DNA of 54,245 nt from a virus. Below the pieces are notes generated by a model. That model made no database searches. It was not told where the DNA came from and saw nothing but the letters and a program-made list of their open reading frames with translations. Positions within the stretch are counted from its first letter, which is position 1. The number at the start of each line of letters is the position of its first letter. Location: IMG/VR virus record IMGVR_UViG_3300009034_000049, positions 1-54,245 of that record, one strand, 5' to 3'. Below, piece after piece: positions 1 through 54,245 of the stretch. The position numbers and the translations under genes are program-made.

Positions 1-2
1 AG

Positions 3-134
3 CAGCGGCGCCAGAACCGCCGCAAGATGCGGGTGACCGGCAAGTCCGTGTTGCTGCTCAATGAGCTTGCTTTGCGCCGCGCCGAGAAGGCCAAGGAGAA
101 ACTAGAGGCGCGTGGTAACGAAGAACGTAGCTGA
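3..134 (+). CDS. C-terminal end of a truncated upstream gene
   Basis: An open frame enters from the left edge and ends at TGA 132-134, giving 43 visible codons rich in Arg, Lys and Glu with a helical look (LLLNELALRRAEKAKEKLEA). It overlaps the GTG start of the next gene by 23 nt, the usual coupling in this genome, and holds that gene's SD (AAGGAG at 94-99). The start and most of the protein lie outside the window, so no function can be given. Confidence 0.6.
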   Translation, partial: QRRQNRRKMRVTGKSVLLLNELALRRAEKAKEKLEARGNEERS

Positions 135-2154
135 TACTGGCGCGGGGCTGGACACGCCGCTAGTCCTGAAGGACGAGTGCTCGCCCCATGTCGTCGACAC
201 GTCGACGGACACCAAGCCGACGGCGCACCCCTGGTCGCACGCCATCGTGACCACGCCCGACGCGATCGTCCTGTTCTACCAGGAAGGTGCGAGCGGGCTC
301 CTGATGGTGTACTCGGCGGACGGTGGGGTTTCTTGGAGCGCGCCGTTGGTGATCACCACTGCGACGGACGTCTACCCATCGGCGGTCGCCGACATTTGCA
401 CCCAGGACATTCATGTGATCTACAGCGAGGACGGCGATCCTGTGATAGGCGACGGTCATTCGGTGTACCATCGCGCCCTGATCTACGTTGGGGCGCCTGG
501 TCTGCCTGCCTGGAATCTTGGTCAGGAGATCGAGGTAGCCTACGGGAATCCAGGGATTGGATACAGTAACGCGGTTCTGTCGGTTCAGGGTAGGGCCTGC
601 GACAGCACAGATGACGACGATGGCAGGCTCATGGTTCTGGCCTTGCGCAAGACCTTCACCACTCGCACTTGGGCTACGTTCACCGCTACGGCGCCTTGGA
701 CACTCCAGGGAGCGGCTGAAAGCTCGGCGGCGGTGCCTACGGCTTCGGGGAACGAGCGGGCGGCGATGGCGCAGCAGGGGGGGATGGCATACGCGCTGAC
801 CTTCTCTGGGGGCCTTTATGGCTTCTACCGTTCAGGCGACGTTGCGTGGGGGGACGCGAGCGTCGCGTTCACCGCCCTGGATGGGTTCTCCGGCGACAAC
901 AACGAGGGCTTCGGGTTGGCGGTCGATTACCTGGGTTCGCTGACCACGACGCTGTCGGGCGGATCAGAGGTGTGCCCGACCGTCAAAGAGGCGGCAATTG
1001 CATACGTCAAGGACTCCCATGTTCTGTACCGAGAATATAGCGTGCCGGTCGGCGGCACGATGAGCGTGGTCGAGAGCGTTGCGTGGCCACAGAAAAACGC
1101 GTACCAGGCGACCATCTCCCGTGTGGGTCAATACTATAGGATAGCGGCCATTGTGGCTACACCGGCCCCGACAGCGAGGTCTGTGATATGGGCCGACGCG
1201 CCGTACTTCGGGTCATGGTATGCGATTGCGGAGGACGCCTCCGACGAGGAATGGAACTGGATCGGGGTGCCGCAGCACGCCACCAGCGGTTACGAATGGG
1301 CGGCTGCCTGGAGCGAGACTAAGACCAGCGCTTATAACGTGTACGTGGGTCGGTGTCCTATCGCTCTCTACCTCATGGTGTGCGAGACAGGGGCGGGCGT
1401 CGACGCGCCATCCCTCGCTCTTCCGCTGACGGACACGGGGGTGGGTGCTGACATACCAGGGCTGTTGCTGGCCTTGATCGATGCTGGCGCTGGTGCGGAC
1501 GTGCCCGTAGTGATTCTGGCTGTGGCGGATACGGGGGCTGGCACCGAAGTGATTGGGCGGGCGGTTCCCCTCACGGACACTGGCGCGGGAACGGACACGG
1601 CGGTCATCAGGGTCGCGGTGGTCGATACTGGATCGGGCACCGAAGTGGCTGCCCTTATCGTGAGCGTAACGGACACAGGGAGTGGGGCCGATGCCATAGT
1701 GAACTCGCCGATCGTGTCGGTGCTGGACTACGGGTACGGCGGCGACGCCGCTACAATAGGATTGTCGATCACGGACACGGGCGCAGGATCGGATGCTGTG
1801 TTGCTGAGCATCATGGTTACCGACACGGGCTCTGGAGGCGAGACCCTTACTATTGTCCTGAACGTGACGGATGCTGGCGCAGGCGTCGACGCGATCGAGA
1901 AGAATAGCACGGTCATAGACGCGGCAGTAGGTGCCGACGCTGTCGCGCTGGCCGTCGGGAACACCGTCGGTTCTGGAGCGATACTGGCCGACTCTGGAAC
2001 GGGAACAGAAGAAGTGACCATCCTGCTTAATGTGACGGACACGGGGATGGGCGCCGATGCCGCCACGATGGCGGTGCGCGTGGCGATGCTGGTTCTCCGG
2101 CTCCTCATGGAGCGTGGGAGAATCCGGCTGCGGGTGAAAGGCCCTGGAGCCTAA
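112..2154 (+). CDS. Sialidase-like propeller protein with DTGxGxD repeats
   Basis: This 680-residue protein starts at GTG 112 behind AAGGAG. Residues ~30-420 look like a BNR or sialidase-type beta-propeller: an Asp-box (YSADGGVSWS, ~67-76) is followed by blade-like stretches rich in Gly, Trp and Tyr. From ~423 to ~650 there are about fourteen copies of a 16-residue unit beginning DTGxGxD/E and followed by alternating hydrophobic residues, as in a beta-solenoid or stacked beta-fibre. One isolated unit (DTGAGLDTPLVLKD) sits at the extreme N-terminus, so the repeats flank the propeller. The next gene has a BppU-like fold and the structural block follows, so a virion appendage that binds or trims host glycans is likely. 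Catalytic sialidase residues were not identified, so it may only bind. Confidence 0.6.
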   Translation: MVTKNVADTGAGLDTPLVLKDECSPHVVDTSTDTKPTAHPWSHAIVTTPDAIVLFYQEGASGLLMVYSADGGVSWSAPLVITTATDVYPSAVADICTQDIHVIYSEDGDPVIGDGHSVYHRALIYVGAPGLPAWNLGQEIEVAYGNPGIGYSNAVLSVQGRACDSTDDDDGRLMVLALRKTFTTRTWATFTATAPWTLQGAAESSAAVPTASGNERAAMAQQGGMAYALTFSGGLYGFYRSGDVAWGDASVAFTALDGFSGDNNEGFGLAVDYLGSLTTTLSGGSEVCPTVKEAAIAYVKDSHVLYREYSVPVGGTMSVVESVAWPQKNAYQATISRVGQYYRIAAIVATPAPTARSVIWADAPYFGSWYAIAEDASDEEWNWIGVPQHATSGYEWAAAWSETKTSAYNVYVGRCPIALYLMVCETGAGVDAPSLALPLTDTGVGADIPGLLLALIDAGAGADVPVVILAVADTGAGTEVIGRAVPLTDTGAGTDTAVIRVAVVDTGSGTEVAALIVSVTDTGSGADAIVNSPIVSVLDYGYGGDAATIGLSITDTGAGSDAVLLSIMVTDTGSGGETLTIVLNVTDAGAGVDAIEKNSTVIDAAVGADAVALAVGNTVGSGAILADSGTGTEEVTILLNVTDTGMGADAATMAVRVAMLVLRLLMERGRIRLRVKGPGA

Positions 2155-2166
2155 GGGAGAGAATCG

Positions 2167-2565
2167 ATGGCCGACGAAACAGAGATGTCAGACTACGTCC
2201 CCATGCAGGGGCGCGAGGTTATCGCCCAGTTTGTTGGGCCGATCACATTGTGGCTTGGGGAAAAGACGCCATCGCTGGATTTGATCTTCACCTACGACGC
2301 GGGCGGCTTTGTCGACCTTTCGCCTGGCGGGAGTCCGGCGACGATCAACGTGTACATCGCTCGGTACCGAGGTGCGAAGGTGGTCATGACTGGTACTGCC
2401 ACCATCATCGACGCGACAAAGGGCCAGGCCCTCTTCAACTTCCCGTCCGTGTTCACCGTACCTGGGCTGTACGAGGGCCAGGCGGCGCTGGACTTCGGCG
2501 GCGGGCAGGTGCAGAGCACACAGAAGTTCCTCATCCACGTTCGGGTAGGAACGCCGACATCGTAA
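2167..2565 (+). CDS. BppU N-terminal-like Ig-fold structural protein
   Basis: The protein has 132 residues, starts at ATG 2167 after GGGAGAG and lies 12 nt after the propeller gene. Residues ~35-130 follow the pattern of the N-terminal domain of phage baseplate upper proteins (DUF2479/BppU type): a hydrophobic strand, INVYIARYRGAKVV, then TIIDATKGQALFNF, then GLYEGQAAL and a final FLIHVRV strand. These domains usually attach receptor-binding proteins to the virion or act as small Ig-like decorations. The fold assignment rests on this strand pattern alone. Confidence 0.5.
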   Translation: MADETEMSDYVPMQGREVIAQFVGPITLWLGEKTPSLDLIFTYDAGGFVDLSPGGSPATINVYIARYRGAKVVMTGTATIIDATKGQALFNFPSVFTVPGLYEGQAALDFGGGQVQSTQKFLIHVRVGTPTS

Positions 2566-2578
2566 GGGAGGCAGAAAG

Positions 2579-2919
2579 ATGAGTCTGATGGGGGATACGT
2601 CCGACGACTCCGACGGAGGTTTATCCGCTTCCTACAGATCGCCTACTGCTGGTCGCAGGGGCACGATGATTACGTCTACCCTGGCGTCCAGGGATGGTAC
2701 GGGTACATCCCGCCGCGCGTCCGCTGTGTTCGCTGCGGGCGGAGGGGGGACTATATCCCTGTGAGCGGAACCAAAGGGGGCTCTCGGCGGAGTGGCCGGA
2801 GGCCGACCGCTGGTCGGCGCCTGTCAAGGAGGCGCCAGTCCCCCATAAAGAGCGAACGCAAGCGAACGCGGCGGCAGACCCACGTTGAACGACGGAGTGG
2901 GCAGCGCGGCGGACGCTGA
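2579..2919 (+). pseudogene. CxxC small protein, frame-disrupted or frameshifted
   Basis: ATG 2579 follows a good SD (AGGGAGG), but its own frame gives a low-complexity 61-residue peptide ending at 2764. The frame one base back, open from 2566 to TGA 2917-2919, reads like a real protein: basic and aromatic, with FIRFLQIAYCWSQGHDDY, GWYGYIPPRVRC, a CVRC pair and an Arg-rich tail. That frame has no ATG, GTG or TTG before the conserved-looking part. A run of five G at 2590-2594, just after the start, would join the two frames if one base were added or the ribosome slipped -1. It is therefore a broken gene, a sequencing indel or a frameshifted gene. Function is unknown; the visible Cys pairs suggest metal binding. 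Confidence 0.4.
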
Positions 2920-2923
2920 TTTG

Positions 2924-2932
2924 TGGTATACT
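2924..2932 (+). promoter_or_regulatory. Extended -10 promoter candidate
   Basis: TGGTATACT is a good extended -10 element (TGn followed by TATACT) 28 bp before the ATG at 2960. No -35 hexamer lies at the usual distance; a TTGAAC at 2885 is too far away. Extended -10 promoters can work without a -35. Confidence 0.35.
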
Positions 2933-2959
2933 GAGAAGGATCAAAAGGAGGTTCTGTTC

Positions 2960-3232
2960 ATGGCCAAGACTAAGAAGCAGGAAGCAGCCCCTTCCACTCA
3001 GCCGTCGGCGCCCCAGCAGGCGCCTCTTCCTGGCTTGTCGGTCGACGAGCTTAAGGCTCTCCTCGGCGACAAGGAAGTTCTGATCATGCAACTGCAGAAG
3101 CAGATGCGGGTGTATCAGGGGAACATCGCTGCCCTGGCCCAGGAACTTCAAGCTAGGCAGGAGGAGATCGAGAGGCTGCGCGGCAAGGGCAAGAAGGCGG
3201 CGAAGGAGACGGAAGCGGAAGCTGAATCCTGA
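2960..3232 (+). CDS. Small coiled-coil protein
   Basis: The protein has 90 residues and starts at ATG 2960, directly behind AAAAGGAGG. A TTG at 2885 in the same frame would add an N-terminus with no SD and was not chosen. After a Pro/Gln/Ala-rich opening, residues ~26-80 form a charged heptad-like helix (LQKQMRVYQGNIAALAQELQ) and the end is Lys/Glu-rich. It is the last gene before the tRNA promoter. A structural or assembly role is possible, but no family was recognised. Confidence 0.7.
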   Translation: MAKTKKQEAAPSTQPSAPQQAPLPGLSVDELKALLGDKEVLIMQLQKQMRVYQGNIAALAQELQARQEEIERLRGKGKKAAKETEAEAES

Positions 3233-3233
3233 C

Positions 3234-3263
3234 TTGACGCTTCTCCACTGCCTGTGCTACACT
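3234..3263 (+). promoter_or_regulatory. Promoter of the tRNA array
   Basis: TTGACG (3234-3239), an 18-bp spacer and TACACT (3258-3263) preceded by TG at 3255-3256 form a sigma70-type promoter with extended -10. It begins inside the stop codon of the preceding gene and faces the leader and tRNA array. The same TTGAC...TGCTA arrangement recurs at 6349 and 35412. Confidence 0.7.
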
Positions 3264-3405
3264 AATTGAGTCCCTGAGGGACGAACCACCTCATCGTCGC
3301 GGAAGATACGATGAGTCGACGTCGTGCTGCGACGCGGCGTTGGTTGCGAATACGCCCCCTGGCTCGCGGCGCGTCGACAGTAAGTCCGCCGCCAGGGGGT
3401 ATGGT
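3264..3405 (+). ncRNA. Structured leader upstream of the tRNA array
   Basis: This ~140-nt stretch has no gene and no tRNA T-loop, but holds five consecutive hairpins: GTCCC/GGGAC (3270-3282), CTCATCGT/ACGATGAG (3290-3297 with 3308-3315), CGTCG/CGACG (3320-3334), GGCGT/ACGCC (3336-3356) and CCCCCTGGC/GCCAGGGGG (3355-3363 with 3391-3399). The fourth and fifth share two bases, so they may alternate. It lies between the promoter and the first tRNA, so it would be the 5' end of the array transcript: a processing leader, a regulatory element or an independent small RNA. No known RNA family was recognised. Confidence 0.55.
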
Positions 3406-3414
3406 ATCTCTATT

Positions 3415-3488
3415 GGGCGGTTAGTTCAGCGGCAGAATGGCTGTCTCCAAAACAGCAGACGAGGGTTCAAGTCCTTCACCGCCTGCCA
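3415..3488 (+). tRNA. tRNA-Trp(CCA)
   Basis: Cloverleaf with acceptor GGGCGGT/ACCGCCT, anticodon stem GCTGT/ACAGC and loop CTCCAAA, giving anticodon CCA. CCA end encoded. First tRNA of the array. Confidence 0.93.
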
Positions 3489-3492
3489 TAGC

Positions 3493-3580
3493 TGAGGGGT
3501 GACCGAGAGGACGAAGGTGCACCGCTGCTAACGGTGAGACCCGCAAGGGTTCGCGGGTTCGAATCCCGCCCCCTCAGCCA
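3493..3580 (+). tRNA. tRNA-Ser(GCT)
   Basis: Acceptor TGAGGGG/CCCCTCA, anticodon stem CACCG/CGGTG with loop CTGCTAA (GCT), long class II variable arm, discriminator G and encoded CCA, as expected for serine. Confidence 0.92.
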
Positions 3581-3599
3581 TACGGGAAGACCTATAGAC

Positions 3600-3677
3600 T
3601 GGGGCGTAGCTTAGCGGTACAAAAGCGCCGATCTTATAAGTCGGTGATCGCGGGTTCGAATCCCGCCGCCCCGACCA
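3600..3677 (+). tRNA. tRNA-Ile(TAT)
   Basis: Anticodon stem CCGAT/GTCGG with loop CTTATAA gives TAT, which reads ATA. The acceptor TGGGGCG/CGCCCCG opens with a T-G wobble; CCA is encoded. A TAT anticodon decodes ATA without the lysidine-modified CAT tRNA that most bacteria use. Confidence 0.85.
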
Positions 3678-3720
3678 GAGCACTTGGGAGATCGGGAGCC
3701 ATAACAGAACGTTAACATAG

Positions 3721-3794
3721 GCCGTCGCAGTCCGATGGACGGACGCCCGCCTTGTAAGCGGGAGGCGCAGGTTCGATTCCTGTCGGCGGCTCCA
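3721..3794 (+). tRNA. tRNA-Thr(TGT)
   Basis: Acceptor GCCGTCG/CGGCGGC, anticodon stem CCCGC/GCGGG, loop CTTGTAA (TGT), discriminator T and encoded CCA. Confidence 0.9.
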
Positions 3795-3797
3795 TGT

Positions 3798-3872
3798 GGG
3801 GGTGTGGCTCAATGGGAGAGCGCGGCGTTCGCAACGCCGAGGTTGCGGGTTCGACTCCCGCCGCCTCCACCA
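3798..3872 (+). tRNA. tRNA-Ala(CGC)
   Basis: Acceptor GGGGGTG/CGCCTCC has the G3-T70 pair that marks alanine. Anticodon stem CGGCG/CGCCG with loop TTCGCAA gives CGC. CCA encoded. Confidence 0.9.
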
Positions 3873-3877
3873 TACGC

Positions 3878-3952
3878 GGGGGGTTAGTGATAATGGGAGC
3901 ACACCTGCCTTGCAAGCAGGAAGTAGGAGTTCGACTCTCCTACCCTCCACCA
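3878..3952 (+). tRNA. tRNA-Ala(TGC)
   Basis: Acceptor GGGGGGT/ACCCTCC again has G3-T70. Anticodon stem CCTGC/GCAGG with loop CTTGCAA gives TGC. CCA encoded. Confidence 0.9.
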
Positions 3953-3955
3953 TGA

Positions 3956-4034
3956 GCCTCTGTAGCTCAGTTGGATCAAGAGCGCGTGACTTCGAATCAC
4001 GAGGTCGCAGGTTCGAGTCCTGTCAGGGGCTCCA
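3956..4034 (+). tRNA. tRNA-Arg(TCG)
   Basis: Acceptor GCCTCTG/CAGGGGC, anticodon stem CGTGA/TCACG, loop CTTCGAA (TCG), encoded CCA. Confidence 0.92.
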
Positions 4035-4037
4035 TAC

Positions 4038-4112
4038 TCTGGTATGGCGTAGTTGGTAGCGCGCGTGGCTGTTAACCACGAGGCGGGGGTTCGAGTCCTC
4101 CTACCGGAGCCA
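4038..4112 (+). tRNA. tRNA-Asn(GTT)
   Basis: Acceptor TCTGGTA/TACCGGA, anticodon stem CGTGG/CCACG, loop CTGTTAA (GTT), discriminator G, encoded CCA. Confidence 0.92.
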
Positions 4113-4115
4113 AGT

Positions 4116-4192
4116 GCGGGGTTAGCTCAACAAGGCAGAGCGGATGCTTTACACGCATTAGGTTGGGGGTTCGATTCCCTCACCCCGTACCA
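4116..4192 (+). tRNA. tRNA-Val(TAC)
   Basis: Acceptor GCGGGGT/ACCCCGT, anticodon stem GATGC/GCATT, loop TTTACAC (TAC), discriminator A, encoded CCA. Confidence 0.9.
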
Positions 4193-4195
4193 TAA

Positions 4196-4269
4196 GCCGC
4201 CATAGTCTAGTGGAAAGACGGAGCCTTGGTACGGCTCAGGCGGGAGTCCGATTCTCCCTGGCGGCTCCA
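4196..4269 (+). tRNA. tRNA-Thr(GGT)
   Basis: Acceptor GCCGCCA/TGGCGGC, anticodon stem GAGCC/GGCTC, loop TTGGTAC (GGT), encoded CCA. It abuts the next tRNA with no spacer. Confidence 0.9.
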
Positions 4270-4344
4270 GCCGCTGTAGGTCAACTGGCAGACCGCGCGG
4301 TTCGTACCCGCGAGATGATGGTTCAAGTCCGTCCGGCGGCTCCA
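4270..4344 (+). tRNA. tRNA-Thr(CGT)
   Basis: Acceptor GCCGCTG/CGGCGGC, anticodon stem CGCGG/CCGCG, loop TTCGTAC (CGT), encoded CCA. With TGT and GGT this is the third Thr isoacceptor. Confidence 0.9.
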
Positions 4345-4348
4345 GAGT

Positions 4349-4423
4349 GGGGCGGTAGCATAAGGGCAAGTGCGGCGGTCTGATATGCCGCTGATGGGGG
4401 TTCGAATCCCTCCCGCCCTACCA
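4349..4423 (+). tRNA. tRNA-Ile(GAT)
   Basis: Acceptor GGGGCGG/CCGCCCT, anticodon stem GCGGT/GCCGC, loop CTGATAT (GAT), discriminator A, encoded CCA. Confidence 0.88.
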
Positions 4424-4424
4424 T

Positions 4425-4501
4425 AGCAGTGTGGCGCAATTGGCAGACGCGCCTGGTTCAAAACCAGGATGATGTGAGTTCGAATCTCACCACTGCTACC
4501 A
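4425..4501 (+). tRNA. tRNA-Leu(CAA) lacking the long variable arm
   Basis: Acceptor AGCAGTG/CACTGCT and discriminator A fit leucine. The D-arm (TGGCGCAATTGGCAGACGCG) has the three-pair stem and large loop typical of bacterial tRNA-Leu. Anticodon stem CCTGG/CCAGG with loop TTCAAAA gives CAA. Only five bases (ATGAT) separate the anticodon stem from the T-stem, where leucine tRNAs normally carry a long arm. CCA encoded. Confidence 0.82.
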
Positions 4502-4505
4502 AAGA

Positions 4506-4582
4506 CGGAGTGTAGCGTAGTCAGGTAACGCACCTGGTTTGGGGCCAGGGGATCGGAGGTTCGAATCCTCCCGCTCCGACCA
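4506..4582 (+). tRNA. tRNA-Pro(TGG)
   Basis: Acceptor CGGAGTG/CGCTCCG begins with the C1-G72 pair typical of proline. Anticodon stem CCTGG/CCAGG, loop TTTGGGG (TGG), encoded CCA. Confidence 0.92.
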
Positions 4583-4585
4583 TAC

Positions 4586-4661
4586 GCCGCTGGGGTGTGA
4601 CGGTGTGCACGCGTCCCTGTCAAGGACGAGGCAGCGGGTTCAACTCCCGTCAGTGGCGCCA
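4586..4661 (+). tRNA. tRNA-Asp(GTC)
   Basis: Acceptor GCCGCTG/CAGTGGC, anticodon stem CGTCC/GGACG, loop CTGTCAA (GTC), discriminator G as expected for aspartate, encoded CCA. Confidence 0.92.
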
Positions 4662-4663
4662 GA

Positions 4664-4737
4664 GCGGGCGAAGTGTTGTGGTGGCACATCTGCCTTCCAA
4701 GCAGAGAGCGGGGGTTCGATTCCCCCCGCCCGCTCCA
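4664..4737 (+). tRNA. tRNA-Gly(TCC)
   Basis: Acceptor GCGGGCG/CGCCCGC, anticodon stem TCTGC/GCAGA, loop CTTCCAA (TCC), discriminator T as usual for glycine, encoded CCA. Confidence 0.92.
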
Positions 4738-4767
4738 TAGATGGAGAAAGATTTATCGGAGGTGACA

Positions 4768-5226
4768 ATGGGTGTCATCGATGGAAAAGTACACGGGAAG
4801 CGGGCGCGGGAGATGGCGATGACTGCTACGATTCTTAACGTCGATGGGCCTAAGGCGCACGCTTTTTGGCCAGATGGTATCACGTCGAGCCTCAGATGGT
4901 GCGTGCCGATCCCATCGAACTGGAGGAAAGGCACGGACATCTTGCTACACATGATGTGCGTGCAATTCAATACTCCTGGGAGCCCGACAGTCGTCTTGAG
5001 GAGTTCCATCCAAGCACGACCGGCGGGCGAAGAAGCGACTTGGAACATCGAGAATGGTGCTGTTTGCGACCAGGCATTGCCGCAGGGACTTCATACGCGC
5101 GTTACCCGAACCATTTCTGGCGCTGATGTCGAACACGGTGAGATCATCGACTGGGTTCTCGTACGGAGAGGGGGCGAGGTGGCGGATACCGTGAATGATG
5201 AAGTGTTTTGTAAGATGAGCGCCTAG
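4768..5226 (+). CDS. Virion-type beta-sandwich protein inside the tRNA array
   Basis: The protein has 152 residues. ATG 4768 is preferred over the in-frame ATG 4741 because GGAGGTG (4758-4764) is correctly spaced before it. The sequence has a beta-rich plan familiar from phage fibre and neck proteins: an aromatic HAFWPDG segment, VPIPSNWRKGTDILL, a thymidylate-rich-looking middle with few charges, then GEIIDWVLVRRGGEVADT near the end, similar to the GDxIxxxLxRxGxxxxDT motif of structural proteins. It sits between tRNA-Gly and tRNA-Ser and splits the array in two. A virion appendage or decoration role is inferred; no enzyme motif is seen. Confidence 0.65.
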   Translation: MGVIDGKVHGKRAREMAMTATILNVDGPKAHAFWPDGITSSLRWCVPIPSNWRKGTDILLHMMCVQFNTPGSPTVVLRSSIQARPAGEEATWNIENGAVCDQALPQGLHTRVTRTISGADVEHGEIIDWVLVRRGGEVADTVNDEVFCKMSA

Positions 5227-5253
5227 ATAGAATACACAGCAGGTAAGTAACGC

Positions 5254-5339
5254 TGTAGGGCGGCAATGGGAGTAGCAGCCGACTTCGAAACTCGGTAAGC
5301 GGAAACGCGATGGGGGTTCGACTCCCTCCCCTACAGCCA
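5254..5339 (+). tRNA. tRNA-Ser(CGA)
   Basis: Acceptor TGTAGGG/CCCTACA, loop TTCGAAA (CGA), long variable arm with GCG/CGC stem, discriminator G, encoded CCA. The anticodon stem CCGAC/CTCGG has a C-C mismatch next to the loop. Confidence 0.85.
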
Positions 5340-5340
5340 A

Positions 5341-5417
5341 GCCGAGGTAGCTCAGTCCGGTAGAGCGCGTGCCTGAAGAACACGAAGTCGTTGGTTCAAT
5401 TCCAACCCTCGGCGCCA
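5341..5417 (+). tRNA. tRNA-Phe(GAA)
   Basis: Acceptor GCCGAGG/CCTCGGC, anticodon loop CTGAAGA (GAA), encoded CCA. The anticodon stem CGTGC/ACACG has a C-A mismatch at its base, and the discriminator is G where bacterial Phe tRNAs usually have A. Confidence 0.8.
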
Positions 5418-5418
5418 T

Positions 5419-5495
5419 GTCCCGCTAGCTCAACGGAGAAGAGCGCGTCGCTTCTAACGACGAGGATCGGGGTTCGAGTCCTCGGCGGGGTACCA
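5419..5495 (+). tRNA. tRNA-Arg(TCT)
   Basis: Acceptor GTCCCGC/GCGGGGT, anticodon stem CGTCG/CGACG, loop CTTCTAA (TCT), encoded CCA. Confidence 0.9.
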
Positions 5496-5499
5496 AAGA

Positions 5500-5576
5500 G
5501 CCTCAGTAGCTCAGTGGAATAGAGCGCCTCCCTCCTAAGGAGGATGTCGCGGGTTCGAATCCCGCCTGGGGCTCCA
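5500..5576 (+). tRNA. tRNA-Arg(CCT)
   Basis: Acceptor GCCTCAG/CTGGGGC, anticodon stem CCTCC/GGAGG, loop CTCCTAA (CCT), encoded CCA. Confidence 0.9.
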
Positions 5577-5581
5577 TATGC

Positions 5582-5659
5582 GCCGGTGTAGCTCAGTCTG
5601 GCCAGAGCGACGGACTCTTAATCCGTACGTCGCAGGTTCGAATCCTGCCGCCGGTACCA
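5582..5659 (+). tRNA. tRNA-Lys(CTT)
   Basis: Acceptor GCCGGTG/CGCCGGT, anticodon stem ACGGA/TCCGT, loop CTCTTAA (CTT), discriminator A, encoded CCA. Confidence 0.9.
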
Positions 5660-5674
5660 TAGCAGGAGAGCGAT

Positions 5675-5830
5675 ATGGCGAGCCGCGTGAAGCTGACAGG
5701 CGCTGACGGAACGGTCGTGGAGCTTTCGCTTCGGGACACGGATTGGTACTGCCGTCAGTGCGGCAAATGGAATCCGAAGTACCGTCCAGCATGTCAGAAT
5801 TGCGGCAAGCGGTGGTACAAAGATGGATAG
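5675..5830 (+). CDS. RanBP2-type zinc-finger small protein
   Basis: The protein has 51 residues, starts at ATG 5675 behind GCAGGAGAG and lies between tRNA-Lys and tRNA-Tyr. An N-terminal beta segment (VKLTGADGTVVELSL) is followed by DWYCRQCGKWNPKYRPACQN and CGKRW. This matches the RanBP2-type finger pattern W-x-C-x2-C-x3-N-x6-C-x2-C-x3-W, with all four Cys and both Trp present. In eukaryotes such fingers bind ssRNA or ubiquitin; here RNA or protein binding is a guess. The position inside a tRNA transcript makes RNA binding attractive but unproven. A second protein of this type is at 45229. Confidence 0.75.
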   Translation: MASRVKLTGADGTVVELSLRDTDWYCRQCGKWNPKYRPACQNCGKRWYKDG

Positions 5831-5833
5831 CGT

Positions 5834-5923
5834 GTAGGGATGGCCGAGTGGTTGAAGGCGGCGGTCTGTAGAACCGCAGGGGTAACACCCCCCACGTGGG
5901 TTCAAATCCTACTCCCTACACCA
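5834..5923 (+). tRNA. tRNA-Tyr(GTA)
   Basis: Acceptor GTAGGGA/TCCCTAC, anticodon stem GCGGT/ACCGC, loop CTGTAGA (GTA), long variable arm as in bacterial Tyr tRNAs, discriminator A, encoded CCA. Confidence 0.93.
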
Positions 5924-5927
5924 TAGT

Positions 5928-6002
5928 TGGGACGTCGCCCAACGGCAGGGCAACAGCCTTTTAAGCTGGAGTGTGCAGGTTCGAATCCTGTCGTCCCAAC
6001 CA
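5928..6002 (+). tRNA. tRNA-Lys(TTT) on a Gln-like body
   Basis: Acceptor TGGGACG/CGTCCCA, anticodon stem CAGC/GCTG and loop CTTTTAA give TTT (Lys). The T1-A72 pair and the D-arm TCGCCCAACGGCAGGGC resemble bacterial tRNA-Gln more than tRNA-Lys. CCA encoded. Confidence 0.83.
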
Positions 6003-6003
6003 T

Positions 6004-6081
6004 AGGGGCGTGGCGGAATTTGGCATACGCGCACGGCTTAGACCCGTGATTTTGGAGGTTCGAGTCCTCTCGCCCCCACCA
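6004..6081 (+). tRNA. tRNA-Leu(TAG) lacking the long variable arm
   Basis: Acceptor AGGGGCG/CGCCCCC has an A1-C72 mismatch. The Leu-type D-arm TGGCGGAATTTGGCATACGC, discriminator A and loop CTTAGAC (TAG) indicate leucine. Only ATTTT lies between the anticodon stem and T-stem, so the class II arm is missing here too. CCA encoded. Confidence 0.8.
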
Positions 6082-6083
6082 GA

Positions 6084-6158
6084 GGCGGGTTGGTCTAGCG
6101 GTAAGGACGGGAGCCCTTCAAGCTCCAAGTAGGGGTTCGATTCCCCTACCCGCCTCCA
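6084..6158 (+). tRNA. tRNA-Glu(TTC) with C33
   Basis: Acceptor GGCGGGT/ACCCGCC, anticodon stem GGAGC/GCTCC, loop CCTTCAA giving TTC. Position 33 is C instead of the near-universal T. CCA encoded. Confidence 0.8.
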
Positions 6159-6161
6159 TAC

Positions 6162-6236
6162 ACCCTCGTGGCCCAACGGACAAGGCGTGTCCCTGCGGAG
6201 GACAAGATGCGGGTTCGACTCCCGCCGAGGGTACCA
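6162..6236 (+). tRNA. tRNA-Arg(GCG)
   Basis: Acceptor ACCCTCG/CGAGGGT, anticodon stem TGTCC/GGACA, loop CTGCGGA (GCG), encoded CCA. Most bacteria read CGC with an inosine-modified ACG anticodon; this one would not need that modification. Confidence 0.88.
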
Positions 6237-6242
6237 CAGCGC

Positions 6243-6317
6243 GGCCCCATAGTCTAGCGGCTAGGACGCCTGGTTCTCAGCCAGGAATCGCGGGTTCAAG
6301 TCCTGCTGGGGCCGCCA
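6243..6317 (+). tRNA. tRNA-Glu(CTC)
   Basis: Acceptor GGCCCCA/TGGGGCC, anticodon stem CCTGG/CCAGG, loop TTCTCAG (CTC), discriminator G, encoded CCA. Last tRNA of the array. Confidence 0.92.
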
Positions 6318-6348
6318 TTTCTCGTTGCGCGCGGGCACGAAACGCGAC

Positions 6349-6377
6349 TTGACATTTACCTTCCTTAATGCTAAGGT
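6349..6377 (+). promoter_or_regulatory. Promoter of the scaffold-capsid block
   Basis: TTGACA (6349-6354), 17-bp spacer and TAAGGT (6372-6377) preceded by TGC. It lies between the last tRNA and the scaffold-like gene, with a ~45-nt leader before the SD. The spacing and TGCTA core match the promoter candidates at 3234 and 35412. Confidence 0.65.
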
Positions 6378-6425
6378 GTATATACCTATGGGTAGTATGC
6401 AGCTTAGCGAGGGAGGTTTCTCTTC

Positions 6426-7244
6426 ATGAGCAACAAGCGAAGGCTTCTTAAGCTGGCCGACAACCCTGTGGCAAAGCAGGACGAGCCCGAAGACCTTGAC
6501 GAGCTTCTTGAGGAGCCCGAAGAGGAAGAAGAGGAGCCGTCCGTAGAGGAACTCATCGCTGACATGCGCAAGAGCCAGGCGGAGACGGCGAGGATCATGC
6601 TGAGCCTGACCCGCAGCCTGAGCGCGGTCGTGAAGCACGTCATGGCCCTCCAGAGCGACGAGGGCGAGGACGCGCTTGAGGCTACGACTTCCACTCCTGA
6701 CTCGGAGAACGACGTCATGGAGAAGCAGGAGTCGGCAACCGAGAGCGAGTTCACGCCTTACGGCGAGAGCGATCTGGGAGAGCCGGAGACGGGCGCGGAC
6801 ACCGAGGAAGAGCCTGCCGTTCCGGCAGCCGAGTCCGAGCGTGCCGAGAGCGACCCTGGCCTTGTCAGCCTTCAGCGGAAGAGCCGGAAGAGCGTAGTCC
6901 GGAAGGACGACGCCTCCAGCAACTTCGGCGAGAAGGACAGCGACGTTCCAGGCAACCCTGCGGTCACACCCGACACGAAGGATTGGCCAGAGGATCAGAC
7001 CGTGATCCCGCACAGCGACCTTGCACCTACGCTCCAGAAGCTCCAGAAGGAGAATCGGGAGATGCGAGAGGCGATGGTGGCTGCGGGCTTCATCAAGAAG
7101 GCACAGCCTCGCGGCGTCGGTGCTCGCACCGGCGACCCAGAGCCTGACCTCCAAAAGCTGGAGGAGCGGGCGAGAGGCATGTCCTTCCAGGAACTGAACC
7201 GAATGCGATCCCAGTGCGGCGACCTACCGACGGGGATAGTGTAG
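6426..7244 (+). CDS. Acidic scaffold-like protein
   Basis: The protein has 272 residues, starts at ATG 6426 behind GGGAGG and ends 13 nt before the major capsid gene. It is strongly acidic in its first half (residues ~20-46 almost all Glu, Asp, Leu or Pro), low in complexity, and ends in two helical segments (~205-225 LQKLQKENREMREAMVAAGF and ~240-260) with heptad character. Phage scaffolds are typically acidic, helical and encoded just before the capsid protein, with a C-terminal capsid-binding helix. No protease motif is seen. A capsid-associated acidic protein is the main alternative. Confidence 0.65.
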   Translation: MSNKRRLLKLADNPVAKQDEPEDLDELLEEPEEEEEEPSVEELIADMRKSQAETARIMLSLTRSLSAVVKHVMALQSDEGEDALEATTSTPDSENDVMEKQESATESEFTPYGESDLGEPETGADTEEEPAVPAAESERAESDPGLVSLQRKSRKSVVRKDDASSNFGEKDSDVPGNPAVTPDTKDWPEDQTVIPHSDLAPTLQKLQKENREMREAMVAAGFIKKAQPRGVGARTGDPEPDLQKLEERARGMSFQELNRMRSQCGDLPTGIV

Positions 7245-7257
7245 GAGGGACTAGCGA

Positions 7258-8676
7258 ATGGCTTCTAGCGACTACGCTCTTTTGAGCAAGGTGGACAAGA
7301 GCCAGATTTGGAACCCTCGTACGCTAGCCGACTGGCTACAGAGGGTACCTGGCGGACAGCAGCCGAGGGAGCTACGATACGGCTACTTCGGCCCTGGAAG
7401 CGGACTGCTGCAGAAGGACATCACGACCACGCCTCCGGCGGACGCGTTCATCGCGACCGACTTCTTCGTCAACACCTTCGGGGCGAAGGTATGGGATAGC
7501 CTGAACAGCCAGACCCGCTTCTTCAACCTGATCAGGAAGGTGGCCTGGGGGCCAACCACTGGTTACCGTATCCGATCGGGTAGGAACGTTTCGACGCAGC
7601 CTGTGAGCGAGGTTGCGGCGCTTCCTGACATCGACAGCCCAGATCTCCAGACCGTGTACATCCAGCCGAAGTTCATCGTGACTTCGATTGGCGTCTCGGC
7701 CTTGGCACAGTTCCTGGGCACGCTGGAAGGCGGCATCGGTGACGCGTTGGCGGTCGCGCAGGAGACTGCGATGATCGACCACACCAAGAAGCTCAACGTC
7801 ATGTTGCTGGCGAACGCCGACCAGAGGGTCGCGACAGGCGCGGCCACGCCTAGTGCCGTAACCCTGATCAACTCGGACTGGGTGAACGTTGGCGACGTCT
7901 TCCGCGAGGCGGGGCAGACTACGGACATCACGTGCCTCAGCGTCCCATCCGCGACGACCGCGACGTTCGACCAGACGACCACGACCGACCGTATCCTTTA
8001 CGCGCGGACGCGTGCAGGCTTCAACAGCATTGATGACATCGTCAACCAGACCGACTTGGTCATCAACGGCACGACCTTCACGAGCATCGCGGCGGGCTAC
8101 GGCAACCTGACGCACGCCAACCGCACCCCGCTCGCGTGGAGCGCGGGTAACGTGTTCTCGCAGGGAGCGAGCGCGCTCCGGCACGTGTCGACCACACACC
8201 TCGACCAGGCGATCGACCGAGTGCGCGAGAACGGCGGCGAGCCTGACCTTATCGTGACAGGCATCGAGCAGGTTACGAGGCTGGGCACCATCCTGCAGGC
8301 GAACCAGCACTTCGTAGGCGAAGGAACCTTCCAGGTCAAACTGGGGGGTGAGGGCACGCTCAAGGGCTACCCGACCGGCTTCCAGGTGGCTACCTACAAG
8401 GGCATTCCGGTCTTCCACGACTGGGACTGCTCGAAGGAGTACCAGCAGGCTGGCAGCGGCGACGCCGAGCGCGGTTCGGACGTCTACGTTCTGGACACCC
8501 GATTCCTGGAGATTCCTGTGCTGTTCACAACGCAGTACATGGAGTCGAGGGACTATCTCCAGAACAACATGCTGGGCATCAAGGCCATCTACCTGACGGC
8601 GGCAGACTTGCGCTGCCTGGACTTCAGGAAGCAGGCCAAGATCGTTGACCTGTCGGACGGTATCAACCTGACCTAA
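7258..8676 (+). CDS. Major capsid protein, HK97-fold type
   Basis: The protein has 472 residues, starts at ATG 7258 behind AGGAGGG and lies right after the scaffold-like gene. Features expected of HK97-fold shells are visible: a long N-terminal arm (~1-75), an IRSGRNVSTQPVSEVAALPD stretch resembling the E-loop and following region, a long helical spine near 155-185 (GIGDALAVAQETAMIDHTKK), an A-domain core with HLDQAIDRVRENGGEPDLIV (~317-336), and a C-terminal VYVLDTRFLEI and LGIKAIYLTAADLRCLD pattern. It shows no internal cleavage site that can be named. Size and position make this the best capsid candidate in the window. Confidence 0.85.
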   Translation: MASSDYALLSKVDKSQIWNPRTLADWLQRVPGGQQPRELRYGYFGPGSGLLQKDITTTPPADAFIATDFFVNTFGAKVWDSLNSQTRFFNLIRKVAWGPTTGYRIRSGRNVSTQPVSEVAALPDIDSPDLQTVYIQPKFIVTSIGVSALAQFLGTLEGGIGDALAVAQETAMIDHTKKLNVMLLANADQRVATGAATPSAVTLINSDWVNVGDVFREAGQTTDITCLSVPSATTATFDQTTTTDRILYARTRAGFNSIDDIVNQTDLVINGTTFTSIAAGYGNLTHANRTPLAWSAGNVFSQGASALRHVSTTHLDQAIDRVRENGGEPDLIVTGIEQVTRLGTILQANQHFVGEGTFQVKLGGEGTLKGYPTGFQVATYKGIPVFHDWDCSKEYQQAGSGDAERGSDVYVLDTRFLEIPVLFTTQYMESRDYLQNNMLGIKAIYLTAADLRCLDFRKQAKIVDLSDGINLT

Positions 8677-8709
8677 GGTCGAGCCTAGACTAGACAACAA
8701 ACGGGGGAC

Positions 8710-8727
8710 GGAGGGGGAGACCCCTCC
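8710..8727 (+). terminator. GC-rich hairpin after the capsid gene
   Basis: GGAGGGG/CCCCTCC with a GAGA tetraloop starts 34 nt after the capsid stop. It lacks a T-run, so it may weaken transcription, protect the capsid mRNA end or be a processing signal rather than a classical terminator. Confidence 0.4.
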
Positions 8728-8771
8728 CTCCCCTGGACATGTCGCAGGGCGCTCCAATAGGGGCGTTCGGC

Positions 8772-8807
8772 GGCGGGATGGGTTTAGCCTCCTTTCCTCA
8801 TCCCGCC
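8772..8807 (+). terminator. Second hairpin downstream of the capsid gene
   Basis: A perfect 9-bp stem GGCGGGATG/CATCCCGCC encloses an 18-nt loop. With the 8710 hairpin it fills a 212-nt gap (8677-8888) that has no supported gene. No T-run follows, so its effect on transcription is unproven. Confidence 0.4.
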
Positions 8808-8888
8808 CCGACTACTACTGGATGGAGAAGGGGGAGTGGAGTCCCATTGCCACTTTAAATATAGCGACAATGGTGTGGGAGGTAGACT

Positions 8889-9368
8889 ATGGCCTTTCCT
8901 GGGAGCAGACCCGTTAGGAGGCTTTCCGACACAGCGAAGCGAGTACGCGACGAGCTAGGCAAGGGGCAGGAAATCCTGCGCCACGCCAGCGCGGAGCGCG
9001 TCATGACCGCTACCAACACGCTCCGATCCTTGGTGATGGTTCCTGATGTGGACATCGTCCTGGTCGGGGTGCGCGTCGTTTCTGAGGGCGACGCAGCGAG
9101 CGACTACGTCGAGCTTCTCGCCCCCGCAGCGTACGACACGGCGGCGGGCACAGCCAACCGCCTGATCGCGCAGATTGCATCGGCAACTCTGGCCAACGAC
9201 ACGGTGCTCGACCCAGCGTTGCTCGGACTGAACGACAATATCGTGGTCGCCGGACAGCCGATTGTCCTGGCAACCAACGACAACGACAGCGGCGGCGAAC
9301 TGTACGTGTACTGCCAGATCGACTATATTCTGGCTGACGACGCACGCACGTACAGGAGCTACGACTAG
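8889..9368 (+). CDS. Capsid-associated protein, tandem copy 1
   Basis: The protein has 159 residues, starts at ATG 8889 behind GGGAGG and is clearly paralogous to the next gene, of exactly equal length. Both start MAFPGSRPVR, then have a helix with ELGKGQE, a beta-rich middle (VDIV...), A..NRL..QIA, NDN/NNN segments and end Y-RSY. The high Ala, Gly, Val and Asp content and position after the capsid gene suggest a decoration or head-completion protein. The shared N-terminus may be an anchor to a common partner. Confidence 0.65.
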   Translation: MAFPGSRPVRRLSDTAKRVRDELGKGQEILRHASAERVMTATNTLRSLVMVPDVDIVLVGVRVVSEGDAASDYVELLAPAAYDTAAGTANRLIAQIASATLANDTVLDPALLGLNDNIVVAGQPIVLATNDNDSGGELYVYCQIDYILADDARTYRSYD

Positions 9369-9379
9369 GGGAGTTAGAG

Positions 9380-9859
9380 ATGGCTTTCCCTGGAAGCAGA
9401 CCAGTCCGACTTCTGTACGGAACGTCGAAGCGCGTCGTGGACGAGCTTGGCAAGGGGCAGGAAGTCCTACGCAAGGATCACGGGCGCGTGCGCGGCATGT
9501 CGGCCAGCACGGCACGCGCGATCATCTACATCCCCGAAGTCGACATCGTCATCACCGACGTCGTCGTGATCGGCGAGGGGGTGTCCGCGAACGACGTGGC
9601 CGACGTGATCACCCCTACGGCGTTCAGCAGCGCTCCTGCTGCAGGCAACCGCCTTGTTACGCAGATCGCTGCGACGGACATGGCGGACGACACGGTGTTT
9701 CACGCGACGCTGGCGAACCTGAACAACAACAGAGTGGCCGCAGGCCAGCCGATTCTCCTAGTAGGGCAGGAGGTTGGTGGCGGCACCGTTACCGAAATCT
9801 TCGTCGAGATCAGCTACATCCTCGCGGATGAAGAGCGCTCGTACCGGAGCTACGGTTAA
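9380..9859 (+). CDS. Capsid-associated protein, tandem copy 2
   Basis: The protein has 159 residues, starts at ATG 9380 behind GGGGAG and lies 11 nt after its paralogue. The N-terminal ten residues are identical (MAFPGSRPVR) while the body has diverged (YIPEVDIVITDVVVIGEG versus MVPDVDIVLVGVRVVSEG). The preserved length and ends point to a selected duplication, for instance two decoration proteins occupying different lattice positions. Function otherwise unknown. Confidence 0.65.
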   Translation: MAFPGSRPVRLLYGTSKRVVDELGKGQEVLRKDHGRVRGMSASTARAIIYIPEVDIVITDVVVIGEGVSANDVADVITPTAFSSAPAAGNRLVTQIAATDMADDTVFHATLANLNNNRVAAGQPILLVGQEVGGGTVTEIFVEISYILADEERSYRSYG

Positions 9860-9870
9860 GGAGAATACGT

Positions 9871-11058
9871 ATGGCTCTAACAGAACTAACCCTGGCTCAG
9901 TGGGCTGCGGCGGGCAGGAAGCCTGGGCGGGTTGAGTACATCAACGACGCGACGCTGACGGACGTTATGTACCGCATCGCAGGTAGCCCTGAGACGCTGG
10001 TCATCAACCTGGCGTACTTCGCCGACCTGGTGGACGGCAAGGTTGCGGGCGCGGCGATCGACGCGGACTCACTTGAGGCGGGACAAATCGCGACTGGCGC
10101 GGTCGGCTCCGACGAACTAGCGGCAGGCGCTGTGACCGACACCAAGGTGTCCAGCAAGATCGTGAAGGAGGTTGGCCACTTGGCCAGCGGAGTCCTTCGC
10201 GCGGGCGGCAACTACTCGGCGGGAGACGAGGTCGTCATCGGCGTGGTCACGCTCATCGTCGAGCAGATCAACGACGACTCGACAGACACCTGCAAGAACG
10301 GATCGTTCAACAACACGACCGACCCAGTGACTGCTGCGATGACCGCAGCCGATTACCCAGTCATTGGCCAGGGCGGCACAAAGGCCCTGATCGTAGGCGA
10401 GATCATCTACATCGGCACCGAGTACCTACGGGTCACGGTTGTCGACGGCAACAACGTAACGTTCGAACGCGCGGCGGCGGGATCGACAGCAGCCTCGCAC
10501 ATCGACACCACAGCGATCTACCACGACGCTCTGGGGACGGCGGCGGCGACCAAGGTTCCTGTGCCTACTCAGAACTTGACCGTCGCGGAGGTCACCCCGA
10601 ACCTGGTGGCTGTCATCAACGAGAATGCGGGCACCGACACTACTGGGGCGAACGCTGTGAACGCGAAGAGCTTGGCGTCGGGTGCTATCATGGTGATCGT
10701 GGCGGACGCCGTCGGCGTGGTGGCGTTGGCGACAACCGAGACTGGCGCCAACACTGCGTGGGACGCTGTCACGATGCAGTACGGCGCGGCGGCTGGAGTC
10801 AAGCAGGTCTTCACAGCGGCTCTTACGCCGAGTGCTGGAGAGGACAGCGACGACGTGATCTACCTGCCCATTCCATTCGACCCGACGATCGTGCAGGTCT
10901 TCGTGATCACGGCGTCGACAGGCGCTGCGGTGCTGTGGAACGGCGACGCGGTCATCAACGTGGCGGCGGCTCCATTCCCTGCGTACATCGAACTCAACAA
11001 CGACGGTGCCACGAAGTGGACTGCCAACGAGACGCTGTACGTGATCGCAATGGAGTAG
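9871..11058 (+). CDS. Head fibre or decoration-like protein
   Basis: The protein has 395 residues and starts at ATG 9871 after AAGGAG. Residues ~55-85 contain short repeats of the form ID-ADSLEAGQIATGAVGSDE, typical of trimeric fibre shafts, followed by a domain with GDEVVIG, GEIIYIGTEYLRVT and a C-terminal beta-domain (~310-395) ending in ETLYVIAME. Such a layout fits a head fibre or capsid decoration protein. It closes the capsid sub-block: a strong inverted repeat follows at 11070. Confidence 0.5.
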   Translation: MALTELTLAQWAAAGRKPGRVEYINDATLTDVMYRIAGSPETLVINLAYFADLVDGKVAGAAIDADSLEAGQIATGAVGSDELAAGAVTDTKVSSKIVKEVGHLASGVLRAGGNYSAGDEVVIGVVTLIVEQINDDSTDTCKNGSFNNTTDPVTAAMTAADYPVIGQGGTKALIVGEIIYIGTEYLRVTVVDGNNVTFERAAAGSTAASHIDTTAIYHDALGTAAATKVPVPTQNLTVAEVTPNLVAVINENAGTDTTGANAVNAKSLASGAIMVIVADAVGVVALATTETGANTAWDAVTMQYGAAAGVKQVFTAALTPSAGEDSDDVIYLPIPFDPTIVQVFVITASTGAAVLWNGDAVINVAAAPFPAYIELNNDGATKWTANETLYVIAME

Positions 11059-11069
11059 AGAAAACAACG

Positions 11070-11101
11070 GAGGGGCGGGGTGTATAGCCGCTCCGCCCCT
11101 C
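11070..11101 (+). terminator. Hairpin between structural sub-blocks
   Basis: A perfect 9-bp GC-rich stem GAGGGGCGG/CCGCCCCTC encloses 14 nt, just after the stop at 11058 and before the next ATG at 11116. A T-run is absent, so termination is uncertain; the position fits a transcript end or attenuator. Confidence 0.45.
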
Positions 11102-11115
11102 ACTAGGACTGAGGC

Positions 11116-11415
11116 ATGGGCAACAGCTACAAGGCTCTGGTCGAGATGATCGGCGGTCGCCTCAAGGGGATCGATGAGCGCCTGGCGGGCATGGACGACC
11201 GCATCACGGCGGAAAGCGCGGCCACTCGCGAGGACATCGCAGAGCTTCGGAAGACGGTAAACGAAGAGCAGGAGAAGCAGAACGCGCGGATCGACAAGTC
11301 CGAGAGGTTCGTTACGCTTCGCTCCGCAATAGAGCGCGCCATGATTTGGGGGATCGGCATCACGGTGTCGGTCGCTGGAGTGGTGGTGGGGCTCATCAGA
11401 TTCGTATTCAGTTAG
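11116..11415 (+). CDS. Holin-like protein: coiled coil plus one membrane span
   Basis: The protein has 99 residues and starts at ATG 11116. Residues ~5-65 form a charged coiled coil (LKGIDERLAGMDDRI, EDIAELRKTVNEEQEK) and residues ~75-97 one hydrophobic span (MIWGIGITVSVAGVVVGLI), ending just outside the membrane. This is the plan of XhlA-like small membrane proteins found in phage lysis modules. It lies within structural genes, far from the lysin at 25295, so a virion or membrane-associated assembly role is also possible. Confidence 0.55.
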   Translation: MGNSYKALVEMIGGRLKGIDERLAGMDDRITAESAATREDIAELRKTVNEEQEKQNARIDKSERFVTLRSAIERAMIWGIGITVSVAGVVVGLIRFVFS

Positions 11416-11436
11416 CCACGAGGAGGAACACGGCCT

Positions 11437-11769
11437 ATGGCTAGACAAGAACGGACGGTACGCGAGTCCGTCCAGCCGCTGTCCAGGAAGCAGCCCATCT
11501 ACCAGACCCTCTCCGCCGCAGGCACCGCCGAGAACATCGACGTGTCTGGCATGGAGGAATGGCGCAAGATCAGCATCACGACCGACCGCGCCGTGTACTT
11601 GGGCTTCGATGTGGACGCCACAGCGGTTCTCAGCGACACGAACGCTCTCCGGCTGAACGCGGGGGAGTCCTATTACGACGACCAGATTCGCGTGGAGACG
11701 CGCCTGCGCTTCATCAACATCAACCCTGCGGAGACGCCGACCCTGCGCGGCATAGCGTGGGGGGAATAG
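11437..11769 (+). CDS. Small beta-rich structural protein
   Basis: The protein has 110 residues, starts at ATG 11437 behind GAGGAGG and ends 3 nt before the next start. It is predicted beta-rich: ISITTDRAVYLGFDVDATAV, LNAGESYYDDQIRVETRLRF and ININPAETPTLRGIAW read like strands of a small virion sandwich. Not recognised as a named family; a neck, head or appendage component is inferred from the neighbours. Confidence 0.6.
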   Translation: MARQERTVRESVQPLSRKQPIYQTLSAAGTAENIDVSGMEEWRKISITTDRAVYLGFDVDATAVLSDTNALRLNAGESYYDDQIRVETRLRFININPAETPTLRGIAWGE

Positions 11770-11772
11770 ACG

Positions 11773-14247
11773 ATGGCTATCGTTCCCAATCCTTCAGTTC
11801 ATATCTCAGGTGATCTTTACGTCACCCTCGACAACGAGGAAGTCCTCGTAAAGGGTACGGTCGCTGCTGGGACGGCGACGTCCGATGCGCCTGTACTGAT
11901 CGGCGCGGAAGACCCCTCCAACCAGGTTATTAACATCCAGGCCGACGCGTCTGGGCGCCTCTACGCGGACATCATCGACCGCGCGGCCCGCGACCTCGGC
12001 AAGGTCGACATCACGCTTTTCGACACGCAGATCACGCCGAGCGACTCCACTAGCAACCCGACTACCTCACCGCCTGTAGCCGCATTTATGATGGGCTACG
12101 ACAGTGTGGCAGGGGACTGGGAGCGCGTCCGGATCACTCCTGGATCGGGATCGTTGACTGTAGACACCGAACTCCCAGCGGCGGGAGCCCTGGGCGACGG
12201 CTTGGCCAACCCGACCACGCCTATGATCGGGTCAGTCATGCTGATTTACAATAGCTCGACCTACGACAGGGTAGTCGAGGGTGCCGATGCTGGATCGGTC
12301 TTGGTGGATGTTTGCAGCAGGGCGGCGCGTGACCTTGGCAAGGTAGACGTTGCAGTATTCGACACCGCGATCACGGCGGCGGACGCTACCGCGACCCCGA
12401 CGACATCGCCTCCGGTCGTATCGTTCGGTATGGTCTTCAACGGGACGAACTGGGACTTGATACGCGAGGGTGCGGCAGGCGCGGGCTCTGTCCTGGTAGA
12501 CGTGGGCGACAGGGCCGCACGTCAGGTGGGCATCGTGGATACCGAACTGCCAGCGGCGGCTGCTTTGCAGGACAATGCGTCCAACCCTACTACCCCGATG
12601 GTCGGCGCGTGCTTGATGGGCTGGGAGACTGGCGGCAGCGTATGGGATAGAGTCCACGTGGACGGTTCTGGCAACTTGGCAGTAGCCATCATAGGTGCGG
12701 GAGTGGTCGACACTGAGCTACCCGCAGCAGCGGCACTGGCAGACGGCGCAGCAAACCCGACAACCCCGACGGTTGGCGCGGCAGGTTTGGTCTGGCACCC
12801 GACAGGGACTGCATGGGATCGCGTACGCTCCGCAGAGGAAGGTGATGGTCTTCTAGAGGGCGTGCCGGTATCGGGTACCTACATCTTCAACGGCACGAAC
12901 TGGGACGCAGCGCGCGAGGGCAACGTTGCGGGTTCTATCTTCGTGGATGTCACCGACCGCGCAGCGCGCGTGGTCGGCATCGTCGACACCGAACTAGCAG
13001 CAGCCATTGCACTCAGCGATGCTTACGCCAACCCGACGACCGCTCCAGTCGGGGCGTTTCTGATGGGATTCGACGGCACGGACTGGGAGCGCGTACGCGT
13101 GACCAATACGGGTCAGCTTCACACGGACATCCAGGACAGGGCGGCGCGCGACCTTGGAAAGGTCGACATCGCCGACTTCGATGACGCGATCACGGCGGCG
13201 GACGCTACCGCGACCCCGACGACATCGCCTCCGGTCGTATCGTTCGGTATGGTCTTCAACGGCACCAACTGGGACTTGATGCGCGAAGGAGCGATTGCGG
13301 GATCAGTCATCGCCGACACGGAACTCCCAGCAGCCGCAGCGCTTGCGGACGGAGCGGCCAACCCTACTACGCCGATGGTCGGCTCGAACCTGATGGTCTG
13401 GAATCCTACTGGAACCGATTGGGATCGCGCGATTTCCGTCGAGAAGGGGGACGCCGCCTTGGCGGGCTTGTTGGCTGTCGGCGGCTACGTCTACAACGGT
13501 GCTACATGGGATAGGGTAGCAGAAGGCGCGGCAGCCGCAGGATCGGTTTTGACGGACGTAGCCGACAGGGCTGGACGCTTGCTGGGCATCGCCGACACTG
13601 AACTTGTCCTGCACGACCTGGACACTACTGGGGCCACAGACAACCAGGCTGCGGTCGGCTTGCTCCTTGAGAGCGCTGCTGGAGCCTTGGTGGTCGGAGC
13701 TACCAACCCGCTACCTATCAGCGACAACGGCGGAAGCCTGACGGTCGACGGATCGGTCACGGCGGACACCGAACTCCCAGCGGCGGGAGCCTTGGCCGAC
13801 GGCCTGGCCAACCCGACCACACCGATGGTTGGAGCGGTTGGGCTGATTTTCAACAACGCGACCTACGACAGGGTGCGCGAGGGCTACGCGCCTGGCTCGG
13901 TCAGGGTCGACCCTTACTACGAGCCGGTTCGCGCGATCGGCACAAGCGCGGCCAACACACTACAGACCGTAAGTACCGCGACCGAGCCGTGCAAGGTTCT
14001 GTTCGTGACGGTGCACTTCTCGGCGGCGGTGACGCAGGACGTGACATGCACGCTGAACGCGGGCGCGGGCGCTGGCTACGACACCGTGCTGGAGACGATC
14101 AGCCTCGTCAACGCACAGGACGGCGTGTGGTTCCCCGACAGCGACGTGATCATCAGGAACGACGACCAGCTTGACGTGACAGCCCCCGCCGGAGGTGCGG
14201 GCGTGACGTCGGCAATTATGATCTACACCCAGCCGGTGGCAGTCTAG
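11773..14247 (+). CDS. Repeat-rich fibre-like structural protein
   Basis: This 824-residue protein starts at ATG 11773. Nearly all of it alternates two modules: a DTELPAAAALADGAANPTTP segment followed by MVG..LM.WNPTGT.WDRV, and a DRAARDLGKVDI..FD..IT segment followed by TTSPPV..F.MVFNGTNWD. About ten such units follow one another, then a unique C-terminal beta-domain (~715-824) with LFVTVHFSAAVTQDVTCTLN. A repeated stem with a distinct end is the layout of a phage fibre or head appendage. Two 78-bp segments inside the gene are identical in DNA (see repeats), so units are still being duplicated or converted. Enzymatic motifs are not seen. Confidence 0.65.
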   Translation: MAIVPNPSVHISGDLYVTLDNEEVLVKGTVAAGTATSDAPVLIGAEDPSNQVINIQADASGRLYADIIDRAARDLGKVDITLFDTQITPSDSTSNPTTSPPVAAFMMGYDSVAGDWERVRITPGSGSLTVDTELPAAGALGDGLANPTTPMIGSVMLIYNSSTYDRVVEGADAGSVLVDVCSRAARDLGKVDVAVFDTAITAADATATPTTSPPVVSFGMVFNGTNWDLIREGAAGAGSVLVDVGDRAARQVGIVDTELPAAAALQDNASNPTTPMVGACLMGWETGGSVWDRVHVDGSGNLAVAIIGAGVVDTELPAAAALADGAANPTTPTVGAAGLVWHPTGTAWDRVRSAEEGDGLLEGVPVSGTYIFNGTNWDAAREGNVAGSIFVDVTDRAARVVGIVDTELAAAIALSDAYANPTTAPVGAFLMGFDGTDWERVRVTNTGQLHTDIQDRAARDLGKVDIADFDDAITAADATATPTTSPPVVSFGMVFNGTNWDLMREGAIAGSVIADTELPAAAALADGAANPTTPMVGSNLMVWNPTGTDWDRAISVEKGDAALAGLLAVGGYVYNGATWDRVAEGAAAAGSVLTDVADRAGRLLGIADTELVLHDLDTTGATDNQAAVGLLLESAAGALVVGATNPLPISDNGGSLTVDGSVTADTELPAAGALADGLANPTTPMVGAVGLIFNNATYDRVREGYAPGSVRVDPYYEPVRAIGTSAANTLQTVSTATEPCKVLFVTVHFSAAVTQDVTCTLNAGAGAGYDTVLETISLVNAQDGVWFPDSDVIIRNDDQLDVTAPAGGAGVTSAIMIYTQPVAV
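12366..12443 (+). repeat. 78-bp exact direct repeat, copy A
   Basis: Identical to 13185-13262, offset 819 bp (273 codons), both in the same frame of the fibre-like gene. Confidence 0.85.
13185..13262 (+). repeat. 78-bp exact direct repeat, copy B
   Basis: Second copy of the repeat at 12366-12443. The flanking sequence differs at many silent sites, so the identity is local, as expected from recent duplication or gene conversion. Confidence 0.85.
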
Positions 14248-14257
14248 GCGGAGTGAG

Positions 14258-15064
14258 ATGGGAGTGACAGTAGGTGGCGTAAGGCAGCCGCCCCCCGTCA
14301 CGACGTTCGGTCTGCTTGATCAGATTATCGCGATCCTCGGATCGACCAAGACGACGTTCTGGCCGTTCTTGGAGACGACAGGAGACGATGTCTACTCCTA
14401 CAAGGAGAACGTTCACACCGTGACCCAGGTCGATGGAGGAGTGGAGGGTTTCTACCCGCGCAGGCATCGCGGCGGCGTGCACAGCTTGTCCTTCAACGCT
14501 GCCGATAGCCAGATGCTTCTGGGTGAGGATCACGCGGACTTCGAGTTTGGGGATTCGGCGAATGACTCGCCGTTTTCGGTCGGCGCGTGGGTTTACCCGA
14601 CGGACGACGCGGGCCATGTGATCATGGGCAAGTACCGCGAGGGGGCGGGCAACCTGAGGGAGTGGCAACTCCAGACGCTGGCCACCAGAGTGTATCGGAT
14701 GACCCTCTGCGACGAGGACGTCGACGGCTTTGAGGAGGGCGACGGAGACACAGCGCTGACCCTGAACGAGTGGGCCTTCCTGGTGGCGGCCTACGACGGC
14801 AACGAGGCCGACCCTGAGATGTTCATGTACTTGAACGGAGCGGTCGACAGCGACGGGACGACCACCGAGACGCTTGTCTATACCGCGATGGAGCCGTCGG
14901 ACGCGAAGCTCTCGATCGGAGCGCGGACTAACGTCGGAGACGCCGCCTGGTCGCCATTCACGGGCCGCATCGCGCTCCCATTCGTGTGCGGCAAGCAGTT
15001 GTCGGCGGTCGAGGTTAGGAACTTGTACGGGATCGGGAAGAGACTACTCGGCATCGACGAGTAA
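14258..15064 (+). CDS. LamG/concanavalin A-like lectin protein, copy 1
   Basis: The protein has 268 residues and starts at ATG 14258. Residues ~75-255 read as a laminin-G/concanavalin A-like jelly-roll: HSLSFNAADSQMLLGEDHAD, then FSVGAWVYPTD, a WAFLVAAYDGNE strand, MYLNGAVDSDGTTTE and KLSIGARTN, ending in a helix with ALPFVCGKQLSAVEVRNLY. Such domains bind glycans and are common in phage receptor-binding and decoration proteins. The next gene is a full-length paralogue. No catalytic residues are evident. Confidence 0.7.
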   Translation: MGVTVGGVRQPPPVTTFGLLDQIIAILGSTKTTFWPFLETTGDDVYSYKENVHTVTQVDGGVEGFYPRRHRGGVHSLSFNAADSQMLLGEDHADFEFGDSANDSPFSVGAWVYPTDDAGHVIMGKYREGAGNLREWQLQTLATRVYRMTLCDEDVDGFEEGDGDTALTLNEWAFLVAAYDGNEADPEMFMYLNGAVDSDGTTTETLVYTAMEPSDAKLSIGARTNVGDAAWSPFTGRIALPFVCGKQLSAVEVRNLYGIGKRLLGIDE

Positions 15065-15076
15065 GGGGAGAGCAAT

Positions 15077-15883
15077 ATGACAACAACAGTAGACGGAGTG
15101 GCGCAGCCGATCCCTCTCACGACGTTCAAGCTGCTCGACGATATCATCGCGATCCTGGGCAGCACGAAGACCACGCTGTGGCCGTTCCTGGAGTCGACTG
15201 GATCGGTGTTGCAGTCCTACAAGGAGAATATCCATCCGCTGACGGCGCAGGACAGCGGCTCGGACGGCTTCTACCCGTACCGGCACAGGGGGCACGTGAA
15301 CAGCCTGTCCTTCAACGCCTCCGACGATCAGTACTTGCTCGGAGAAGACCATGCGGACTTCGAGTTCGGCGACGCGGCGAACGACGTCCCGTTCTCGGTG
15401 GGCTGCTGGATTCAGCCGAGGGACATCACCGACGTCATGCTGCTGGCCAAGCATGACCTGACGGGGGCCGCCGAGGATCGGGAGTGGATACTTTGGCTCC
15501 ATTCCGACAGCACGCTCAGGTTCGAACTGTACGACGAGAGCGCAGATGCAACGGAGCACGCGGAAGGCACAACGGCGGTGACCGCCAACGAGTGGAGCTT
15601 CGTTGTGATGACCTACGATGGCACTGAGGATGACCCGCTGATGTATCTTTACTTGAACGGAGCGGTGGATAACGGCGGGACGACCACAGAGACGGGAGCC
15701 TACGTCGCGATGGAAGCAGGGGCTACCCCGCTCATGATCGGGGCGCGGCTGAACGCTGCCGCTCCCTCTGATGAGTACACTGGCCGCTTGGCTTTGCCGT
15801 TCATTTGCGGCAAGGAGCTTTCGGCGTCCGATGTCACGGCGTTGTACGCGATCGGGCGGAGACTCCTCGGATTGAAGGCGTAA
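15077..15883 (+). CDS. LamG/concanavalin A-like lectin protein, copy 2
   Basis: The protein has 268 residues, exactly the same length as the preceding paralogue, and starts at ATG 15077 behind GGGGAGAG. It keeps the same order of strands: HVNSLSFNASDDQYLLGEDH, FSVGCWIQP, WSFVVMTYDGTE, YLNGAVDNGGTTTETG, MIGARLNA and FICGKELSASDVTALYAIG. Differences cluster in the predicted loop region ~130-160, where lectin ligand sites often lie. Two copies with changed loops would fit broadened receptor or glycan binding. Confidence 0.7.
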   Translation: MTTTVDGVAQPIPLTTFKLLDDIIAILGSTKTTLWPFLESTGSVLQSYKENIHPLTAQDSGSDGFYPYRHRGHVNSLSFNASDDQYLLGEDHADFEFGDAANDVPFSVGCWIQPRDITDVMLLAKHDLTGAAEDREWILWLHSDSTLRFELYDESADATEHAEGTTAVTANEWSFVVMTYDGTEDDPLMYLYLNGAVDNGGTTTETGAYVAMEAGATPLMIGARLNAAAPSDEYTGRLALPFICGKELSASDVTALYAIGRRLLGLKA

Positions 15884-15896
15884 GGAAGGAACGGAG

Positions 15897-16517
15897 ATGG
15901 TGGGAACGATCGAGGGCAACAAGTACGACCTGAACGGCGGGGACTTGATCCTGGACGCCGACGGCGATACGTTCATACGGGCGAGCACCGACGATCAGGT
16001 AGAGGTGCATATCGGCGGTGCCGAAAAGCTGCGGTACACTGCTGGAGCGTTCGCCTTCCAAGAGGCAACGGCGATCTCGACGACGGCGGGAGACCTGACG
16101 CTGCGCCCAGTAGGTTCCGTGATTGTTGCCAAGGCTTCTGGCATTCCCGTTATTAATCTAAACCATACAGGGGAGGTAAGTGCGAAGTCTCATCTTGTGT
16201 TTGTAAATGATAGTGTCGATCAGATGGGTATCATCTACGACTCCTACGAGACTGGGGCGCAGCGGCTGTCCGTTTGGGACTTGGTCACAGGGCCGAGCGA
16301 ACTGTTCTACATCACGCCGACTGCCATCGCGGCTACCAAGATAGTCGACGTGTCCTCCATCGGCGCGGGCAACCCGCTGTTCAAGGTCGTCGCAACGACT
16401 GACGTCCCTACCGCAGCGTGGAACACGGACGAAGGCTACGAGGTTACTACGGCACCTACGGGCTGGATAGAAATGCTTGTCGGAGCCACATCAGTCTACG
16501 TTCCGTACTGGGTATAG
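15897..16517 (+). CDS. Fibre-like structural protein
   Basis: The protein has 206 residues and starts at ATG 15897 after AGGAACGGAG. The N-terminal part has the repetitive beta pattern of fibre tips and shafts (GDLILDADGDTFIRAS, VEVHIGGAEKLRYTAGAF, TTAGDLTLRP), followed by a globular region ending in SVYVPYWV. This resembles phage fibre segments with DGDTxIxxxxDDxVxxxxGG units. It is the last of the fibre and lectin group. Confidence 0.55.
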   Translation: MVGTIEGNKYDLNGGDLILDADGDTFIRASTDDQVEVHIGGAEKLRYTAGAFAFQEATAISTTAGDLTLRPVGSVIVAKASGIPVINLNHTGEVSAKSHLVFVNDSVDQMGIIYDSYETGAQRLSVWDLVTGPSELFYITPTAIAATKIVDVSSIGAGNPLFKVVATTDVPTAAWNTDEGYEVTTAPTGWIEMLVGATSVYVPYWV

Positions 16518-16520
16518 GTT

Positions 16521-16781
16521 GTGAGCGACGCTGACATCCTGGATGGCGCACACATGGCCCACCTGGCCGCCGTACAGGCCGTTCTGGGGCCGAACATGGC
16601 GTTAGGGGAGTCATCCCCGCAGCGCGTGCGCGGGCCGCGACGTCGCGACGGTGGGACGGACAGGAAGCTCAGGCAGGTGCAGAGGCGGTTGAGGATGCTG
16701 GCGCAGGCGGCTGACTTCGCGGGGCAGACCGACCTGGCCGAGTTCGCGGAGGAGATACTCAAGGAGACGGAGGAGAAGTAG
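16521..16781 (+). CDS. Small basic hypothetical protein
   Basis: The protein has 86 residues, starts at GTG 16521 and overlaps the next GTG start by one base. An N-terminal helix (LDGAHMAHLAAVQAVLG) is followed by an Arg-rich stretch and a helical C-terminus (LRQVQRRLRMLAQAADFAGQ). No family recognised; its place between fibre and connector genes suggests an assembly role. Confidence 0.6.
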   Translation: MSDADILDGAHMAHLAAVQAVLGPNMALGESSPQRVRGPRRRDGGTDRKLRQVQRRLRMLAQAADFAGQTDLAEFAEEILKETEEK

Positions 16782-17905
16782 TGAAGCTGTTCGACGCGGT
16801 TTGGCACTGGGGCGGCGCGGCCTGGACGGACAAGACGGCCACCGCTCACTCCGGCATGGCCCTGACGGTGGCGGCGAGCGACAAGCTGTATCTGGCGTTC
16901 CCCGACTGGCTCTCTGGAGTGCTGTTCTACGTGAGCACTCCCGCGACGGACTGCGACTACACCGTTGAGATATGGGACGGGGAGTACTGGAAGCCGGTCG
17001 TGCCCGAATTCGCTTTTGAGGCGACGGCGACCACTCCAGGATACACCTGGAAGCAGGCGTACGATTTCACTGGGCACGGAGTGGCGTACTGGGGAAGGAA
17101 TCCTAACGTGTGGCGCCTGGGTACGTCCGTTACGGATTGGCCGGAGGCGGGCGCTCCGCCTACCGCCAACGTCAGCGCGCTCTGGGTGCGGATCACGTTC
17201 GCGAGCCTGACAGGGAGCCTTGTGCTAGACAGGATGTTCCCGTTGCCGTACAACACGTACGCGACGATGAACCATGTGAAGAAGTTCATGGGCTGGAAGG
17301 GCTTCACGGATATCACCTCGCCGGAGGCCGCGATCGTCCGGCACATCATTCGGGGGGCAGAGGATTGGCTGGATCACTACTGCCGCAGGACATGGCGTAT
17401 TCGGGCGGCGCATAAGGAGATGCAGGACTTCAACCCGTACGGTATCCGTCTCCGGAAACAGCCGCCGATCCTGGTGACGAGCCTGGGGATGTGGCAGGGG
17501 AACACCTTCGAGACGATGGTACAGGGGCGCGCCGGAGGGACTGCGGGGGATTATTGGCTCCATCCGGACAGGGGCATGGTGTACTTCAACCTGCCCAGCT
17601 TCCGGCTCCGGTACTACAGTTGGCTGCTCTCGCGATACCTGCGGCAGCCTGGTAGCATCGTCGTGGACTACGTCTACGGAACCGATTTCGAGACGCATGA
17701 GAACGCACAGACAGTGACGCACATCATCTTGCGGCAGGTCGGGGCTGACCTGGTCACGACTGCCGATGACACGGGCCTGACGACCAGCGGGCTGGATGTG
17801 CTCTCCAAGGCCGACAAGGTCAGCGAGTGGCACGAGACCGCCGAGTCTCGCGCGGAGCAACTGCGCGGGCTGGGTATGACCGGCCTGGGAATGGGGACGT
17901 GGTAA
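16781..17905 (+). CDS. Head-tail connector with N-terminal beta-domain
   Basis: The protein has 374 residues and starts at GTG 16781 behind GGAGG. Residues ~1-150 form a beta-sandwich (LYLAFPDWLSGVLFYVS, YTVEIWDGEYWKPV, WVRITFASLTGSLVLDRMF). Residues ~165-374 look like a phage adaptor protein of the head-tail connector type: VKKFMGWKGFTDITSPEAAI, IIRGAEDWLDHYCRRTWRI, then a beta excursion and a C-terminal helix. The helical arrangement with LD-YC-RTWR is typical of adaptors that dock under the portal. The N-terminal addition is unusual for a connector. It is followed by a TAATG-coupled gene. Confidence 0.6.
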   Translation: MKLFDAVWHWGGAAWTDKTATAHSGMALTVAASDKLYLAFPDWLSGVLFYVSTPATDCDYTVEIWDGEYWKPVVPEFAFEATATTPGYTWKQAYDFTGHGVAYWGRNPNVWRLGTSVTDWPEAGAPPTANVSALWVRITFASLTGSLVLDRMFPLPYNTYATMNHVKKFMGWKGFTDITSPEAAIVRHIIRGAEDWLDHYCRRTWRIRAAHKEMQDFNPYGIRLRKQPPILVTSLGMWQGNTFETMVQGRAGGTAGDYWLHPDRGMVYFNLPSFRLRYYSWLLSRYLRQPGSIVVDYVYGTDFETHENAQTVTHIILRQVGADLVTTADDTGLTTSGLDVLSKADKVSEWHETAESRAEQLRGLGMTGLGMGTW

Positions 17906-18546
17906 TGCCAGGCCCTGTCTCGGAAAACTGGATAACGCTGGACACGCCGTCCCTGATGGAGCCTGGCGCGGAGCCAGTCCCAGCGGAGATCATACGCGAC
18001 TTGGTTCGCACAGCGTGGATCGAAGCCGACCGCCTGCCGCAGCCGGAGATACATATCATGGACGACGTCACGATGCCTGGCGAGCAGATGCATCTGGATC
18101 GCGCCGACTTCGTTGTCCTTGGCGAGGTGCGGATGGACGAGCGGCAGCACGGGCACAGCTACACCTTCAAGGACTTCGACGTGACCGTCCCGATCGAGGT
18201 GCACACGAAGAAGAGCCGCCAGCGCCTCTATGATCTGATGGCCGAGGTACGGCGGATTATCTATACGTACCAGAGGGCGGTCAGGCCCTACCAGCAGATG
18301 TACTATGACACTTTCCAGGAGGTCAGCGAGGGCCTGCACAACTACTGGAAGGGCACCTGCTCCGTGCGGTTGACCAGCAGGATCGTGCCGGTCATCACGG
18401 GCATCACGACTGGGTTCGAGACCGACTCGCGTCCCAACGCCGCAGCCCGCGTGCCACAGAGGCACCCGCTGGTGATAGCGGTGACGATCGAGGAGCCGGA
18501 GGAGCCGGAGCCTCCTGACAAGGCACAGTCGGCGGACTTGTTCTAA
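17905..18546 (+). CDS. Neck or tail-completion-like protein
   Basis: The protein has 213 residues. ATG 17905 overlaps the preceding TAA (TAATG), which is preferred over an upstream start in the same frame. The middle (~75-165) has FKDFDVTVPIEVHTKKSRQR followed by a helix LYDLMAEVRRIIYTYQ, then CSVRLTSRIVPVI. This strand-helix-strand order resembles the minor-tail or tail-terminator proteins that lie between connector and tube genes. The identification depends on position and secondary-structure pattern. Confidence 0.55.
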   Translation: MPGPVSENWITLDTPSLMEPGAEPVPAEIIRDLVRTAWIEADRLPQPEIHIMDDVTMPGEQMHLDRADFVVLGEVRMDERQHGHSYTFKDFDVTVPIEVHTKKSRQRLYDLMAEVRRIIYTYQRAVRPYQQMYYDTFQEVSEGLHNYWKGTCSVRLTSRIVPVITGITTGFETDSRPNAAARVPQRHPLVIAVTIEEPEEPEPPDKAQSADLF

Positions 18547-18564
18547 GCAGAAGAGGAGAGAGAC

Positions 18565-19602
18565 ATGGCTGTTATAAGAACCGAGAACGCGTCAGTATCG
18601 TGGCTTCCTGAGTCCGTCTGGGGCGGGGGAGCCAGCGGGACATGGTACCGCTTTGGGCACTTTGAAATCCTCAACGCGCCCGATCCGGAGTACGAGTGGT
18701 ATCCGTACTACGGCGTGTTCGCAGGCCGGAGCCGCAGCAACATCTTCCGAGGCAGGCAGACCCTCAGGGGCTCCATACCCGACATCAGGATGCAGGGATT
18801 CAACACTCTGTTCCTCACGAACATGTTCGGGCGATCCAGCGCGGGGTACTACCTCGAAGGCAAAAGTGCCACCGACGAGACGATCCCGTCGTTCGCGATG
18901 ATTGTTGGCTTGAGGGACACCGACGGCACCTGGCAGCCGATCCGCGTCTACGTGGGCGGGCTGGTCAACCGATGGACAATGTCGGCCAACGAGGGCGAAG
19001 AGTTGCATTACAGCCTGGACGAGATGTTGTTCAAGGACTTGCAGCACAACATGGCTGGGATCGGAAAGTACAACGCGGGCATCGGTGCTTGGGGCGTCCA
19101 GGGCGAGGGGGCAGGCGGGCGGTTCACGTTTGCTGAGTGCCAGTTCCAGATGTTCGGACTGACGTTCTCGCGCATCCGCCGCTTCAGCCTCACCTGCGAC
19201 CAGCAGATCGAGATGCGTTACTACCTGCAGCGAGGGGGCAGCAGCGATTACCAGCAGGTGCCGAACGGGTACGTGCCTGGCAAGCGCTCCTACCGCATGG
19301 AGGTCGACCTAGACATGGCCGATCCGACGATCGACCGCGACGTCTACGAATGGTTGCTCAGCCAGGGTGCGACGAGTTGGCCAGGTTACACAGTCGGCAC
19401 GCAGATCGTCGCGGCGTTCACGCAGGTCGGTTCTGGCGAGGGAACCAACCAGCTTGTGCTCACGGCGGGCAGCACGCCGTCGTCGATCGCGCCATCTTCG
19501 GTCATAGTGAGCGCCCCGTACAACATCCCCGCTCCGCCAGCGGGAGTGCCGACCGTCACGGTCGCGTTCGATGTCGACAGCGCGCAGGTTTACGTCGCGT
19601 AG
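18565..19602 (+). CDS. Major tail tube protein
   Basis: The protein has 345 residues and starts at ATG 18565 behind GAGGAGAG. It is beta-rich with a central helix-like hinge and the features of tail tube proteins: an N-terminal arm (NASVSWLPESVWG), FRGRQTLRGSIPDIRMQGF, RVYVGGLVNRWTMSANEGE, FSLTCDQQIEMRYYLQRG and a C-terminal VTVAFDVDSAQVYV. The order connector, completion protein, tube, chaperones, tape measure is the standard siphovirus arrangement. It is larger than many tube proteins, so an added surface domain is likely. Confidence 0.7.
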   Translation: MAVIRTENASVSWLPESVWGGGASGTWYRFGHFEILNAPDPEYEWYPYYGVFAGRSRSNIFRGRQTLRGSIPDIRMQGFNTLFLTNMFGRSSAGYYLEGKSATDETIPSFAMIVGLRDTDGTWQPIRVYVGGLVNRWTMSANEGEELHYSLDEMLFKDLQHNMAGIGKYNAGIGAWGVQGEGAGGRFTFAECQFQMFGLTFSRIRRFSLTCDQQIEMRYYLQRGGSSDYQQVPNGYVPGKRSYRMEVDLDMADPTIDRDVYEWLLSQGATSWPGYTVGTQIVAAFTQVGSGEGTNQLVLTAGSTPSSIAPSSVIVSAPYNIPAPPAGVPTVTVAFDVDSAQVYVA

Positions 19603-19613
19603 GAGGGATAACT

Positions 19614-19766
19614 ATGCAGACCGAGACTAAGACGAAGCCAGGCACCCGCACTCCTGTAGTTCCGGAGAGGGCGCCGTACCCCGACAGGGAGAGGCACTAC
19701 AAGCCTGACCGGCTCTGCCCCGATCAAAAGAAAGACGCCGGTTGGGGCGGCAGGCCACGAACGTAG
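19614..19766 (+). CDS. Small Pro/Lys-rich protein
   Basis: A 50-residue protein starts at ATG 19614 behind AGGAGGG and ends before the next SD. It is hydrophilic and probably disordered, with PERAPYPDRERHYKPDRLCP and a GWGGRPR ending. It sits between the tube and the chaperone genes. No family recognised; SD and spacing support that it is expressed. Confidence 0.6.
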   Translation: MQTETKTKPGTRTPVVPERAPYPDRERHYKPDRLCPDQKKDAGWGGRPRT

Positions 19767-19779
19767 GGGAGGTAGCTCC

Positions 19780-20307
19780 ATGATAGGGGCAGTGCATCTA
19801 CCAGCGAACTTCGACTGGGATCAGCTTCAGATTGTCTGCGACCCCAGCAAGACGATCCCACAGGCCATCGCTAGCGCAGCGGCTGACGAGGTGCAGCGTG
19901 CCATCGAGTGGTTTCACGACCCAGACGACGTGTATCTGGGCGATCCCACCGTGCGCTCGATCTCCGATGAGGAGGTTGTGCGGCGGATTGATGGCTGGCA
20001 GATCGAGTACAACAAGGAAGTCGACCGCTACAACCGGAGCCAGCCGGACTACAACAAGCTGGAGCGATACATACTGTCCGCCATGCCGTTCGAGCGGCAG
20101 CGGGCGCTGGTCGAGCGCTGGGAACGTATCTGGCAGGACTGGATGGAAGCCAATCCTGGCTGGATTTACGAATCCGACATTGGGTTCGTGCACGAGAAGT
20201 ACGGGCACACCGGCGGCCCCGACGGGCTTGCGTTCCTGAACGGGCTGAAGGAAGTGTACCGACACGAGGACGATGATGACGACTACGACGTCCTCGGTTC
20301 AGTATAA
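19780..20307 (+). CDS. Hypothetical protein before the tail chaperones
   Basis: The protein has 175 residues and starts at ATG 19780 behind GGGGAGG. It is largely helical (IPQAIASAAADEVQRAIEWF, RQRALVERWERIWQDWMEAN) with many Trp and Tyr and a strongly acidic tail HEDDDDDYDVL. Not recognised. Its place directly before the frameshifting chaperone gene suggests a tail assembly factor. Confidence 0.6.
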   Translation: MIGAVHLPANFDWDQLQIVCDPSKTIPQAIASAAADEVQRAIEWFHDPDDVYLGDPTVRSISDEEVVRRIDGWQIEYNKEVDRYNRSQPDYNKLERYILSAMPFERQRALVERWERIWQDWMEANPGWIYESDIGFVHEKYGHTGGPDGLAFLNGLKEVYRHEDDDDDYDVLGSV

Positions 20308-20321
20308 AGGAGGGGCCTATC

Positions 20322-20717
20322 ATGGCTAGAAAGAAGGAAGCAGCGTGGGAGCCGCTGACGGCGGCTGACATCGCGCAGGCCGCGTCGGCGAGTCAGACTG
20401 CGCTCGTGACCCTCGGCAACAAGCGCGCCGAGATTACTTACCGTCCGCTGACGTGGTGGGAGAGGAATCGTTGCATCTCGACGGCGACCGAGTACTTCGT
20501 AGAGAAGGACGGGGCGGGCAAGGACACCCTCAAGACCAGGTTCCACATGGAGACCTACTATGAGGAGGCGCTGAGGGTCATGCTGCAGATCGCACCGTTC
20601 CCTGTCAGCACGGTCGTTCTGCGTAACCTGCCCGTCGAACTTGGACGGCAGCTTGAGGCGCTTGTGCCTAACCCACTCGACTTCCAGAGCGAAGTCACCG
20701 CAGCAAAAAAAGAGTAG
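20322..20717 (+). CDS. Tail assembly chaperone, G-like product
   Basis: The protein has 131 residues and starts at ATG 20322 behind AAGGAGGGG. Its fold plan (ITYRPLTWWERNRCI, helical middle, TVVLRNLPVELGRQLE) and its place between the tube and tape measure match the gpG-type chaperones of siphoviruses. Codons Ala-Lys-Lys-Glu-stop close the frame at GCA AAA AAA GAG TAG. The run of seven A at 20705-20711 is an in-frame A AAA AAA heptamer for -1 slippage into the next frame. Confidence 0.75.
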   Translation: MARKKEAAWEPLTAADIAQAASASQTALVTLGNKRAEITYRPLTWWERNRCISTATEYFVEKDGAGKDTLKTRFHMETYYEEALRVMLQIAPFPVSTVVLRNLPVELGRQLEALVPNPLDFQSEVTAAKKE

Positions 20718-20932
20718 ACCGCGCGCTGTCGCAGGACGCACTGCCCGATGACTCATTCATCTGGAGAAAGATGGTCGAGTTGGCGCTCCTGCGTGCAGGC
20801 ATACCGCTGGAGACGCTCAAGCAACTCTCCGAGGAGGATGCCTGGTTGTACTACTTCCTGCTGCGGAAGCAGGACGAGATCGCCAACGCAGACGCGGCGG
20901 CAGAAGCTATGAGGATGAGGGGCAATGCCTAA
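20322..20932 (+). CDS. Tail assembly chaperone GT fusion by -1 frameshift
   Basis: If the ribosome slips back one base on A AAA AAA, translation continues AGA GTA GAC ... to TAA 20930-20932, giving a 203-residue fusion (20322-20711 joined to 20711-20932). The added part, RVDRALSQDALPDDSFIW followed by KMVELALLRAGIPLETLKQL and YYFLLRKQDEIANADAAAEA, is helical and has no SD or good start of its own. Overlapping chaperones joined by -1 slippage are a conserved feature of tailed phages. The next gene starts inside the fusion's stop region at ATG 20925. Confidence 0.75.
20705..20711 (+). other. Slippery heptamer A AAA AAA
   Basis: Seven A residues are aligned X XXY YYZ with the chaperone frame, six bases before the TAG stop ends. 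The -1 frame is open for 73 codons beyond it. Confidence 0.75.
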
Positions 20933-22103
20933 CGGAGAAGCCAGTGGCGACATAGTCGTCAAGATGGTCTTGACCGCCGAGGAGCTTGAACATCTAGGTT
21001 TGACTCGCTCCTCTGGCGGCCCTGGATGGGTTCCGCCAAGCGGGGCTCCATCGAAGGTAGCGATTGAGAAGGCATCGCCACCCTTCATGTCCATCTTCAA
21101 GCCCCTCGTAGCGCTGGAGGCGGTCAAGACCGGTGTCAAGACGCTCGTCCAGCACAGCAGCGTCGCCAATACCTACCTGGGGGCGATGGGAAAGATGTTC
21201 GGCGCGGCGGTCGACCTGCTGCTGCTGCCGTTCACCCCGCTCCTGAACATGCTGATGCTAGGGATGGGCAAGCTCATCCAGTGGCTCATCACGAGTGGTG
21301 TGCTGGAGAAGATTCACGAGGGCGTGCTGAACGTCGTGGACTTCCTCAAGGACATGGCCGACCACCTCAAGAACATCTGGAGCGCGATAACAAGCTTCAA
21401 CATCAAAGACTTGGCAGGCGCTATTGGCGGCTCGATTGGGGACATCGCCAAGTTTGCCATCCAGCACCCGATCGAAGCTGCAGTCCTCGCTGGCGCGACC
21501 GCGCTCATGGCGCGTGGCGCATGGCGTTTTCTATTCGGTGCTCCTGGAGCGGGAGCGGGCGGCACGATGGGCGCGGGCTTCATGGGTGCTGGAGCAGCGG
21601 CGCGCGGGCTTGGTGGTGGAAGCTTGATGATGGGGCTTGGGCGCGCGGGCATGATCGGTGGCGGCGCGGCGATGCTAGGCTACAGCATGTACCAGGGAGC
21701 CACCGGCGGGAAGGTGCTCGGCATGGGCGGCGTGGGCGGCGGCCTGGCGGGAGCGGGCATGGCGGCTGCGGGCGGTGCCCTGATCGGTGGCACGGTCGGT
21801 AGCGTGGTGCCTGTGGTCGGCACAGGTATCGGCGCTGCTGCGGGTGCTGGAATTGGTGCTGGCGGGTACGGCCTGATGAAGCTAGGCGAAAAGCTAGGCT
21901 GGTTTGGTGGGGGCAAGCAGAAGGCCGAGGACGCGCAGGTGACGCTGCTACAGGAGCAGAACCAGATTCTCCGCTCGATGGGCGGCTTCGGGCCGAGCAG
22001 CATCTACCAGGACGTGTCGATCTACGGCACGCAGCCCGAACTCATAGCCGAAGAGGTGCTGGAGCAGAGCAAAGCGCAGGGCATGACTGTGGCGGGGGAC
22101 TAG
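20925..22103 (+). CDS. Tape measure-like protein
   Basis: The protein has 392 residues; ATG 20925 overlaps the frameshift product's stop. It is helical and hydrophobic: MFGAAVDLLLLPFTPLLNML, IKDLAGAIGGSIGDIAKF, then a long Gly/Ala/Met-rich segment (~205-320) with potential membrane-inserting stretches and a charged C-terminus. Position after the chaperone pair and the hydrophobic segments fit a tape measure. At about 0.15 nm per residue the tail would be near 60 nm, which is short. A distinct lytic domain is absent; wall cleavage may be supplied by the 25295 protein. Confidence 0.65.
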   Translation: MPNGEASGDIVVKMVLTAEELEHLGLTRSSGGPGWVPPSGAPSKVAIEKASPPFMSIFKPLVALEAVKTGVKTLVQHSSVANTYLGAMGKMFGAAVDLLLLPFTPLLNMLMLGMGKLIQWLITSGVLEKIHEGVLNVVDFLKDMADHLKNIWSAITSFNIKDLAGAIGGSIGDIAKFAIQHPIEAAVLAGATALMARGAWRFLFGAPGAGAGGTMGAGFMGAGAAARGLGGGSLMMGLGRAGMIGGGAAMLGYSMYQGATGGKVLGMGGVGGGLAGAGMAAAGGALIGGTVGSVVPVVGTGIGAAAGAGIGAGGYGLMKLGEKLGWFGGGKQKAEDAQVTLLQEQNQILRSMGGFGPSSIYQDVSIYGTQPELIAEEVLEQSKAQGMTVAGD

Positions 22104-22106
22104 TCG

Positions 22107-22598
22107 ATGGCCGACCCTATCCAACTGGATGTGTACCTTTACTATCCAGTGTCGTCCAGCCAGTACGATGCCGTCAAGCTGCGGTGTGAGTCGTGGCAGT
22201 ACGTCGTGGGCCGCACCGCTATTGTTCAGCCGCTGCCTGGAGTACGGAAGGCTATGGATGGGGAGCCCGCCTGCCTCGCGCTGGACTTCGGCTCGATGAC
22301 GGAGGACATCGTTCTCCGAGGGGCCATCCCCGACAATCCTTCGTTTGTGGGGGGCGAGTACGATACGAGCGTCCGGTTGCTGGAGTGGCCGGAGATCGAG
22401 CAGATTTTCCGCAGGTCTTGGCGGCACTACACGATGGGATGGACGCCCACGCAGTCGTGCGTCTTGGCGTTCTACGACGACCAGGGTTTCTACTACGATC
22501 ACTACGTGCTGCCTGGGAAGCTGCATCTGAGGCGCGACGTGAGGGAGGAGTGGCAATTCACCGCCAGCTTCTACACGGTGCATTGGCAGTGGTTGTAA
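22107..22598 (+). CDS. Distal tail/baseplate protein, copy 1
   Basis: The protein has 163 residues and starts at ATG 22107. It shares with the next gene the order V..QPLPG, LALDFGSMTEDIVLRGAIPD, an acidic gap, W.EI..I...SW....GWT.., and a last strand. The motif with LDxGxMxxDIVLxGxIxDN recalls small tail proteins that start the baseplate and carry one tube-like domain. Precise naming (Dit-like or tube initiator) would need structure comparison. Confidence 0.55.
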   Translation: MADPIQLDVYLYYPVSSSQYDAVKLRCESWQYVVGRTAIVQPLPGVRKAMDGEPACLALDFGSMTEDIVLRGAIPDNPSFVGGEYDTSVRLLEWPEIEQIFRRSWRHYTMGWTPTQSCVLAFYDDQGFYYDHYVLPGKLHLRRDVREEWQFTASFYTVHWQWL

Positions 22599-22602
22599 TC
22601 CG

Positions 22603-23064
22603 ATGAGTACGCGGGTCAAGTTCAAGGCGGCTGGATGGGTGAAGTGGCTCAACATAGAGTTGATCGACCACGTGATCAACCGCCAAGTGGTCGTTGTGCC
22701 CCTGCCTGGCGAACCGAGCCAAGGTTTGCCGCTCGCCTTCACGGTCGACATGGGGGCGATGTCGCAGGACATCGTGCTCAAGGGCGTGATCAAGGACAAT
22801 GATGCCGAGTCTGGGCAGGCGTCGTGGCGCGACCTGCGGGCGATGGTGATTCGGTCGTGGAAGGATTTGGTGTTCGGATGGAGCGATCCGTTCAATCCGC
22901 AGAATGCCACGCGCATAGGGTACTACCCGCGCAAGGGGGGCACGATGTGGTACCGCTGCCTGCCGACCAGGCTGGACATGACGCGCACTGGTGGTAAGGG
23001 GCAGTGGGACTATTCGATGACGCTGGCAGTGGTGGCGTGGCCGCCTACAGATTACGAGGTCTAG
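22603..23064 (+). CDS. Distal tail/baseplate protein, copy 2
   Basis: The protein has 153 residues, starts at ATG 22603 and is 3 nt before the hub gene. FTVDMGAMSQDIVLKGVIKD corresponds to LDFGSMTEDIVLRGAIPD in the previous gene, as do VVVVPLPGEP, the Trp-rich IRSWKDLVFGW and the closing SMTLAVVAW. The two look like an old tandem duplication, perhaps forming stacked rings at the tail tip. Confidence 0.55.
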   Translation: MSTRVKFKAAGWVKWLNIELIDHVINRQVVVVPLPGEPSQGLPLAFTVDMGAMSQDIVLKGVIKDNDAESGQASWRDLRAMVIRSWKDLVFGWSDPFNPQNATRIGYYPRKGGTMWYRCLPTRLDMTRTGGKGQWDYSMTLAVVAWPPTDYEV

Positions 23065-23067
23065 GTT

Positions 23068-24753
23068 ATGGCGCAGCAAGCTAAGGAGATCTGGTACGAC
23101 GTGGGCGGGAACAATCCTGGATGGGGTCTCAGGCTCCCGTTCGTCTCCAGGATCAGGATGGAGAGTTCGGCGACGCAGCATTCCTCGGAGCTTATCGTGG
23201 AGTGCGGGCGATACGGTCTTCCACCGTCGGTGTGGTCGTGCATCAAAGTGCGCGATCCCGTCACGACCGCCGCTTTGTTCTTCGGGCGCATAGACGATGT
23301 CCGCCCGATTTACTCGGCGTCGCGCGGGGAGATGTGGCGCATCCATGCCCGCGATTTCATGCATACCTTAGCCGACAACCTGGTGGCGCACAAGCTTTAC
23401 CATCCCTGGTGGGGGACATTCCTGCCAAACTGGCGCATGGACTGTGTCGAAGGCCAGGAGCCTGGCGAAGGAAACTGCGGCACCATGCGGGGATGGATCG
23501 TGCGCGACCTCGCCATGTCGGTGAAAAATGGCTTCGAAGGGCTGGAAGCTGGATCGGGCTACTTCGGTTCGGGCGACTATATCAGTCCTAACTATCTGGA
23601 TTGCGCGGGCATGACTATCTTCGAGGCCATCCTCGAGTTGGCGGAGGGGCACCCGCAGGGTTCGTGGGAGCAGGATCAGAAGGTTGGGTACGACTTCCGC
23701 CAGGCGTTCAGCCGCCAGCCGCCGATATTCGAGTACTTCCAGAAGGGTAGCAGCGATTGGGACGACAGCAGGACGTTCAAATGGCAGCCGCCGGACACTC
23801 GCTACGCCTACATTCCGGTGATTTCCTTCGACGCTGAGAAGGAGGGCCGCAGCATCTACTCGCGGGCCATCGCGCACGGGCATGGCGATATGTTTCCTCA
23901 TGGCAGGGAGTACGTTCCTGGGCTCGGCTGGAGGGACTGGGGAGGGTCGGCAAACCCATACTATAGCGACATTCGGGTCGCGGGGATGGATGACACCTGG
24001 AATCCTCCCACTAGCCTCAGGGTGCAGCGTGAGGCATATTGCCACGATGCGTCGATCCAAGATTCGAACGAACTCTGGAAGATGTGTGAGTCGCGGCTGC
24101 GGAGCAAAGATTACTATAAGGGTGACATGGCTGCGACCATCGCTGTGGCGGGTATTCCGCTCAATGGCGCGTCGATTCCCCGACCCCCGCTTCCAGGTGA
24201 CAAGATTTGGGTAGACGTGCCGAGTATCACCCACCAGAAGTACGTCGTGGATAAGTGGGTATACGAAGAGCCACCTGGGCTTTCGTATTTCACCCTCGGA
24301 CGGAGGCCACAGAGTGATGTGGTCGCACAGATCATCACCGAACGCCGCGCACGCCGCCAGGACGACGCGGCGGTCAAAGCATGCTGGACTTCATGGTGGA
24401 GGGCCAGCGAGCCTGGCATGCATTATTACTGGCTGGATCATAGCCTTGGAGTCGCGCCGCGCACGGTGAGGGTTTCCATCGCCCAGCATACGGGTTTGAA
24501 TGAGTTTACTACCGATCTTGCCTTGTCGGACGTGGTCACGAAGACCATCAGCGAGGCGACAACGCTTCACGCCGATCCTGAGTCGGGACACTGGGTCGGC
24601 TACCAAATAGCGGAGAAGACGCGTGACAGGATCGGGATATTCTTTGCGGACTGGATGGGCTTCTCGCGGGGGAAGGCGACGGACGAGAATGACTCGGCTG
24701 GCTGGTGCCAGTTGGGGAATCAGACCGCGTTCAATATAACTATGGAGCCGTAA
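23068..24753 (+). CDS. Baseplate hub-like tail protein
   Basis: The protein has 561 residues and starts at ATG 23068. N-terminal residues follow the pattern of gp27/late-control-D-like hubs: VSRIRMESSATQHSSELIVE, VWSCIKVRDPVTTAALFFGR, GEMWRIHARDFMHTLADNLV (~85-105). Later segments include ILELAEGHPQGSWEQ and a linker region with PLPGDKIWVDVPSITHQKYV and a C-terminal beta-domain (~450-561). Hubs connect the tail tube to host-cell-wall-penetrating parts; the lysin gene follows one gene later. Confidence 0.6.
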   Translation: MAQQAKEIWYDVGGNNPGWGLRLPFVSRIRMESSATQHSSELIVECGRYGLPPSVWSCIKVRDPVTTAALFFGRIDDVRPIYSASRGEMWRIHARDFMHTLADNLVAHKLYHPWWGTFLPNWRMDCVEGQEPGEGNCGTMRGWIVRDLAMSVKNGFEGLEAGSGYFGSGDYISPNYLDCAGMTIFEAILELAEGHPQGSWEQDQKVGYDFRQAFSRQPPIFEYFQKGSSDWDDSRTFKWQPPDTRYAYIPVISFDAEKEGRSIYSRAIAHGHGDMFPHGREYVPGLGWRDWGGSANPYYSDIRVAGMDDTWNPPTSLRVQREAYCHDASIQDSNELWKMCESRLRSKDYYKGDMAATIAVAGIPLNGASIPRPPLPGDKIWVDVPSITHQKYVVDKWVYEEPPGLSYFTLGRRPQSDVVAQIITERRARRQDDAAVKACWTSWWRASEPGMHYYWLDHSLGVAPRTVRVSIAQHTGLNEFTTDLALSDVVTKTISEATTLHADPESGHWVGYQIAEKTRDRIGIFFADWMGFSRGKATDENDSAGWCQLGNQTAFNITMEP

Positions 24754-24763
24754 GGGGGGAACC

Positions 24764-25291
24764 ATGCTGACGTTGATATTTATCTGTAGGGGGCTGAAGG
24801 CGCGAACAGACCCATGCCGCGAGGGCGGTCGCGCGGCGGAGGCATTGGGCGTCCCAGAGGATCAGCAGCAGTGCCACTGCGACAAGTTCGTGCACGAGTT
24901 GCGTCGCAACAAGGGAGCCCCCAAGCACCATACCTGCTTGCGGCAGCTTGGCGACGTCGGCGTGATGTTCGTCGTCGGGGACGAGCCCGACGTGTTGCGT
25001 ATCGAGGTGCGGCTGAGCCATCCTCTCCCGCCCGACAACCTGTACGGGATGCTCAAGTATCTGGAAGGGCGCCATCGGAACGTGCTGTGGCGCCAGGACG
25101 ACGAGGGAGGCGATGTCGAGCCCATCCCGCTCAGGTTCGACGAGACGAGGCCGCCGGTCGTCGGCGAGCCGCCTCCTGCAGTCGAGGAGGAGCCGACGCC
25201 TTCCGTGCACGATCCGCGTCCGGCGGGGGTTTCTCCGGAGGAACTCGCGCGGCGGATGTATCGCGGGCCGATCCCAGAGACGGAGCGCTAA
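24764..25291 (+). CDS. Hypothetical tail-region protein
   Basis: The protein has 175 residues and starts at ATG 24764 behind AAGGGGGGA. Residues ~10-60 contain several Cys and His (CREGG, CHCDKFVH, HHTC) that might bind metal, followed by a mixed domain and a Pro/Glu-rich tail (~125-160). It lies between hub and lysin genes. No family recognised. Confidence 0.6.
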   Translation: MLTLIFICRGLKARTDPCREGGRAAEALGVPEDQQQCHCDKFVHELRRNKGAPKHHTCLRQLGDVGVMFVVGDEPDVLRIEVRLSHPLPPDNLYGMLKYLEGRHRNVLWRQDDEGGDVEPIPLRFDETRPPVVGEPPPAVEEEPTPSVHDPRPAGVSPEELARRMYRGPIPETER

Positions 25292-25294
25292 TCC

Positions 25295-26704
25295 ATGCCC
25301 GATCCCGCGACGGATGACGTCCTGCTGGGTATTTATCGCGTCCCCGCCGACGTGTGGAATGCGATCTACGGGCACGTGGTGGGCGCTGGGCACGTCAATT
25401 CCCCTTTCGAGGAGGGTGACCCCTGCTGGAGGTTTGCTCTCTACTTGGGCATCGCGGCGTGCGAAAGCGGGTTTAGCATGGATGCCGAGGGAGATGCCGC
25501 TTACGACCAGTGGAGCGGCCCTGCGGGTACGTGCTGCACCTACTGGCATTGTCTCCAAGACATTCTCTGTTCGAGTGATCCTTACCAAACAGCGTGGGAC
25601 AGAGCGCGGGCGCACGCCCCCTACGGCGAATATGGCGCATACCTGTCGCATGGAGTGTACCAGCTTTACGTGTGCGGGCAAGGGGCAACGTACGCGTGCT
25701 GGCCTGATCAACTGCATGTGATGTCCGTTCACATGGGCATCGCACTGCCTCACATAACGAACGCCATCAATAGCTACTGGGACAACGACAACATCGAACA
25801 GAGTTGCAGAACGTGCGCCCAGGCGTCGGGGCACCCAGGCTGGGTCGGGGATTACGACTATAGGGTTACCAACATCTGGAACGCGACTGTGAACATACAG
25901 CCTGACTTGTGTGCGTACCTAGCGGGGGTGCCGCCTCCTCCCCCAGGCCCAGGCCCAAGCCCCTACGACCCTAGCCCGCTGCCGCCGATTCCGGAGCAGC
26001 AGGAGATGGAGACTTGGCCGTTGCCTGCGATTCCTCTCCTATCGTCCGAAACAAGCCCACTGCCGTCGCTGCCGCCATTCGTCGCTGCGGCGGGATGGGC
26101 GATGCCGCCATTCCTCTCCCCCATGTATTCGATCGACTACACTCTGGGTCAGGGGTTTGATGGGGGTGAAGTCACCTACGGCTGCGCGGGTGTGAACTGC
26201 AGCGAGTACGGGCGGATGGCTGGCGGAGGAGGGCACCGAGGCGTGGACTTTATTGCCGACGCCGGTAAGCCGGTCTTCCCTGCGGCAGGGTCGGTCGATC
26301 CTAGAGCCCCGTCAGCTTGGCACGCCCAGGTGGTGGCTGTGGAGAAGAATCGTCAGGGGACGGACTTGTACAGTTTGGGGAACTATGTAATTCTGCGCCA
26401 CGTTCCGAATATGTACTCCAACATGGTGGAGACGGCCTATGCTCACTTGCAGTACGGGTCGATTCCAGACTCCGTGCGCGCGGGCGCGTGGGTGCTGTGG
26501 AATCAGATGATCGGGCGTGTCGGCAGCACGGGCATGAGCACTGCCAGCCACCTACACTTTGAGGTACGGTACGTGAACGCGAGGAGCACCTGCACCGTCG
26601 GTGGCGCGTCGGTGCCCTGCTGGGGAGCGGGCGAGCAACTGACGGCTGCCGAGTTCGAGCCGTGCTGCGCCCATTACAATCCTGCACTGCTTGTGCCGTT
26701 TTAA
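25295..26704 (+). CDS. Two-domain cell-wall lysin: lysozyme-like plus M23 peptidase
   Basis: The protein has 469 residues and starts at ATG 25295. Residues ~10-200 look like a lytic transglycosylase/lysozyme-type domain: IAACESGFSMDAEGDAAYDQ has the Glu (E57) in the E-S-G-F context and later GVYQLYVCGQGATYACWPDQ. A Pro-rich linker spans ~210-265. Residues ~285-460 are an M23 metalloendopeptidase: the zinc ligands are visible in HRGVDF (~314-319) and HLHFEV (~419-424), with the AYAHL His at ~384. It would cleave glycan strands and peptide bridges during entry or release. Its place after the hub favours a virion-associated role; it may serve as endolysin too. Many Cys suggest disulphides. Confidence 0.75.
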   Translation: MPDPATDDVLLGIYRVPADVWNAIYGHVVGAGHVNSPFEEGDPCWRFALYLGIAACESGFSMDAEGDAAYDQWSGPAGTCCTYWHCLQDILCSSDPYQTAWDRARAHAPYGEYGAYLSHGVYQLYVCGQGATYACWPDQLHVMSVHMGIALPHITNAINSYWDNDNIEQSCRTCAQASGHPGWVGDYDYRVTNIWNATVNIQPDLCAYLAGVPPPPPGPGPSPYDPSPLPPIPEQQEMETWPLPAIPLLSSETSPLPSLPPFVAAAGWAMPPFLSPMYSIDYTLGQGFDGGEVTYGCAGVNCSEYGRMAGGGGHRGVDFIADAGKPVFPAAGSVDPRAPSAWHAQVVAVEKNRQGTDLYSLGNYVILRHVPNMYSNMVETAYAHLQYGSIPDSVRAGAWVLWNQMIGRVGSTGMSTASHLHFEVRYVNARSTCTVGGASVPCWGAGEQLTAAEFEPCCAHYNPALLVPF

Positions 26705-26714
26705 AGGAGGAGAC

Positions 26715-26972
26715 ATGGCCACACTGGCTGACCCGCAGTACTTCCCGTACCGGCTGCTCGTGTTCGGGATGGACGGCACCTTGCGTTTGAAGGCGTACCC
26801 CGATATGGTGTCCCGTGACAGGGCCGCCCGCGAGATGGACGGTGAGACTCTGGCTCTGGCCGTGACGGTGGACTACCTAATCAACGGCGGGGACGAGCCG
26901 AAGAGGCCCATCAGCGAACCGAAGCGACCTGCGAGCACGCGCCGCCGAAATGTGGTAAGATCATCACGCTAG
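26715..26972 (+). CDS. Small protein ending the tail block
   Basis: The protein has 85 residues; ATG 26715 is chosen because AAAGGAGGAG lies just before it, rather than an in-frame TTG at 26691. It begins MATLADPQYFPYRLLVFGMD and ends in a basic, Pro-rich tail. No family recognised. It is the last gene before the non-coding gap ahead of the replication genes. Confidence 0.6.
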   Translation: MATLADPQYFPYRLLVFGMDGTLRLKAYPDMVSRDRAAREMDGETLALAVTVDYLINGGDEPKRPISEPKRPASTRRRNVVRSSR

Positions 26973-27001
26973 GTAAGCGAATCGCGATCGTCCTTGATAA
27001 C

Positions 27002-27038
27002 GGATGGCGTTAGTTAAAACATCTTCACCACGCCGTCC
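27002..27038 (+). promoter_or_regulatory. Hairpin in the leader of the DUF932-like gene
   Basis: GGATGGCGT/ACGCCGTCC can form a 9-bp stem with one G-T pair around a 19-nt loop, ending about nine bases before the SD at 27059's start. It fills the 86-nt gap 26973-27058. It may end the tail transcript or control the next gene; no clear promoter was found here. Confidence 0.4.
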
Positions 27039-27058
27039 ATAATGCGAAGGGAGGCAGC

Positions 27059-28108
27059 ATGAGGACAGCGACGATAGAGGCCCAGACAGGCCGCTCACTG
27101 GACGACGCCCGCCAAGCGGCACTGGCGCTCCAGCCCGAATACCTGGTCGTGCCGCGTTCCGAATTGCGGCTCGACAAGGGTACAGGCAATCTCAGGGTCA
27201 ACGGGCACGACCTGATGCTCACTCCACTGGCCCTGACGAAGCTCATCCGACCGACAGGACTCCCCGCGCGATACCTTCTGCAGTCCCCGAACGACGTGGC
27301 CGCCTACAACTTCAACTACTGGGCGCCTCGGATGAAGGGGAACGTGCAGTTGGCCGTCCACGAGGGGCGCTGCATCGGCGCGATGAAGGAGGGCTACAGG
27401 CCCATCTCCCACGTCAGGGTGATCGAGCAGCTAGCGGACTACTTCGAGAAGGCGGGGCGCGGCTCCGAACTCAACTTCCGCGAGTACATCCTGCGCAACG
27501 AAGACCTGCGGATGCGGTTCACCGTCCCTGGCGTGAAGCCGATCGAGCCCAGGCAAGGCGACATCGTTGAGGTTGGTCTCGACCTTGTGAACATCGAGGC
27601 GGTGCGCGGATACTTGGACATCTCAGGTTGTTTCTACCGCCTGATCTGCACCAACGGCATGGTCGACCGCCGAGTCGGGTTCGCGCGGAGGGCGCGGTCA
27701 CTTGACTGGCAGAACCACGACGCCATCCTGGAGCAGGCGATCACCTACTTCGGCGAAGCTGCCGAGCAGATGGTCGGCTACGGCCACTACCTTCCGGCCA
27801 TGACCGAGTCACAGTGTCCCGCCTTCGCGTTCACCGAGGACGAGGACAGGGCTGACGAGCGCAAAGCATGGGCGCGGGAGCTTATTCGCCTGGGACGCGT
27901 GCCGCGCAGGTTCGTACCAGACTTCTTGGAGGCGCTGCAGGCCGAGGAGCGCACCTTCTACGGTTGCTACAACGCCCTCAGCAGGCTTGGGCGCGACAGC
28001 AAAGACCCCGCGCTCCGGCTGAAGTGGGAGAAGGCTGCGGCCCAACTCCTGACTCCGGTCTGCGCGCTGCGGTACGGGTACGGCAACGGATCGACAACTA
28101 CCAACTAG
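27059..28108 (+). CDS. DUF932-like protein
   Basis: The protein has 349 residues and starts at ATG 27059 behind AAGGGAGG. A central part (~165-225) has GYLDISGCFYRLICTNGMVD and RRVGFARRARS, which matches my memory of the CTNGM motif in DUF932/phage-plasmid-like proteins. Early residues include LMLTPLALTKLIRPTGLPAR. The family's biochemical role is not established; members are common in phages and plasmids next to replication or recombination genes. Here it opens the replication block. Confidence 0.6.
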   Translation: MRTATIEAQTGRSLDDARQAALALQPEYLVVPRSELRLDKGTGNLRVNGHDLMLTPLALTKLIRPTGLPARYLLQSPNDVAAYNFNYWAPRMKGNVQLAVHEGRCIGAMKEGYRPISHVRVIEQLADYFEKAGRGSELNFREYILRNEDLRMRFTVPGVKPIEPRQGDIVEVGLDLVNIEAVRGYLDISGCFYRLICTNGMVDRRVGFARRARSLDWQNHDAILEQAITYFGEAAEQMVGYGHYLPAMTESQCPAFAFTEDEDRADERKAWARELIRLGRVPRRFVPDFLEALQAEERTFYGCYNALSRLGRDSKDPALRLKWEKAAAQLLTPVCALRYGYGNGSTTTN

Positions 28109-28112
28109 GGGA

Positions 28113-28225
28113 CGCCCGCCCCCGCATCACGATAAGCGGGCGAGACGAAGTAGGGGATGGCCCTCAGTTAGCCGTGAGGGACAGGGACTTGAGGGCAAGA
28201 ACTAGTACCGGCGGGGCCATCCCCT
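28113..28225 (+). ncRNA. Structured intergenic RNA before the polymerase
   Basis: This 113-nt stretch holds CGCCCGC/GCGGGCG (28113-28119 with 28136-28142) and a perfect 12-bp stem AGGGGATGGCCC/GGGCCATCCCCT (28152-28163 with 28214-28225). Inside the latter's 50-nt loop, CCCTCA/TGAGGG (28161-28166 with 28175-28180) can form an alternative stem that competes for three bases. The long stem ends 10 nt before the polymerase ATG, which lacks a clear SD. A translational switch, autoregulatory binding site or small RNA are possible. Confidence 0.5.
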
Positions 28226-28235
28226 GATTACTGAT

Positions 28236-30923
28236 ATGGCTGAGAGGAAGAAACCCAAACGAAAGCTGGAGCGGATATTCGCTCCGACTGGACGCGACCC
28301 TCAGTGCACCAGGTGCGACTTGTGCTACGAGATGCGGCACAACGTCTGCGTCTGGGGGCACGGGCCGGAGGCTGGCGACGTCATGCTTGTCGGCATCATG
28401 CCTGGCATCGACGAGGATCGCGAGGGGCGGCCCTGGGTCGGCAGGGCGGGCGAGTACCTGCGGGATCGGCTGCAACTGATTGGCTTAGACCTCGACGACG
28501 TCTACTCCACGAACGTCCTCAAGTGCATGACCCCCAAGGACTGGGCCGCCGGAGGGTCTCGGAAGGTGAGCCCGAAGGAAGTCAAAGCGTGCGCTCCCTA
28601 CCTGCTCCACGAGATCAGCAGCCACCATCCGAAGGCCATTGTGGCGATGGGGGACGTGCCCATCACGTTCTTCACCGGCCAGGGCGGAGTCGGCGCGTCT
28701 CGCGGGGGAGAGGTGGAAATCCCCTCGGCGGAAGTCACAGTGGTACCGACCTACAACCCCGCATACTTCGTGCGGAACAAGGCGTTCGCCCTTGCCAGCG
28801 GCCAGGAGAAGCGGTTCCTGCGCGACATCAAAAAGGCGCGGGCCATCGCCAAGGGGAAGTGGAAGCCGCGAAAGATCAAGGTCACTGTGGCCGACACCCC
28901 CGCCAAGGTCAAGCAGATGTTCGCGGGGATGGAGGCCGCCACCGAAATGGTGGTCGACGTCGAGACGACCGGACTGGAGGACTTCAGGGACTGGGCGCGA
29001 GTGTACTCCATCGGCGTGTGCTTCGAAGACGGGCACGCGTGGGTCATCCCTTGGGATCACCCAGACCATCCCAAGGCGAACGATGCGATCCGGAAGCGGT
29101 TCATAGGACTACTGCACAGTAAGACAGTCATTGGCCACAACGTCAAGTTCGACCTGCGGTGGCTGGCGCGGCTGTATGGCCTGGACATCTGGAAGGTTGA
29201 CTTCTGGGACACGCGGATCGCGGCGCACCTGCTGGACGAGAATTACCCTTACGGTCATCCACTGAAGGTGCTGGTGCGGGATTGGGTGAACGCTCCTAAC
29301 TACGCCTTTGGGATGAAGTGGAGCGAGAAGCACCGGTCGTTCATCCTTGGGCGTAAGAAGATCGCGTGGGACGACCTGCTGCGATACAACGGGTACGACG
29401 CTGGATATACGTGGCTCCTCAAGAAGCGGTTGGCGACGGCTCTGGAGAACGAGCCCAGCCTGGAGGCGATGGCGAACACGATCCTGTTCCCGTCGTCCCG
29501 CGCGTTCTGCCAGATGGAACTCAACGGCGTCGGGATCGACGAGGAGCGCCTGCTGGCCAGCCGGAAAGAGATCAAGGAGCGCATCGCCGAACTCCAGGCA
29601 GACCTGGTGAAAGAGGGCCTGGATATTGCCAACATGTCCAAGAAGGCGGTCGTGATCGATTGGGTCTACAACGTGCGCGGGCATCCGATCACCGACAAGA
29701 CCCCCCGCACGAAGGAACCGTCGATCGCGAAGGCGACGCTTCTCAAGTACGTGGGGGCCGATCCGGACGTCGGCAAACTGCTGGAGTGCCAAGAACTCAC
29801 GAAGTTGATAGGCACGTACTTGGGCGATCCGGAGCATCCCGATCCCAAGAAGCGGAAGACAGGCTGGGGGCCACTGATCCATAACAGGCGGTTGTATCCT
29901 CGTTACGATTTGGCGAGGACGGTGACAGGCCGGACGGCCTGCGAGGCACCGAACATTCAGCAGACGGCCCGTGACACCCGCGTGCGCAGCATCGTGAGCG
30001 CGCCGCCAGGCTGGTCGCTCCTTAACGTCGACTTCAGCCAGATCGAGTTGCGCGTCGCGGCGGTCATCGCGAAGGATGAAAAGTTGATCGCTGACTACAA
30101 CGAGGACATCGACGCCCACTCTAGCGCGGCGGCCCGTGCCCTCGGCAAGCCTGTCGAGGAAGTCACCCCTGACGAGAGGACGAAGGCCAAGGCTCGTAAC
30201 TTCGGTTTCCTGTTCGGCATGCGTTGGTCTACCTACCAGAAGTACGCGTTCCTCAACTACGGGATCGTCCTCACCGACGAGGAGGCGCAGGAGGAGGACA
30301 AGTTCTTCCACGAGTCGATGCCTGGCGTCACGCGCTGGCAGAAGCGAACGATAGTCGGCATCCAGCAGATAGCCCTGGAGGCGCGGGCCGAGAGAAACGG
30401 GGAAGTGTACCGCCGGATTGATACCAAGGACATCAGGGTAGACGACCTGCATCCGGTGTGGAAGTGCCCGACCGTGACCTCGCCCTTGGGGCGGGTGCGG
30501 CGGCTCCCCCGCGCGCTCAGCAACGACCGGCACGAGGTGGAGGGGGCGGGCCGCATGGCCCTGAACTCGCCCGTCCAGTCGACTGCCAGCGACTTCGCGC
30601 AGTGGGCGGGAGCGCGCATATACGACAGCGAAGTCCTGAGGGAGCTTGGATTCGATCCGCCATCTGAGCACGGGATTCTCCGCCTTGACGAGATCAAGGT
30701 CGTGGAGTTCGGGCACGACGCTCTCCTGTGCGAGGTGCGAAATGACTGCATTGATAAGTACGCCGCGATGATCAAAGCCGTGATGGAGAACCTGCCGCTG
30801 GAGGACATGGACGTCGGTTATTGGCCTGTGCCCATAAAAGCGGACGTGGACGTCTATGAACATTGGGGAGAGAAGGTAGAAGAGGAGAAGCCGGAAGCCG
30901 AGGAGGGAGAACCAACAGGATGA
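28236..30923 (+). CDS. UDG-like, 3'-5' exonuclease and family A DNA polymerase fusion
   Basis: The protein has 895 residues and starts at ATG 28236. Residues ~20-200 resemble family 4/5 uracil-DNA glycosylases: a CTRC pair, GIMPGIDEDREGRPWVGRAG, YSTNVLKC and PTYNPAYF. Residues ~235-420 are a DnaQ-like exonuclease with DVETTG (~241) and later GHNVKFDLRWL and YNGYDAGYTW. Residues ~430-880 are a Pol I-type polymerase: motif A VDFSQIELRVAA (~599), motif B TKAKARNFGFLFGM (~650) and motif C GHDALLCEV (~826). In motif B the position of E. coli Tyr766 is Phe, and in motif C the HDE of Pol I is HDA. It is the likely replicative polymerase. UDG-like N-termini are known in some phage family A polymerases; whether this one is active is unclear. 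Confidence 0.88.
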   Translation: MAERKKPKRKLERIFAPTGRDPQCTRCDLCYEMRHNVCVWGHGPEAGDVMLVGIMPGIDEDREGRPWVGRAGEYLRDRLQLIGLDLDDVYSTNVLKCMTPKDWAAGGSRKVSPKEVKACAPYLLHEISSHHPKAIVAMGDVPITFFTGQGGVGASRGGEVEIPSAEVTVVPTYNPAYFVRNKAFALASGQEKRFLRDIKKARAIAKGKWKPRKIKVTVADTPAKVKQMFAGMEAATEMVVDVETTGLEDFRDWARVYSIGVCFEDGHAWVIPWDHPDHPKANDAIRKRFIGLLHSKTVIGHNVKFDLRWLARLYGLDIWKVDFWDTRIAAHLLDENYPYGHPLKVLVRDWVNAPNYAFGMKWSEKHRSFILGRKKIAWDDLLRYNGYDAGYTWLLKKRLATALENEPSLEAMANTILFPSSRAFCQMELNGVGIDEERLLASRKEIKERIAELQADLVKEGLDIANMSKKAVVIDWVYNVRGHPITDKTPRTKEPSIAKATLLKYVGADPDVGKLLECQELTKLIGTYLGDPEHPDPKKRKTGWGPLIHNRRLYPRYDLARTVTGRTACEAPNIQQTARDTRVRSIVSAPPGWSLLNVDFSQIELRVAAVIAKDEKLIADYNEDIDAHSSAAARALGKPVEEVTPDERTKAKARNFGFLFGMRWSTYQKYAFLNYGIVLTDEEAQEEDKFFHESMPGVTRWQKRTIVGIQQIALEARAERNGEVYRRIDTKDIRVDDLHPVWKCPTVTSPLGRVRRLPRALSNDRHEVEGAGRMALNSPVQSTASDFAQWAGARIYDSEVLRELGFDPPSEHGILRLDEIKVVEFGHDALLCEVRNDCIDKYAAMIKAVMENLPLEDMDVGYWPVPIKADVDVYEHWGEKVEEEKPEAEEGEPTG

Positions 30924-31276
30924 GTCTGGAAGGCGAACGGGAGGCTCACCCCCAGCTAGGGGATCGGCCAGGCCCCGACGAGGTCGGGTATATTAGGTGC
31001 GAGCACGGGCACATTCCGATCGGCCCATCCTCGTCGTTTACCATCGACGAGGCTGTGGACGTCGACTTGCCGAAAGGCGAGTTCAATCCCTACTGCGTAA
31101 GCTGCATTATGCTGTGGGCGATCAAGAAAGCCCGCCTGAAGCCCATGCGTTTCTACATAGCGAAAAAGCCAGCAGGAGTGTCGCAGCAGCCGCAGATAGT
31201 CGTGCCGGAATCGGGGCTGTTCGTGCCCAAGGACGCGACGGAAGGGAGGCAGCCGCATGGCAGGCAACGGCGGTAA
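30920..31276 (+). CDS. C-H-C-C small protein, tandem copy 1
   Basis: The protein has 118 residues; ATG 30920 overlaps the polymerase TGA (ATGA). It shares with the next gene the pattern C-x-HGH ... ID ... N-x-YC-x2-CI ... AI ... L-x-PM, so four conserved Cys/His positions could bind zinc. Here the key segments are IRCEHGH and PYCVSCIMLWAIKKARLKPM. The C-terminus is a polar tail. Role unknown; coupling to the polymerase suggests replication. Confidence 0.65.
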   Translation: MSLEGEREAHPQLGDRPGPDEVGYIRCEHGHIPIGPSSSFTIDEAVDVDLPKGEFNPYCVSCIMLWAIKKARLKPMRFYIAKKPAGVSQQPQIVVPESGLFVPKDATEGRQPHGRQRR

Positions 31277-31517
31277 GCCCAAGGTGCCGGTCGACTGGTG
31301 GGTCTGCCAGCACGGGCACGAGGGCGGCAGCTTCCTGACGGCTGTGATCGACCACGTCGCGAACGTTCCATTCCCGCACGGCATGGAGAACCGCTACTGT
31401 ATGGCGTGCATCCTCATCGACGCCATCACGCGCCTGGGGTTGCAGCCAATGAAGCACGAGATCAGAGAGGTTTCTGCGGACGAACTCACAAGCGAAGGAG
31501 GTGAGCAGAGTGGCTAA
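31257..31517 (+). CDS. C-H-C-C small protein, tandem copy 2
   Basis: The protein has 86 residues and starts at ATG 31257, overlapping its paralogue by 20 nt. It keeps WVCQHGH and RYCMACILIDAITRLGLQPM at equivalent positions. The same metal-site pattern in both argues for a small zinc-binding module duplicated in place. Function unknown. Confidence 0.65.
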   Translation: MAGNGGKPKVPVDWWVCQHGHEGGSFLTAVIDHVANVPFPHGMENRYCMACILIDAITRLGLQPMKHEIREVSADELTSEGGEQSG

Positions 31518-32010
31518 GATCACATCAGCTACACTGGCGAAGCTGGCCCGCTTCTCCAAGGCCCTGGTCGGCATCCAGAGGCGCAAGAAGGATGCCGAGT
31601 CGGAGTACCAGGCCATCCGGCTGGAGGTGTTCGCCCAGGTTAACCGGTTGGCGGGCGAGGGCAGCAAACTCTCCGTTGAGCTAGAGGAAACCGGTTACCG
31701 GATCGGGCGCACGCTGCAGCACGGCAGCCCGTCTCTGGACGCCGACAAGCTGCGCGAGGTCATCGGCGACGACCTGTTCGAGCGGGTGACTACTCAGATC
31801 GTTACCTACTCGATCGACTACGCGGCGCTGCGCGACGCCATCAAGGCCGAGGAGGTCACGCACAGCCAGATCGAGAAGGCCATTGTTCCTGGCCGGACAA
31901 CGGAGCGTTTGATACACAGCAAGATCGGGTCGGCGCAGGACAAGAGGGAGCAGGAGTCGGAGCAGGCGCCTCCCGTCAAGAGCGACGTGGAGGGGCTACT
32001 GGAGTTCTAG
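31510..32010 (+). CDS. Hypothetical helical protein in the replication block
   Basis: The protein has 166 residues. GTG 31510 is chosen over GTG 31501 because AAGGAGGTGA is properly spaced before it. The first ~60 residues form a charged helix (RRKKDAESEYQAIRLEVFAQ), then an alpha/beta part with YRIGRTLQHG and a C-terminal acidic tail. It precedes the RNase H gene by 2 nt. No family recognised. Confidence 0.6.
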   Translation: MAKITSATLAKLARFSKALVGIQRRKKDAESEYQAIRLEVFAQVNRLAGEGSKLSVELEETGYRIGRTLQHGSPSLDADKLREVIGDDLFERVTTQIVTYSIDYAALRDAIKAEEVTHSQIEKAIVPGRTTERLIHSKIGSAQDKREQESEQAPPVKSDVEGLLEF

Positions 32011-32012
32011 CG

Positions 32013-32843
32013 ATGGGTAGGTATACCCTCATAATTGATGGCGGGACGGTAGGTTCCAACCCTGGCATCGGCGTGGCTGCCGTGATAGTTAAGGATGAGA
32101 GCGGCAGGACGGTGCACACCGAGAACGAGGCGCTGGGCGAGGGCATTTCGAACAACCAGGCCGAGTACCGCGCCCTGCTACTGGGAATCGCTGCGGCGAA
32201 GCGACAGGGCGCCACGTGTGTGACGGTGCTGAGCGACAGCCGCCTAGTGGTAAACCAGGTGAACAAGGGCTGGGCGATCCATAACCTGACCCTGCGCGGA
32301 TTGGCGCGAGAGGTATGGGATCAGATCACCGAGTTCAAGAAGTTCACCCTGCGCTGGGTGCCGCGTGCCAAGGTATCCGAGGCGGACGAACTTCTAAACG
32401 CTGTGCGCCCCCACGTGACGCCGACGCGCAAGGAGCCGCAGTCTTTCTACGACTGGCTTCGGCAGCCGGTGAGTTTGTGGTATCACCTTCCGGATGGGCG
32501 GACGCTTTATAATCTTACCTACTACGTCCGTCTGGCCGACAAGGCGGCGCCGTCCATCGATCTCAAGATATGGCGCTCGCTGTGGGATCGCAATCCGGAT
32601 TGCTGGATCATGTGGCGTCCTTGGGGGAAGTACCCGCTGTCGGGCCAGCAGGTTCGGTGGGGGCTGGGCGACCTGGAGGACGGAATCCAGGAGCCGATCA
32701 TGGCGCCCCTGAGGAGGATTCGCTCCGAGTTCTTGGATGCGGACTACGTGGGCAAGTGGGGAGGCAAGCTTTTGATCCTGAGTAGCGACGTCTGGGAGCA
32801 GGTAGATGAGTCGTTGGCCGACGAGCCTCAAGACCGAGACTGA
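32013..32843 (+). CDS. RNase HI-like protein with extra C-terminal domain
   Basis: The protein has 276 residues and starts at ATG 32013. Residues 1-130 are an RNase HI domain: IIDGGT (D9), NNQAEYRALLLGI (E51), LSDSRLVVNQVN (D75) and SEADEL (about D124) supply the four acidic metal ligands. It probably removes RNA primers. Residues ~140-276 are a separate Trp-rich region (WYHLPDGRTLYNLTYYV, WIMWRPWGKYPLSGQQVRWG) not seen in ordinary RNase HI (~155 residues); its role is unknown. It overlaps the next gene by 38 nt. Confidence 0.75.
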   Translation: MGRYTLIIDGGTVGSNPGIGVAAVIVKDESGRTVHTENEALGEGISNNQAEYRALLLGIAAAKRQGATCVTVLSDSRLVVNQVNKGWAIHNLTLRGLAREVWDQITEFKKFTLRWVPRAKVSEADELLNAVRPHVTPTRKEPQSFYDWLRQPVSLWYHLPDGRTLYNLTYYVRLADKAAPSIDLKIWRSLWDRNPDCWIMWRPWGKYPLSGQQVRWGLGDLEDGIQEPIMAPLRRIRSEFLDADYVGKWGGKLLILSSDVWEQVDESLADEPQDRD

Positions 32844-33249
32844 CTTGGCTGGATTCTTGCGCAAGAAGATGGAATCCGTCGGCGGGACGCTGACCGCGTT
32901 CAAGACGGCGGAGCGCTTCTTGAGGGACATTCTGGCTGACTGGGGCGATCCATACGAGGTGGCGATGGTCTACGACACCGTGATAAACGAGCATGGGCCG
33001 ACGCCGCACATCTGGAACATGCTCGACCTTCGGGCGTACACTAGGTTCCGACGGCAGTACGCGCCAGTACAGGGCACCGCATATTACGCTTACCAGGCCA
33101 CGTTCGCTGCTACAGGGCCGCAGAGCGGGCGTTTGTGGGTGCTCGTCGAGGCCCTGGAGGATGCTATAGTGGCCGAGAATGCCGAGGCGGAGCGGGAGAT
33201 ACGGGATAGGCTAGATGGAGAGCTTCGAAAGCTACACCGCAAGTCCTAG
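32806..33249 (+). CDS. Hypothetical protein before the helicase
   Basis: The protein has 147 residues and starts at ATG 32806 inside the RNase H gene behind GGAGCAGGTAG. It is mainly helical (LRKKMESVGGTLTAFKTAER, LVEALEDAIVAENAEAEREI) and overlaps the helicase start by 35 nt. A helicase loader would fit the position, but no motif was recognised. Confidence 0.6.
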   Translation: MSRWPTSLKTETDLAGFLRKKMESVGGTLTAFKTAERFLRDILADWGDPYEVAMVYDTVINEHGPTPHIWNMLDLRAYTRFRRQYAPVQGTAYYAYQATFAATGPQSGRLWVLVEALEDAIVAENAEAEREIRDRLDGELRKLHRKS

Positions 33250-34486
33250 AGACCTGGAGCGGCACTTGCTCAGCGCCATCCAGGGGCCTGAGGACATGAT
33301 GCTTCTAGAGCGCCTGGGGGTGACGGAGAAGACCTTCCGCGATCCAACGTGCCGGTCGGCCTTTGTCTACATCAGGGAGTCTTTGACGCGCACTGGCAAA
33401 GTGCCGTCAGACGCCGACTTGAAGTCGCTGGGCGGCGTCGCGCGGATCAAGGAAGCCACCGACCTGGAGGGCGTGGCGACACTAGTCCGGAATCACGAGA
33501 TGGCCTTGAATGCTAGGGAGGTCATCACGCAGCGCTGGTCAGACCTGGAAGAGGACGCCCCTCGCGGCCTAGCTTTGCTGGTGCAGGACTTGTCAAGCCT
33601 GCAGTCGGGCGATCTGGGACACACGGCATACAGCGACTCGACCGCGATGGGGCGGTTGGCCGAGCAGGATAAGCGCAGGCGGCGGCTGGCCGAGGGAGGC
33701 GTGGTCGGGATACCTACGGGCCTGCGGGCGTTCGATTCTGTGGGCGCTGGCTGGAGCCCTGGCGAGATCGTCACGGTCATGGGCGTGACTGGCATCGGGA
33801 AGTCGTGGATGCTGGTTTACATGGGCTCCGTCGCGTACCAGGCGGGATACCGCGTGTTGTTCATCGAGCCGGAGTTGGGACGCTGGGAGACGGAGTGCAG
33901 AGTCGACACCGTCTTGGGCCGAATGAACGGCTTCGAGTTCAGCAACAAGGCGCTACTGCGCGGGCAGGTCGACAGGGCGAAGTACGAAGAGTGGCTTCGG
34001 ATGTTCGCGCAGAATGACCGCTGGGTGACGGCGGTGGCTAGTGATACACCAACTGGCATCTTCACGTCGGAGGCGATCGTCAACCTAGTCAATACGTACA
34101 AGCCAGACGTCCTGATGATCGACGGCTTCCACCGGCTCGGAGCACACGCCAGCTTGGCGACCTGGGAACAGATCAAGTTCTGCTCCAATGCAATGAAGTC
34201 GTTGAGCGTCCGCCATGACCTGGTCACGATCGCGGCGACGCAAGTCCAGCGCGAGGCGATGATGTCGGTCAAGACGCTGCCGGAGCTTTATCATGGAGCC
34301 TATGGTAAGGCGCTCTTGGAGGACAGCCAAAGGATCATCGCCCTGGCGAAGTCGCAGGCCCACAAGAAGCAGCGGTTGTACGGGGTGCTCAAGATGACGC
34401 ACGGCGAGCCGATCGAGGGGCGCCGGAGGCTGCGCTGGGACGTTGATGTGGGCGACATACACGAGATGGTGAAGGGGGAGTCGTGA
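33215..34486 (+). CDS. DnaB-like replicative helicase
   Basis: The protein has 423 residues and starts at ATG 33215. Residues ~1-90 resemble the DnaB N-terminal domain (LERHLLSAIQGPEDMMLLER, FVYIRESLTRTGKVPSDADL). The RecA-like core begins with IPTGLRAFDSVGAGWSPGEI, Walker A GVTGIGKS (~190-197), YRVLFIEPELG, Walker B-like PDVLMIDGFHRLG and an LVTIAATQVQREA motif. It is the probable ring helicase at the fork, coupled to the primase gene whose GTG overlaps its stop. Confidence 0.82.
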   Translation: MESFESYTASPRDLERHLLSAIQGPEDMMLLERLGVTEKTFRDPTCRSAFVYIRESLTRTGKVPSDADLKSLGGVARIKEATDLEGVATLVRNHEMALNAREVITQRWSDLEEDAPRGLALLVQDLSSLQSGDLGHTAYSDSTAMGRLAEQDKRRRRLAEGGVVGIPTGLRAFDSVGAGWSPGEIVTVMGVTGIGKSWMLVYMGSVAYQAGYRVLFIEPELGRWETECRVDTVLGRMNGFEFSNKALLRGQVDRAKYEEWLRMFAQNDRWVTAVASDTPTGIFTSEAIVNLVNTYKPDVLMIDGFHRLGAHASLATWEQIKFCSNAMKSLSVRHDLVTIAATQVQREAMMSVKTLPELYHGAYGKALLEDSQRIIALAKSQAHKKQRLYGVLKMTHGEPIEGRRRLRWDVDVGDIHEMVKGES

Positions 34487-35415
34487 GGCCCAGCTACGAC
34501 ATCGAACGGGTGCTCGACGCTTTGATGATCGAGATCGAGCGTCACAGCCAGGGCAACTACCTCTGCAACTGCCCGTTCCACGAGGACAACCATCCGAGCT
34601 TCGCCGTGACCGAGGACACTGGCGCATTCATTTGCTACACTGGTTGCGGCAGCGGGAACATCGTCGAGCTAGTGATGAGGGTGCTGGCCTGCAACGCCAA
34701 ATCGGCGCGGCGCTGGCTGGAGTCGGTGCCTGCCCCGCTGGACGCTGGATGTCCTGACTTGCCGCTCTGGAGCGACGAGATTACAGAGCACATCGGCCCA
34801 CCGGAGTTTCATTACAAAGAGGGCCTGACGCACAAGTACATGCTGGAGCGTGGCTTCAACAAGGAGACGCTGGCGAAGTTCAGGATCGGCTGGGACGCGG
34901 TGCGTCAGGCTATTGTGATCCCTGTCTTCTGGGCAGGCGTGCGGATCGGGCTGATCTACCGGAACATCCCGCCGCTACTGCCCGACATGCCCAAGTACGA
35001 GTATACGCCACACTTGCCGAAGTCTGAAGTACTGTTCGGTATGGAGCACGTCCGCGTCAAAGACGGCCCGTTCCATTTGATCCTGGTCGAGGGGCCGCTG
35101 GACTGTATGTGGATGCATCAGTGCGGTTGGACGTCGACGGTATCCATTCTGGGTATGAATGTCTCGAAGGCGCAGGCGAAGCTGATAGAACAGGCGGCGT
35201 ACAAAATTGTACTGGCTTTCGACGCCGACGCGGCGGGGGGAGCGGCCAGTAGGCACGCTCATAAGGTGCTGAAGCGAAGCTACATCTACGATGCCGATAT
35301 CCCGCTGGGCAAGAAGGATGTCGCGGAGTGCACGCCTGAGGAAATCCAGCAGATGATGGCGGACGCTGTAGCAAAGCCGCCGATCTTCCCCGAACAGGAG
35401 AGCAGACAGACTTGA
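34483..35415 (+). CDS. DNA primase, CHC2 zinc finger plus Toprim
   Basis: The protein has 310 residues and starts at GTG 34483 (GTGA overlap with the helicase). CNCPFHEDNHPSFAV and ICYTGCGSG (~28-65) form a DnaG-type zinc finger. The Toprim core shows LILVEGPLDCMWM (~203) and IVLAFDADAAGGAA (~242). It is shorter than cellular DnaG (~600) and has no C-terminal helicase-binding domain. It would lay down primers for the polymerase encoded upstream. Confidence 0.82.
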   Translation: MRPSYDIERVLDALMIEIERHSQGNYLCNCPFHEDNHPSFAVTEDTGAFICYTGCGSGNIVELVMRVLACNAKSARRWLESVPAPLDAGCPDLPLWSDEITEHIGPPEFHYKEGLTHKYMLERGFNKETLAKFRIGWDAVRQAIVIPVFWAGVRIGLIYRNIPPLLPDMPKYEYTPHLPKSEVLFGMEHVRVKDGPFHLILVEGPLDCMWMHQCGWTSTVSILGMNVSKAQAKLIEQAAYKIVLAFDADAAGGAASRHAHKVLKRSYIYDADIPLGKKDVAECTPEEIQQMMADAVAKPPIFPEQESRQT

Positions 35416-35440
35416 CAAGGCGGGCGAACAGTGCTAACTT
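35412..35440 (+). promoter_or_regulatory. Promoter before the sigma-like gene
   Basis: TTGACA (35412-35417), 17-bp spacer, TAACTT (35435-35440) preceded by TGC. The -35 overlaps the primase stop. The TTGACA-N14-TGCTA form is the same as at 6349. Confidence 0.65.
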
Positions 35441-35482
35441 TATGGTAGCAGCGGAGCGTGGGTGTTCCCTGAATGGTGCAGG

Positions 35483-35498
35483 TTCACCGCGCGGTGAA
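35483..35498 (+). promoter_or_regulatory. Perfect 16-bp palindrome in the sigma-gene leader
   Basis: TTCACCGCGCGGTGAA is fully self-complementary and ends one base before the SD. It could be an operator for a dimeric regulator or an RNA hairpin that limits access to the SD. Confidence 0.5.
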
Positions 35499-35512
35499 AG
35501 GAGGTGATACAG

Positions 35513-36064
35513 TTGAAAGTAAGGGAGGCTGCATCCCTCGACATTGAGCGCCTGCTCGACCATTACCGCCCCATGATCCTGTCCATAGTTCGGGCATCCT
35601 ATATCTCGAACCTGAGCGCCGACGACATGATCCAAGAACTCCGCGTCGTCCTTTGGAAATGCCACGAGCGCGCGAAGGCGGGGTTGGTTAGGAACCGGAG
35701 CTTCGACACTTATCTTCACCTGGCTATGCTGAACCGGCTTATCGACCTGACACGCAGCGCAGCGCGCAAGCCTGCCGAGTGCCCTCTGGAAGACGCTGGA
35801 GACCCCAGCGACAATAGCTACAGGATGCTCGCGGACGTGGAGTTCCGAGTCCATTTGGAATCGGTTCCCATGTCTGGCGACGCGAAGCTGCTGGTGGGCC
35901 TTATCCTAGCCGACACCCGCGACTTCCGCGATGCATTCCTGCAGCGTGCGGGCAGAGGGGGCCGGACTCGCTACCCAAAGGCGAAAGAGGAGATAGCGCA
36001 AGTCTTGGCCCAATACGGGCGTAAGGAGGTAATGGCGCATGCCGGTTCGCACAGGGAAGGATAG
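35513..36064 (+). CDS. Sigma-70-family-like factor
   Basis: The protein has 183 residues. TTG 35513 is preferred over GTG 35504 because the near-perfect SD AAAGGAGGTGATACA needs about eight bases of spacing. Residues ~10-85 match region 2 of sigma factors: LLDHYRPMILSIVRASYI, LSADDMIQELRVVLWKCHER and FDTYLHLAMLNRLIDLTRSA. A C-terminal region 4-like helix-turn-helix is not obvious, so it may be a reduced factor. It could direct host polymerase to phage promoters. Its own promoter and palindrome imply tight control, perhaps by its product. Confidence 0.65.
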   Translation: MKVREAASLDIERLLDHYRPMILSIVRASYISNLSADDMIQELRVVLWKCHERAKAGLVRNRSFDTYLHLAMLNRLIDLTRSAARKPAECPLEDAGDPSDNSYRMLADVEFRVHLESVPMSGDAKLLVGLILADTRDFRDAFLQRAGRGGRTRYPKAKEEIAQVLAQYGRKEVMAHAGSHREG

Positions 36065-36854
36065 GATCAGGGAGGCTATGGCCGAGCAGGCGGCGCGAGC
36101 CGCGTCTGGTCGGAAGTGGCTGTTCCTACGGGACGATGGGGAGCAGGCGAGGATTCGCTTCCTCTCGGACATCGATTCCACCGAAGGGGCTGGCGGCATT
36201 GCGGTCACCGCCAAGTTCCACATGGATCGGGCATCGAAGGGACAAGGGATGAGCGATCCGATCATGTGCACCGAGGACGAGACGTGCGCTCTGTGCACGA
36301 CGTCTGGCGAGCCTTCGAGACTGCTCCTATTGGCGTGGGTGTACGTCTACTACATCGACCACGCCGCGAACAGGGAGCAGGGGCGCTTCGGAGGTGAGTC
36401 CTGGAAGCCGGTGCAGGCCCAAGAGGGCCGGACACTCTACCGCGAGAAGATCAACAGCCCGCGAGTGCTGCGGGCCACCAGCAGGTTGATCTCGCAGATC
36501 ATGACGGTCTACGGGCACGAGGGATCGCTGCTGACCAAGGACTACACGCTCACCCGCGCGGGCGCGCGCGGAGATACTGGCGTCAACTACCACCTGTACC
36601 CTTTGAAGGAGGGGGCGTTCAAGGGTGAGGTGGAGGAGTTGGTGTCCCTGATCGACTTTGCCGAGGGCAAGGTGACTCTGCGTGGAGAGGAGGCGACAGC
36701 ACATGGCGCAACAGCCGGACGAGAGCCAGTCTCCGACGACGACCTCGCCGAAGTCCCGTCCTACGCACCCGACGAGGAAGGCGGCGACGCGGGCGAGGAA
36801 GCCGACGGCGGAGAAGGCGACGGCGAAGTCGAGCCCGACTTCGAGTTCGACTAA
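36039..36854 (+). CDS. Single-stranded DNA-binding-like protein
   Basis: The protein has 271 residues and starts at ATG 36039, overlapping the sigma-like gene by 26 nt. The core (~20-210) begins with KWLFLRDDGEQARIRFLSD, has CTEDETCALC and ends with GVNYHLYPLKEG. The tail (~225-271) is extremely acidic and finishes EVEPDFEFD, an acidic-aromatic tip like those SSBs use to recruit partners. This plan resembles T4 gp32-like or other phage SSBs annotated next to recombination genes. The last 152 nt are shared out of frame with the next gene. Confidence 0.6.
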   Translation: MPVRTGKDRIREAMAEQAARAASGRKWLFLRDDGEQARIRFLSDIDSTEGAGGIAVTAKFHMDRASKGQGMSDPIMCTEDETCALCTTSGEPSRLLLLAWVYVYYIDHAANREQGRFGGESWKPVQAQEGRTLYREKINSPRVLRATSRLISQIMTVYGHEGSLLTKDYTLTRAGARGDTGVNYHLYPLKEGAFKGEVEELVSLIDFAEGKVTLRGEEATAHGATAGREPVSDDDLAEVPSYAPDEEGGDAGEEADGGEGDGEVEPDFEFD

Positions 36855-37242
36855 GAAGCGCTTCGAGATACCGGTCACCATCGCGAACTACGCGACGATC
36901 CCCTGCGGGGAGTTCGCCAACCTCAAGCCAGGGATCGAGTTCACGATAATCTCGACCGGCGATCCCGAAGAGGAAGCCGTCCAGATCGCGCAAGCATTGG
37001 CGACCGCCGAGGCAGCCTACCGGCGCACCGACGAGGTTCTGCTGGTGCTGGTATCCGAGGCGATGGCCGACGTTCCTTCGTTCAAGAACGTCTTGGAGGC
37101 GCAGCAGCAGGCGCAGGCCGTGATGAAGGAGAACATCAAACGCCTGTACGACGAGCTACGGCGGCAGGGTGCTCTGCTGAAGGCGAAGGGCATCGACCAG
37201 CGTGCCCCGAAGGGGAAGAGCGATGGCTCGCACAAGCGTTAG
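36703..37242 (+). CDS. Helical protein whose start overlaps the SSB-like tail
   Basis: The protein has 179 residues; ATG 36703 lies behind AGAGGAGG within the SSB-like gene in the +1 frame. The first 50 residues (shared DNA) are Ser/Thr/Pro/Lys-rich and basic, the mirror of the acidic SSB tail. From ~53 a folded part follows: RFEIPVTIANYATIPCGEFA, FTIISTGDPEEEAVQIAQAL and a helix LEAQQQAQAVMKENIKRLYD. No start codon exists near the folded part, so the overlap is needed. Function unknown. Confidence 0.65.
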   Translation: MAQQPDESQSPTTTSPKSRPTHPTRKAATRARKPTAEKATAKSSPTSSSTKKRFEIPVTIANYATIPCGEFANLKPGIEFTIISTGDPEEEAVQIAQALATAEAAYRRTDEVLLVLVSEAMADVPSFKNVLEAQQQAQAVMKENIKRLYDELRRQGALLKAKGIDQRAPKGKSDGSHKR

Positions 37243-37444
37243 CTCTTACTGCCACGCGTGCGAGAAGAGCCACACGATGATCAGGCTCCGACCGTACAGG
37301 TGGACGGGGAAGTCCAAGGTCGTGGAGGGCGGCATGGGCCTTACTGGCGAGTGTGAAGCGTGCGGCTCGAAGAAGGACTTCGTGGTGTCTGAGTCGCTTT
37401 ACATGGCCTTGGCGGCGGACAAGCAAATCCTATCCCATGAGTGA
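37223..37444 (+). CDS. Zinc-ribbon small protein, DUF5679-like
   Basis: The protein has 73 residues and starts at ATG 37223 behind AAGGGGAAG. YCHAC and CEACG are separated by ~38 residues with MGLTGE before the second pair, much like DUF5679 zinc ribbons of phages. It overlaps the RecA-like gene by 8 nt. A nucleic-acid or protein-binding adaptor is plausible. Confidence 0.6.
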   Translation: MARTSVSSYCHACEKSHTMIRLRPYRWTGKSKVVEGGMGLTGECEACGSKKDFVVSESLYMALAADKQILSHE

Positions 37445-38426
37445 TTCGCCTGACATCGACGCCGTCGTTGCCGAGGTCAACAAGTCGCTCAAGTCCACCA
37501 TCGTGCGGATGGGCGACGACCCCGACCTGCGGCTCCAACTCGTGCCGACTGGCATCGAGCCGCTGGACGAGGTGCTTGGCGGAGGGATACCGCGCGGGCG
37601 GTACTGCCTGGTGGTTGGGAACTTCAGTACAGGCAAGACCTACTTTTGCCAGCGGGTCATCAGGGCCGCGCAGGATCGGGGGCTGACGACAGCGTTCGTG
37701 GACATCGAACGCACGTTCAATCCTGATTGGTTCGCCACTACTGGGATTGACCTGAAGCGGATGCCGGTGGCGACACCGACAACTGGTGAAGAAGCGTTTG
37801 ACGTTCTCCACAAGCTCGTGGAGGCGGGGATCGACCTGGTAGTGGTAGACAGCTTGGCTTCGATGGTGCCCGCAGCCGAGGCTGACGAGGGCATGGACAA
37901 GGTTAGCGTCGGCGCGCAGGCGCGGCTCATCAATCACGGTTTGCGGAAGCTGTTCACGGTCAACAAGAACAGCGCCGTCCTGCTGACAAACCAGGTGCGG
38001 GAGAGCATCGGCGGGTTCCACCTGGGCTCGCCCGAATCGCATCCTGGCGGCAAGGGGCAGGACTTCTGGGCATGGCTCATCTTCAAGACGAGGCGGCGCG
38101 GCTGGATCATGGAGGGGGAAGGAAAGAACCAGCGGCGAGTGGGCTTCAATATGATCTTCGAGATCACGAAGAGCAAGCAGTGCCAGCCGTACCAGGCGGT
38201 GGAGGTGCCATTCCGGTTCACTGGCAGGCTGGACGTCCTGCAGACGATCGTAGACATCGCCATCGAGCGTGGGGTCATCACGCAGCGCGGGGCGTTCTAC
38301 ACCTACGAAGGGGACAAGTTCCAGGGGCGGCAGAAGCTCATCGACCACTTGGCCGCGCTGGAGGGTGCCGAACAGGCACTGTGGGAGGCCGCGAAGAATG
38401 CGACAGGACAGAGAGAAGCCGAGTAG
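37437..38426 (+). CDS. RecA/UvsX-like recombinase
   Basis: The protein has 329 residues; ATG 37437 overlaps the previous stop. The core has LVPTGIEPLDEVLGGGIPRG, Walker A GNFSTGKT (~61-68), TTAFVDIERTFNPDWFATTG (the catalytic Glu region), Walker B DLVVVDSLASMVP, and the L2-like LLTNQVRESIGG with the Gln that senses ATP. It lacks the long C-terminal domain of bacterial RecA and is closer to phage-type recombinases. It forms a recombination cassette with the SSB-like protein and two nucleases. Confidence 0.78.
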   Translation: MSDSPDIDAVVAEVNKSLKSTIVRMGDDPDLRLQLVPTGIEPLDEVLGGGIPRGRYCLVVGNFSTGKTYFCQRVIRAAQDRGLTTAFVDIERTFNPDWFATTGIDLKRMPVATPTTGEEAFDVLHKLVEAGIDLVVVDSLASMVPAAEADEGMDKVSVGAQARLINHGLRKLFTVNKNSAVLLTNQVRESIGGFHLGSPESHPGGKGQDFWAWLIFKTRRRGWIMEGEGKNQRRVGFNMIFEITKSKQCQPYQAVEVPFRFTGRLDVLQTIVDIAIERGVITQRGAFYTYEGDKFQGRQKLIDHLAALEGAEQALWEAAKNATGQREAE

Positions 38427-38775
38427 CGAACTCACTGGCTCGCATCGGGAGATGATCGGGATCATCCAAGAGATGGGCTTGCAGGTGGTGGCTGAGTACC
38501 CCGTCGGCCCGTATAAGCTGGACTGCTACCTGCCTGAATATCACGTAGGCATCGAGGCGGACGGGCCGAGCCACTTGAAGAGCCGCGACCGGCGGCGGTC
38601 AAACGCGATCATGGATAAGTACGCGATCCCTGTCCTGCACCTCGCGGATGTGATCATCTACCAGCAGCCAGACTACGTGCGCCAGATCATCCTAGAGTTT
38701 GCGCAGGACTTCGAGGGCAGCACCGCCGAGCGCAAAGCGACTGCCAAGAAGTACGAGAAGGAGCACGATGCCTGA
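38398..38775 (+). CDS. Vsr/DUF559-like endonuclease
   Basis: The protein has 125 residues; ATG 38398 overlaps the recombinase end by 29 nt. The core YPVGPYKLDCYLPEYHVGIE followed by ADGPSH has the D...E-x-D arrangement of PD-(D/E)XK nucleases of the DUF559/Vsr type, followed by RRRSNAIMDKYAIPVLHLAD as in that group. It may nick or cut DNA in mismatch or recombination work. The C-terminus is a charged helix. Confidence 0.65.
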   Translation: MRQDREKPSSELTGSHREMIGIIQEMGLQVVAEYPVGPYKLDCYLPEYHVGIEADGPSHLKSRDRRRSNAIMDKYAIPVLHLADVIIYQQPDYVRQIILEFAQDFEGSTAERKATAKKYEKEHDA

Positions 38776-39655
38776 GCAGAAGAAGCGGCTAGCGACCCTG
38801 CTTCGGAGCATCAGCCGGAAGGACTGGCTGACGCCGGAGATGGAGGAATACTTCGAGGGGCGCCTGCCGGAGCAGTGGTGGGGGCCTAACCCTAAGATGC
38901 ATCCCTCTGGAGCGGTGGGCGACTGCCCGCGCGACCTAGAGCTTTCGCTTCTAGGGCTCAAGCCAGCGGTGCCTGGGCGCTTGTCCCGCATCTTCGACGT
39001 CGGACACGCCATGCACGACCGCTGGCGGAGGTACTTCGACGAGCGCGGGCTGCTGGTGCTGCACGACCATCCCATCGAGACGGAGAACGGCGAACTCGCG
39101 ATCAAGGGCAAGTTAGACATCGTGCTGAAGTCACCGATAGACATCCAGCCCGAACTCTACGTGGTGGAGTTGAAGAGCATGGCCAGCGGCCCGTACCGCA
39201 AGCTACCGGAACCGAAGGATGCCAAGGACAACATGTCCGCTTTGGCTCGGCTCCGGCCTGGCTACATCGGCCAGTGGTTGTGCTACGTGCGGGCGTTCGA
39301 CGAGGAGCAGCAGGCGAAGGGGGAGCGCCGCGTGGAGAATGGCGTGCTGCTCTTCGAGAACAAGGACACCCAGGACTACGTCGTGTACCTGCTGACCTAC
39401 GACCACGACGTGTGGTACCGCCTCACCGAGAACGCGCGGATCGCGCAGCGGGCTTTCTTGGAGAACCAGTTGACGGAGGCCCCGTTCATGCAGTTCAGCG
39501 CGATGTGCCAGAAGTGCGGGCGGCGGGAGTTCTGCCACGCGCTGCAAGAGGGTGACGGGGAGTCCTGGCGGATCGTGAAGTCGCGGCTGGCGGCGGGGCT
39601 GAAGAGGCACAAGAAGGCGAGGGCGAAGAAGGATGCCGAGAGCACCGAAGGATAA
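38768..39655 (+). CDS. Cas4/RecB-like PD-(D/E)XK exonuclease
   Basis: The protein has 295 residues and starts at ATG 38768. Motifs of RecB-family nucleases appear in order: GHAMHDRW (His), AIKGKLDIVL (Asp), LYVVELKSM (E-x-K), and a Gln-containing helix PGYIGQWLCYVRAF. A Cys in GDCPRD (~52) plus three in CQKCGRREFC (~247-256) could hold the 4Fe-4S cluster typical of Cas4-like enzymes. It probably resects ends for the nearby recombinase. No CRISPR genes are nearby. Confidence 0.75.
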   Translation: MPEQKKRLATLLRSISRKDWLTPEMEEYFEGRLPEQWWGPNPKMHPSGAVGDCPRDLELSLLGLKPAVPGRLSRIFDVGHAMHDRWRRYFDERGLLVLHDHPIETENGELAIKGKLDIVLKSPIDIQPELYVVELKSMASGPYRKLPEPKDAKDNMSALARLRPGYIGQWLCYVRAFDEEQQAKGERRVENGVLLFENKDTQDYVVYLLTYDHDVWYRLTENARIAQRAFLENQLTEAPFMQFSAMCQKCGRREFCHALQEGDGESWRIVKSRLAAGLKRHKKARAKKDAESTEG

Positions 39656-40163
39656 GGCCAAGGCCACTGGCTGGACAGTCGAAGATGCGGTCGCGGCGGC
39701 GGAGCGGCTCCAGCAGGAGACTGGACTCCCACTTCCGAAGAAGCCGACAGGGTTCAGCGAGGAGTACGAGTTCCCGACCGACCCCACAGCGTTGTCTGGC
39801 ATGGAGTTGGCGAAGTTGATGGGCTACCTGACCGCGTGCCGAGGGTATCTGATGCGCGTCCTGGGCATGCTGGAGATCAGGTTGGTGGCCTACGAGACCA
39901 TCTACGAGATTCTGCTGGGAGCAGGGATGGCTGCGGCGCAGGGCGACAAGCGCGAGGTCAAAGAGATCGTGAAGGCAAGGGCCATAACAGGGGACGACAA
40001 GCTGAAGAGGCTGACGCAGCGCATCACCGAGCTACGGGCGCAGCGCCAGCTTCTCAAGACGCAGGACGAAATCTACAGTGTTCAGGGGGCCGCCCTGAGC
40101 CGAGAGCAGAGTAGGCGCGCGGACGAGATACGCGAGCGCGCGAGTATGAAGGGAGCTATCTGA
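39633..40163 (+). CDS. Hypothetical helical protein
   Basis: The protein has 176 residues and starts at ATG 39633, 23 nt inside the nuclease gene. Residues ~55-175 are almost entirely helical (LAKLMGYLTACRGYLMRVLG, RITELRAQRQLLKTQDEIYS). It overlaps the next gene's ATG by one base. No family recognised. Confidence 0.6.
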   Translation: MPRAPKDKAKATGWTVEDAVAAAERLQQETGLPLPKKPTGFSEEYEFPTDPTALSGMELAKLMGYLTACRGYLMRVLGMLEIRLVAYETIYEILLGAGMAAAQGDKREVKEIVKARAITGDDKLKRLTQRITELRAQRQLLKTQDEIYSVQGAALSREQSRRADEIRERASMKGAI

Positions 40164-40549
40164 TGCACCCGTTGGCCCTGTTCGGATTGCTGGCGGCGGC
40201 AGTGAGCCAGGCGGGATGGATCACATCCAACGCCAAGATTACGGAACCGATACGGGAGTGGGTCTTCGTGCGTGCGTGCGAGTCCGTCGCCTCGAAGTCC
40301 CGCTGCCAGAAGCTATGGCTTTGGTTCCACAAGTGGTTCTCGTGCGCACGATGCAGCGGGATGTGGTATGCTATGGTGGCGGCTGGAGTCCTTAGGCCGG
40401 ACTTTCTACCTGGCGGTGTCTTGACGTCCGCACTAGCGTACGCATTGGGTTTGGCACTGGTGGCGCGGCTTATACATAGCGCTGGCGAGACGGCGCACGA
40501 GACCGCGAACAAGCTCTCGCGTGAGAACAGCGCGGAGGAGGAAGCGTAA
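40163..40549 (+). CDS. DUF1360-like membrane protein
   Basis: The protein has 128 residues and starts at ATG 40163. It has a hydrophobic N-terminus, the sequence ITEPIREWVF, then WFSCARCSGMWYAMVAAGVL and a second span LAYALGLALVARLI. The C-x2-C-x-G-x-W signature beside a membrane span agrees with DUF1360 proteins as I remember them. Role in phages is unknown; it opens the small-gene region. Confidence 0.65.
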   Translation: MHPLALFGLLAAAVSQAGWITSNAKITEPIREWVFVRACESVASKSRCQKLWLWFHKWFSCARCSGMWYAMVAAGVLRPDFLPGGVLTSALAYALGLALVARLIHSAGETAHETANKLSRENSAEEEA

Positions 40550-40737
40550 TGGAGGAGATAGTAGTGAACCTGGGACGGGGAGTGCTGCTCTGCAGCGGCT
40601 TCCACTTTCTGGTCGGCCTGCTCGGAGTCGAAAAGTGGTTCGGCTCGTGGGAGATAGACCGGAAGACTGTCATCATCATGTCCATCGTCTCGGCGTTCGG
40701 AGGCGTTGCCTTGTTGGCCATCGGAGGGGCCGCGTAA
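40549..40737 (+). CDS. Small two-span membrane protein
   Basis: The protein has 62 residues and starts at ATG 40549 (TAATG coupling). Two hydrophobic stretches (LLCSGFHFLVGLLGV and IIMSIVSAFGGVALLAIGGA) are joined by a short charged loop. Its size and topology would suit a holin or antiholin, but evidence is limited to hydrophobicity. Confidence 0.55.
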   Translation: MEEIVVNLGRGVLLCSGFHFLVGLLGVEKWFGSWEIDRKTVIIMSIVSAFGGVALLAIGGAA

Positions 40738-41259
40738 ATGGGTAAGAAGAAAGAAGAGCCGCAGCCTGAGCCGGAGCCAGTGAAGGTTCCGTCGCGGGGT
40801 ACACTTCTCAACAAGTGGGCGGCGCGCCAGGACAAACTCCAGAAGCTGGTCGGGCTGGTCGCCGAGACCAAAAAAGAGCTTGTGGTGATCGCGCAGCTAC
40901 TGCACGAGCAGTATGGCGTGCTGGTGCAGGACTCGACCCACACGGTGACCTTGCCGACGCGGACTACAACGACGCAGCAGGCGCCTGAGGGCGCAGAGGG
41001 AGACGCTGCTGAGGGGGGCGAGCCCGTAGAGCCGCTCGATCCAGCGCGCAATCCTTTGGCGAAGTCGCCCGTCCCAGTGGTCGGGCCGCCATCCACGCAG
41101 CCGGTGACCGAGAAGCAGGTGACCGAGATCAGGGAAGGCGCCACGTTGGAGAAGGGCGCCCATCCTGAACAATTCCAGCAGGACGTCGCCACGCAGTGGG
41201 ACAGGGTCGTGCGGCTTGGCCTGGGCAAGGCACCGCCTGGGAAAGTAGGCCCGCAGTAA
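40738..41259 (+). CDS. Hypothetical protein with disordered middle
   Basis: The protein has 173 residues and starts at ATG 40738. A helix at ~23-60 (DKLQKLVGLVAETKKELVVI) is followed by a Thr/Pro/Gly/Glu-rich middle and a short C-terminal helical part. No family recognised. Confidence 0.6.
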   Translation: MGKKKEEPQPEPEPVKVPSRGTLLNKWAARQDKLQKLVGLVAETKKELVVIAQLLHEQYGVLVQDSTHTVTLPTRTTTTQQAPEGAEGDAAEGGEPVEPLDPARNPLAKSPVPVVGPPSTQPVTEKQVTEIREGATLEKGAHPEQFQQDVATQWDRVVRLGLGKAPPGKVGPQ

Positions 41260-41296
41260 GCGGCGGTGCAGGAATCAAAATGGAGGTGAGACTGAA

Positions 41297-41878
41297 ATGA
41301 GTCCATTGCCAGAGAACATCGAGCAGACGATCGAGAACGCGGAGGTCTTCGACTTGAAGCTGTACATCCCTGCGTTCGCTTCGTTCCCTGAGGACGTGGT
41401 GCTGCTGCATTTCGCCCCCAAGAAGGAATGGCCGGAGATCGCTGAGATGACCTTCACCGACCCGCGCGTGATGGACATCTACTTCGAAGGCTATGCCGGT
41501 GCGTTCCCGCTGCTGGAGTTCGGCTCCTTCGTCAAAGGCGTGGCGACGGCGGCGCTGATCATTCGAGCGGGGGAGAGGCCGAACGTCAAGGTCGCACTGG
41601 AGCGACTAGTGCAGACGATGATCGAGATCGGGGGAGACATGCCTTCGCGACCGGCGCTACCGGCGCACCTGGAGGAGCTTTGCCTAGAGGCTGTGTCCGC
41701 CGTGATTAACTTCACCGAAGTGTTCAACTGGCGCCGGATGCTGAGCTTCATCTATGGCATCTATTGGCTGGCTGGATTCTTGGTGGCCGAGAAGCCGACG
41801 AAGCTGCAGCGCGCGGGCTTGGAGCGCCTCGCGGAGGTGGCGACGACCCGCGCGAAGCTGGGAGTCTTGCCCACATGA
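41297..41878 (+). CDS. Hypothetical protein
   Basis: The protein has 193 residues and starts at ATG 41297 with GGAGGTGAG further upstream. It is an alpha-rich protein with FDLKLYIPAFASFPEDVVLL at the start and a hydrophobic MLSFIYGIYWLAGFLVAE near 150-167. No recognised family. The next gene's ATG overlaps its TGA. Confidence 0.6.
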   Translation: MSPLPENIEQTIENAEVFDLKLYIPAFASFPEDVVLLHFAPKKEWPEIAEMTFTDPRVMDIYFEGYAGAFPLLEFGSFVKGVATAALIIRAGERPNVKVALERLVQTMIEIGGDMPSRPALPAHLEELCLEAVSAVINFTEVFNWRRMLSFIYGIYWLAGFLVAEKPTKLQRAGLERLAEVATTRAKLGVLPT

Positions 41879-42123
41879 GCCAGAGACCGTCTTGGCCCGA
41901 CCAGTGGATTCTGGGCCAGTGGGCCATCGTCATCCCCAGAGCGAAGGGCGAGGAGTTGCGGCACGAGATGGAGGAGAAGGGGTCGCCGATCGACGTTGGT
42001 CTGATCGGCCCTCTCCATCCGATCCAACTGAACCAGATCGTGTTCCAAATCCAGATGACGACGCAGCCGCCACCGACGGCGGAGAGGTTGTGGAGATTCT
42101 CGGAGCCACGCTGGGTCAACTGA
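41875..42123 (+). CDS. Hypothetical small protein
   Basis: The protein has 82 residues; ATG 41875 overlaps the previous stop (ATGA). It begins MSQRPSWPDQWILGQWAIVI and contains four Trp and several Gln and Pro. No family recognised. Confidence 0.55.
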   Translation: MSQRPSWPDQWILGQWAIVIPRAKGEELRHEMEEKGSPIDVGLIGPLHPIQLNQIVFQIQMTTQPPPTAERLWRFSEPRWVN

Positions 42124-42133
42124 GGAGGGGAAC

Positions 42134-42466
42134 ATGATCGGACTTATTGCTGGACTGGTGGTCGGCGGCATCATCGGTGTCAACATCATACTGCGGGTGC
42201 TGGTGGGGCGGTACAAGGGATTCACCCGCGACCTGGGCAAGGAGCCGATTGTGCTGCTCGTGTGGGGCGAGTTCGACGCTTCCGAATGGAGTTTGGGGCC
42301 TAACATCGAGTACACGAATGGCGGTTACGGATACCACGAGGTGGGCGGCAGGATCAACCTCGTGTGCGTCCATGCGGGAGTATCGCTGTCCTGGTCGCCT
42401 ACTGCAGACGAGATGAGAGCGCGAATGCTGGCGGGCAGCGAAGAGGAGGACAAGTCATGCGCCTGA
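42134..42466 (+). CDS. Small membrane-anchored protein
   Basis: The protein has 110 residues and starts at ATG 42134 behind GAGGAGGGG. An N-terminal span (IGLIAGLVVGGIIGVNIILR) is followed by a soluble beta-rich part with IVLLVWGEFDASEW and GRINLVCVHAGVSLSW. Role unknown. Confidence 0.6.
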   Translation: MIGLIAGLVVGGIIGVNIILRVLVGRYKGFTRDLGKEPIVLLVWGEFDASEWSLGPNIEYTNGGYGYHEVGGRINLVCVHAGVSLSWSPTADEMRARMLAGSEEEDKSCA

Positions 42467-42696
42467 CTTTCGATGGTTTAATTCCTGGAGGCGACCTGGA
42501 GTGCCTAAAGAGGCTAGGCGAAGATTGGAACCGCGAGATCGTGTACATCCCCGTGTTCCATCCCGTCAACGACCTGGAGATCGAACGGATGGGCTATAGC
42601 GGCAAGCCTGTGAAGGTAACGGTTCGAATTGAAATCTTGGAGGAGGAGAATGCGGAGACAGACGAGCCGGACAGTCAAGCCGGAACACAGTCCTGA
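42457..42696 (+). CDS. Hypothetical small protein
   Basis: The protein has 79 residues; ATG 42457 overlaps the previous gene by 10 nt behind GAGGAGGAC. A short alpha/beta core (LECLKRLGEDWNREIVYIPV) is followed by VKVTVRIEILEEE and an acidic tail. No family recognised. Confidence 0.55.
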   Translation: MRLTFDGLIPGGDLECLKRLGEDWNREIVYIPVFHPVNDLEIERMGYSGKPVKVTVRIEILEEENAETDEPDSQAGTQS

Positions 42697-42811
42697 TTGC
42701 CAGCGCGACCATCGCATATGTTGGGAGAACCTCTTCCTTATAGAGTGTGCGGGGTGCGAAGGTTGCTGCCCTGCATGCAAAGGGGAGGAGAAGGAGGTGA
42801 CTGCGGAATGA
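42650..42811 (+). CDS. Cys-rich small protein
   Basis: The protein has 53 residues; ATG 42650 follows GGAGGAGGA and lies inside the preceding gene in another frame. It has seven Cys, including IECAGCEGCCPACKG, that could hold one or two metal ions. Typical of the many small metal-binding proteins in this region; function unknown. Confidence 0.55.
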   Translation: MRRQTSRTVKPEHSPDCQRDHRICWENLFLIECAGCEGCCPACKGEEKEVTAE

Positions 42812-42987
42812 GCGAAATACAGAGGACGGGCGGCATCATCAGCCTCACGTACACCGAGGATGACTTCGCTGACCTGCCTGAGCGAATCTTCTACCGAGTC
42901 TTGTTCTCCATCCCGAACCTGCTGGCTTACAGCGCCATCGGCTTCGGCATCTATTGCCTGGGCCAGTGGCTCGGCGGGCAATTGTAA
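42808..42987 (+). CDS. Single-span membrane small protein
   Basis: The protein has 59 residues; ATG 42808 overlaps the previous stop and lies behind AAGGAGGTGA. One hydrophobic segment occupies ~33-55 (IPNLLAYSAIGFGIYCLGQW). Role unknown. Confidence 0.6.
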   Translation: MSEIQRTGGIISLTYTEDDFADLPERIFYRVLFSIPNLLAYSAIGFGIYCLGQWLGGQL

Positions 42988-42996
42988 GGAGGAGCC

Positions 42997-43209
42997 ATGA
43001 CCGAGATGAACGACGAAGGCGGGCGGTGCTACTTCTGCCAAGCGCAGGTGGACAACGACTTCTACTGCCATGGCTGCGAGGAGTACGTCTGCGACGGAGA
43101 GGAGTGTGGCGGCATGTTTCCTTGGTCGTTGGCGAACGCGACAGGGCGCGGTCATCAGCCTGAGGATCACAGGGTCAACGCGGAGGCAGAGGAGGAACCA
43201 GAGTTTTGA
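42997..43209 (+). CDS. Zinc-binding small protein
   Basis: The protein has 70 residues and starts at ATG 42997 behind AAGGAGG. CYFC, YCHGCEEYVCDGEEC give six Cys in a treble-clef-like spacing, followed by an acidic tail. Role unknown. Confidence 0.6.
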   Translation: MTEMNDEGGRCYFCQAQVDNDFYCHGCEEYVCDGEECGGMFPWSLANATGRGHQPEDHRVNAEAEEEPEF

Positions 43210-43382
43210 GTCCCAAGCCTCTGACAACAGCGCACGCTATGGCGCTGGCCGCCCGCTTGAGTGCCTGGCTTCTGGATCGCGCGGGGAAAGAGAAGCTGAT
43301 CGAGACGACCATAGGCGACTCTACCATCACGCTGATCACAGAGGACAAGGCGCCACGCGCGGGGGGACGACAGGCGGCTTGA
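43206..43382 (+). CDS. Small protein from a TTG start
   Basis: The protein has 58 residues; TTG 43206 overlaps the previous TGA (TTGA) and GGAGG lies ten bases upstream. It begins MSPKPLTTAHAMALAARLSA and continues WLLDRAGKEKLIETTIG, then a short beta part. It fills what would otherwise be a gap. An internal ATG at 43239 is the alternative start. Function unknown. Confidence 0.5.
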   Translation: MSPKPLTTAHAMALAARLSAWLLDRAGKEKLIETTIGDSTITLITEDKAPRAGGRQAA

Positions 43383-43407
43383 CATTCGTTGTCACAAACG
43401 ATAATGT
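43379..43407 (+). promoter_or_regulatory. Promoter candidate inside the accessory region
   Basis: TTGACA (43379-43384), 17-bp spacer, TAATGT (43402-43407). It overlaps the end of one gene and lies 17 bp before the ATG at 43424, so a transcript from it would be nearly leaderless apart from a weak SD. Direct repeats cover its -10. Confidence 0.6.
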
Positions 43408-43419
43408 TACAAACGGTAA
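43394..43419 (+). promoter_or_regulatory. Direct-repeat operator candidate
   Basis: ACAAACGATAA (43394-43404) and ACAAACGGTAA (43409-43419) repeat with a 15-bp period and one difference. They flank and overlap the -10 of the promoter above, where a bound protein would block polymerase. A partial dyad TTGTCACAA sits at the left edge. Confidence 0.5.
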
Positions 43420-43423
43420 AGAA

Positions 43424-44206
43424 ATGAGCGCGGAAGAAAACGACTTCGACAAGGCATTGATGGTGCTGGCGCCGAACAGGAAAGCGGTCAGCAGGGCGTT
43501 CACGTCGCAGCACCCGCTGTGGGCCGAGATCATCCACTTGCGGAACGACTTGAAGACGCCCTGGACTGACATCCTGGAATTCGCGAGGGCGCGCGGTCAC
43601 AAATTGACCGTCGTGCAGATCAAGTACGGCTTCAAACGGGAGGACGTCGAATACGCCCGCACCGTGACGCCCTGGCTGAACACTTCCCTGCTGGACATCA
43701 GGGACGAGCGGTTTCCGGCGGTAGAGACGATGGTAGCGACGCTCATGAAGGACGCCCAACTGATCCAGGACGCGGAGGACAGCCGCGAGCAGACGAGGAC
43801 GCTCTACAACGAGGCGGAGGCGGCGGAGACGAGGGCGACTTTGCTGGCGACCATGCAGGGGGAGACCGACAAGCTGTTCAGGATGACAGGCGAGTACATG
43901 CGCCGGATAATAGCCTTCAGGGAAGCGATAGGCGACGCGCTGCCGGATGACATCGCCAAGGGAGTGCTCGGCGAAGAAGGAGGGCTGGCGGCGGAAGTGA
44001 CGGCGCGGGCCGTGACCGTAACCGATACCCGAATCTTCTACCGAGAGGCGCGACGGCTGTACGCGATGATGCGGCGCCAGATGGAGATCATGGTGGAGGC
44101 GGCGAAGCGGGGAGAGAACATACCAGACTTCGTGCCGCTCGGCCCCGACTACACCGACATCGAAGCGGAGGAGATAAAGGAGGACGAGGCTGATGACGGA
44201 AGCTAA
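43424..44206 (+). CDS. Hypothetical helical DNA-packaging- or regulator-like protein
   Basis: The protein has 260 residues. ATG 43424 is chosen because it follows the promoter and because the upstream part of the open frame overlaps two other genes. Residues ~10-75 may contain a helix-turn-helix (WTDILEFARARGHKLTVVQI, KYGFKREDVEYARTV). A long helical part with RTLYNEAEAAETRATLLATM and RRLYAMMRRQMEIMVEAAKR follows. A small terminase subunit or a DNA-binding regulator would suit; neither is proven. Confidence 0.6.
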   Translation: MSAEENDFDKALMVLAPNRKAVSRAFTSQHPLWAEIIHLRNDLKTPWTDILEFARARGHKLTVVQIKYGFKREDVEYARTVTPWLNTSLLDIRDERFPAVETMVATLMKDAQLIQDAEDSREQTRTLYNEAEAAETRATLLATMQGETDKLFRMTGEYMRRIIAFREAIGDALPDDIAKGVLGEEGGLAAEVTARAVTVTDTRIFYREARRLYAMMRRQMEIMVEAAKRGENIPDFVPLGPDYTDIEAEEIKEDEADDGS

Positions 44207-44408
44207 GGCAGCGCTCCTCTGCGCCAGTTGCAGGATCATCAACAAGGACGACCTGGGCACCCCGATAGGCGTGCTCGCCAAGGGCAGCGCCAAGATCGAG
44301 GGCGCGGTGCTCGACCTGTGCGACGGCTGCCTCGACGCGGCGGAGAGGATGGGCTACGAAGTGACGCGCATGACAAAGGAGGACGAAGATGGCAGGCAAG
44401 CTGGATAA
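44193..44408 (+). CDS. Double-CxxC small protein
   Basis: The protein has 71 residues and starts at ATG 44193 behind AAAGGAGGAC. CASC and CDGC pairs lie ~33 residues apart around a beta segment, a zinc-ribbon-like plan. It overlaps both neighbours. Role unknown. Confidence 0.55.
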   Translation: MTEAKAALLCASCRIINKDDLGTPIGVLAKGSAKIEGAVLDLCDGCLDAAERMGYEVTRMTKEDEDGRQAG

Positions 44409-44790
44409 GATACACTGCAAGGTCATGGCCATGCACCAAGAATCGAAGGCGCGGCAAGAGCACTTCACCAGGCAACGTATGATTTACGACTACGTGACTG
44501 AGTGGCGGGTCGGCCTGGAGCTAGAGCAGGTGCTGCGGCTGTTCGAGGAGCCAAAGGAGCCAGCGCAGGCGGAGCGGGCAGAAGAGCAGACCGATCGGGT
44601 TCGCAGGGCCAGGCGGTACCTGCAGCAGGCGCGGAACAGCATCCGGAAGGGCGGCGATCCCGCCAACGAGTCCGTACGCGAACTCTACCAATGGAACGCC
44701 ATCGATCAGCTGATCGAAGCGACAGGCGTCCTGACCGGCGCGCTGGCGGAGGAGATGGAAGATGAGCCTGGAGAAGCACGAACAGACTAG
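44389..44790 (+). CDS. Hypothetical helical protein
   Basis: The protein has 133 residues and starts at ATG 44389 behind AAAGGAGGAC. It is charged and helical throughout (MIYDYVTEWRVGLELEQVLR, RVRRARRYLQQARNSIRKGG). No family recognised. Confidence 0.6.
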   Translation: MAGKLDKIHCKVMAMHQESKARQEHFTRQRMIYDYVTEWRVGLELEQVLRLFEEPKEPAQAERAEEQTDRVRRARRYLQQARNSIRKGGDPANESVRELYQWNAIDQLIEATGVLTGALAEEMEDEPGEARTD

Positions 44791-45232
44791 TATCTGCGAG
44801 CACTGCGTCCACTGCGTCCGCGACGGGGAGACCCATTGCTGCATCTGCCAGGTTCGCCTGACCCCCGCAGAGCGGGACAGGCACCGGAGAATCATGGATG
44901 CGAAACGACGGGCGACGGAGCCGGTGCGGGTGACCCTTGGAGGCATCCTCATCAATCCGGCGGCGATGGAATACAACGCGCCGTATCCCTTCCAGCTTCC
45001 TGGCTGGGGGTTGATGATCGCGCGCAGGCGCGGGGACGAAGTGATCGACGTCTTCAAGGCGGAGGCGGATGAGAAGCCATGCTACGGAACCGAAACCGTA
45101 GTCGTGGATTGCCGCGACAACAGCGGCTTCTTGGGCGAGGGTGTGCGGTGCCGCATCGACCGTGAGCCGCGCTGTCACTTCCACACGTACCAATACGGCC
45201 CAGAGTACACGGCGGAAGGACGAGGCGGATGA
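44762..45232 (+). CDS. Cys-rich hypothetical protein
   Basis: The protein has 156 residues and starts at ATG 44762, 29 nt inside the previous gene. The N-terminus has CEHCVHC and HCCICQ, a possible zinc site, followed by a beta-rich part with GGILINPAAMEYNAPYPFQL. The region ~105-140 adds more Cys. Role unknown. Confidence 0.6.
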   Translation: MSLEKHEQTSICEHCVHCVRDGETHCCICQVRLTPAERDRHRRIMDAKRRATEPVRVTLGGILINPAAMEYNAPYPFQLPGWGLMIARRRGDEVIDVFKAEADEKPCYGTETVVVDCRDNSGFLGEGVRCRIDREPRCHFHTYQYGPEYTAEGRGG

Positions 45233-45567
45233 GGCGCGCGAGGAGCGGGGGATCGAGGAAGAAGCGCTGCCCTCAGCGCAAGAGCCAGCGACCGGCGTAC
45301 GCCACGCGGATTAGCTGGGTGTGCCCGAACTGCGGTCACAAGAACACGACGCGGTCGTCTTTATGTAATGAGTGCGCGTGGGTCAAAGACGGCCTGAATC
45401 GTAGGCCGAGCCTGCGGGCCATGCTCCGGATGAGGGGCGCGGTCGAGGAAGAGATACGGGAAGCGGAATTGGCCGCAGGGATCATCAGGGACTACGTCCT
45501 GGAGCACCGAAGCGAGATCGACCTGGAAGGGGACGAGATACGTGCTACTGAAGAATCAATTGCCTGA
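45229..45567 (+). CDS. RanBP2-type zinc-finger protein
   Basis: The protein has 112 residues; ATG 45229 overlaps the preceding stop (ATGA). A basic N-terminus is followed by SWVCPNCGHKNTTRSSLCNE and CAWVKD, the W-x-C-x2-C-x3-N-x6-C-x2-C RanBP2 spacing, then a helical C-terminus (MRGAVEEEIREAELAAGIIR). It resembles the finger protein inside the tRNA array (5675). RNA or protein binding is inferred only. Confidence 0.65.
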   Translation: MRRARSGGSRKKRCPQRKSQRPAYATRISWVCPNCGHKNTTRSSLCNECAWVKDGLNRRPSLRAMLRMRGAVEEEIREAELAAGIIRDYVLEHRSEIDLEGDEIRATEESIA

Positions 45568-45760
45568 GGAGATCACCCTGACCTTCAGGGACGGTACCAA
45601 GCTAGTGGTGCCTGCGAACACGACCATCAAGGTGCACCTCGGCCTGTTCTGCGAGCCGACCCTATCGTTTGCGCAGACGCCGACTGGCGGCAAGGTGGAC
45701 TTGGATTGGGGGCCGAGGGTGAAGAAGAAGATCACGACGGTGAAGCGGGCCAATCCATAA
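45542..45760 (+). CDS. Small beta-rich protein
   Basis: The protein has 72 residues and starts at GTG 45542 within the previous gene. ITLTFRDGTKLVVPANTTIK and VDLDWGPRVKKKITTVKR suggest a small beta-barrel. No family recognised. Confidence 0.5.
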   Translation: MLLKNQLPEEITLTFRDGTKLVVPANTTIKVHLGLFCEPTLSFAQTPTGGKVDLDWGPRVKKKITTVKRANP

Positions 45761-45770
45761 GGAGGCAAAC

Positions 45771-46124
45771 ATGACCCGCGCACTCAGCATGACCGACCAA
45801 GACATCGCCGACCGGATAGAGGGACTCCACCGGCTGACCTACATCAACCCAGGCCAAATAAATGCTATGCTGCGAGCGATGCGCGCGCTTCTAGATGGCA
45901 TTGAAGAGGAGCTTGGCGTCATCGTCAAGGACAGGCTGTGGGTGCTCCGCAGCGATTACGAGCGGTTGAAGGACGGGGGAGAGAACCTGGCTATGACCCT
46001 TCGCCGGTCGAAGATAGGCCCAGAGCCTACGGCGGACGAAGTCGAGATCGAAGTCACCGTGCGGGAGGTGAAGCATCGTGGCGGAGATACGGAAAACCTA
46101 CAAGATCAAGCTGACCCCGCGTGA
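45771..46124 (+). CDS. Hypothetical helical protein
   Basis: The protein has 117 residues and starts at ATG 45771 behind AAGGAGG. Mostly helical (GQINAMLRAMRALLDGIEEE, YERLKDGGENLAMTLRRSKI), then a beta strand EIEVTVREV. No family recognised. Confidence 0.55.
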   Translation: MTRALSMTDQDIADRIEGLHRLTYINPGQINAMLRAMRALLDGIEEELGVIVKDRLWVLRSDYERLKDGGENLAMTLRRSKIGPEPTADEVEIEVTVREVKHRGGDTENLQDQADPA

Positions 46125-46314
46125 GGCGCGGATCGTCTCGCAGGTGGTCGGGGACATCCACGACGACAACACGGAAAGCCTGCGCGGCGGCGAGTACATC
46201 TGGAAACCCCAAGGCGAGATGCGCGAGCGGGTCAAGGAAGAGTCGGCGGCCCTGAGGCGGGTGCGGGACGCCCTGCGGCGGCAGATGCCGGAGGAGGACG
46301 AATATGGCGCATGA
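46078..46314 (+). CDS. Hypothetical small protein
   Basis: The protein has 78 residues and starts at GTG 46078 behind GGGAGGTGAAG, overlapping the previous gene by 47 nt in another frame. It begins with a beta segment (TYKIKLTPREARIVSQVV) and ends in a charged helix. No family recognised. Confidence 0.5.
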   Translation: MAEIRKTYKIKLTPREARIVSQVVGDIHDDNTESLRGGEYIWKPQGEMRERVKEESAALRRVRDALRRQMPEEDEYGA

Positions 46315-46510
46315 TCCGCAGCAGTGCGAGTACACGATGCGCGGGATGCAGTGCAGAAAAGGAGCGGAATACCTCGTGATGACCCAGGTACCGCCATATG
46401 CCGAGACGTTCGTTTGCCGCCGTCATTTGGCCATATACGTCGACCAGCTGCTCAGTGCCCAGCAATGTCCTGTGCTGGTGCGCAGGCACCACGACTGGAC
46501 GTGGAGTTGA
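46304..46510 (+). CDS. Small Cys/His protein
   Basis: The protein has 68 residues; ATG 46304 overlaps the previous gene by 11 nt behind GAGGAGGAC. CEYTMRGMQC and FVCRRHLAIYV form a C-C-C-H set seen in several small phage proteins here (compare the 47295 protein). Metal binding is likely. Confidence 0.55.
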   Translation: MAHDPQQCEYTMRGMQCRKGAEYLVMTQVPPYAETFVCRRHLAIYVDQLLSAQQCPVLVRRHHDWTWS

Positions 46511-46525
46511 AATAGGAGGCATGTT

Positions 46526-46690
46526 GTGGGGCCTGAATTCGATAAAGGGAGACAACTCTGCTGCGACCACGAGAAGGCACTGCGGGACGCCCGCTTCAAC
46601 GAGAACGTCGCCTGGGCGGCTGCTTGGACGAGCGTGCTTGCCTTTAGCGCGTTGGCTGTGGTCTTCGGGTTGTGGGCGTTCGTGTTTTGA
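46526..46690 (+). CDS. Single-span membrane small protein
   Basis: The protein has 54 residues; GTG 46526 follows AGGAGG with seven bases of spacing. The N-terminus has LCCDHEKALRDARF and the C-terminal half one membrane span (AAAWTSVLAFSALAVVFGLW). The ATG at 46521 opens another, less protein-like frame. Function unknown. Confidence 0.5.
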   Translation: MGPEFDKGRQLCCDHEKALRDARFNENVAWAAAWTSVLAFSALAVVFGLWAFVF

Positions 46691-46702
46691 GGGAGGCGAG
46701 CA

Positions 46703-47062
46703 ATGACTGAGCGTAAGGAGCGGAAGATCGAGAAGCCCGACCGAGTGCGGATGGGCATCGACGTCGATCAGATCATCAGCGCCAACGACGAGTCGGACAT
46801 CACCAAGGATCAGGTGATGGAGTTCATCGACAAGTACATCGAACTCGTAGGGAGCTTCGGCTGGAGCAGCGGCGGCGGATTCACCTTGCTCGACATCAAC
46901 GAAGACAGCCACGTCTTCTCGCTCGCGGGCTGGGTCATCGCCGATCACGTCGAGCGGATCAACAATGGCGAAGAGATGCCAGCTATCATCTGGCCGGACA
47001 AGGCCCTCGACGACGACATCCCCGTGCTCGTGACGGCGGAGCGCCGAAAGGTGAGAGCGTGA
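46703..47062 (+). CDS. Hypothetical protein
   Basis: The protein has 119 residues and starts at ATG 46703 behind GGGAGG. A polar start is followed by QVMEFIDKYIELVGSFGWSS and GGGFTLLDINEDSHVFSLAG. Alpha/beta, acidic, no family recognised. Confidence 0.6.
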   Translation: MTERKERKIEKPDRVRMGIDVDQIISANDESDITKDQVMEFIDKYIELVGSFGWSSGGGFTLLDINEDSHVFSLAGWVIADHVERINNGEEMPAIIWPDKALDDDIPVLVTAERRKVRA

Positions 47063-47298
47063 GTATCGGTTGCGACTTCCGCGCTGGTCACGAGCAGGGT
47101 TACGATGACGGCATGGTCGAGATGCGGGCGCGAGTCAGGGCGAAGGTGCTCCCCGCCCTGCGGACGGCACTCAACAAGCTAAAGCCGCTTCATGGTAAGA
47201 TAGCGGTGGACAGCCGGATGAAGACGGCGAACGACATCGATGTGGAGAGCACCATACGGATACTGGAGGCGGCGATAGAGGAGGTCGGCGATAGATGA
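47059..47298 (+). CDS. Hypothetical small protein
   Basis: The protein has 79 residues and starts at GTG 47059 (GTGA overlap). Mostly helical: ARVRAKVLPALRTALNKLKP, TIRILEAAIEEVG. No family recognised. Confidence 0.55.
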   Translation: MSIGCDFRAGHEQGYDDGMVEMRARVRAKVLPALRTALNKLKPLHGKIAVDSRMKTANDIDVESTIRILEAAIEEVGDR

Positions 47299-47564
47299 GC
47301 AAAGGAAGTCATGAGTCACATGGGGTATCCTGGCCTAAGTGCCAGTTCGTCTACCACAGGGGCTACGGTGCCGAACAGTGCCCCCGCGACGCCGTTCTGG
47401 TGATTACGGGCCTGGTCGACGAAGATAGGGCGTTGGCATGCAGCGAACATGCCTACGATATGATTGTCCACGTAGGCACGATATTCCGAGACGAGGTCGA
47501 TGAGGATGGGCCGGTGCTGGTGCGCAAGCTGAAAGAGCCGCCGCAGCCTGGTCGAGACGGTTAA
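47295..47564 (+). CDS. Small Cys/His protein
   Basis: The protein has 89 residues; ATG 47295 overlaps the previous stop. CQFVYHRGYGAEQCPRDAV and ALACSEHAYDM show the same C-x8-12-C ... C-x2-H spacing as the protein at 46304, suggesting a related small zinc fold. Role unknown. Confidence 0.55.
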   Translation: MSKGSHESHGVSWPKCQFVYHRGYGAEQCPRDAVLVITGLVDEDRALACSEHAYDMIVHVGTIFRDEVDEDGPVLVRKLKEPPQPGRDG

Positions 47565-47576
47565 GGAGGCTGAGGA

Positions 47577-48599
47577 ATGAACGAGGTACTTGTCAGAGAA
47601 GCTCTGGAGGCGGCGAAGAGATATCTAGAGGGCACCTACGACGCGAACCATCCCGCAACGCAGGCGTACTGGGTACTGTTTCAGGTCGTCATGGCGCTGG
47701 AAGAATTGAAGGAGCCCCGCCGATGCGCGGTGTGCGGGTCGCCGGAGAGTGAGGACGAGACGGAAGTCCAGGTCGAGAAGCCCGACCCGCTCAACCCGAT
47801 CCGCACGACGCCCGCCAACGACCCGCCCAAGGACAGGCTGGAGCGGCTTGGGGAGATGAACATAACCCCCGACCTGCTCCCGCCCGACTACCTCGGCGTG
47901 TGGGGAGACCTGCCGAAGACGGCGCTGGAAGAAAGCAGACTGACGCTTGATGCGATCGTAGCCGGTCTGGAGTCCGCGCACGGCCCCCGCGTCAGGTCGG
48001 AGTACGTGACTGGCGAGGCAGGGCCGACCTGCTCGTTCCACACATTCGAGGACGGGTTCACTTTCCGCATCGACGTCGATGGGTCTGTCGTCGGGCCGGT
48101 AAGGCCGCTGGACACGCCTGTTGTGGAGGAGAAGGAGAATACCTGCCCTGAGTGCGGCGGGTTGCTGGACACACAAGGGTTCCACTTTCGAGGGTATTGC
48201 TACGTGGAAGAGGAGTTACCCATGACAGAGCGTTACTTTTCAGGAGTGGATGTCAAGAACGCGGGGGCGCCGAGGAAGATTCATTCCTTCCCAATCGAGC
48301 CCGACGAGGAGACGACAGACTTCTGCTGCGAAGCGCATGAGGCCCTGGACAGCGTCCGACAGGCACTGGAGCTTGCCGTGCGGGGACTGGCACTCGCAGG
48401 GACGCGACTCACCGAGGAGCACTTCGATGTGAAGCAAGTTATCCCGCAGGAAGAGGAGCCGCTTCTGGCTTGCGAGGTCTGCGGGTGCGGCGGCCTGACC
48501 GCAACGGAAGACTACTGTTACGGCTGTGACCACATTGCCTGCGTGGGTTGCTGCTCGGACAACAGGTGCTGCGATCTGTTCGGGCCGCGAGGAGGCTAG
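47577..48599 (+). CDS. Multi-cysteine hypothetical protein
   Basis: The protein has 340 residues and starts at ATG 47577 behind AAGGAGG. It has at least three Cys clusters: RCAVCGSPE (~49-57), TCPECGG with GYCYV (~190-210), and a dense C-terminal set CEVCGCGG ... YCYGCDHIACVGCCSDN (~295-335). The middle contains a beta-rich CSFHTFEDGFTFRIDVDGSV segment. It is the largest protein of this region and looks like several zinc-binding modules joined together. No family recognised. Confidence 0.6.
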   Translation: MNEVLVREALEAAKRYLEGTYDANHPATQAYWVLFQVVMALEELKEPRRCAVCGSPESEDETEVQVEKPDPLNPIRTTPANDPPKDRLERLGEMNITPDLLPPDYLGVWGDLPKTALEESRLTLDAIVAGLESAHGPRVRSEYVTGEAGPTCSFHTFEDGFTFRIDVDGSVVGPVRPLDTPVVEEKENTCPECGGLLDTQGFHFRGYCYVEEELPMTERYFSGVDVKNAGAPRKIHSFPIEPDEETTDFCCEAHEALDSVRQALELAVRGLALAGTRLTEEHFDVKQVIPQEEEPLLACEVCGCGGLTATEDYCYGCDHIACVGCCSDNRCCDLFGPRGG

Positions 48600-48806
48600 T
48601 TGAGCGTCATAATCTACACAGACAAGGAAGGTGACGCCTACGGCTTCTGCTCGCGGGTGTGCATGAACTTTTGGAAGCACTACCAGGAAGACCCAGAGGG
48701 CGCGTTGCACCAGCCGCCTGAAGTGCCAGAGGAAGACGTTGTCGGTTGCTGGTGGTGCGGCTCGGACTTGATGGATCAGGAGGGGATCGAATGGCTGGGC
48801 TCGTAG
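48600..48806 (+). CDS. TRASH-like small zinc protein
   Basis: The protein has 68 residues and starts at TTG 48600, adjacent to the previous stop. YGFCSRVCMNFW resembles the C-terminal half of TRASH/YHS metal-binding motifs, and CWWCG supplies a second pair. Role unknown. Confidence 0.5.
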   Translation: MSVIIYTDKEGDAYGFCSRVCMNFWKHYQEDPEGALHQPPEVPEEDVVGCWWCGSDLMDQEGIEWLGS

Positions 48807-48913
48807 TTGTTGGAATAGCAGCCGCTATGCTCGCAGGTGCAATCCCCAACGAGGTTGCTCCCGATGGGCGGCATCTCAGGGGTATTTGGAGGCGAGAGTG
48901 GCTGACGGAGTGA
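48791..48913 (+). CDS. Very small membrane peptide
   Basis: A 40-residue frame from ATG 48791 with GGAGG seven bases upstream. The N-terminus is hydrophobic (MAGLVVVGIAAAMLAGAIP) and the rest is basic. It overlaps both neighbours. Support is SD, coupling and a sensible membrane segment only. Confidence 0.4.
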   Translation: MAGLVVVGIAAAMLAGAIPNEVAPDGRHLRGIWRREWLTE

Positions 48914-49161
48914 TCGAGATAGCGCGTGTAGCGGGCGTGCCCTGTAACTGGACGGGCACCGGCTTCCGCGTCTTCTGCATCGAGCTTCGCGCCCCGACCG
49001 AGTACGTCCACGTCGCCGTCCTGGGCGACACGGACATCAGGGCTGTGGCGACGAAGGGCTTCATGGACATACGGTTGCTGGACTCCTGGGCGGACTCGAT
49101 GGCTGAGATGGTGGCGGATGCCAAGACCGTGAGCCGTTCGGCAGTGAAGTGGCTCGGATGA
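48898..49161 (+). CDS. Hypothetical small protein
   Basis: The protein has 87 residues. GTG 48898 is preferred over TTG 48886, whose codon overlaps the SD GGAGG. Beta-rich first half (FRVFCIELRAPTEYVHVAVL), helical second half. No family recognised. Confidence 0.55.
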   Translation: MADGVIEIARVAGVPCNWTGTGFRVFCIELRAPTEYVHVAVLGDTDIRAVATKGFMDIRLLDSWADSMAEMVADAKTVSRSAVKWLG

Positions 49162-49391
49162 AGAACGAAAAAACGATCATAGCAGCAGCGGTAGCGCTCC
49201 AAGTGCTTGAGCAAGTGTGGTCGTCTACCAGCCGTGTTCCGAACGCGGACGACGTGCGGGTCAAGTTCATGGCACTCGAAGACCACCTGCTAGCGCACCC
49301 TGAGGTCAGCCAGGTGGAGAGTGGGCGCCTGATGGTGAAGCGGCGCGGAGACGGAGAGTCCTACTTGTACCTGGTGGATGTGAGCCCATAG
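49158..49391 (+). CDS. Hypothetical small protein
   Basis: The protein has 77 residues; ATG 49158 overlaps the previous TGA (ATGA). An N-terminal helix (TIIAAAVALQVLEQVW) is followed by a mixed region. No family recognised. Confidence 0.5.
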   Translation: MKNEKTIIAAAVALQVLEQVWSSTSRVPNADDVRVKFMALEDHLLAHPEVSQVESGRLMVKRRGDGESYLYLVDVSP

Positions 49392-49480
49392 TGGAGTGGG
49401 TAGTGTTCTTCTTATCGATGGCCGCCGTCACTGGCGCGGGGTGCTACTACCTCTACAAGAGTCAAAACGAGAGGAGGTGA
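49391..49480 (+). CDS. 29-residue membrane peptide
   Basis: GTG 49391 shares one base with the previous stop and opens a 29-codon frame with one hydrophobic span (VVFFLSMAAVTGAGCYYLY) and a basic end. It ends on the SD of the next gene. Real expression is plausible because it exactly fills the space between genes. Confidence 0.4.
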   Translation: MEWVVFFLSMAAVTGAGCYYLYKSQNERR

Positions 49481-49486
49481 CTTGCA

Positions 49487-49699
49487 GTGAGCACGGTGGC
49501 TAAGGAGGATCAAGTCAAAGCGAAAGCGGTTTTGCTGTCGGCTCTTGATGCGTTGTTTGAGATCGACCTGGCGGCGGAGGCGCAGCCCGCGCAGATAACG
49601 CTCGAAGTCGACGGCTGGGAGATTACGGCTACCAGGTCGAAGGAGACTGGATACCACATCGACCTGCACTACGTGCAGTATAGGCGGGGATCATGCTGA
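49487..49699 (+). CDS. Hypothetical small protein
   Basis: The protein has 70 residues and starts at GTG 49487 behind GAGGAGGTGA. A helix (VKAKAVLLSALDALFEIDL) precedes a beta hairpin (ITLEVDGWEITATRSKETGY). No family recognised. Confidence 0.55.
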   Translation: MSTVAKEDQVKAKAVLLSALDALFEIDLAAEAQPAQITLEVDGWEITATRSKETGYHIDLHYVQYRRGSC

Positions 49700-50061
49700 G
49701 CGTACCTATAGAGAAGTTCGGCAAGGATCACTGGTCGACATTCGCTTTCCTGGAGACGCGGTGCGTCGAGTATAAGGGCAGTATCGCGATCGAGAAGATG
49801 CGCTGCGATCCCGACTGGCACCCGCAATATGTGCATCTGGGCACCTTCAAGAAGTACCCGACGATCCTGCGCGGCGGTGAGGAGCTTCCAGACCACGACG
49901 ATTGGGACTGCGTCGACGACTTGGAGGCGGCTGGCTTGCTGGAGCAGGTGGGCACAGGGGAGAATCCGCGAGTGCGGCTGACGCCGTACGGTTGGGGGGT
50001 CGCGGGACGCATCCGAGCGTACAAAGCGGTTGGCGGGACGTTTGCGGAGTTTGTGCCATGA
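49693..50061 (+). CDS. Hypothetical protein, possibly winged-helix
   Basis: The protein has 122 residues and starts at ATG 49693. The last 50 residues (WDCVDDLEAAGLLEQVGTGE, then NPRVRLTPYGWGVAGRIRAY) have the look of a helix plus beta wing, as in winged-helix domains. A DNA-binding function is possible. Confidence 0.55.
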   Translation: MLSVPIEKFGKDHWSTFAFLETRCVEYKGSIAIEKMRCDPDWHPQYVHLGTFKKYPTILRGGEELPDHDDWDCVDDLEAAGLLEQVGTGENPRVRLTPYGWGVAGRIRAYKAVGGTFAEFVP

Positions 50062-50228
50062 TCGGTATGCCAAAGCCCAACCCCCATCGGATAGTGAATG
50101 CGATGCCTCTCTGGTGGTGGGATATGCTAAAACCACAGATTTGTGCGTACCCGCCGCCATTGAGCGTTCGCTGGACATGGGAGGAAATCACGGAAACGGC
50201 ACGCATAGAGGCGAAAAGGGAGCGGTAG
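50058..50228 (+). CDS. Hypothetical small protein
   Basis: The protein has 56 residues; ATG 50058 overlaps the preceding TGA. It is Pro- and Trp-rich (PLWWWDMLKPQICAYPPPL), then a helix TWEEITETARIEAKRER. No family recognised. Confidence 0.5.
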   Translation: MIGMPKPNPHRIVNAMPLWWWDMLKPQICAYPPPLSVRWTWEEITETARIEAKRER

Positions 50229-50464
50229 TGATCCTGACCGACGGATGCCACGTGGTGAGCGACAGGAGCTTGGGGGAGTTATACGCGTTCGCCAACCGAG
50301 TGGGATTGAGAGCCGAATGGTTCCAGTGGCGCCGGATACCGCACTACGATATCCTGGGGGACGAGATCGCCCAGAGGGTGATCGAGCACGGCGAAGTGGA
50401 AGTCGTCAAGATACGCGAGCTTGTGAAGCGGGCAGTGCGATGGGCGGAGACCAAGAGGGAATGA
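50228..50464 (+). CDS. DUF4031-like protein
   Basis: The protein has 78 residues; GTG 50228 shares one base with the previous stop. DGCHVVSDRSLGELYAFANR, then WFQWRRIPHYDIL and an AQRVIEHGEVEVV segment match the pattern of DUF4031 as I recall it (His, Asp, LhxFA and HYD positions). Those proteins are small and of unknown function, common in phages and actinobacteria. Confidence 0.6.
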   Translation: MILTDGCHVVSDRSLGELYAFANRVGLRAEWFQWRRIPHYDILGDEIAQRVIEHGEVEVVKIRELVKRAVRWAETKRE

Positions 50465-50880
50465 TGGAAATTGCTTACCACTACACGACTTACAGCCGGT
50501 GGCTGATCATCCGAGAAGAGGGGCTCCAGCCGTATCTACTGAACAAGCCGCCGATGCTTGGCGGAGACGCGCGCGGGATATGGCTTTGGCCGGAGCGCCT
50601 GGAAGGGATATCGCACCTGGGTTCTGTGCTCTGGCAGGTATGCATGAAGGCGGAAACGAGGGTAGTGCTCCTGCGCTGCCGGTACGACCCGACGACATTG
50701 GCGGGATACCCCGAACACTGGGATATTAGGCATTCGGGTTCATTAGATAATCTGGAGTTTCATAACAAGGTGCCGTGCTTGGCGGTGATACGACCCATAC
50801 CGCCGGAGGACATCGAACTTGTGGAGGATTACAACCTGATGGAAATGTTCGGGGCGAAGGAGGTGGTGTGCCCGAACTAG
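50461..50880 (+). CDS. Hypothetical protein with an ART-like start motif
   Basis: The protein has 139 residues and starts at ATG 50461 or 50464, overlapping the previous stop. YHYTTYSRWLIIREEGLQPY recalls the His motif that opens many ADP-ribosyltransferase-like and KptA-like folds (HxT ... I ... GL), followed by ARGIWLWPE and VVLLRCRYDP strands. The later catalytic positions cannot be assigned, so an enzyme call would be premature. It lies just before terL. Confidence 0.5.
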   Translation: MMEIAYHYTTYSRWLIIREEGLQPYLLNKPPMLGGDARGIWLWPERLEGISHLGSVLWQVCMKAETRVVLLRCRYDPTTLAGYPEHWDIRHSGSLDNLEFHNKVPCLAVIRPIPPEDIELVEDYNLMEMFGAKEVVCPN

Positions 50881-52370
50881 ACCGAGAGGCCCTGGCCGAG
50901 ACGCCATTCACGCCGGAGGAGTTGGAGCAGATCATCTTCGCGCGGGCGAGCTTTTGGTACTTCCTGACGGTCATCTACCCCAGGAGCTTCGAGGACGAGA
51001 CCTACTTCATGGCCGACGAGAAGTGGCACGGGTTCGAACTGTACGCCCTGCACGAGGAGTGGGCGGACTACACCGAGCACAACGTCCGCATCTGCATCGT
51101 CGCCCCGCGAGCGCACCTCAAGAGCACGGTCATCGGGCGGGGCTTTAGCTTCTGGCAGGTCTTTAGGGGAGCCTACGGGCTCGACGCCGACATCGACGGG
51201 GTCTACTTCAGCTACAAGGACAACCTGGCGCGCGAGCATACGGAAGCGGTCAAGAAGTACATCGAACGCAACCCGTTTACCCGCTACTGGATTGACAACA
51301 AGCCGACATCGGATAGCATGGTGGACTTCACGGTCACGTTCGACAAGAAGAGTTCGTGGCACGGCACGGTCGACCCCGCAGGCATCCTGGGCGCGGCGCG
51401 CGGGCGTCACCCGAAGTTCGTGGTCTGCGACGACATCCTGAGCGACTTCACCAAACCCTTGGAGGCGCCGGAAATCTTGAGGATCAACCGCGTGTTCCGC
51501 CAGGTGGTGATGAGCATGCCGCAGATCACGCAGCCGCTCATCCTGATCGGGACGCCCCAGGCCGACAACGACATCCTGCACCTGCTCAAGGACGACCCCG
51601 ACTGGGTGTGGCGCGAGTACCCCGCCGAGAAGAACGACGGCACCACGCAATGGCCGGAGGCGTTCGACCTGGTGCGGCTGGGCAAGATACGCGACCAGAT
51701 CAAGGACATGGCCTACAGCGTCGAGTACATGCTGAAGCCGGTCGTGCTGGCCGACCTGAAGTTCCCGCCCGAACTGGTGAAGGCGAGCGTGAACGAGAAC
51801 GCCAAGCGCTGGAGCCTGGACGAGCCCTTCGACAACACGGAGGGCATCCCGATCTACGGCGGCATGGACGTGGGGAAGGAGGCGCACCCTTCGCACATCA
51901 GCATCCTGGCCCTGCACCCCGATACCAGTGACCTGATCCAGATTTTCGAGATGTGGCTCGACCATCTGGAGTACAACAAACAGGCCAAGCTGGTGAACCG
52001 GATCATCGAGCACTTCGGCGTGGGCAAGTTCCTCTACGACTCGACGCGCGCCGAACTGGACGACCGGCGGCTGAGCAAGCGGGCGCACGGGCAGAAGTTC
52101 AAGAGGAACATCAAGGCCCACATGATGAACCTGTTCGAGGCGCGTTTAGCGCCCCAGCCGGACGAACCTGGTATAATACTGCTAGGCCCCAAGGAGAGCA
52201 GGCAGGTGAGGCAGATCAGCGCGGTCAAGAAGGACTTGAGCGCCTACGAGACCGAGGAGGGGCATGCCGACAGCGCCTGGAGCAACGCCCTGGCCATCTA
52301 CGCGGCTGAGTCAGGCCCAACCTTCACCGACCTGGGGGACGTGGGCGAGATCTTCGGAGGGAGGCGATGA
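50868..52370 (+). CDS. terL: Large terminase subunit
   Basis: The protein has 500 residues and starts at GTG 50868 behind AAGGAGGT. The ATPase half has a Walker A-like APRAHLKST (~79), a Walker B-like KFVVCDDIL (~183, DD instead of the usual DE) and LILIGTPQADNDILH as motif III. The nuclease half has YGGMDVGKEAHPSHISILAL (~330, first Asp), FLYDSTRAELDDRR and GHADSAWSNALAI (last Asp). It packages DNA into the prohead by ATP hydrolysis and cuts it. No small subunit is adjacent; the 43424 protein is a possible candidate. Confidence 0.82.
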   Translation: MPELDREALAETPFTPEELEQIIFARASFWYFLTVIYPRSFEDETYFMADEKWHGFELYALHEEWADYTEHNVRICIVAPRAHLKSTVIGRGFSFWQVFRGAYGLDADIDGVYFSYKDNLAREHTEAVKKYIERNPFTRYWIDNKPTSDSMVDFTVTFDKKSSWHGTVDPAGILGAARGRHPKFVVCDDILSDFTKPLEAPEILRINRVFRQVVMSMPQITQPLILIGTPQADNDILHLLKDDPDWVWREYPAEKNDGTTQWPEAFDLVRLGKIRDQIKDMAYSVEYMLKPVVLADLKFPPELVKASVNENAKRWSLDEPFDNTEGIPIYGGMDVGKEAHPSHISILALHPDTSDLIQIFEMWLDHLEYNKQAKLVNRIIEHFGVGKFLYDSTRAELDDRRLSKRAHGQKFKRNIKAHMMNLFEARLAPQPDEPGIILLGPKESRQVRQISAVKKDLSAYETEEGHADSAWSNALAIYAAESGPTFTDLGDVGEIFGGRR

Positions 52371-52501
52371 GAACGCGGCCAATTGATATCTTGTGGCGGA
52401 TTCGTCGAGCGTGGCGGTCTTTCTTAGGTTGCATACCGCCTTACAGGGTATGGAAGATGCGGCAGACCAGGCAAGTCTTGATAAGGTTTGTGAGGAAGTA
52501 A
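52367..52501 (+). CDS. Small basic protein between terL and the HNH gene
   Basis: The protein has 44 residues; ATG 52367 overlaps the terL stop (ATGA) and follows GGAGGGAGG. It is highly basic (ILWRIRRAWRSFLGCIPPYR, QTRQVLIRFVRK). Its TAA overlaps the next ATG (TAATG). Function unknown; nucleic acid binding is possible. Confidence 0.5.
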   Translation: MRTRPIDILWRIRRAWRSFLGCIPPYRVWKMRQTRQVLIRFVRK

Positions 52502-52989
52502 TGCCTACGGGAGCATATGAGCACAGAAAAGGGTTCCGACTCACCGAGGAGCACAAGGCGAAGATAGGTAAGTCCATGCTGGGGAATCAGAATTTCGCGG
52601 GGCATCGCCACACTACGGAAGCGGTCGATAAGATACGCGATTCTCACATGGGCAATCAATACAGCCTGCGGCACGGTCATGATCGTTATGGACAGAGGAG
52701 TCCGACATATTGTACTTGGTCTATGATGAGAGATCGTTGCGGCAATCCGAACAACCCAGGTTACGATCGTTACGGCGGAAGGGGCATTACTGTTTGTGAT
52801 AGATGGCAGCTTTCTTTCGAAGCTTTCTTGGAGGATATGGGAGAGCGCGAAGAGGGTCAGTGTATCCATCGCATTGACAACGACGGCAACTACGAGCCAG
52901 GGAACTGCGAATGGCTGCTGAAGGGCGAGCACAACAGCCTCCACAACAAGAAGAGGCCGAACTATAAGAGGACGCGGAGGGCGTCGTGA
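52501..52989 (+). CDS. HNH homing endonuclease with NUMOD3 motifs
   Basis: The protein has 162 residues. ATG 52501 (TAATG, behind GAGGAAG) is preferred over a far upstream GTG in the same frame that would overlap another gene. Two NUMOD3-like DNA-binding motifs open it: LTEEHKAKIGKSMLGNQN and TTEAVDKIRDSHMGNQYS. The rest, with SPTYCTWSMMRDRCGNPNNP, GGRGITVCDRW, then CIHRIDNDGNYEPGNCEWL, fits a class of phage HNH nucleases. Its codons are less GC-rich than those of its neighbours, as expected for a mobile gene next to terL. Confidence 0.75.
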   Translation: MPTGAYEHRKGFRLTEEHKAKIGKSMLGNQNFAGHRHTTEAVDKIRDSHMGNQYSLRHGHDRYGQRSPTYCTWSMMRDRCGNPNNPGYDRYGGRGITVCDRWQLSFEAFLEDMGEREEGQCIHRIDNDGNYEPGNCEWLLKGEHNSLHNKKRPNYKRTRRAS

Positions 52990-53342
52990 AGATAGGTGCC
53001 AATCCCGCCCCCAAGACGGTGGCTGTGGACTTCGACGGCGTCTTGGCCGATTACCACGGCTGGAAGGAAAAGGATGTGCTTGACCCGCCTGCCCCTGGAG
53101 CACTAAGGTTCGTGCAGCGGGTGCTGGATGCTGGATACCATGTGGTCGTACACACCACGCGCAATAAGCGCCGCGTTGAGGCGTGGCTGACATTCTGGCA
53201 CTTCCCGCCCCAGGTGATGGTGTCGAATGATAAGCCTAAGGCGATGGTCTACATCGATGATCGCGGGCACCGGTTTGATGGGGATTGGAACGCTGCGTTT
53301 GACGCTATAGAACAGCCGACGCATTGGGCAAAAGAAGGATGA
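52986..53342 (+). CDS. HAD-like phosphatase
   Basis: The protein has 118 residues and starts at GTG 52986 (GTGA overlap). VAVDFDGVLADYHG contains the catalytic D15 and D17 of HAD hydrolases; HTTRNKRRVEAWL is motif II-like, NDKPKAMVYIDDRG supplies the Lys and acidic motif III-IV residues. It lacks a large cap domain. A nucleotide or polynucleotide phosphatase is possible. Confidence 0.7.
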   Translation: MKIGANPAPKTVAVDFDGVLADYHGWKEKDVLDPPAPGALRFVQRVLDAGYHVVVHTTRNKRRVEAWLTFWHFPPQVMVSNDKPKAMVYIDDRGHRFDGDWNAAFDAIEQPTHWAKEG

Positions 53343-53566
53343 GGATGAGCGAGTCGTGCGTGTGCCATGTCGGGCCGCATAAGTACAGGCTTCCCTATCC
53401 ACCGCCTGTATACATTAAGGTGCCAGTTTTGCCGATCACGTTCGAGGTAGTGGACGAGGTGACGTGCGTGAGCGTGCCGCTTGAGATGGAGACATGGATA
53501 CAATCCTTTGAGGTCGTTTCCGAACCAATGCGGGAGCACATCGTGTACTATAAGCAGTGGGATTAG
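53339..53566 (+). CDS. Hypothetical small protein
   Basis: The protein has 75 residues; ATG 53339 overlaps the previous stop (53345 is an alternative start). It has CVCHVGPHKY near the start and a beta-rich core (YIKVPVLPITFEVVDEVTCV). No family recognised. Confidence 0.5.
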   Translation: MRMSESCVCHVGPHKYRLPYPPPVYIKVPVLPITFEVVDEVTCVSVPLEMETWIQSFEVVSEPMREHIVYYKQWD

Positions 53567-53601
53567 GAAAGAGGAAGACTTGGAGGAATGGAGACGGGGA
53601 A

Positions 53602-53877
53602 ATGAGTCAGCTACGGCTGCCCAAGACTAGCACTGAGTACGAGGAGGAGATCGCCCGCCTGCGGAAGCAGCACGAGGAAGAGATCGCGGTCTGGCGGGCG
53701 CGGGCGCTGGCGGCGGAGCAGGAACGGGACGATCTTGAGGACGGCGTGCTGTGTGCCGTTTGCTTCGTGATAGGGCACGCTCCGGACGAGAACTACAACG
53801 GTTTGAGTTGCGACGTGCCGTGCTTGCGCTGCGGCGCGTACGTGGACATGCGCCCGAAGGAGGAAACCAATGGCTGA
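53602..53877 (+). CDS. Coiled-coil zinc-ribbon protein
   Basis: The protein has 91 residues and starts at ATG 53602. Residues ~10-48 form a charged coiled coil (YEEEIARLRKQHEEEIAVWR), followed by CAVC, CDVPCLRCG as a possible zinc ribbon. It overlaps the next gene by 8 nt. Role unknown. Confidence 0.55.
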   Translation: MSQLRLPKTSTEYEEEIARLRKQHEEEIAVWRARALAAEQERDDLEDGVLCAVCFVIGHAPDENYNGLSCDVPCLRCGAYVDMRPKEETNG

Positions 53878-54067
53878 CAGGAACACGCTGATGCTGCTCG
53901 AAGCGATTCGCCTGGAGATCAGGGCACTGATCGAGGCGGGCATAGGGATTCCCCATAACCAGGGCCGAGTGCGCGAGCTTCAGCGGCGCGGCAACTCGCT
54001 GTCCCGCATGGGCTTCGACGGGGTGAATCTGGCGGCGGACGAGAAGGAGGCGCTGGGATATGAGTAA
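53870..54067 (+). CDS. Hypothetical small helical protein
   Basis: The protein has 65 residues and starts at ATG 53870 behind AAGGAGG. Helical first half (MLLEAIRLEIRALIEAGIG). No family recognised. Confidence 0.55.
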   Translation: MADRNTLMLLEAIRLEIRALIEAGIGIPHNQGRVRELQRRGNSLSRMGFDGVNLAADEKEALGYE

Positions 54068-54245
54068 GTCGATGCGCACTGTGGACGCCATCCGGTGCAG
54101 CGCGGGAGTGATGGAGGGCTGCGACACGATCAGCTTGTTGGAGAAGAAGATAGGCGTCCCCTCGCCGAGGATTCCCCACCGGCGGCGATGGCCTTGGGAT
54201 CGGTTGAGGGAATGGTTGTACGCGCGGCGGTTCCGGAAGGCGCTG
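54060..54245 (+). CDS. Partial gene at the right edge
   Basis: ATG 54060 overlaps the previous gene by 8 nt behind AAGGAGG. The frame stays open to the last base (62 codons). A small N-terminal part with IRCSAGVMEGCDTISLLEKK is followed by an Arg/Trp-rich segment. The end lies beyond the window; no family recognised. Confidence 0.5.
   Translation, partial: MSKSMRTVDAIRCSAGVMEGCDTISLLEKKIGVPSPRIPHRRRWPWDRLREWLYARRFRKAL

What the first reader, a model, noticed from the sequence alone, without database searches (positions are those of the whole stretch)
4425..6081. Both tRNA-Leu genes lack the class II variable arm
Leu(CAA) at 4425 and Leu(TAG) at 6004 keep the leucine-type D-arm (three-pair stem, large loop, G26) and A73, but have only five bases between anticodon stem and T-stem. 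The Ser and Tyr tRNAs of the same array keep their long arms, so this is specific. In bacteria LeuRS largely depends on D-arm/T-arm tertiary contacts and A73, so charging may survive; otherwise they could be mischarged or escape nucleases that recognise the long arm.
Basis: partly seen in the sequence, partly recalled or inferred. Interest (0 to 1): 0.62.

Follow-up and report, generated by a model that had tools for sequence, protein, structure and literature searches.

The report
Leucine tRNAs without their long arm
Many bacterial viruses, including this one, make leucine transfer RNAs that have lost the long side arm which reviews describe as universal outside animal mitochondria, while keeping every feature the leucine-charging enzyme is known to read, so the arm appears dispensable in nature and this can be tested directly in E. 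coli.

Summary
tRNA-Leu(CAA), 4425-4501, and tRNA-Leu(TAG), 6004-6081, have a 5-nt variable region (ATGAT, ATTTT), while Ser and Tyr of the same array keep 16-18 nt arms. It is not peculiar to this phage. In viral loci fetched with Arg, Trp and Asn tRNA baits and holding at least 4 tRNAs, 59 of 145 tRNA-Leu are short-armed, against 1 of 163 Ser/Tyr (p=7.5e-22); lengths are bimodal. Among Pseudomonadota, 0 of 248 non-seed genomes match the short pattern, while 58 of 60 match the same pattern with a long arm. Short-arm tRNA-Leu keep the E. coli LeuRS determinants: A73, A14, A15-U48, G18G19 and A20a occur together in 86% of those not selected for the D-arm, against 1% of other class I tRNAs. The core stays class II, so this is an amputated class II tRNA, not a converted class I tRNA. 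Best explanation: functional leucine acceptors charged by host LeuRS; the arm was lost repeatedly because bacterial LeuRS, unlike SerRS, does not need it. Charging was not shown here; cultured coliphages (4MG, Gostya9, Alf5) make the test easy. No published description was found in the library.

The parts
4425..4501 (+). short-arm tRNA-Leu(CAA), 77 nt with encoded CCA
4469..4473 (+). 5-nt variable region ATGAT in place of the class II arm; U48 at 4473
4434..4451 (+). leucine-type D-arm GCG-CAATTGGCAGA-CGC plus G26: A14, A15, G18G19, A20a, unpaired C13·A22
6004..6081 (+). short-arm tRNA-Leu(TAG), 78 nt with encoded CCA; A1·C72 mismatch
6049..6053 (+). 5-nt variable region ATTTT; U48 at 6053
6013..6031 (+). 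leucine-type D-arm GCG-GAATTTGGCATA-CGC plus G26: A14, A15, G18G19, A20a, unpaired G13·A22
3493..3580 (+). comparator: tRNA-Ser(GCT), 16-nt variable region with a 5-bp stem
5254..5339 (+). comparator: tRNA-Ser(CGA), 16-nt variable region; weak D-stem
5834..5923 (+). comparator: tRNA-Tyr(GTA), 18-nt variable region
3415..6317 (+). array of 27 phage tRNA genes holding the two tRNA-Leu

Best explanation
The two genes encode working leucine tRNAs that lost the class II variable arm but kept the rest of the leucine identity set and the class II core. Host LeuRS charges them through A73 and the D-loop/T-loop elbow (A14, A15-U48, G18G19, A20a), and they read UUG and CUA-type codons of phage mRNA. Loss of the arm recurred in phage and mobile-array tRNA-Leu because bacterial LeuRS ignores the arm; tRNA-Ser cannot lose it because SerRS reads it, and the same is inferred for tRNA-Tyr and bacterial TyrRS. 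Shown here: structure, conservation of determinants, specificity to Leu, breadth, near-absence among sampled Pseudomonadota genomes, several independent changes on a weakly resolved tree. Inferred: charging, use in translation, and relaxed constraint (perhaps with selection for compact genes) as the cause.
For: Identity set (A73+A14+A15-U48+GG+A20a): 50/58 viral short-arm Leu not selected for D-arm, 104/108 of those selected for it, 83/88 long-arm Leu, 10/1339 other class I, 0/124 Ser, 0/43 Tyr. Stems are intact (97-99% standard pairs in acceptor, anticodon and T-stems) with many pair types, and T8-A14 and T54-A58 are kept. The D-stem sequence varies (TGGCG, TAGCC, TATCC, TACGC) while the determinants stay. 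U48 in 125/126 of 5-nt loops and 13·22 unpaired, unlike class I. Leu 59/145 short against Ser+Tyr 1/163, with bimodal lengths. E. coli LeuRS determinants and dispensability of the arm in vitro: PMC9976931; SerRS reliance on the arm: PMC7373986. Two relatives of this phage (MCP 69-71% identical) also carry short-arm Leu(TAG) and Leu(CAA), with a different D-stem. The phage uses UUG for 16% and CUA for 6% of its Leu codons.
Against: No aminoacylation, tRNA sequencing or host identity is available for this phage. Leu(TAG) has an A1·C72 mismatch. A position-profile comparison without the anticodon ranks the window's Leu(CAA) nearer to Pro (48.9) than Leu (43.8), probably because its anticodon stem equals that of the neighbouring tRNA-Pro, and assigns only 23 of 58 non-selected short-arm Leu to the Leu profile. 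The tree has only 62 columns and is poorly resolved. If the arm were simply useless, the rarity of its loss in chromosomes needs another reason (competition, accuracy), which is untested.
Confidence: 0.76

Rival explanations
1. Adaptive escape: loss of the arm protects phage tRNA-Leu from host nucleases, toxins or modifying effectors that recognise class II arms or host tRNA-Leu, so the short form is selected during infection.
For: Phage tRNAs are known to evade tRNA-targeting defences (PMC10264068; PMC11555353). Short arms are strongly concentrated in phage and mobile tRNA arrays, against 0 of 248 sampled non-seed Pseudomonadota genomes. Multiple changes on the tree fit recurrent selection.
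Against: No bacterial effector that reads the tRNA-Leu arm was identified here. 18 viral loci carry both long- and short-arm Leu, and Leu(TAA) mostly keeps the arm. The papers on evasion looked at here do not mention the arm of tRNA-Leu.
Confidence: 0.13
2. Class I tRNAs whose anticodon mutated to a leucine anticodon, then acquired leucine determinants or are charged with another amino acid.
For: Window Leu(CAA) shares its anticodon stem with the adjacent tRNA-Pro; 35 of 58 non-selected short-arm Leu match a non-Leu isotype profile best. Some short-arm Leu have D-stems unlike the usual bacterial tRNA-Leu, such as TAGCC.
Against: Short-arm Leu of all D-stem types keep A15-U48 with A20a, unpaired 13·22 and A73; the full set is in 1% of other class I tRNAs. 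G46 is frequent in class I (632/784) and less so in short-arm Leu (38/126). Chance acquisition of all of these in so many genes is unlikely.
Confidence: 0.07
3. Non-coding decoys or decaying genes that no longer act in translation.
For: Leu(TAG) has an A1·C72 mismatch; its folding energy does not exceed that of shuffles (z -0.10).
Against: Stems and tertiary pairs are as intact as in long-arm Leu across 166 genes; a closely matching tRNA-Leu is retained in many T5-like phages.
Confidence: 0.04

Closest known systems
Bacterial class II tRNA-Leu (E. coli type)
   Same: anticodon, A73, A14, A15-U48, G18G19, A20a, three-pair D-stem, unpaired 13·22
   Different: variable region 4-7 nt instead of 10 or more; no arm
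Animal mitochondrial tRNA-Leu
   Same: leucine tRNA without a long arm; A73 and A14 determinants (PMC9976931)
   Different: human mitochondrial tRNA-Leu(UUR) has the class I core triple (G13-C22):G46; these keep an unpaired 13·22 and mostly lack G46
E. coli tRNA-Leu deletion variants made in vitro (Larkin et al. 2002, as cited in PMC9976931)
   Same: arm removed, A73 and elbow kept; leucylated by E. coli LeuRS
   Different: laboratory constructs that also lack the anticodon arm; the present ones are natural whole tRNA genes
Noncanonical natural tRNAs reviewed in PMC7609411 (tRNA-Sec, allo-tRNA, tRNA-Pyl)
   Same: natural departures from the standard tRNA classes
   Different: those have altered acceptor/T lengths or anticodon stems; here only the variable arm is missing

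Membership tests
Canonical class II tRNA-Leu | leucine anticodon (YAA or NAG) | tested here: met
   CAA and TAG
Canonical class II tRNA-Leu | A73 discriminator | tested here: met
   both
Canonical class II tRNA-Leu | A15-U48, G18G19 and A20a | tested here: met
   both
Canonical class II tRNA-Leu | three-pair D-stem with unpaired 13·22 | tested here: met
   C13·A22 and G13·A22
Canonical class II tRNA-Leu | variable arm of 10 nt or more | tested here: not met
   5 nt in both
Canonical class II tRNA-Leu | aminoacylation with leucine by LeuRS | not testable with these tools
   needs an in vitro or in vivo assay
Class I tRNA | variable region of 4-5 nt | tested here: met
   5 nt
Class I tRNA | paired 13-22 with four-pair D-stem | tested here: not met
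Class I tRNA | G15-C48 Levitt pair (commonest form) | tested here: not met
   A15-U48 in both; A15-U48 also occurs in 34% of other class I
Animal mitochondrial tRNA-Leu | class I core with 13-22 pair and G46 triple | tested here: not met
Allo-tRNA | 8/4 or 9/3 acceptor/T domain and long variable arm | tested here: not met
   7/5 acceptor/T domain, 5-nt variable region

The most novel reading that the evidence does not exclude
Short-arm tRNA-Leu is an adaptive, recurrently selected form: phages and mobile tRNA arrays shed the class II arm to make leucine tRNAs that host tRNA-targeting defences or regulators do not recognise but LeuRS still charges.
Probability: 0.14. Interest if true: 0.82.

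Novelty: new variant of a known kind. Interest (0 to 1): 0.62.

Why it matters
[quoted passage not shown] About four in ten phage tRNA-Leu sampled here break that rule. They form a natural experiment on which synthetases need the arm, agree in nature with what in vitro work on LeuRS suggested, and offer compact leucine tRNAs for tRNA engineering. They also raise a clear question: why do chromosomes keep an arm that phages can discard?

Tried and rejected
The first pattern found nothing because it was one base short; corrected. The Flavobacteriia hits at first looked like core chromosomal genes; the class- and family-wide searches showed mostly long-arm Leu(TAG) and short ones in only 3 of 40 genomes, so they look accessory. 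T5 itself was expected to have the short form but has an 85-nt tRNA-Leu with a 12-nt variable region. Direct deletion from a near-identical long-arm gene could not be shown: T5 and T5-like Leu in the same slot differ along the whole gene. Conversion from class I was considered and judged unlikely from the conserved core. Mischarging by SerRS or AlaRS was rejected (A73; no G3-U70; known determinants). The host of the phage could not be identified. Larkin 2002 and the 2021 Anabaena trn operon paper are not held, so the first is cited through a review.

Full report
Observation. The window is a 54-kb fragment of an uncultivated tailed phage (major head protein, DNA polymerase, DnaB-like helicase, RecA and terminase found) with an array of 27 tRNA genes at 3415-6317. 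Leu(CAA) at 4425-4501 and Leu(TAG) at 6004-6081 have five bases between anticodon stem and T-stem; Ser(GCT), Ser(CGA) and Tyr(GTA) have 16, 16 and 18. Rfam scores both Leu genes well above cut-off, and the lowest-energy folds show no hidden arm. The two genes share only part of their sequence, so they are not recent copies of one another.

Breadth. To remove selection bias, viral loci were fetched with Arg-TCT, Trp-CCA and Asn-GTT tRNA baits. In the 152 loci with at least four tRNAs, 59 tRNA-Leu are short and 86 long; Ser 1 short and 114 long; Tyr 0 and 48 (Fisher p=7.5e-22). The single short 'Ser' has anticodon ACT. Lengths are bimodal, 4-7 and 10 or more, with one gene at 8. Loss depends on anticodon: CAA 21 short to 8 long, TAA 11 to 34 (p=9e-5).

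Cellular control. In 249 Pseudomonadota genomes the short pattern matched only the seed genome that had been chosen for it, while the same D-arm with a long arm matched 58 of 60. In class Bacteroidia the recovered Leu(TAG) genes are mostly long-arm, and only 3 of 40 genomes of the family of a Chryseobacterium seed, the seed included, carried the short form. Short-arm Leu in bacteria is therefore sporadic, in keeping with mobile arrays such as that on plasmid pNOS7524.01 of Nostoc PCC 7524. The pattern covers only the TGGCG D-arm type, so these are not complete counts.

Cultured phages. Short-arm tRNA-Leu occur in Mycobacterium phage ET08 (three), Gordonia Boopy and Fryberger, Streptomyces Moab, Salmonella PVPSE1, Cronobacter S13, Vibrio ValS_X1, Mesorhizobium Cp1R7A-A1, Synechococcus BUCT-ZZ01 and Escherichia TH18, and in coliphages 4MG (host MG1655), Gostya9 (host C600), T5_ev219 and Alf5 (host K-12; three genes). 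Where annotated, they are called simply tRNA-Leu. T5 carries an 85-nt Leu(UAG) with a 12-nt variable region beside tRNA-Ala; T5_ev219 and Gostya9 carry a 77-nt short-arm tRNA-Leu in the same slot.

What they keep. Standard positions were assigned to the tRNA genes of the viral loci (1,953 before removal of duplicates). The set A73, A14, A15-U48, G18G19, A20a is complete in 104/108 short-arm Leu selected by the pattern, 50/58 not selected by it, 83/88 long-arm Leu, but 10/1339 other class I, 0/124 Ser and 0/43 Tyr. The review PMC9976931 gives A73, A15-U48, G18G19 and A20a as E. coli LeuRS determinants, and A14 for A. aeolicus and mitochondrial LeuRS. A73 and U48 were not part of the search pattern. 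D-stems range over many sequences, so the determinants are being conserved rather than the D-arm as a whole. Positions 13 and 22 stay unpaired in 95% or more, and only 38/126 five-base loops have G46 against 632/784 in class I. The molecule is thus a class II core with a class I-length loop, unlike human mitochondrial tRNA-Leu(UUR) with its (G13-C22):G46 triple.

Origin. On a 62-column tree of 187 tRNA-Leu without anticodon and variable region, the short label needs 32 changes (shuffled mean 62), at least 9 of them forced by well-supported branches. This suggests repeated change in a clustered trait; resolution is poor and the direction of each change was not tested. Two relatives of the window phage, with major head proteins 69-71% identical, also have short-arm Leu(TAG) and Leu(CAA) but with a TAGCC D-stem, and a third has three short and one long.

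Mechanism. Established knowledge: E. coli LeuRS does not use the arm or the anticodon; variants without the arm are leucylated provided A73 and the D/T-loop contacts remain (PMC9976931, citing Larkin 2002, Asahara 1998 and Tocchini-Valentini 2000). SerRS uses the arm (PMC7373986). This predicts what is seen: Leu can lose the arm, Ser cannot. That Tyr keeps it is put down to bacterial TyrRS, from general knowledge. Charging by host LeuRS is therefore the best explanation, not yet shown. Why phages lose the arm and chromosomes do not is open: relaxed demand on accuracy and economy of sequence are the simplest reasons, escape from tRNA-targeting defences the more interesting one. Eighteen viral loci carry both forms, which fits gene-by-gene loss better than a phage-wide escape.

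Novelty. Ten text searches of the library and targeted reading found no description of short-arm phage tRNA-Leu; subscription papers are missing, so prior mention cannot be excluded. The genes themselves are in public records, unremarked in the records seen here.

Noticed in passing
L270:1700-1790; L275, L338, L341: Streptomyces and related actinobacteria carry lone short-arm Leu(TAA) genes, in L270 next to a DNA methyltransferase-like ORF. A second UUA-reading tRNA could bypass the bldA control of UUA codons (bldA from memory).
   Followed up: partly
viral loci: Loss of the arm depends on anticodon: CAA mostly short, TAA mostly long; unexplained.
   Followed up: partly
4425-4582: Leu(CAA) and the adjacent Pro(TGG) share the same anticodon stem CCTGG/CCAGG, possibly by recombination between neighbours.
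   Followed up: no
5254-5339: tRNA-Ser(CGA) has a weak D-stem and scores below the Rfam cut-off (25.6 bits).
   Followed up: no
5675-5830: 51-aa ORF with two CxxC pairs (zinc-ribbon-like) inside the tRNA array; no Pfam match.
   Followed up: partly
4741-5226: 161-aa ORF inside the tRNA array with no PHROGs or Pfam match.
   Followed up: partly
3415-6317: The array has no tRNA for Met, Cys, His or Gln in this fragment; related phages with longer contigs have Met, His and Gln in theirs.
   Followed up: no
L397:441-518: A tRNA-Tyr(GTA) call with a 4-nt variable region in a related phage; possible rare short-arm Tyr or a mis-call.
   Followed up: no
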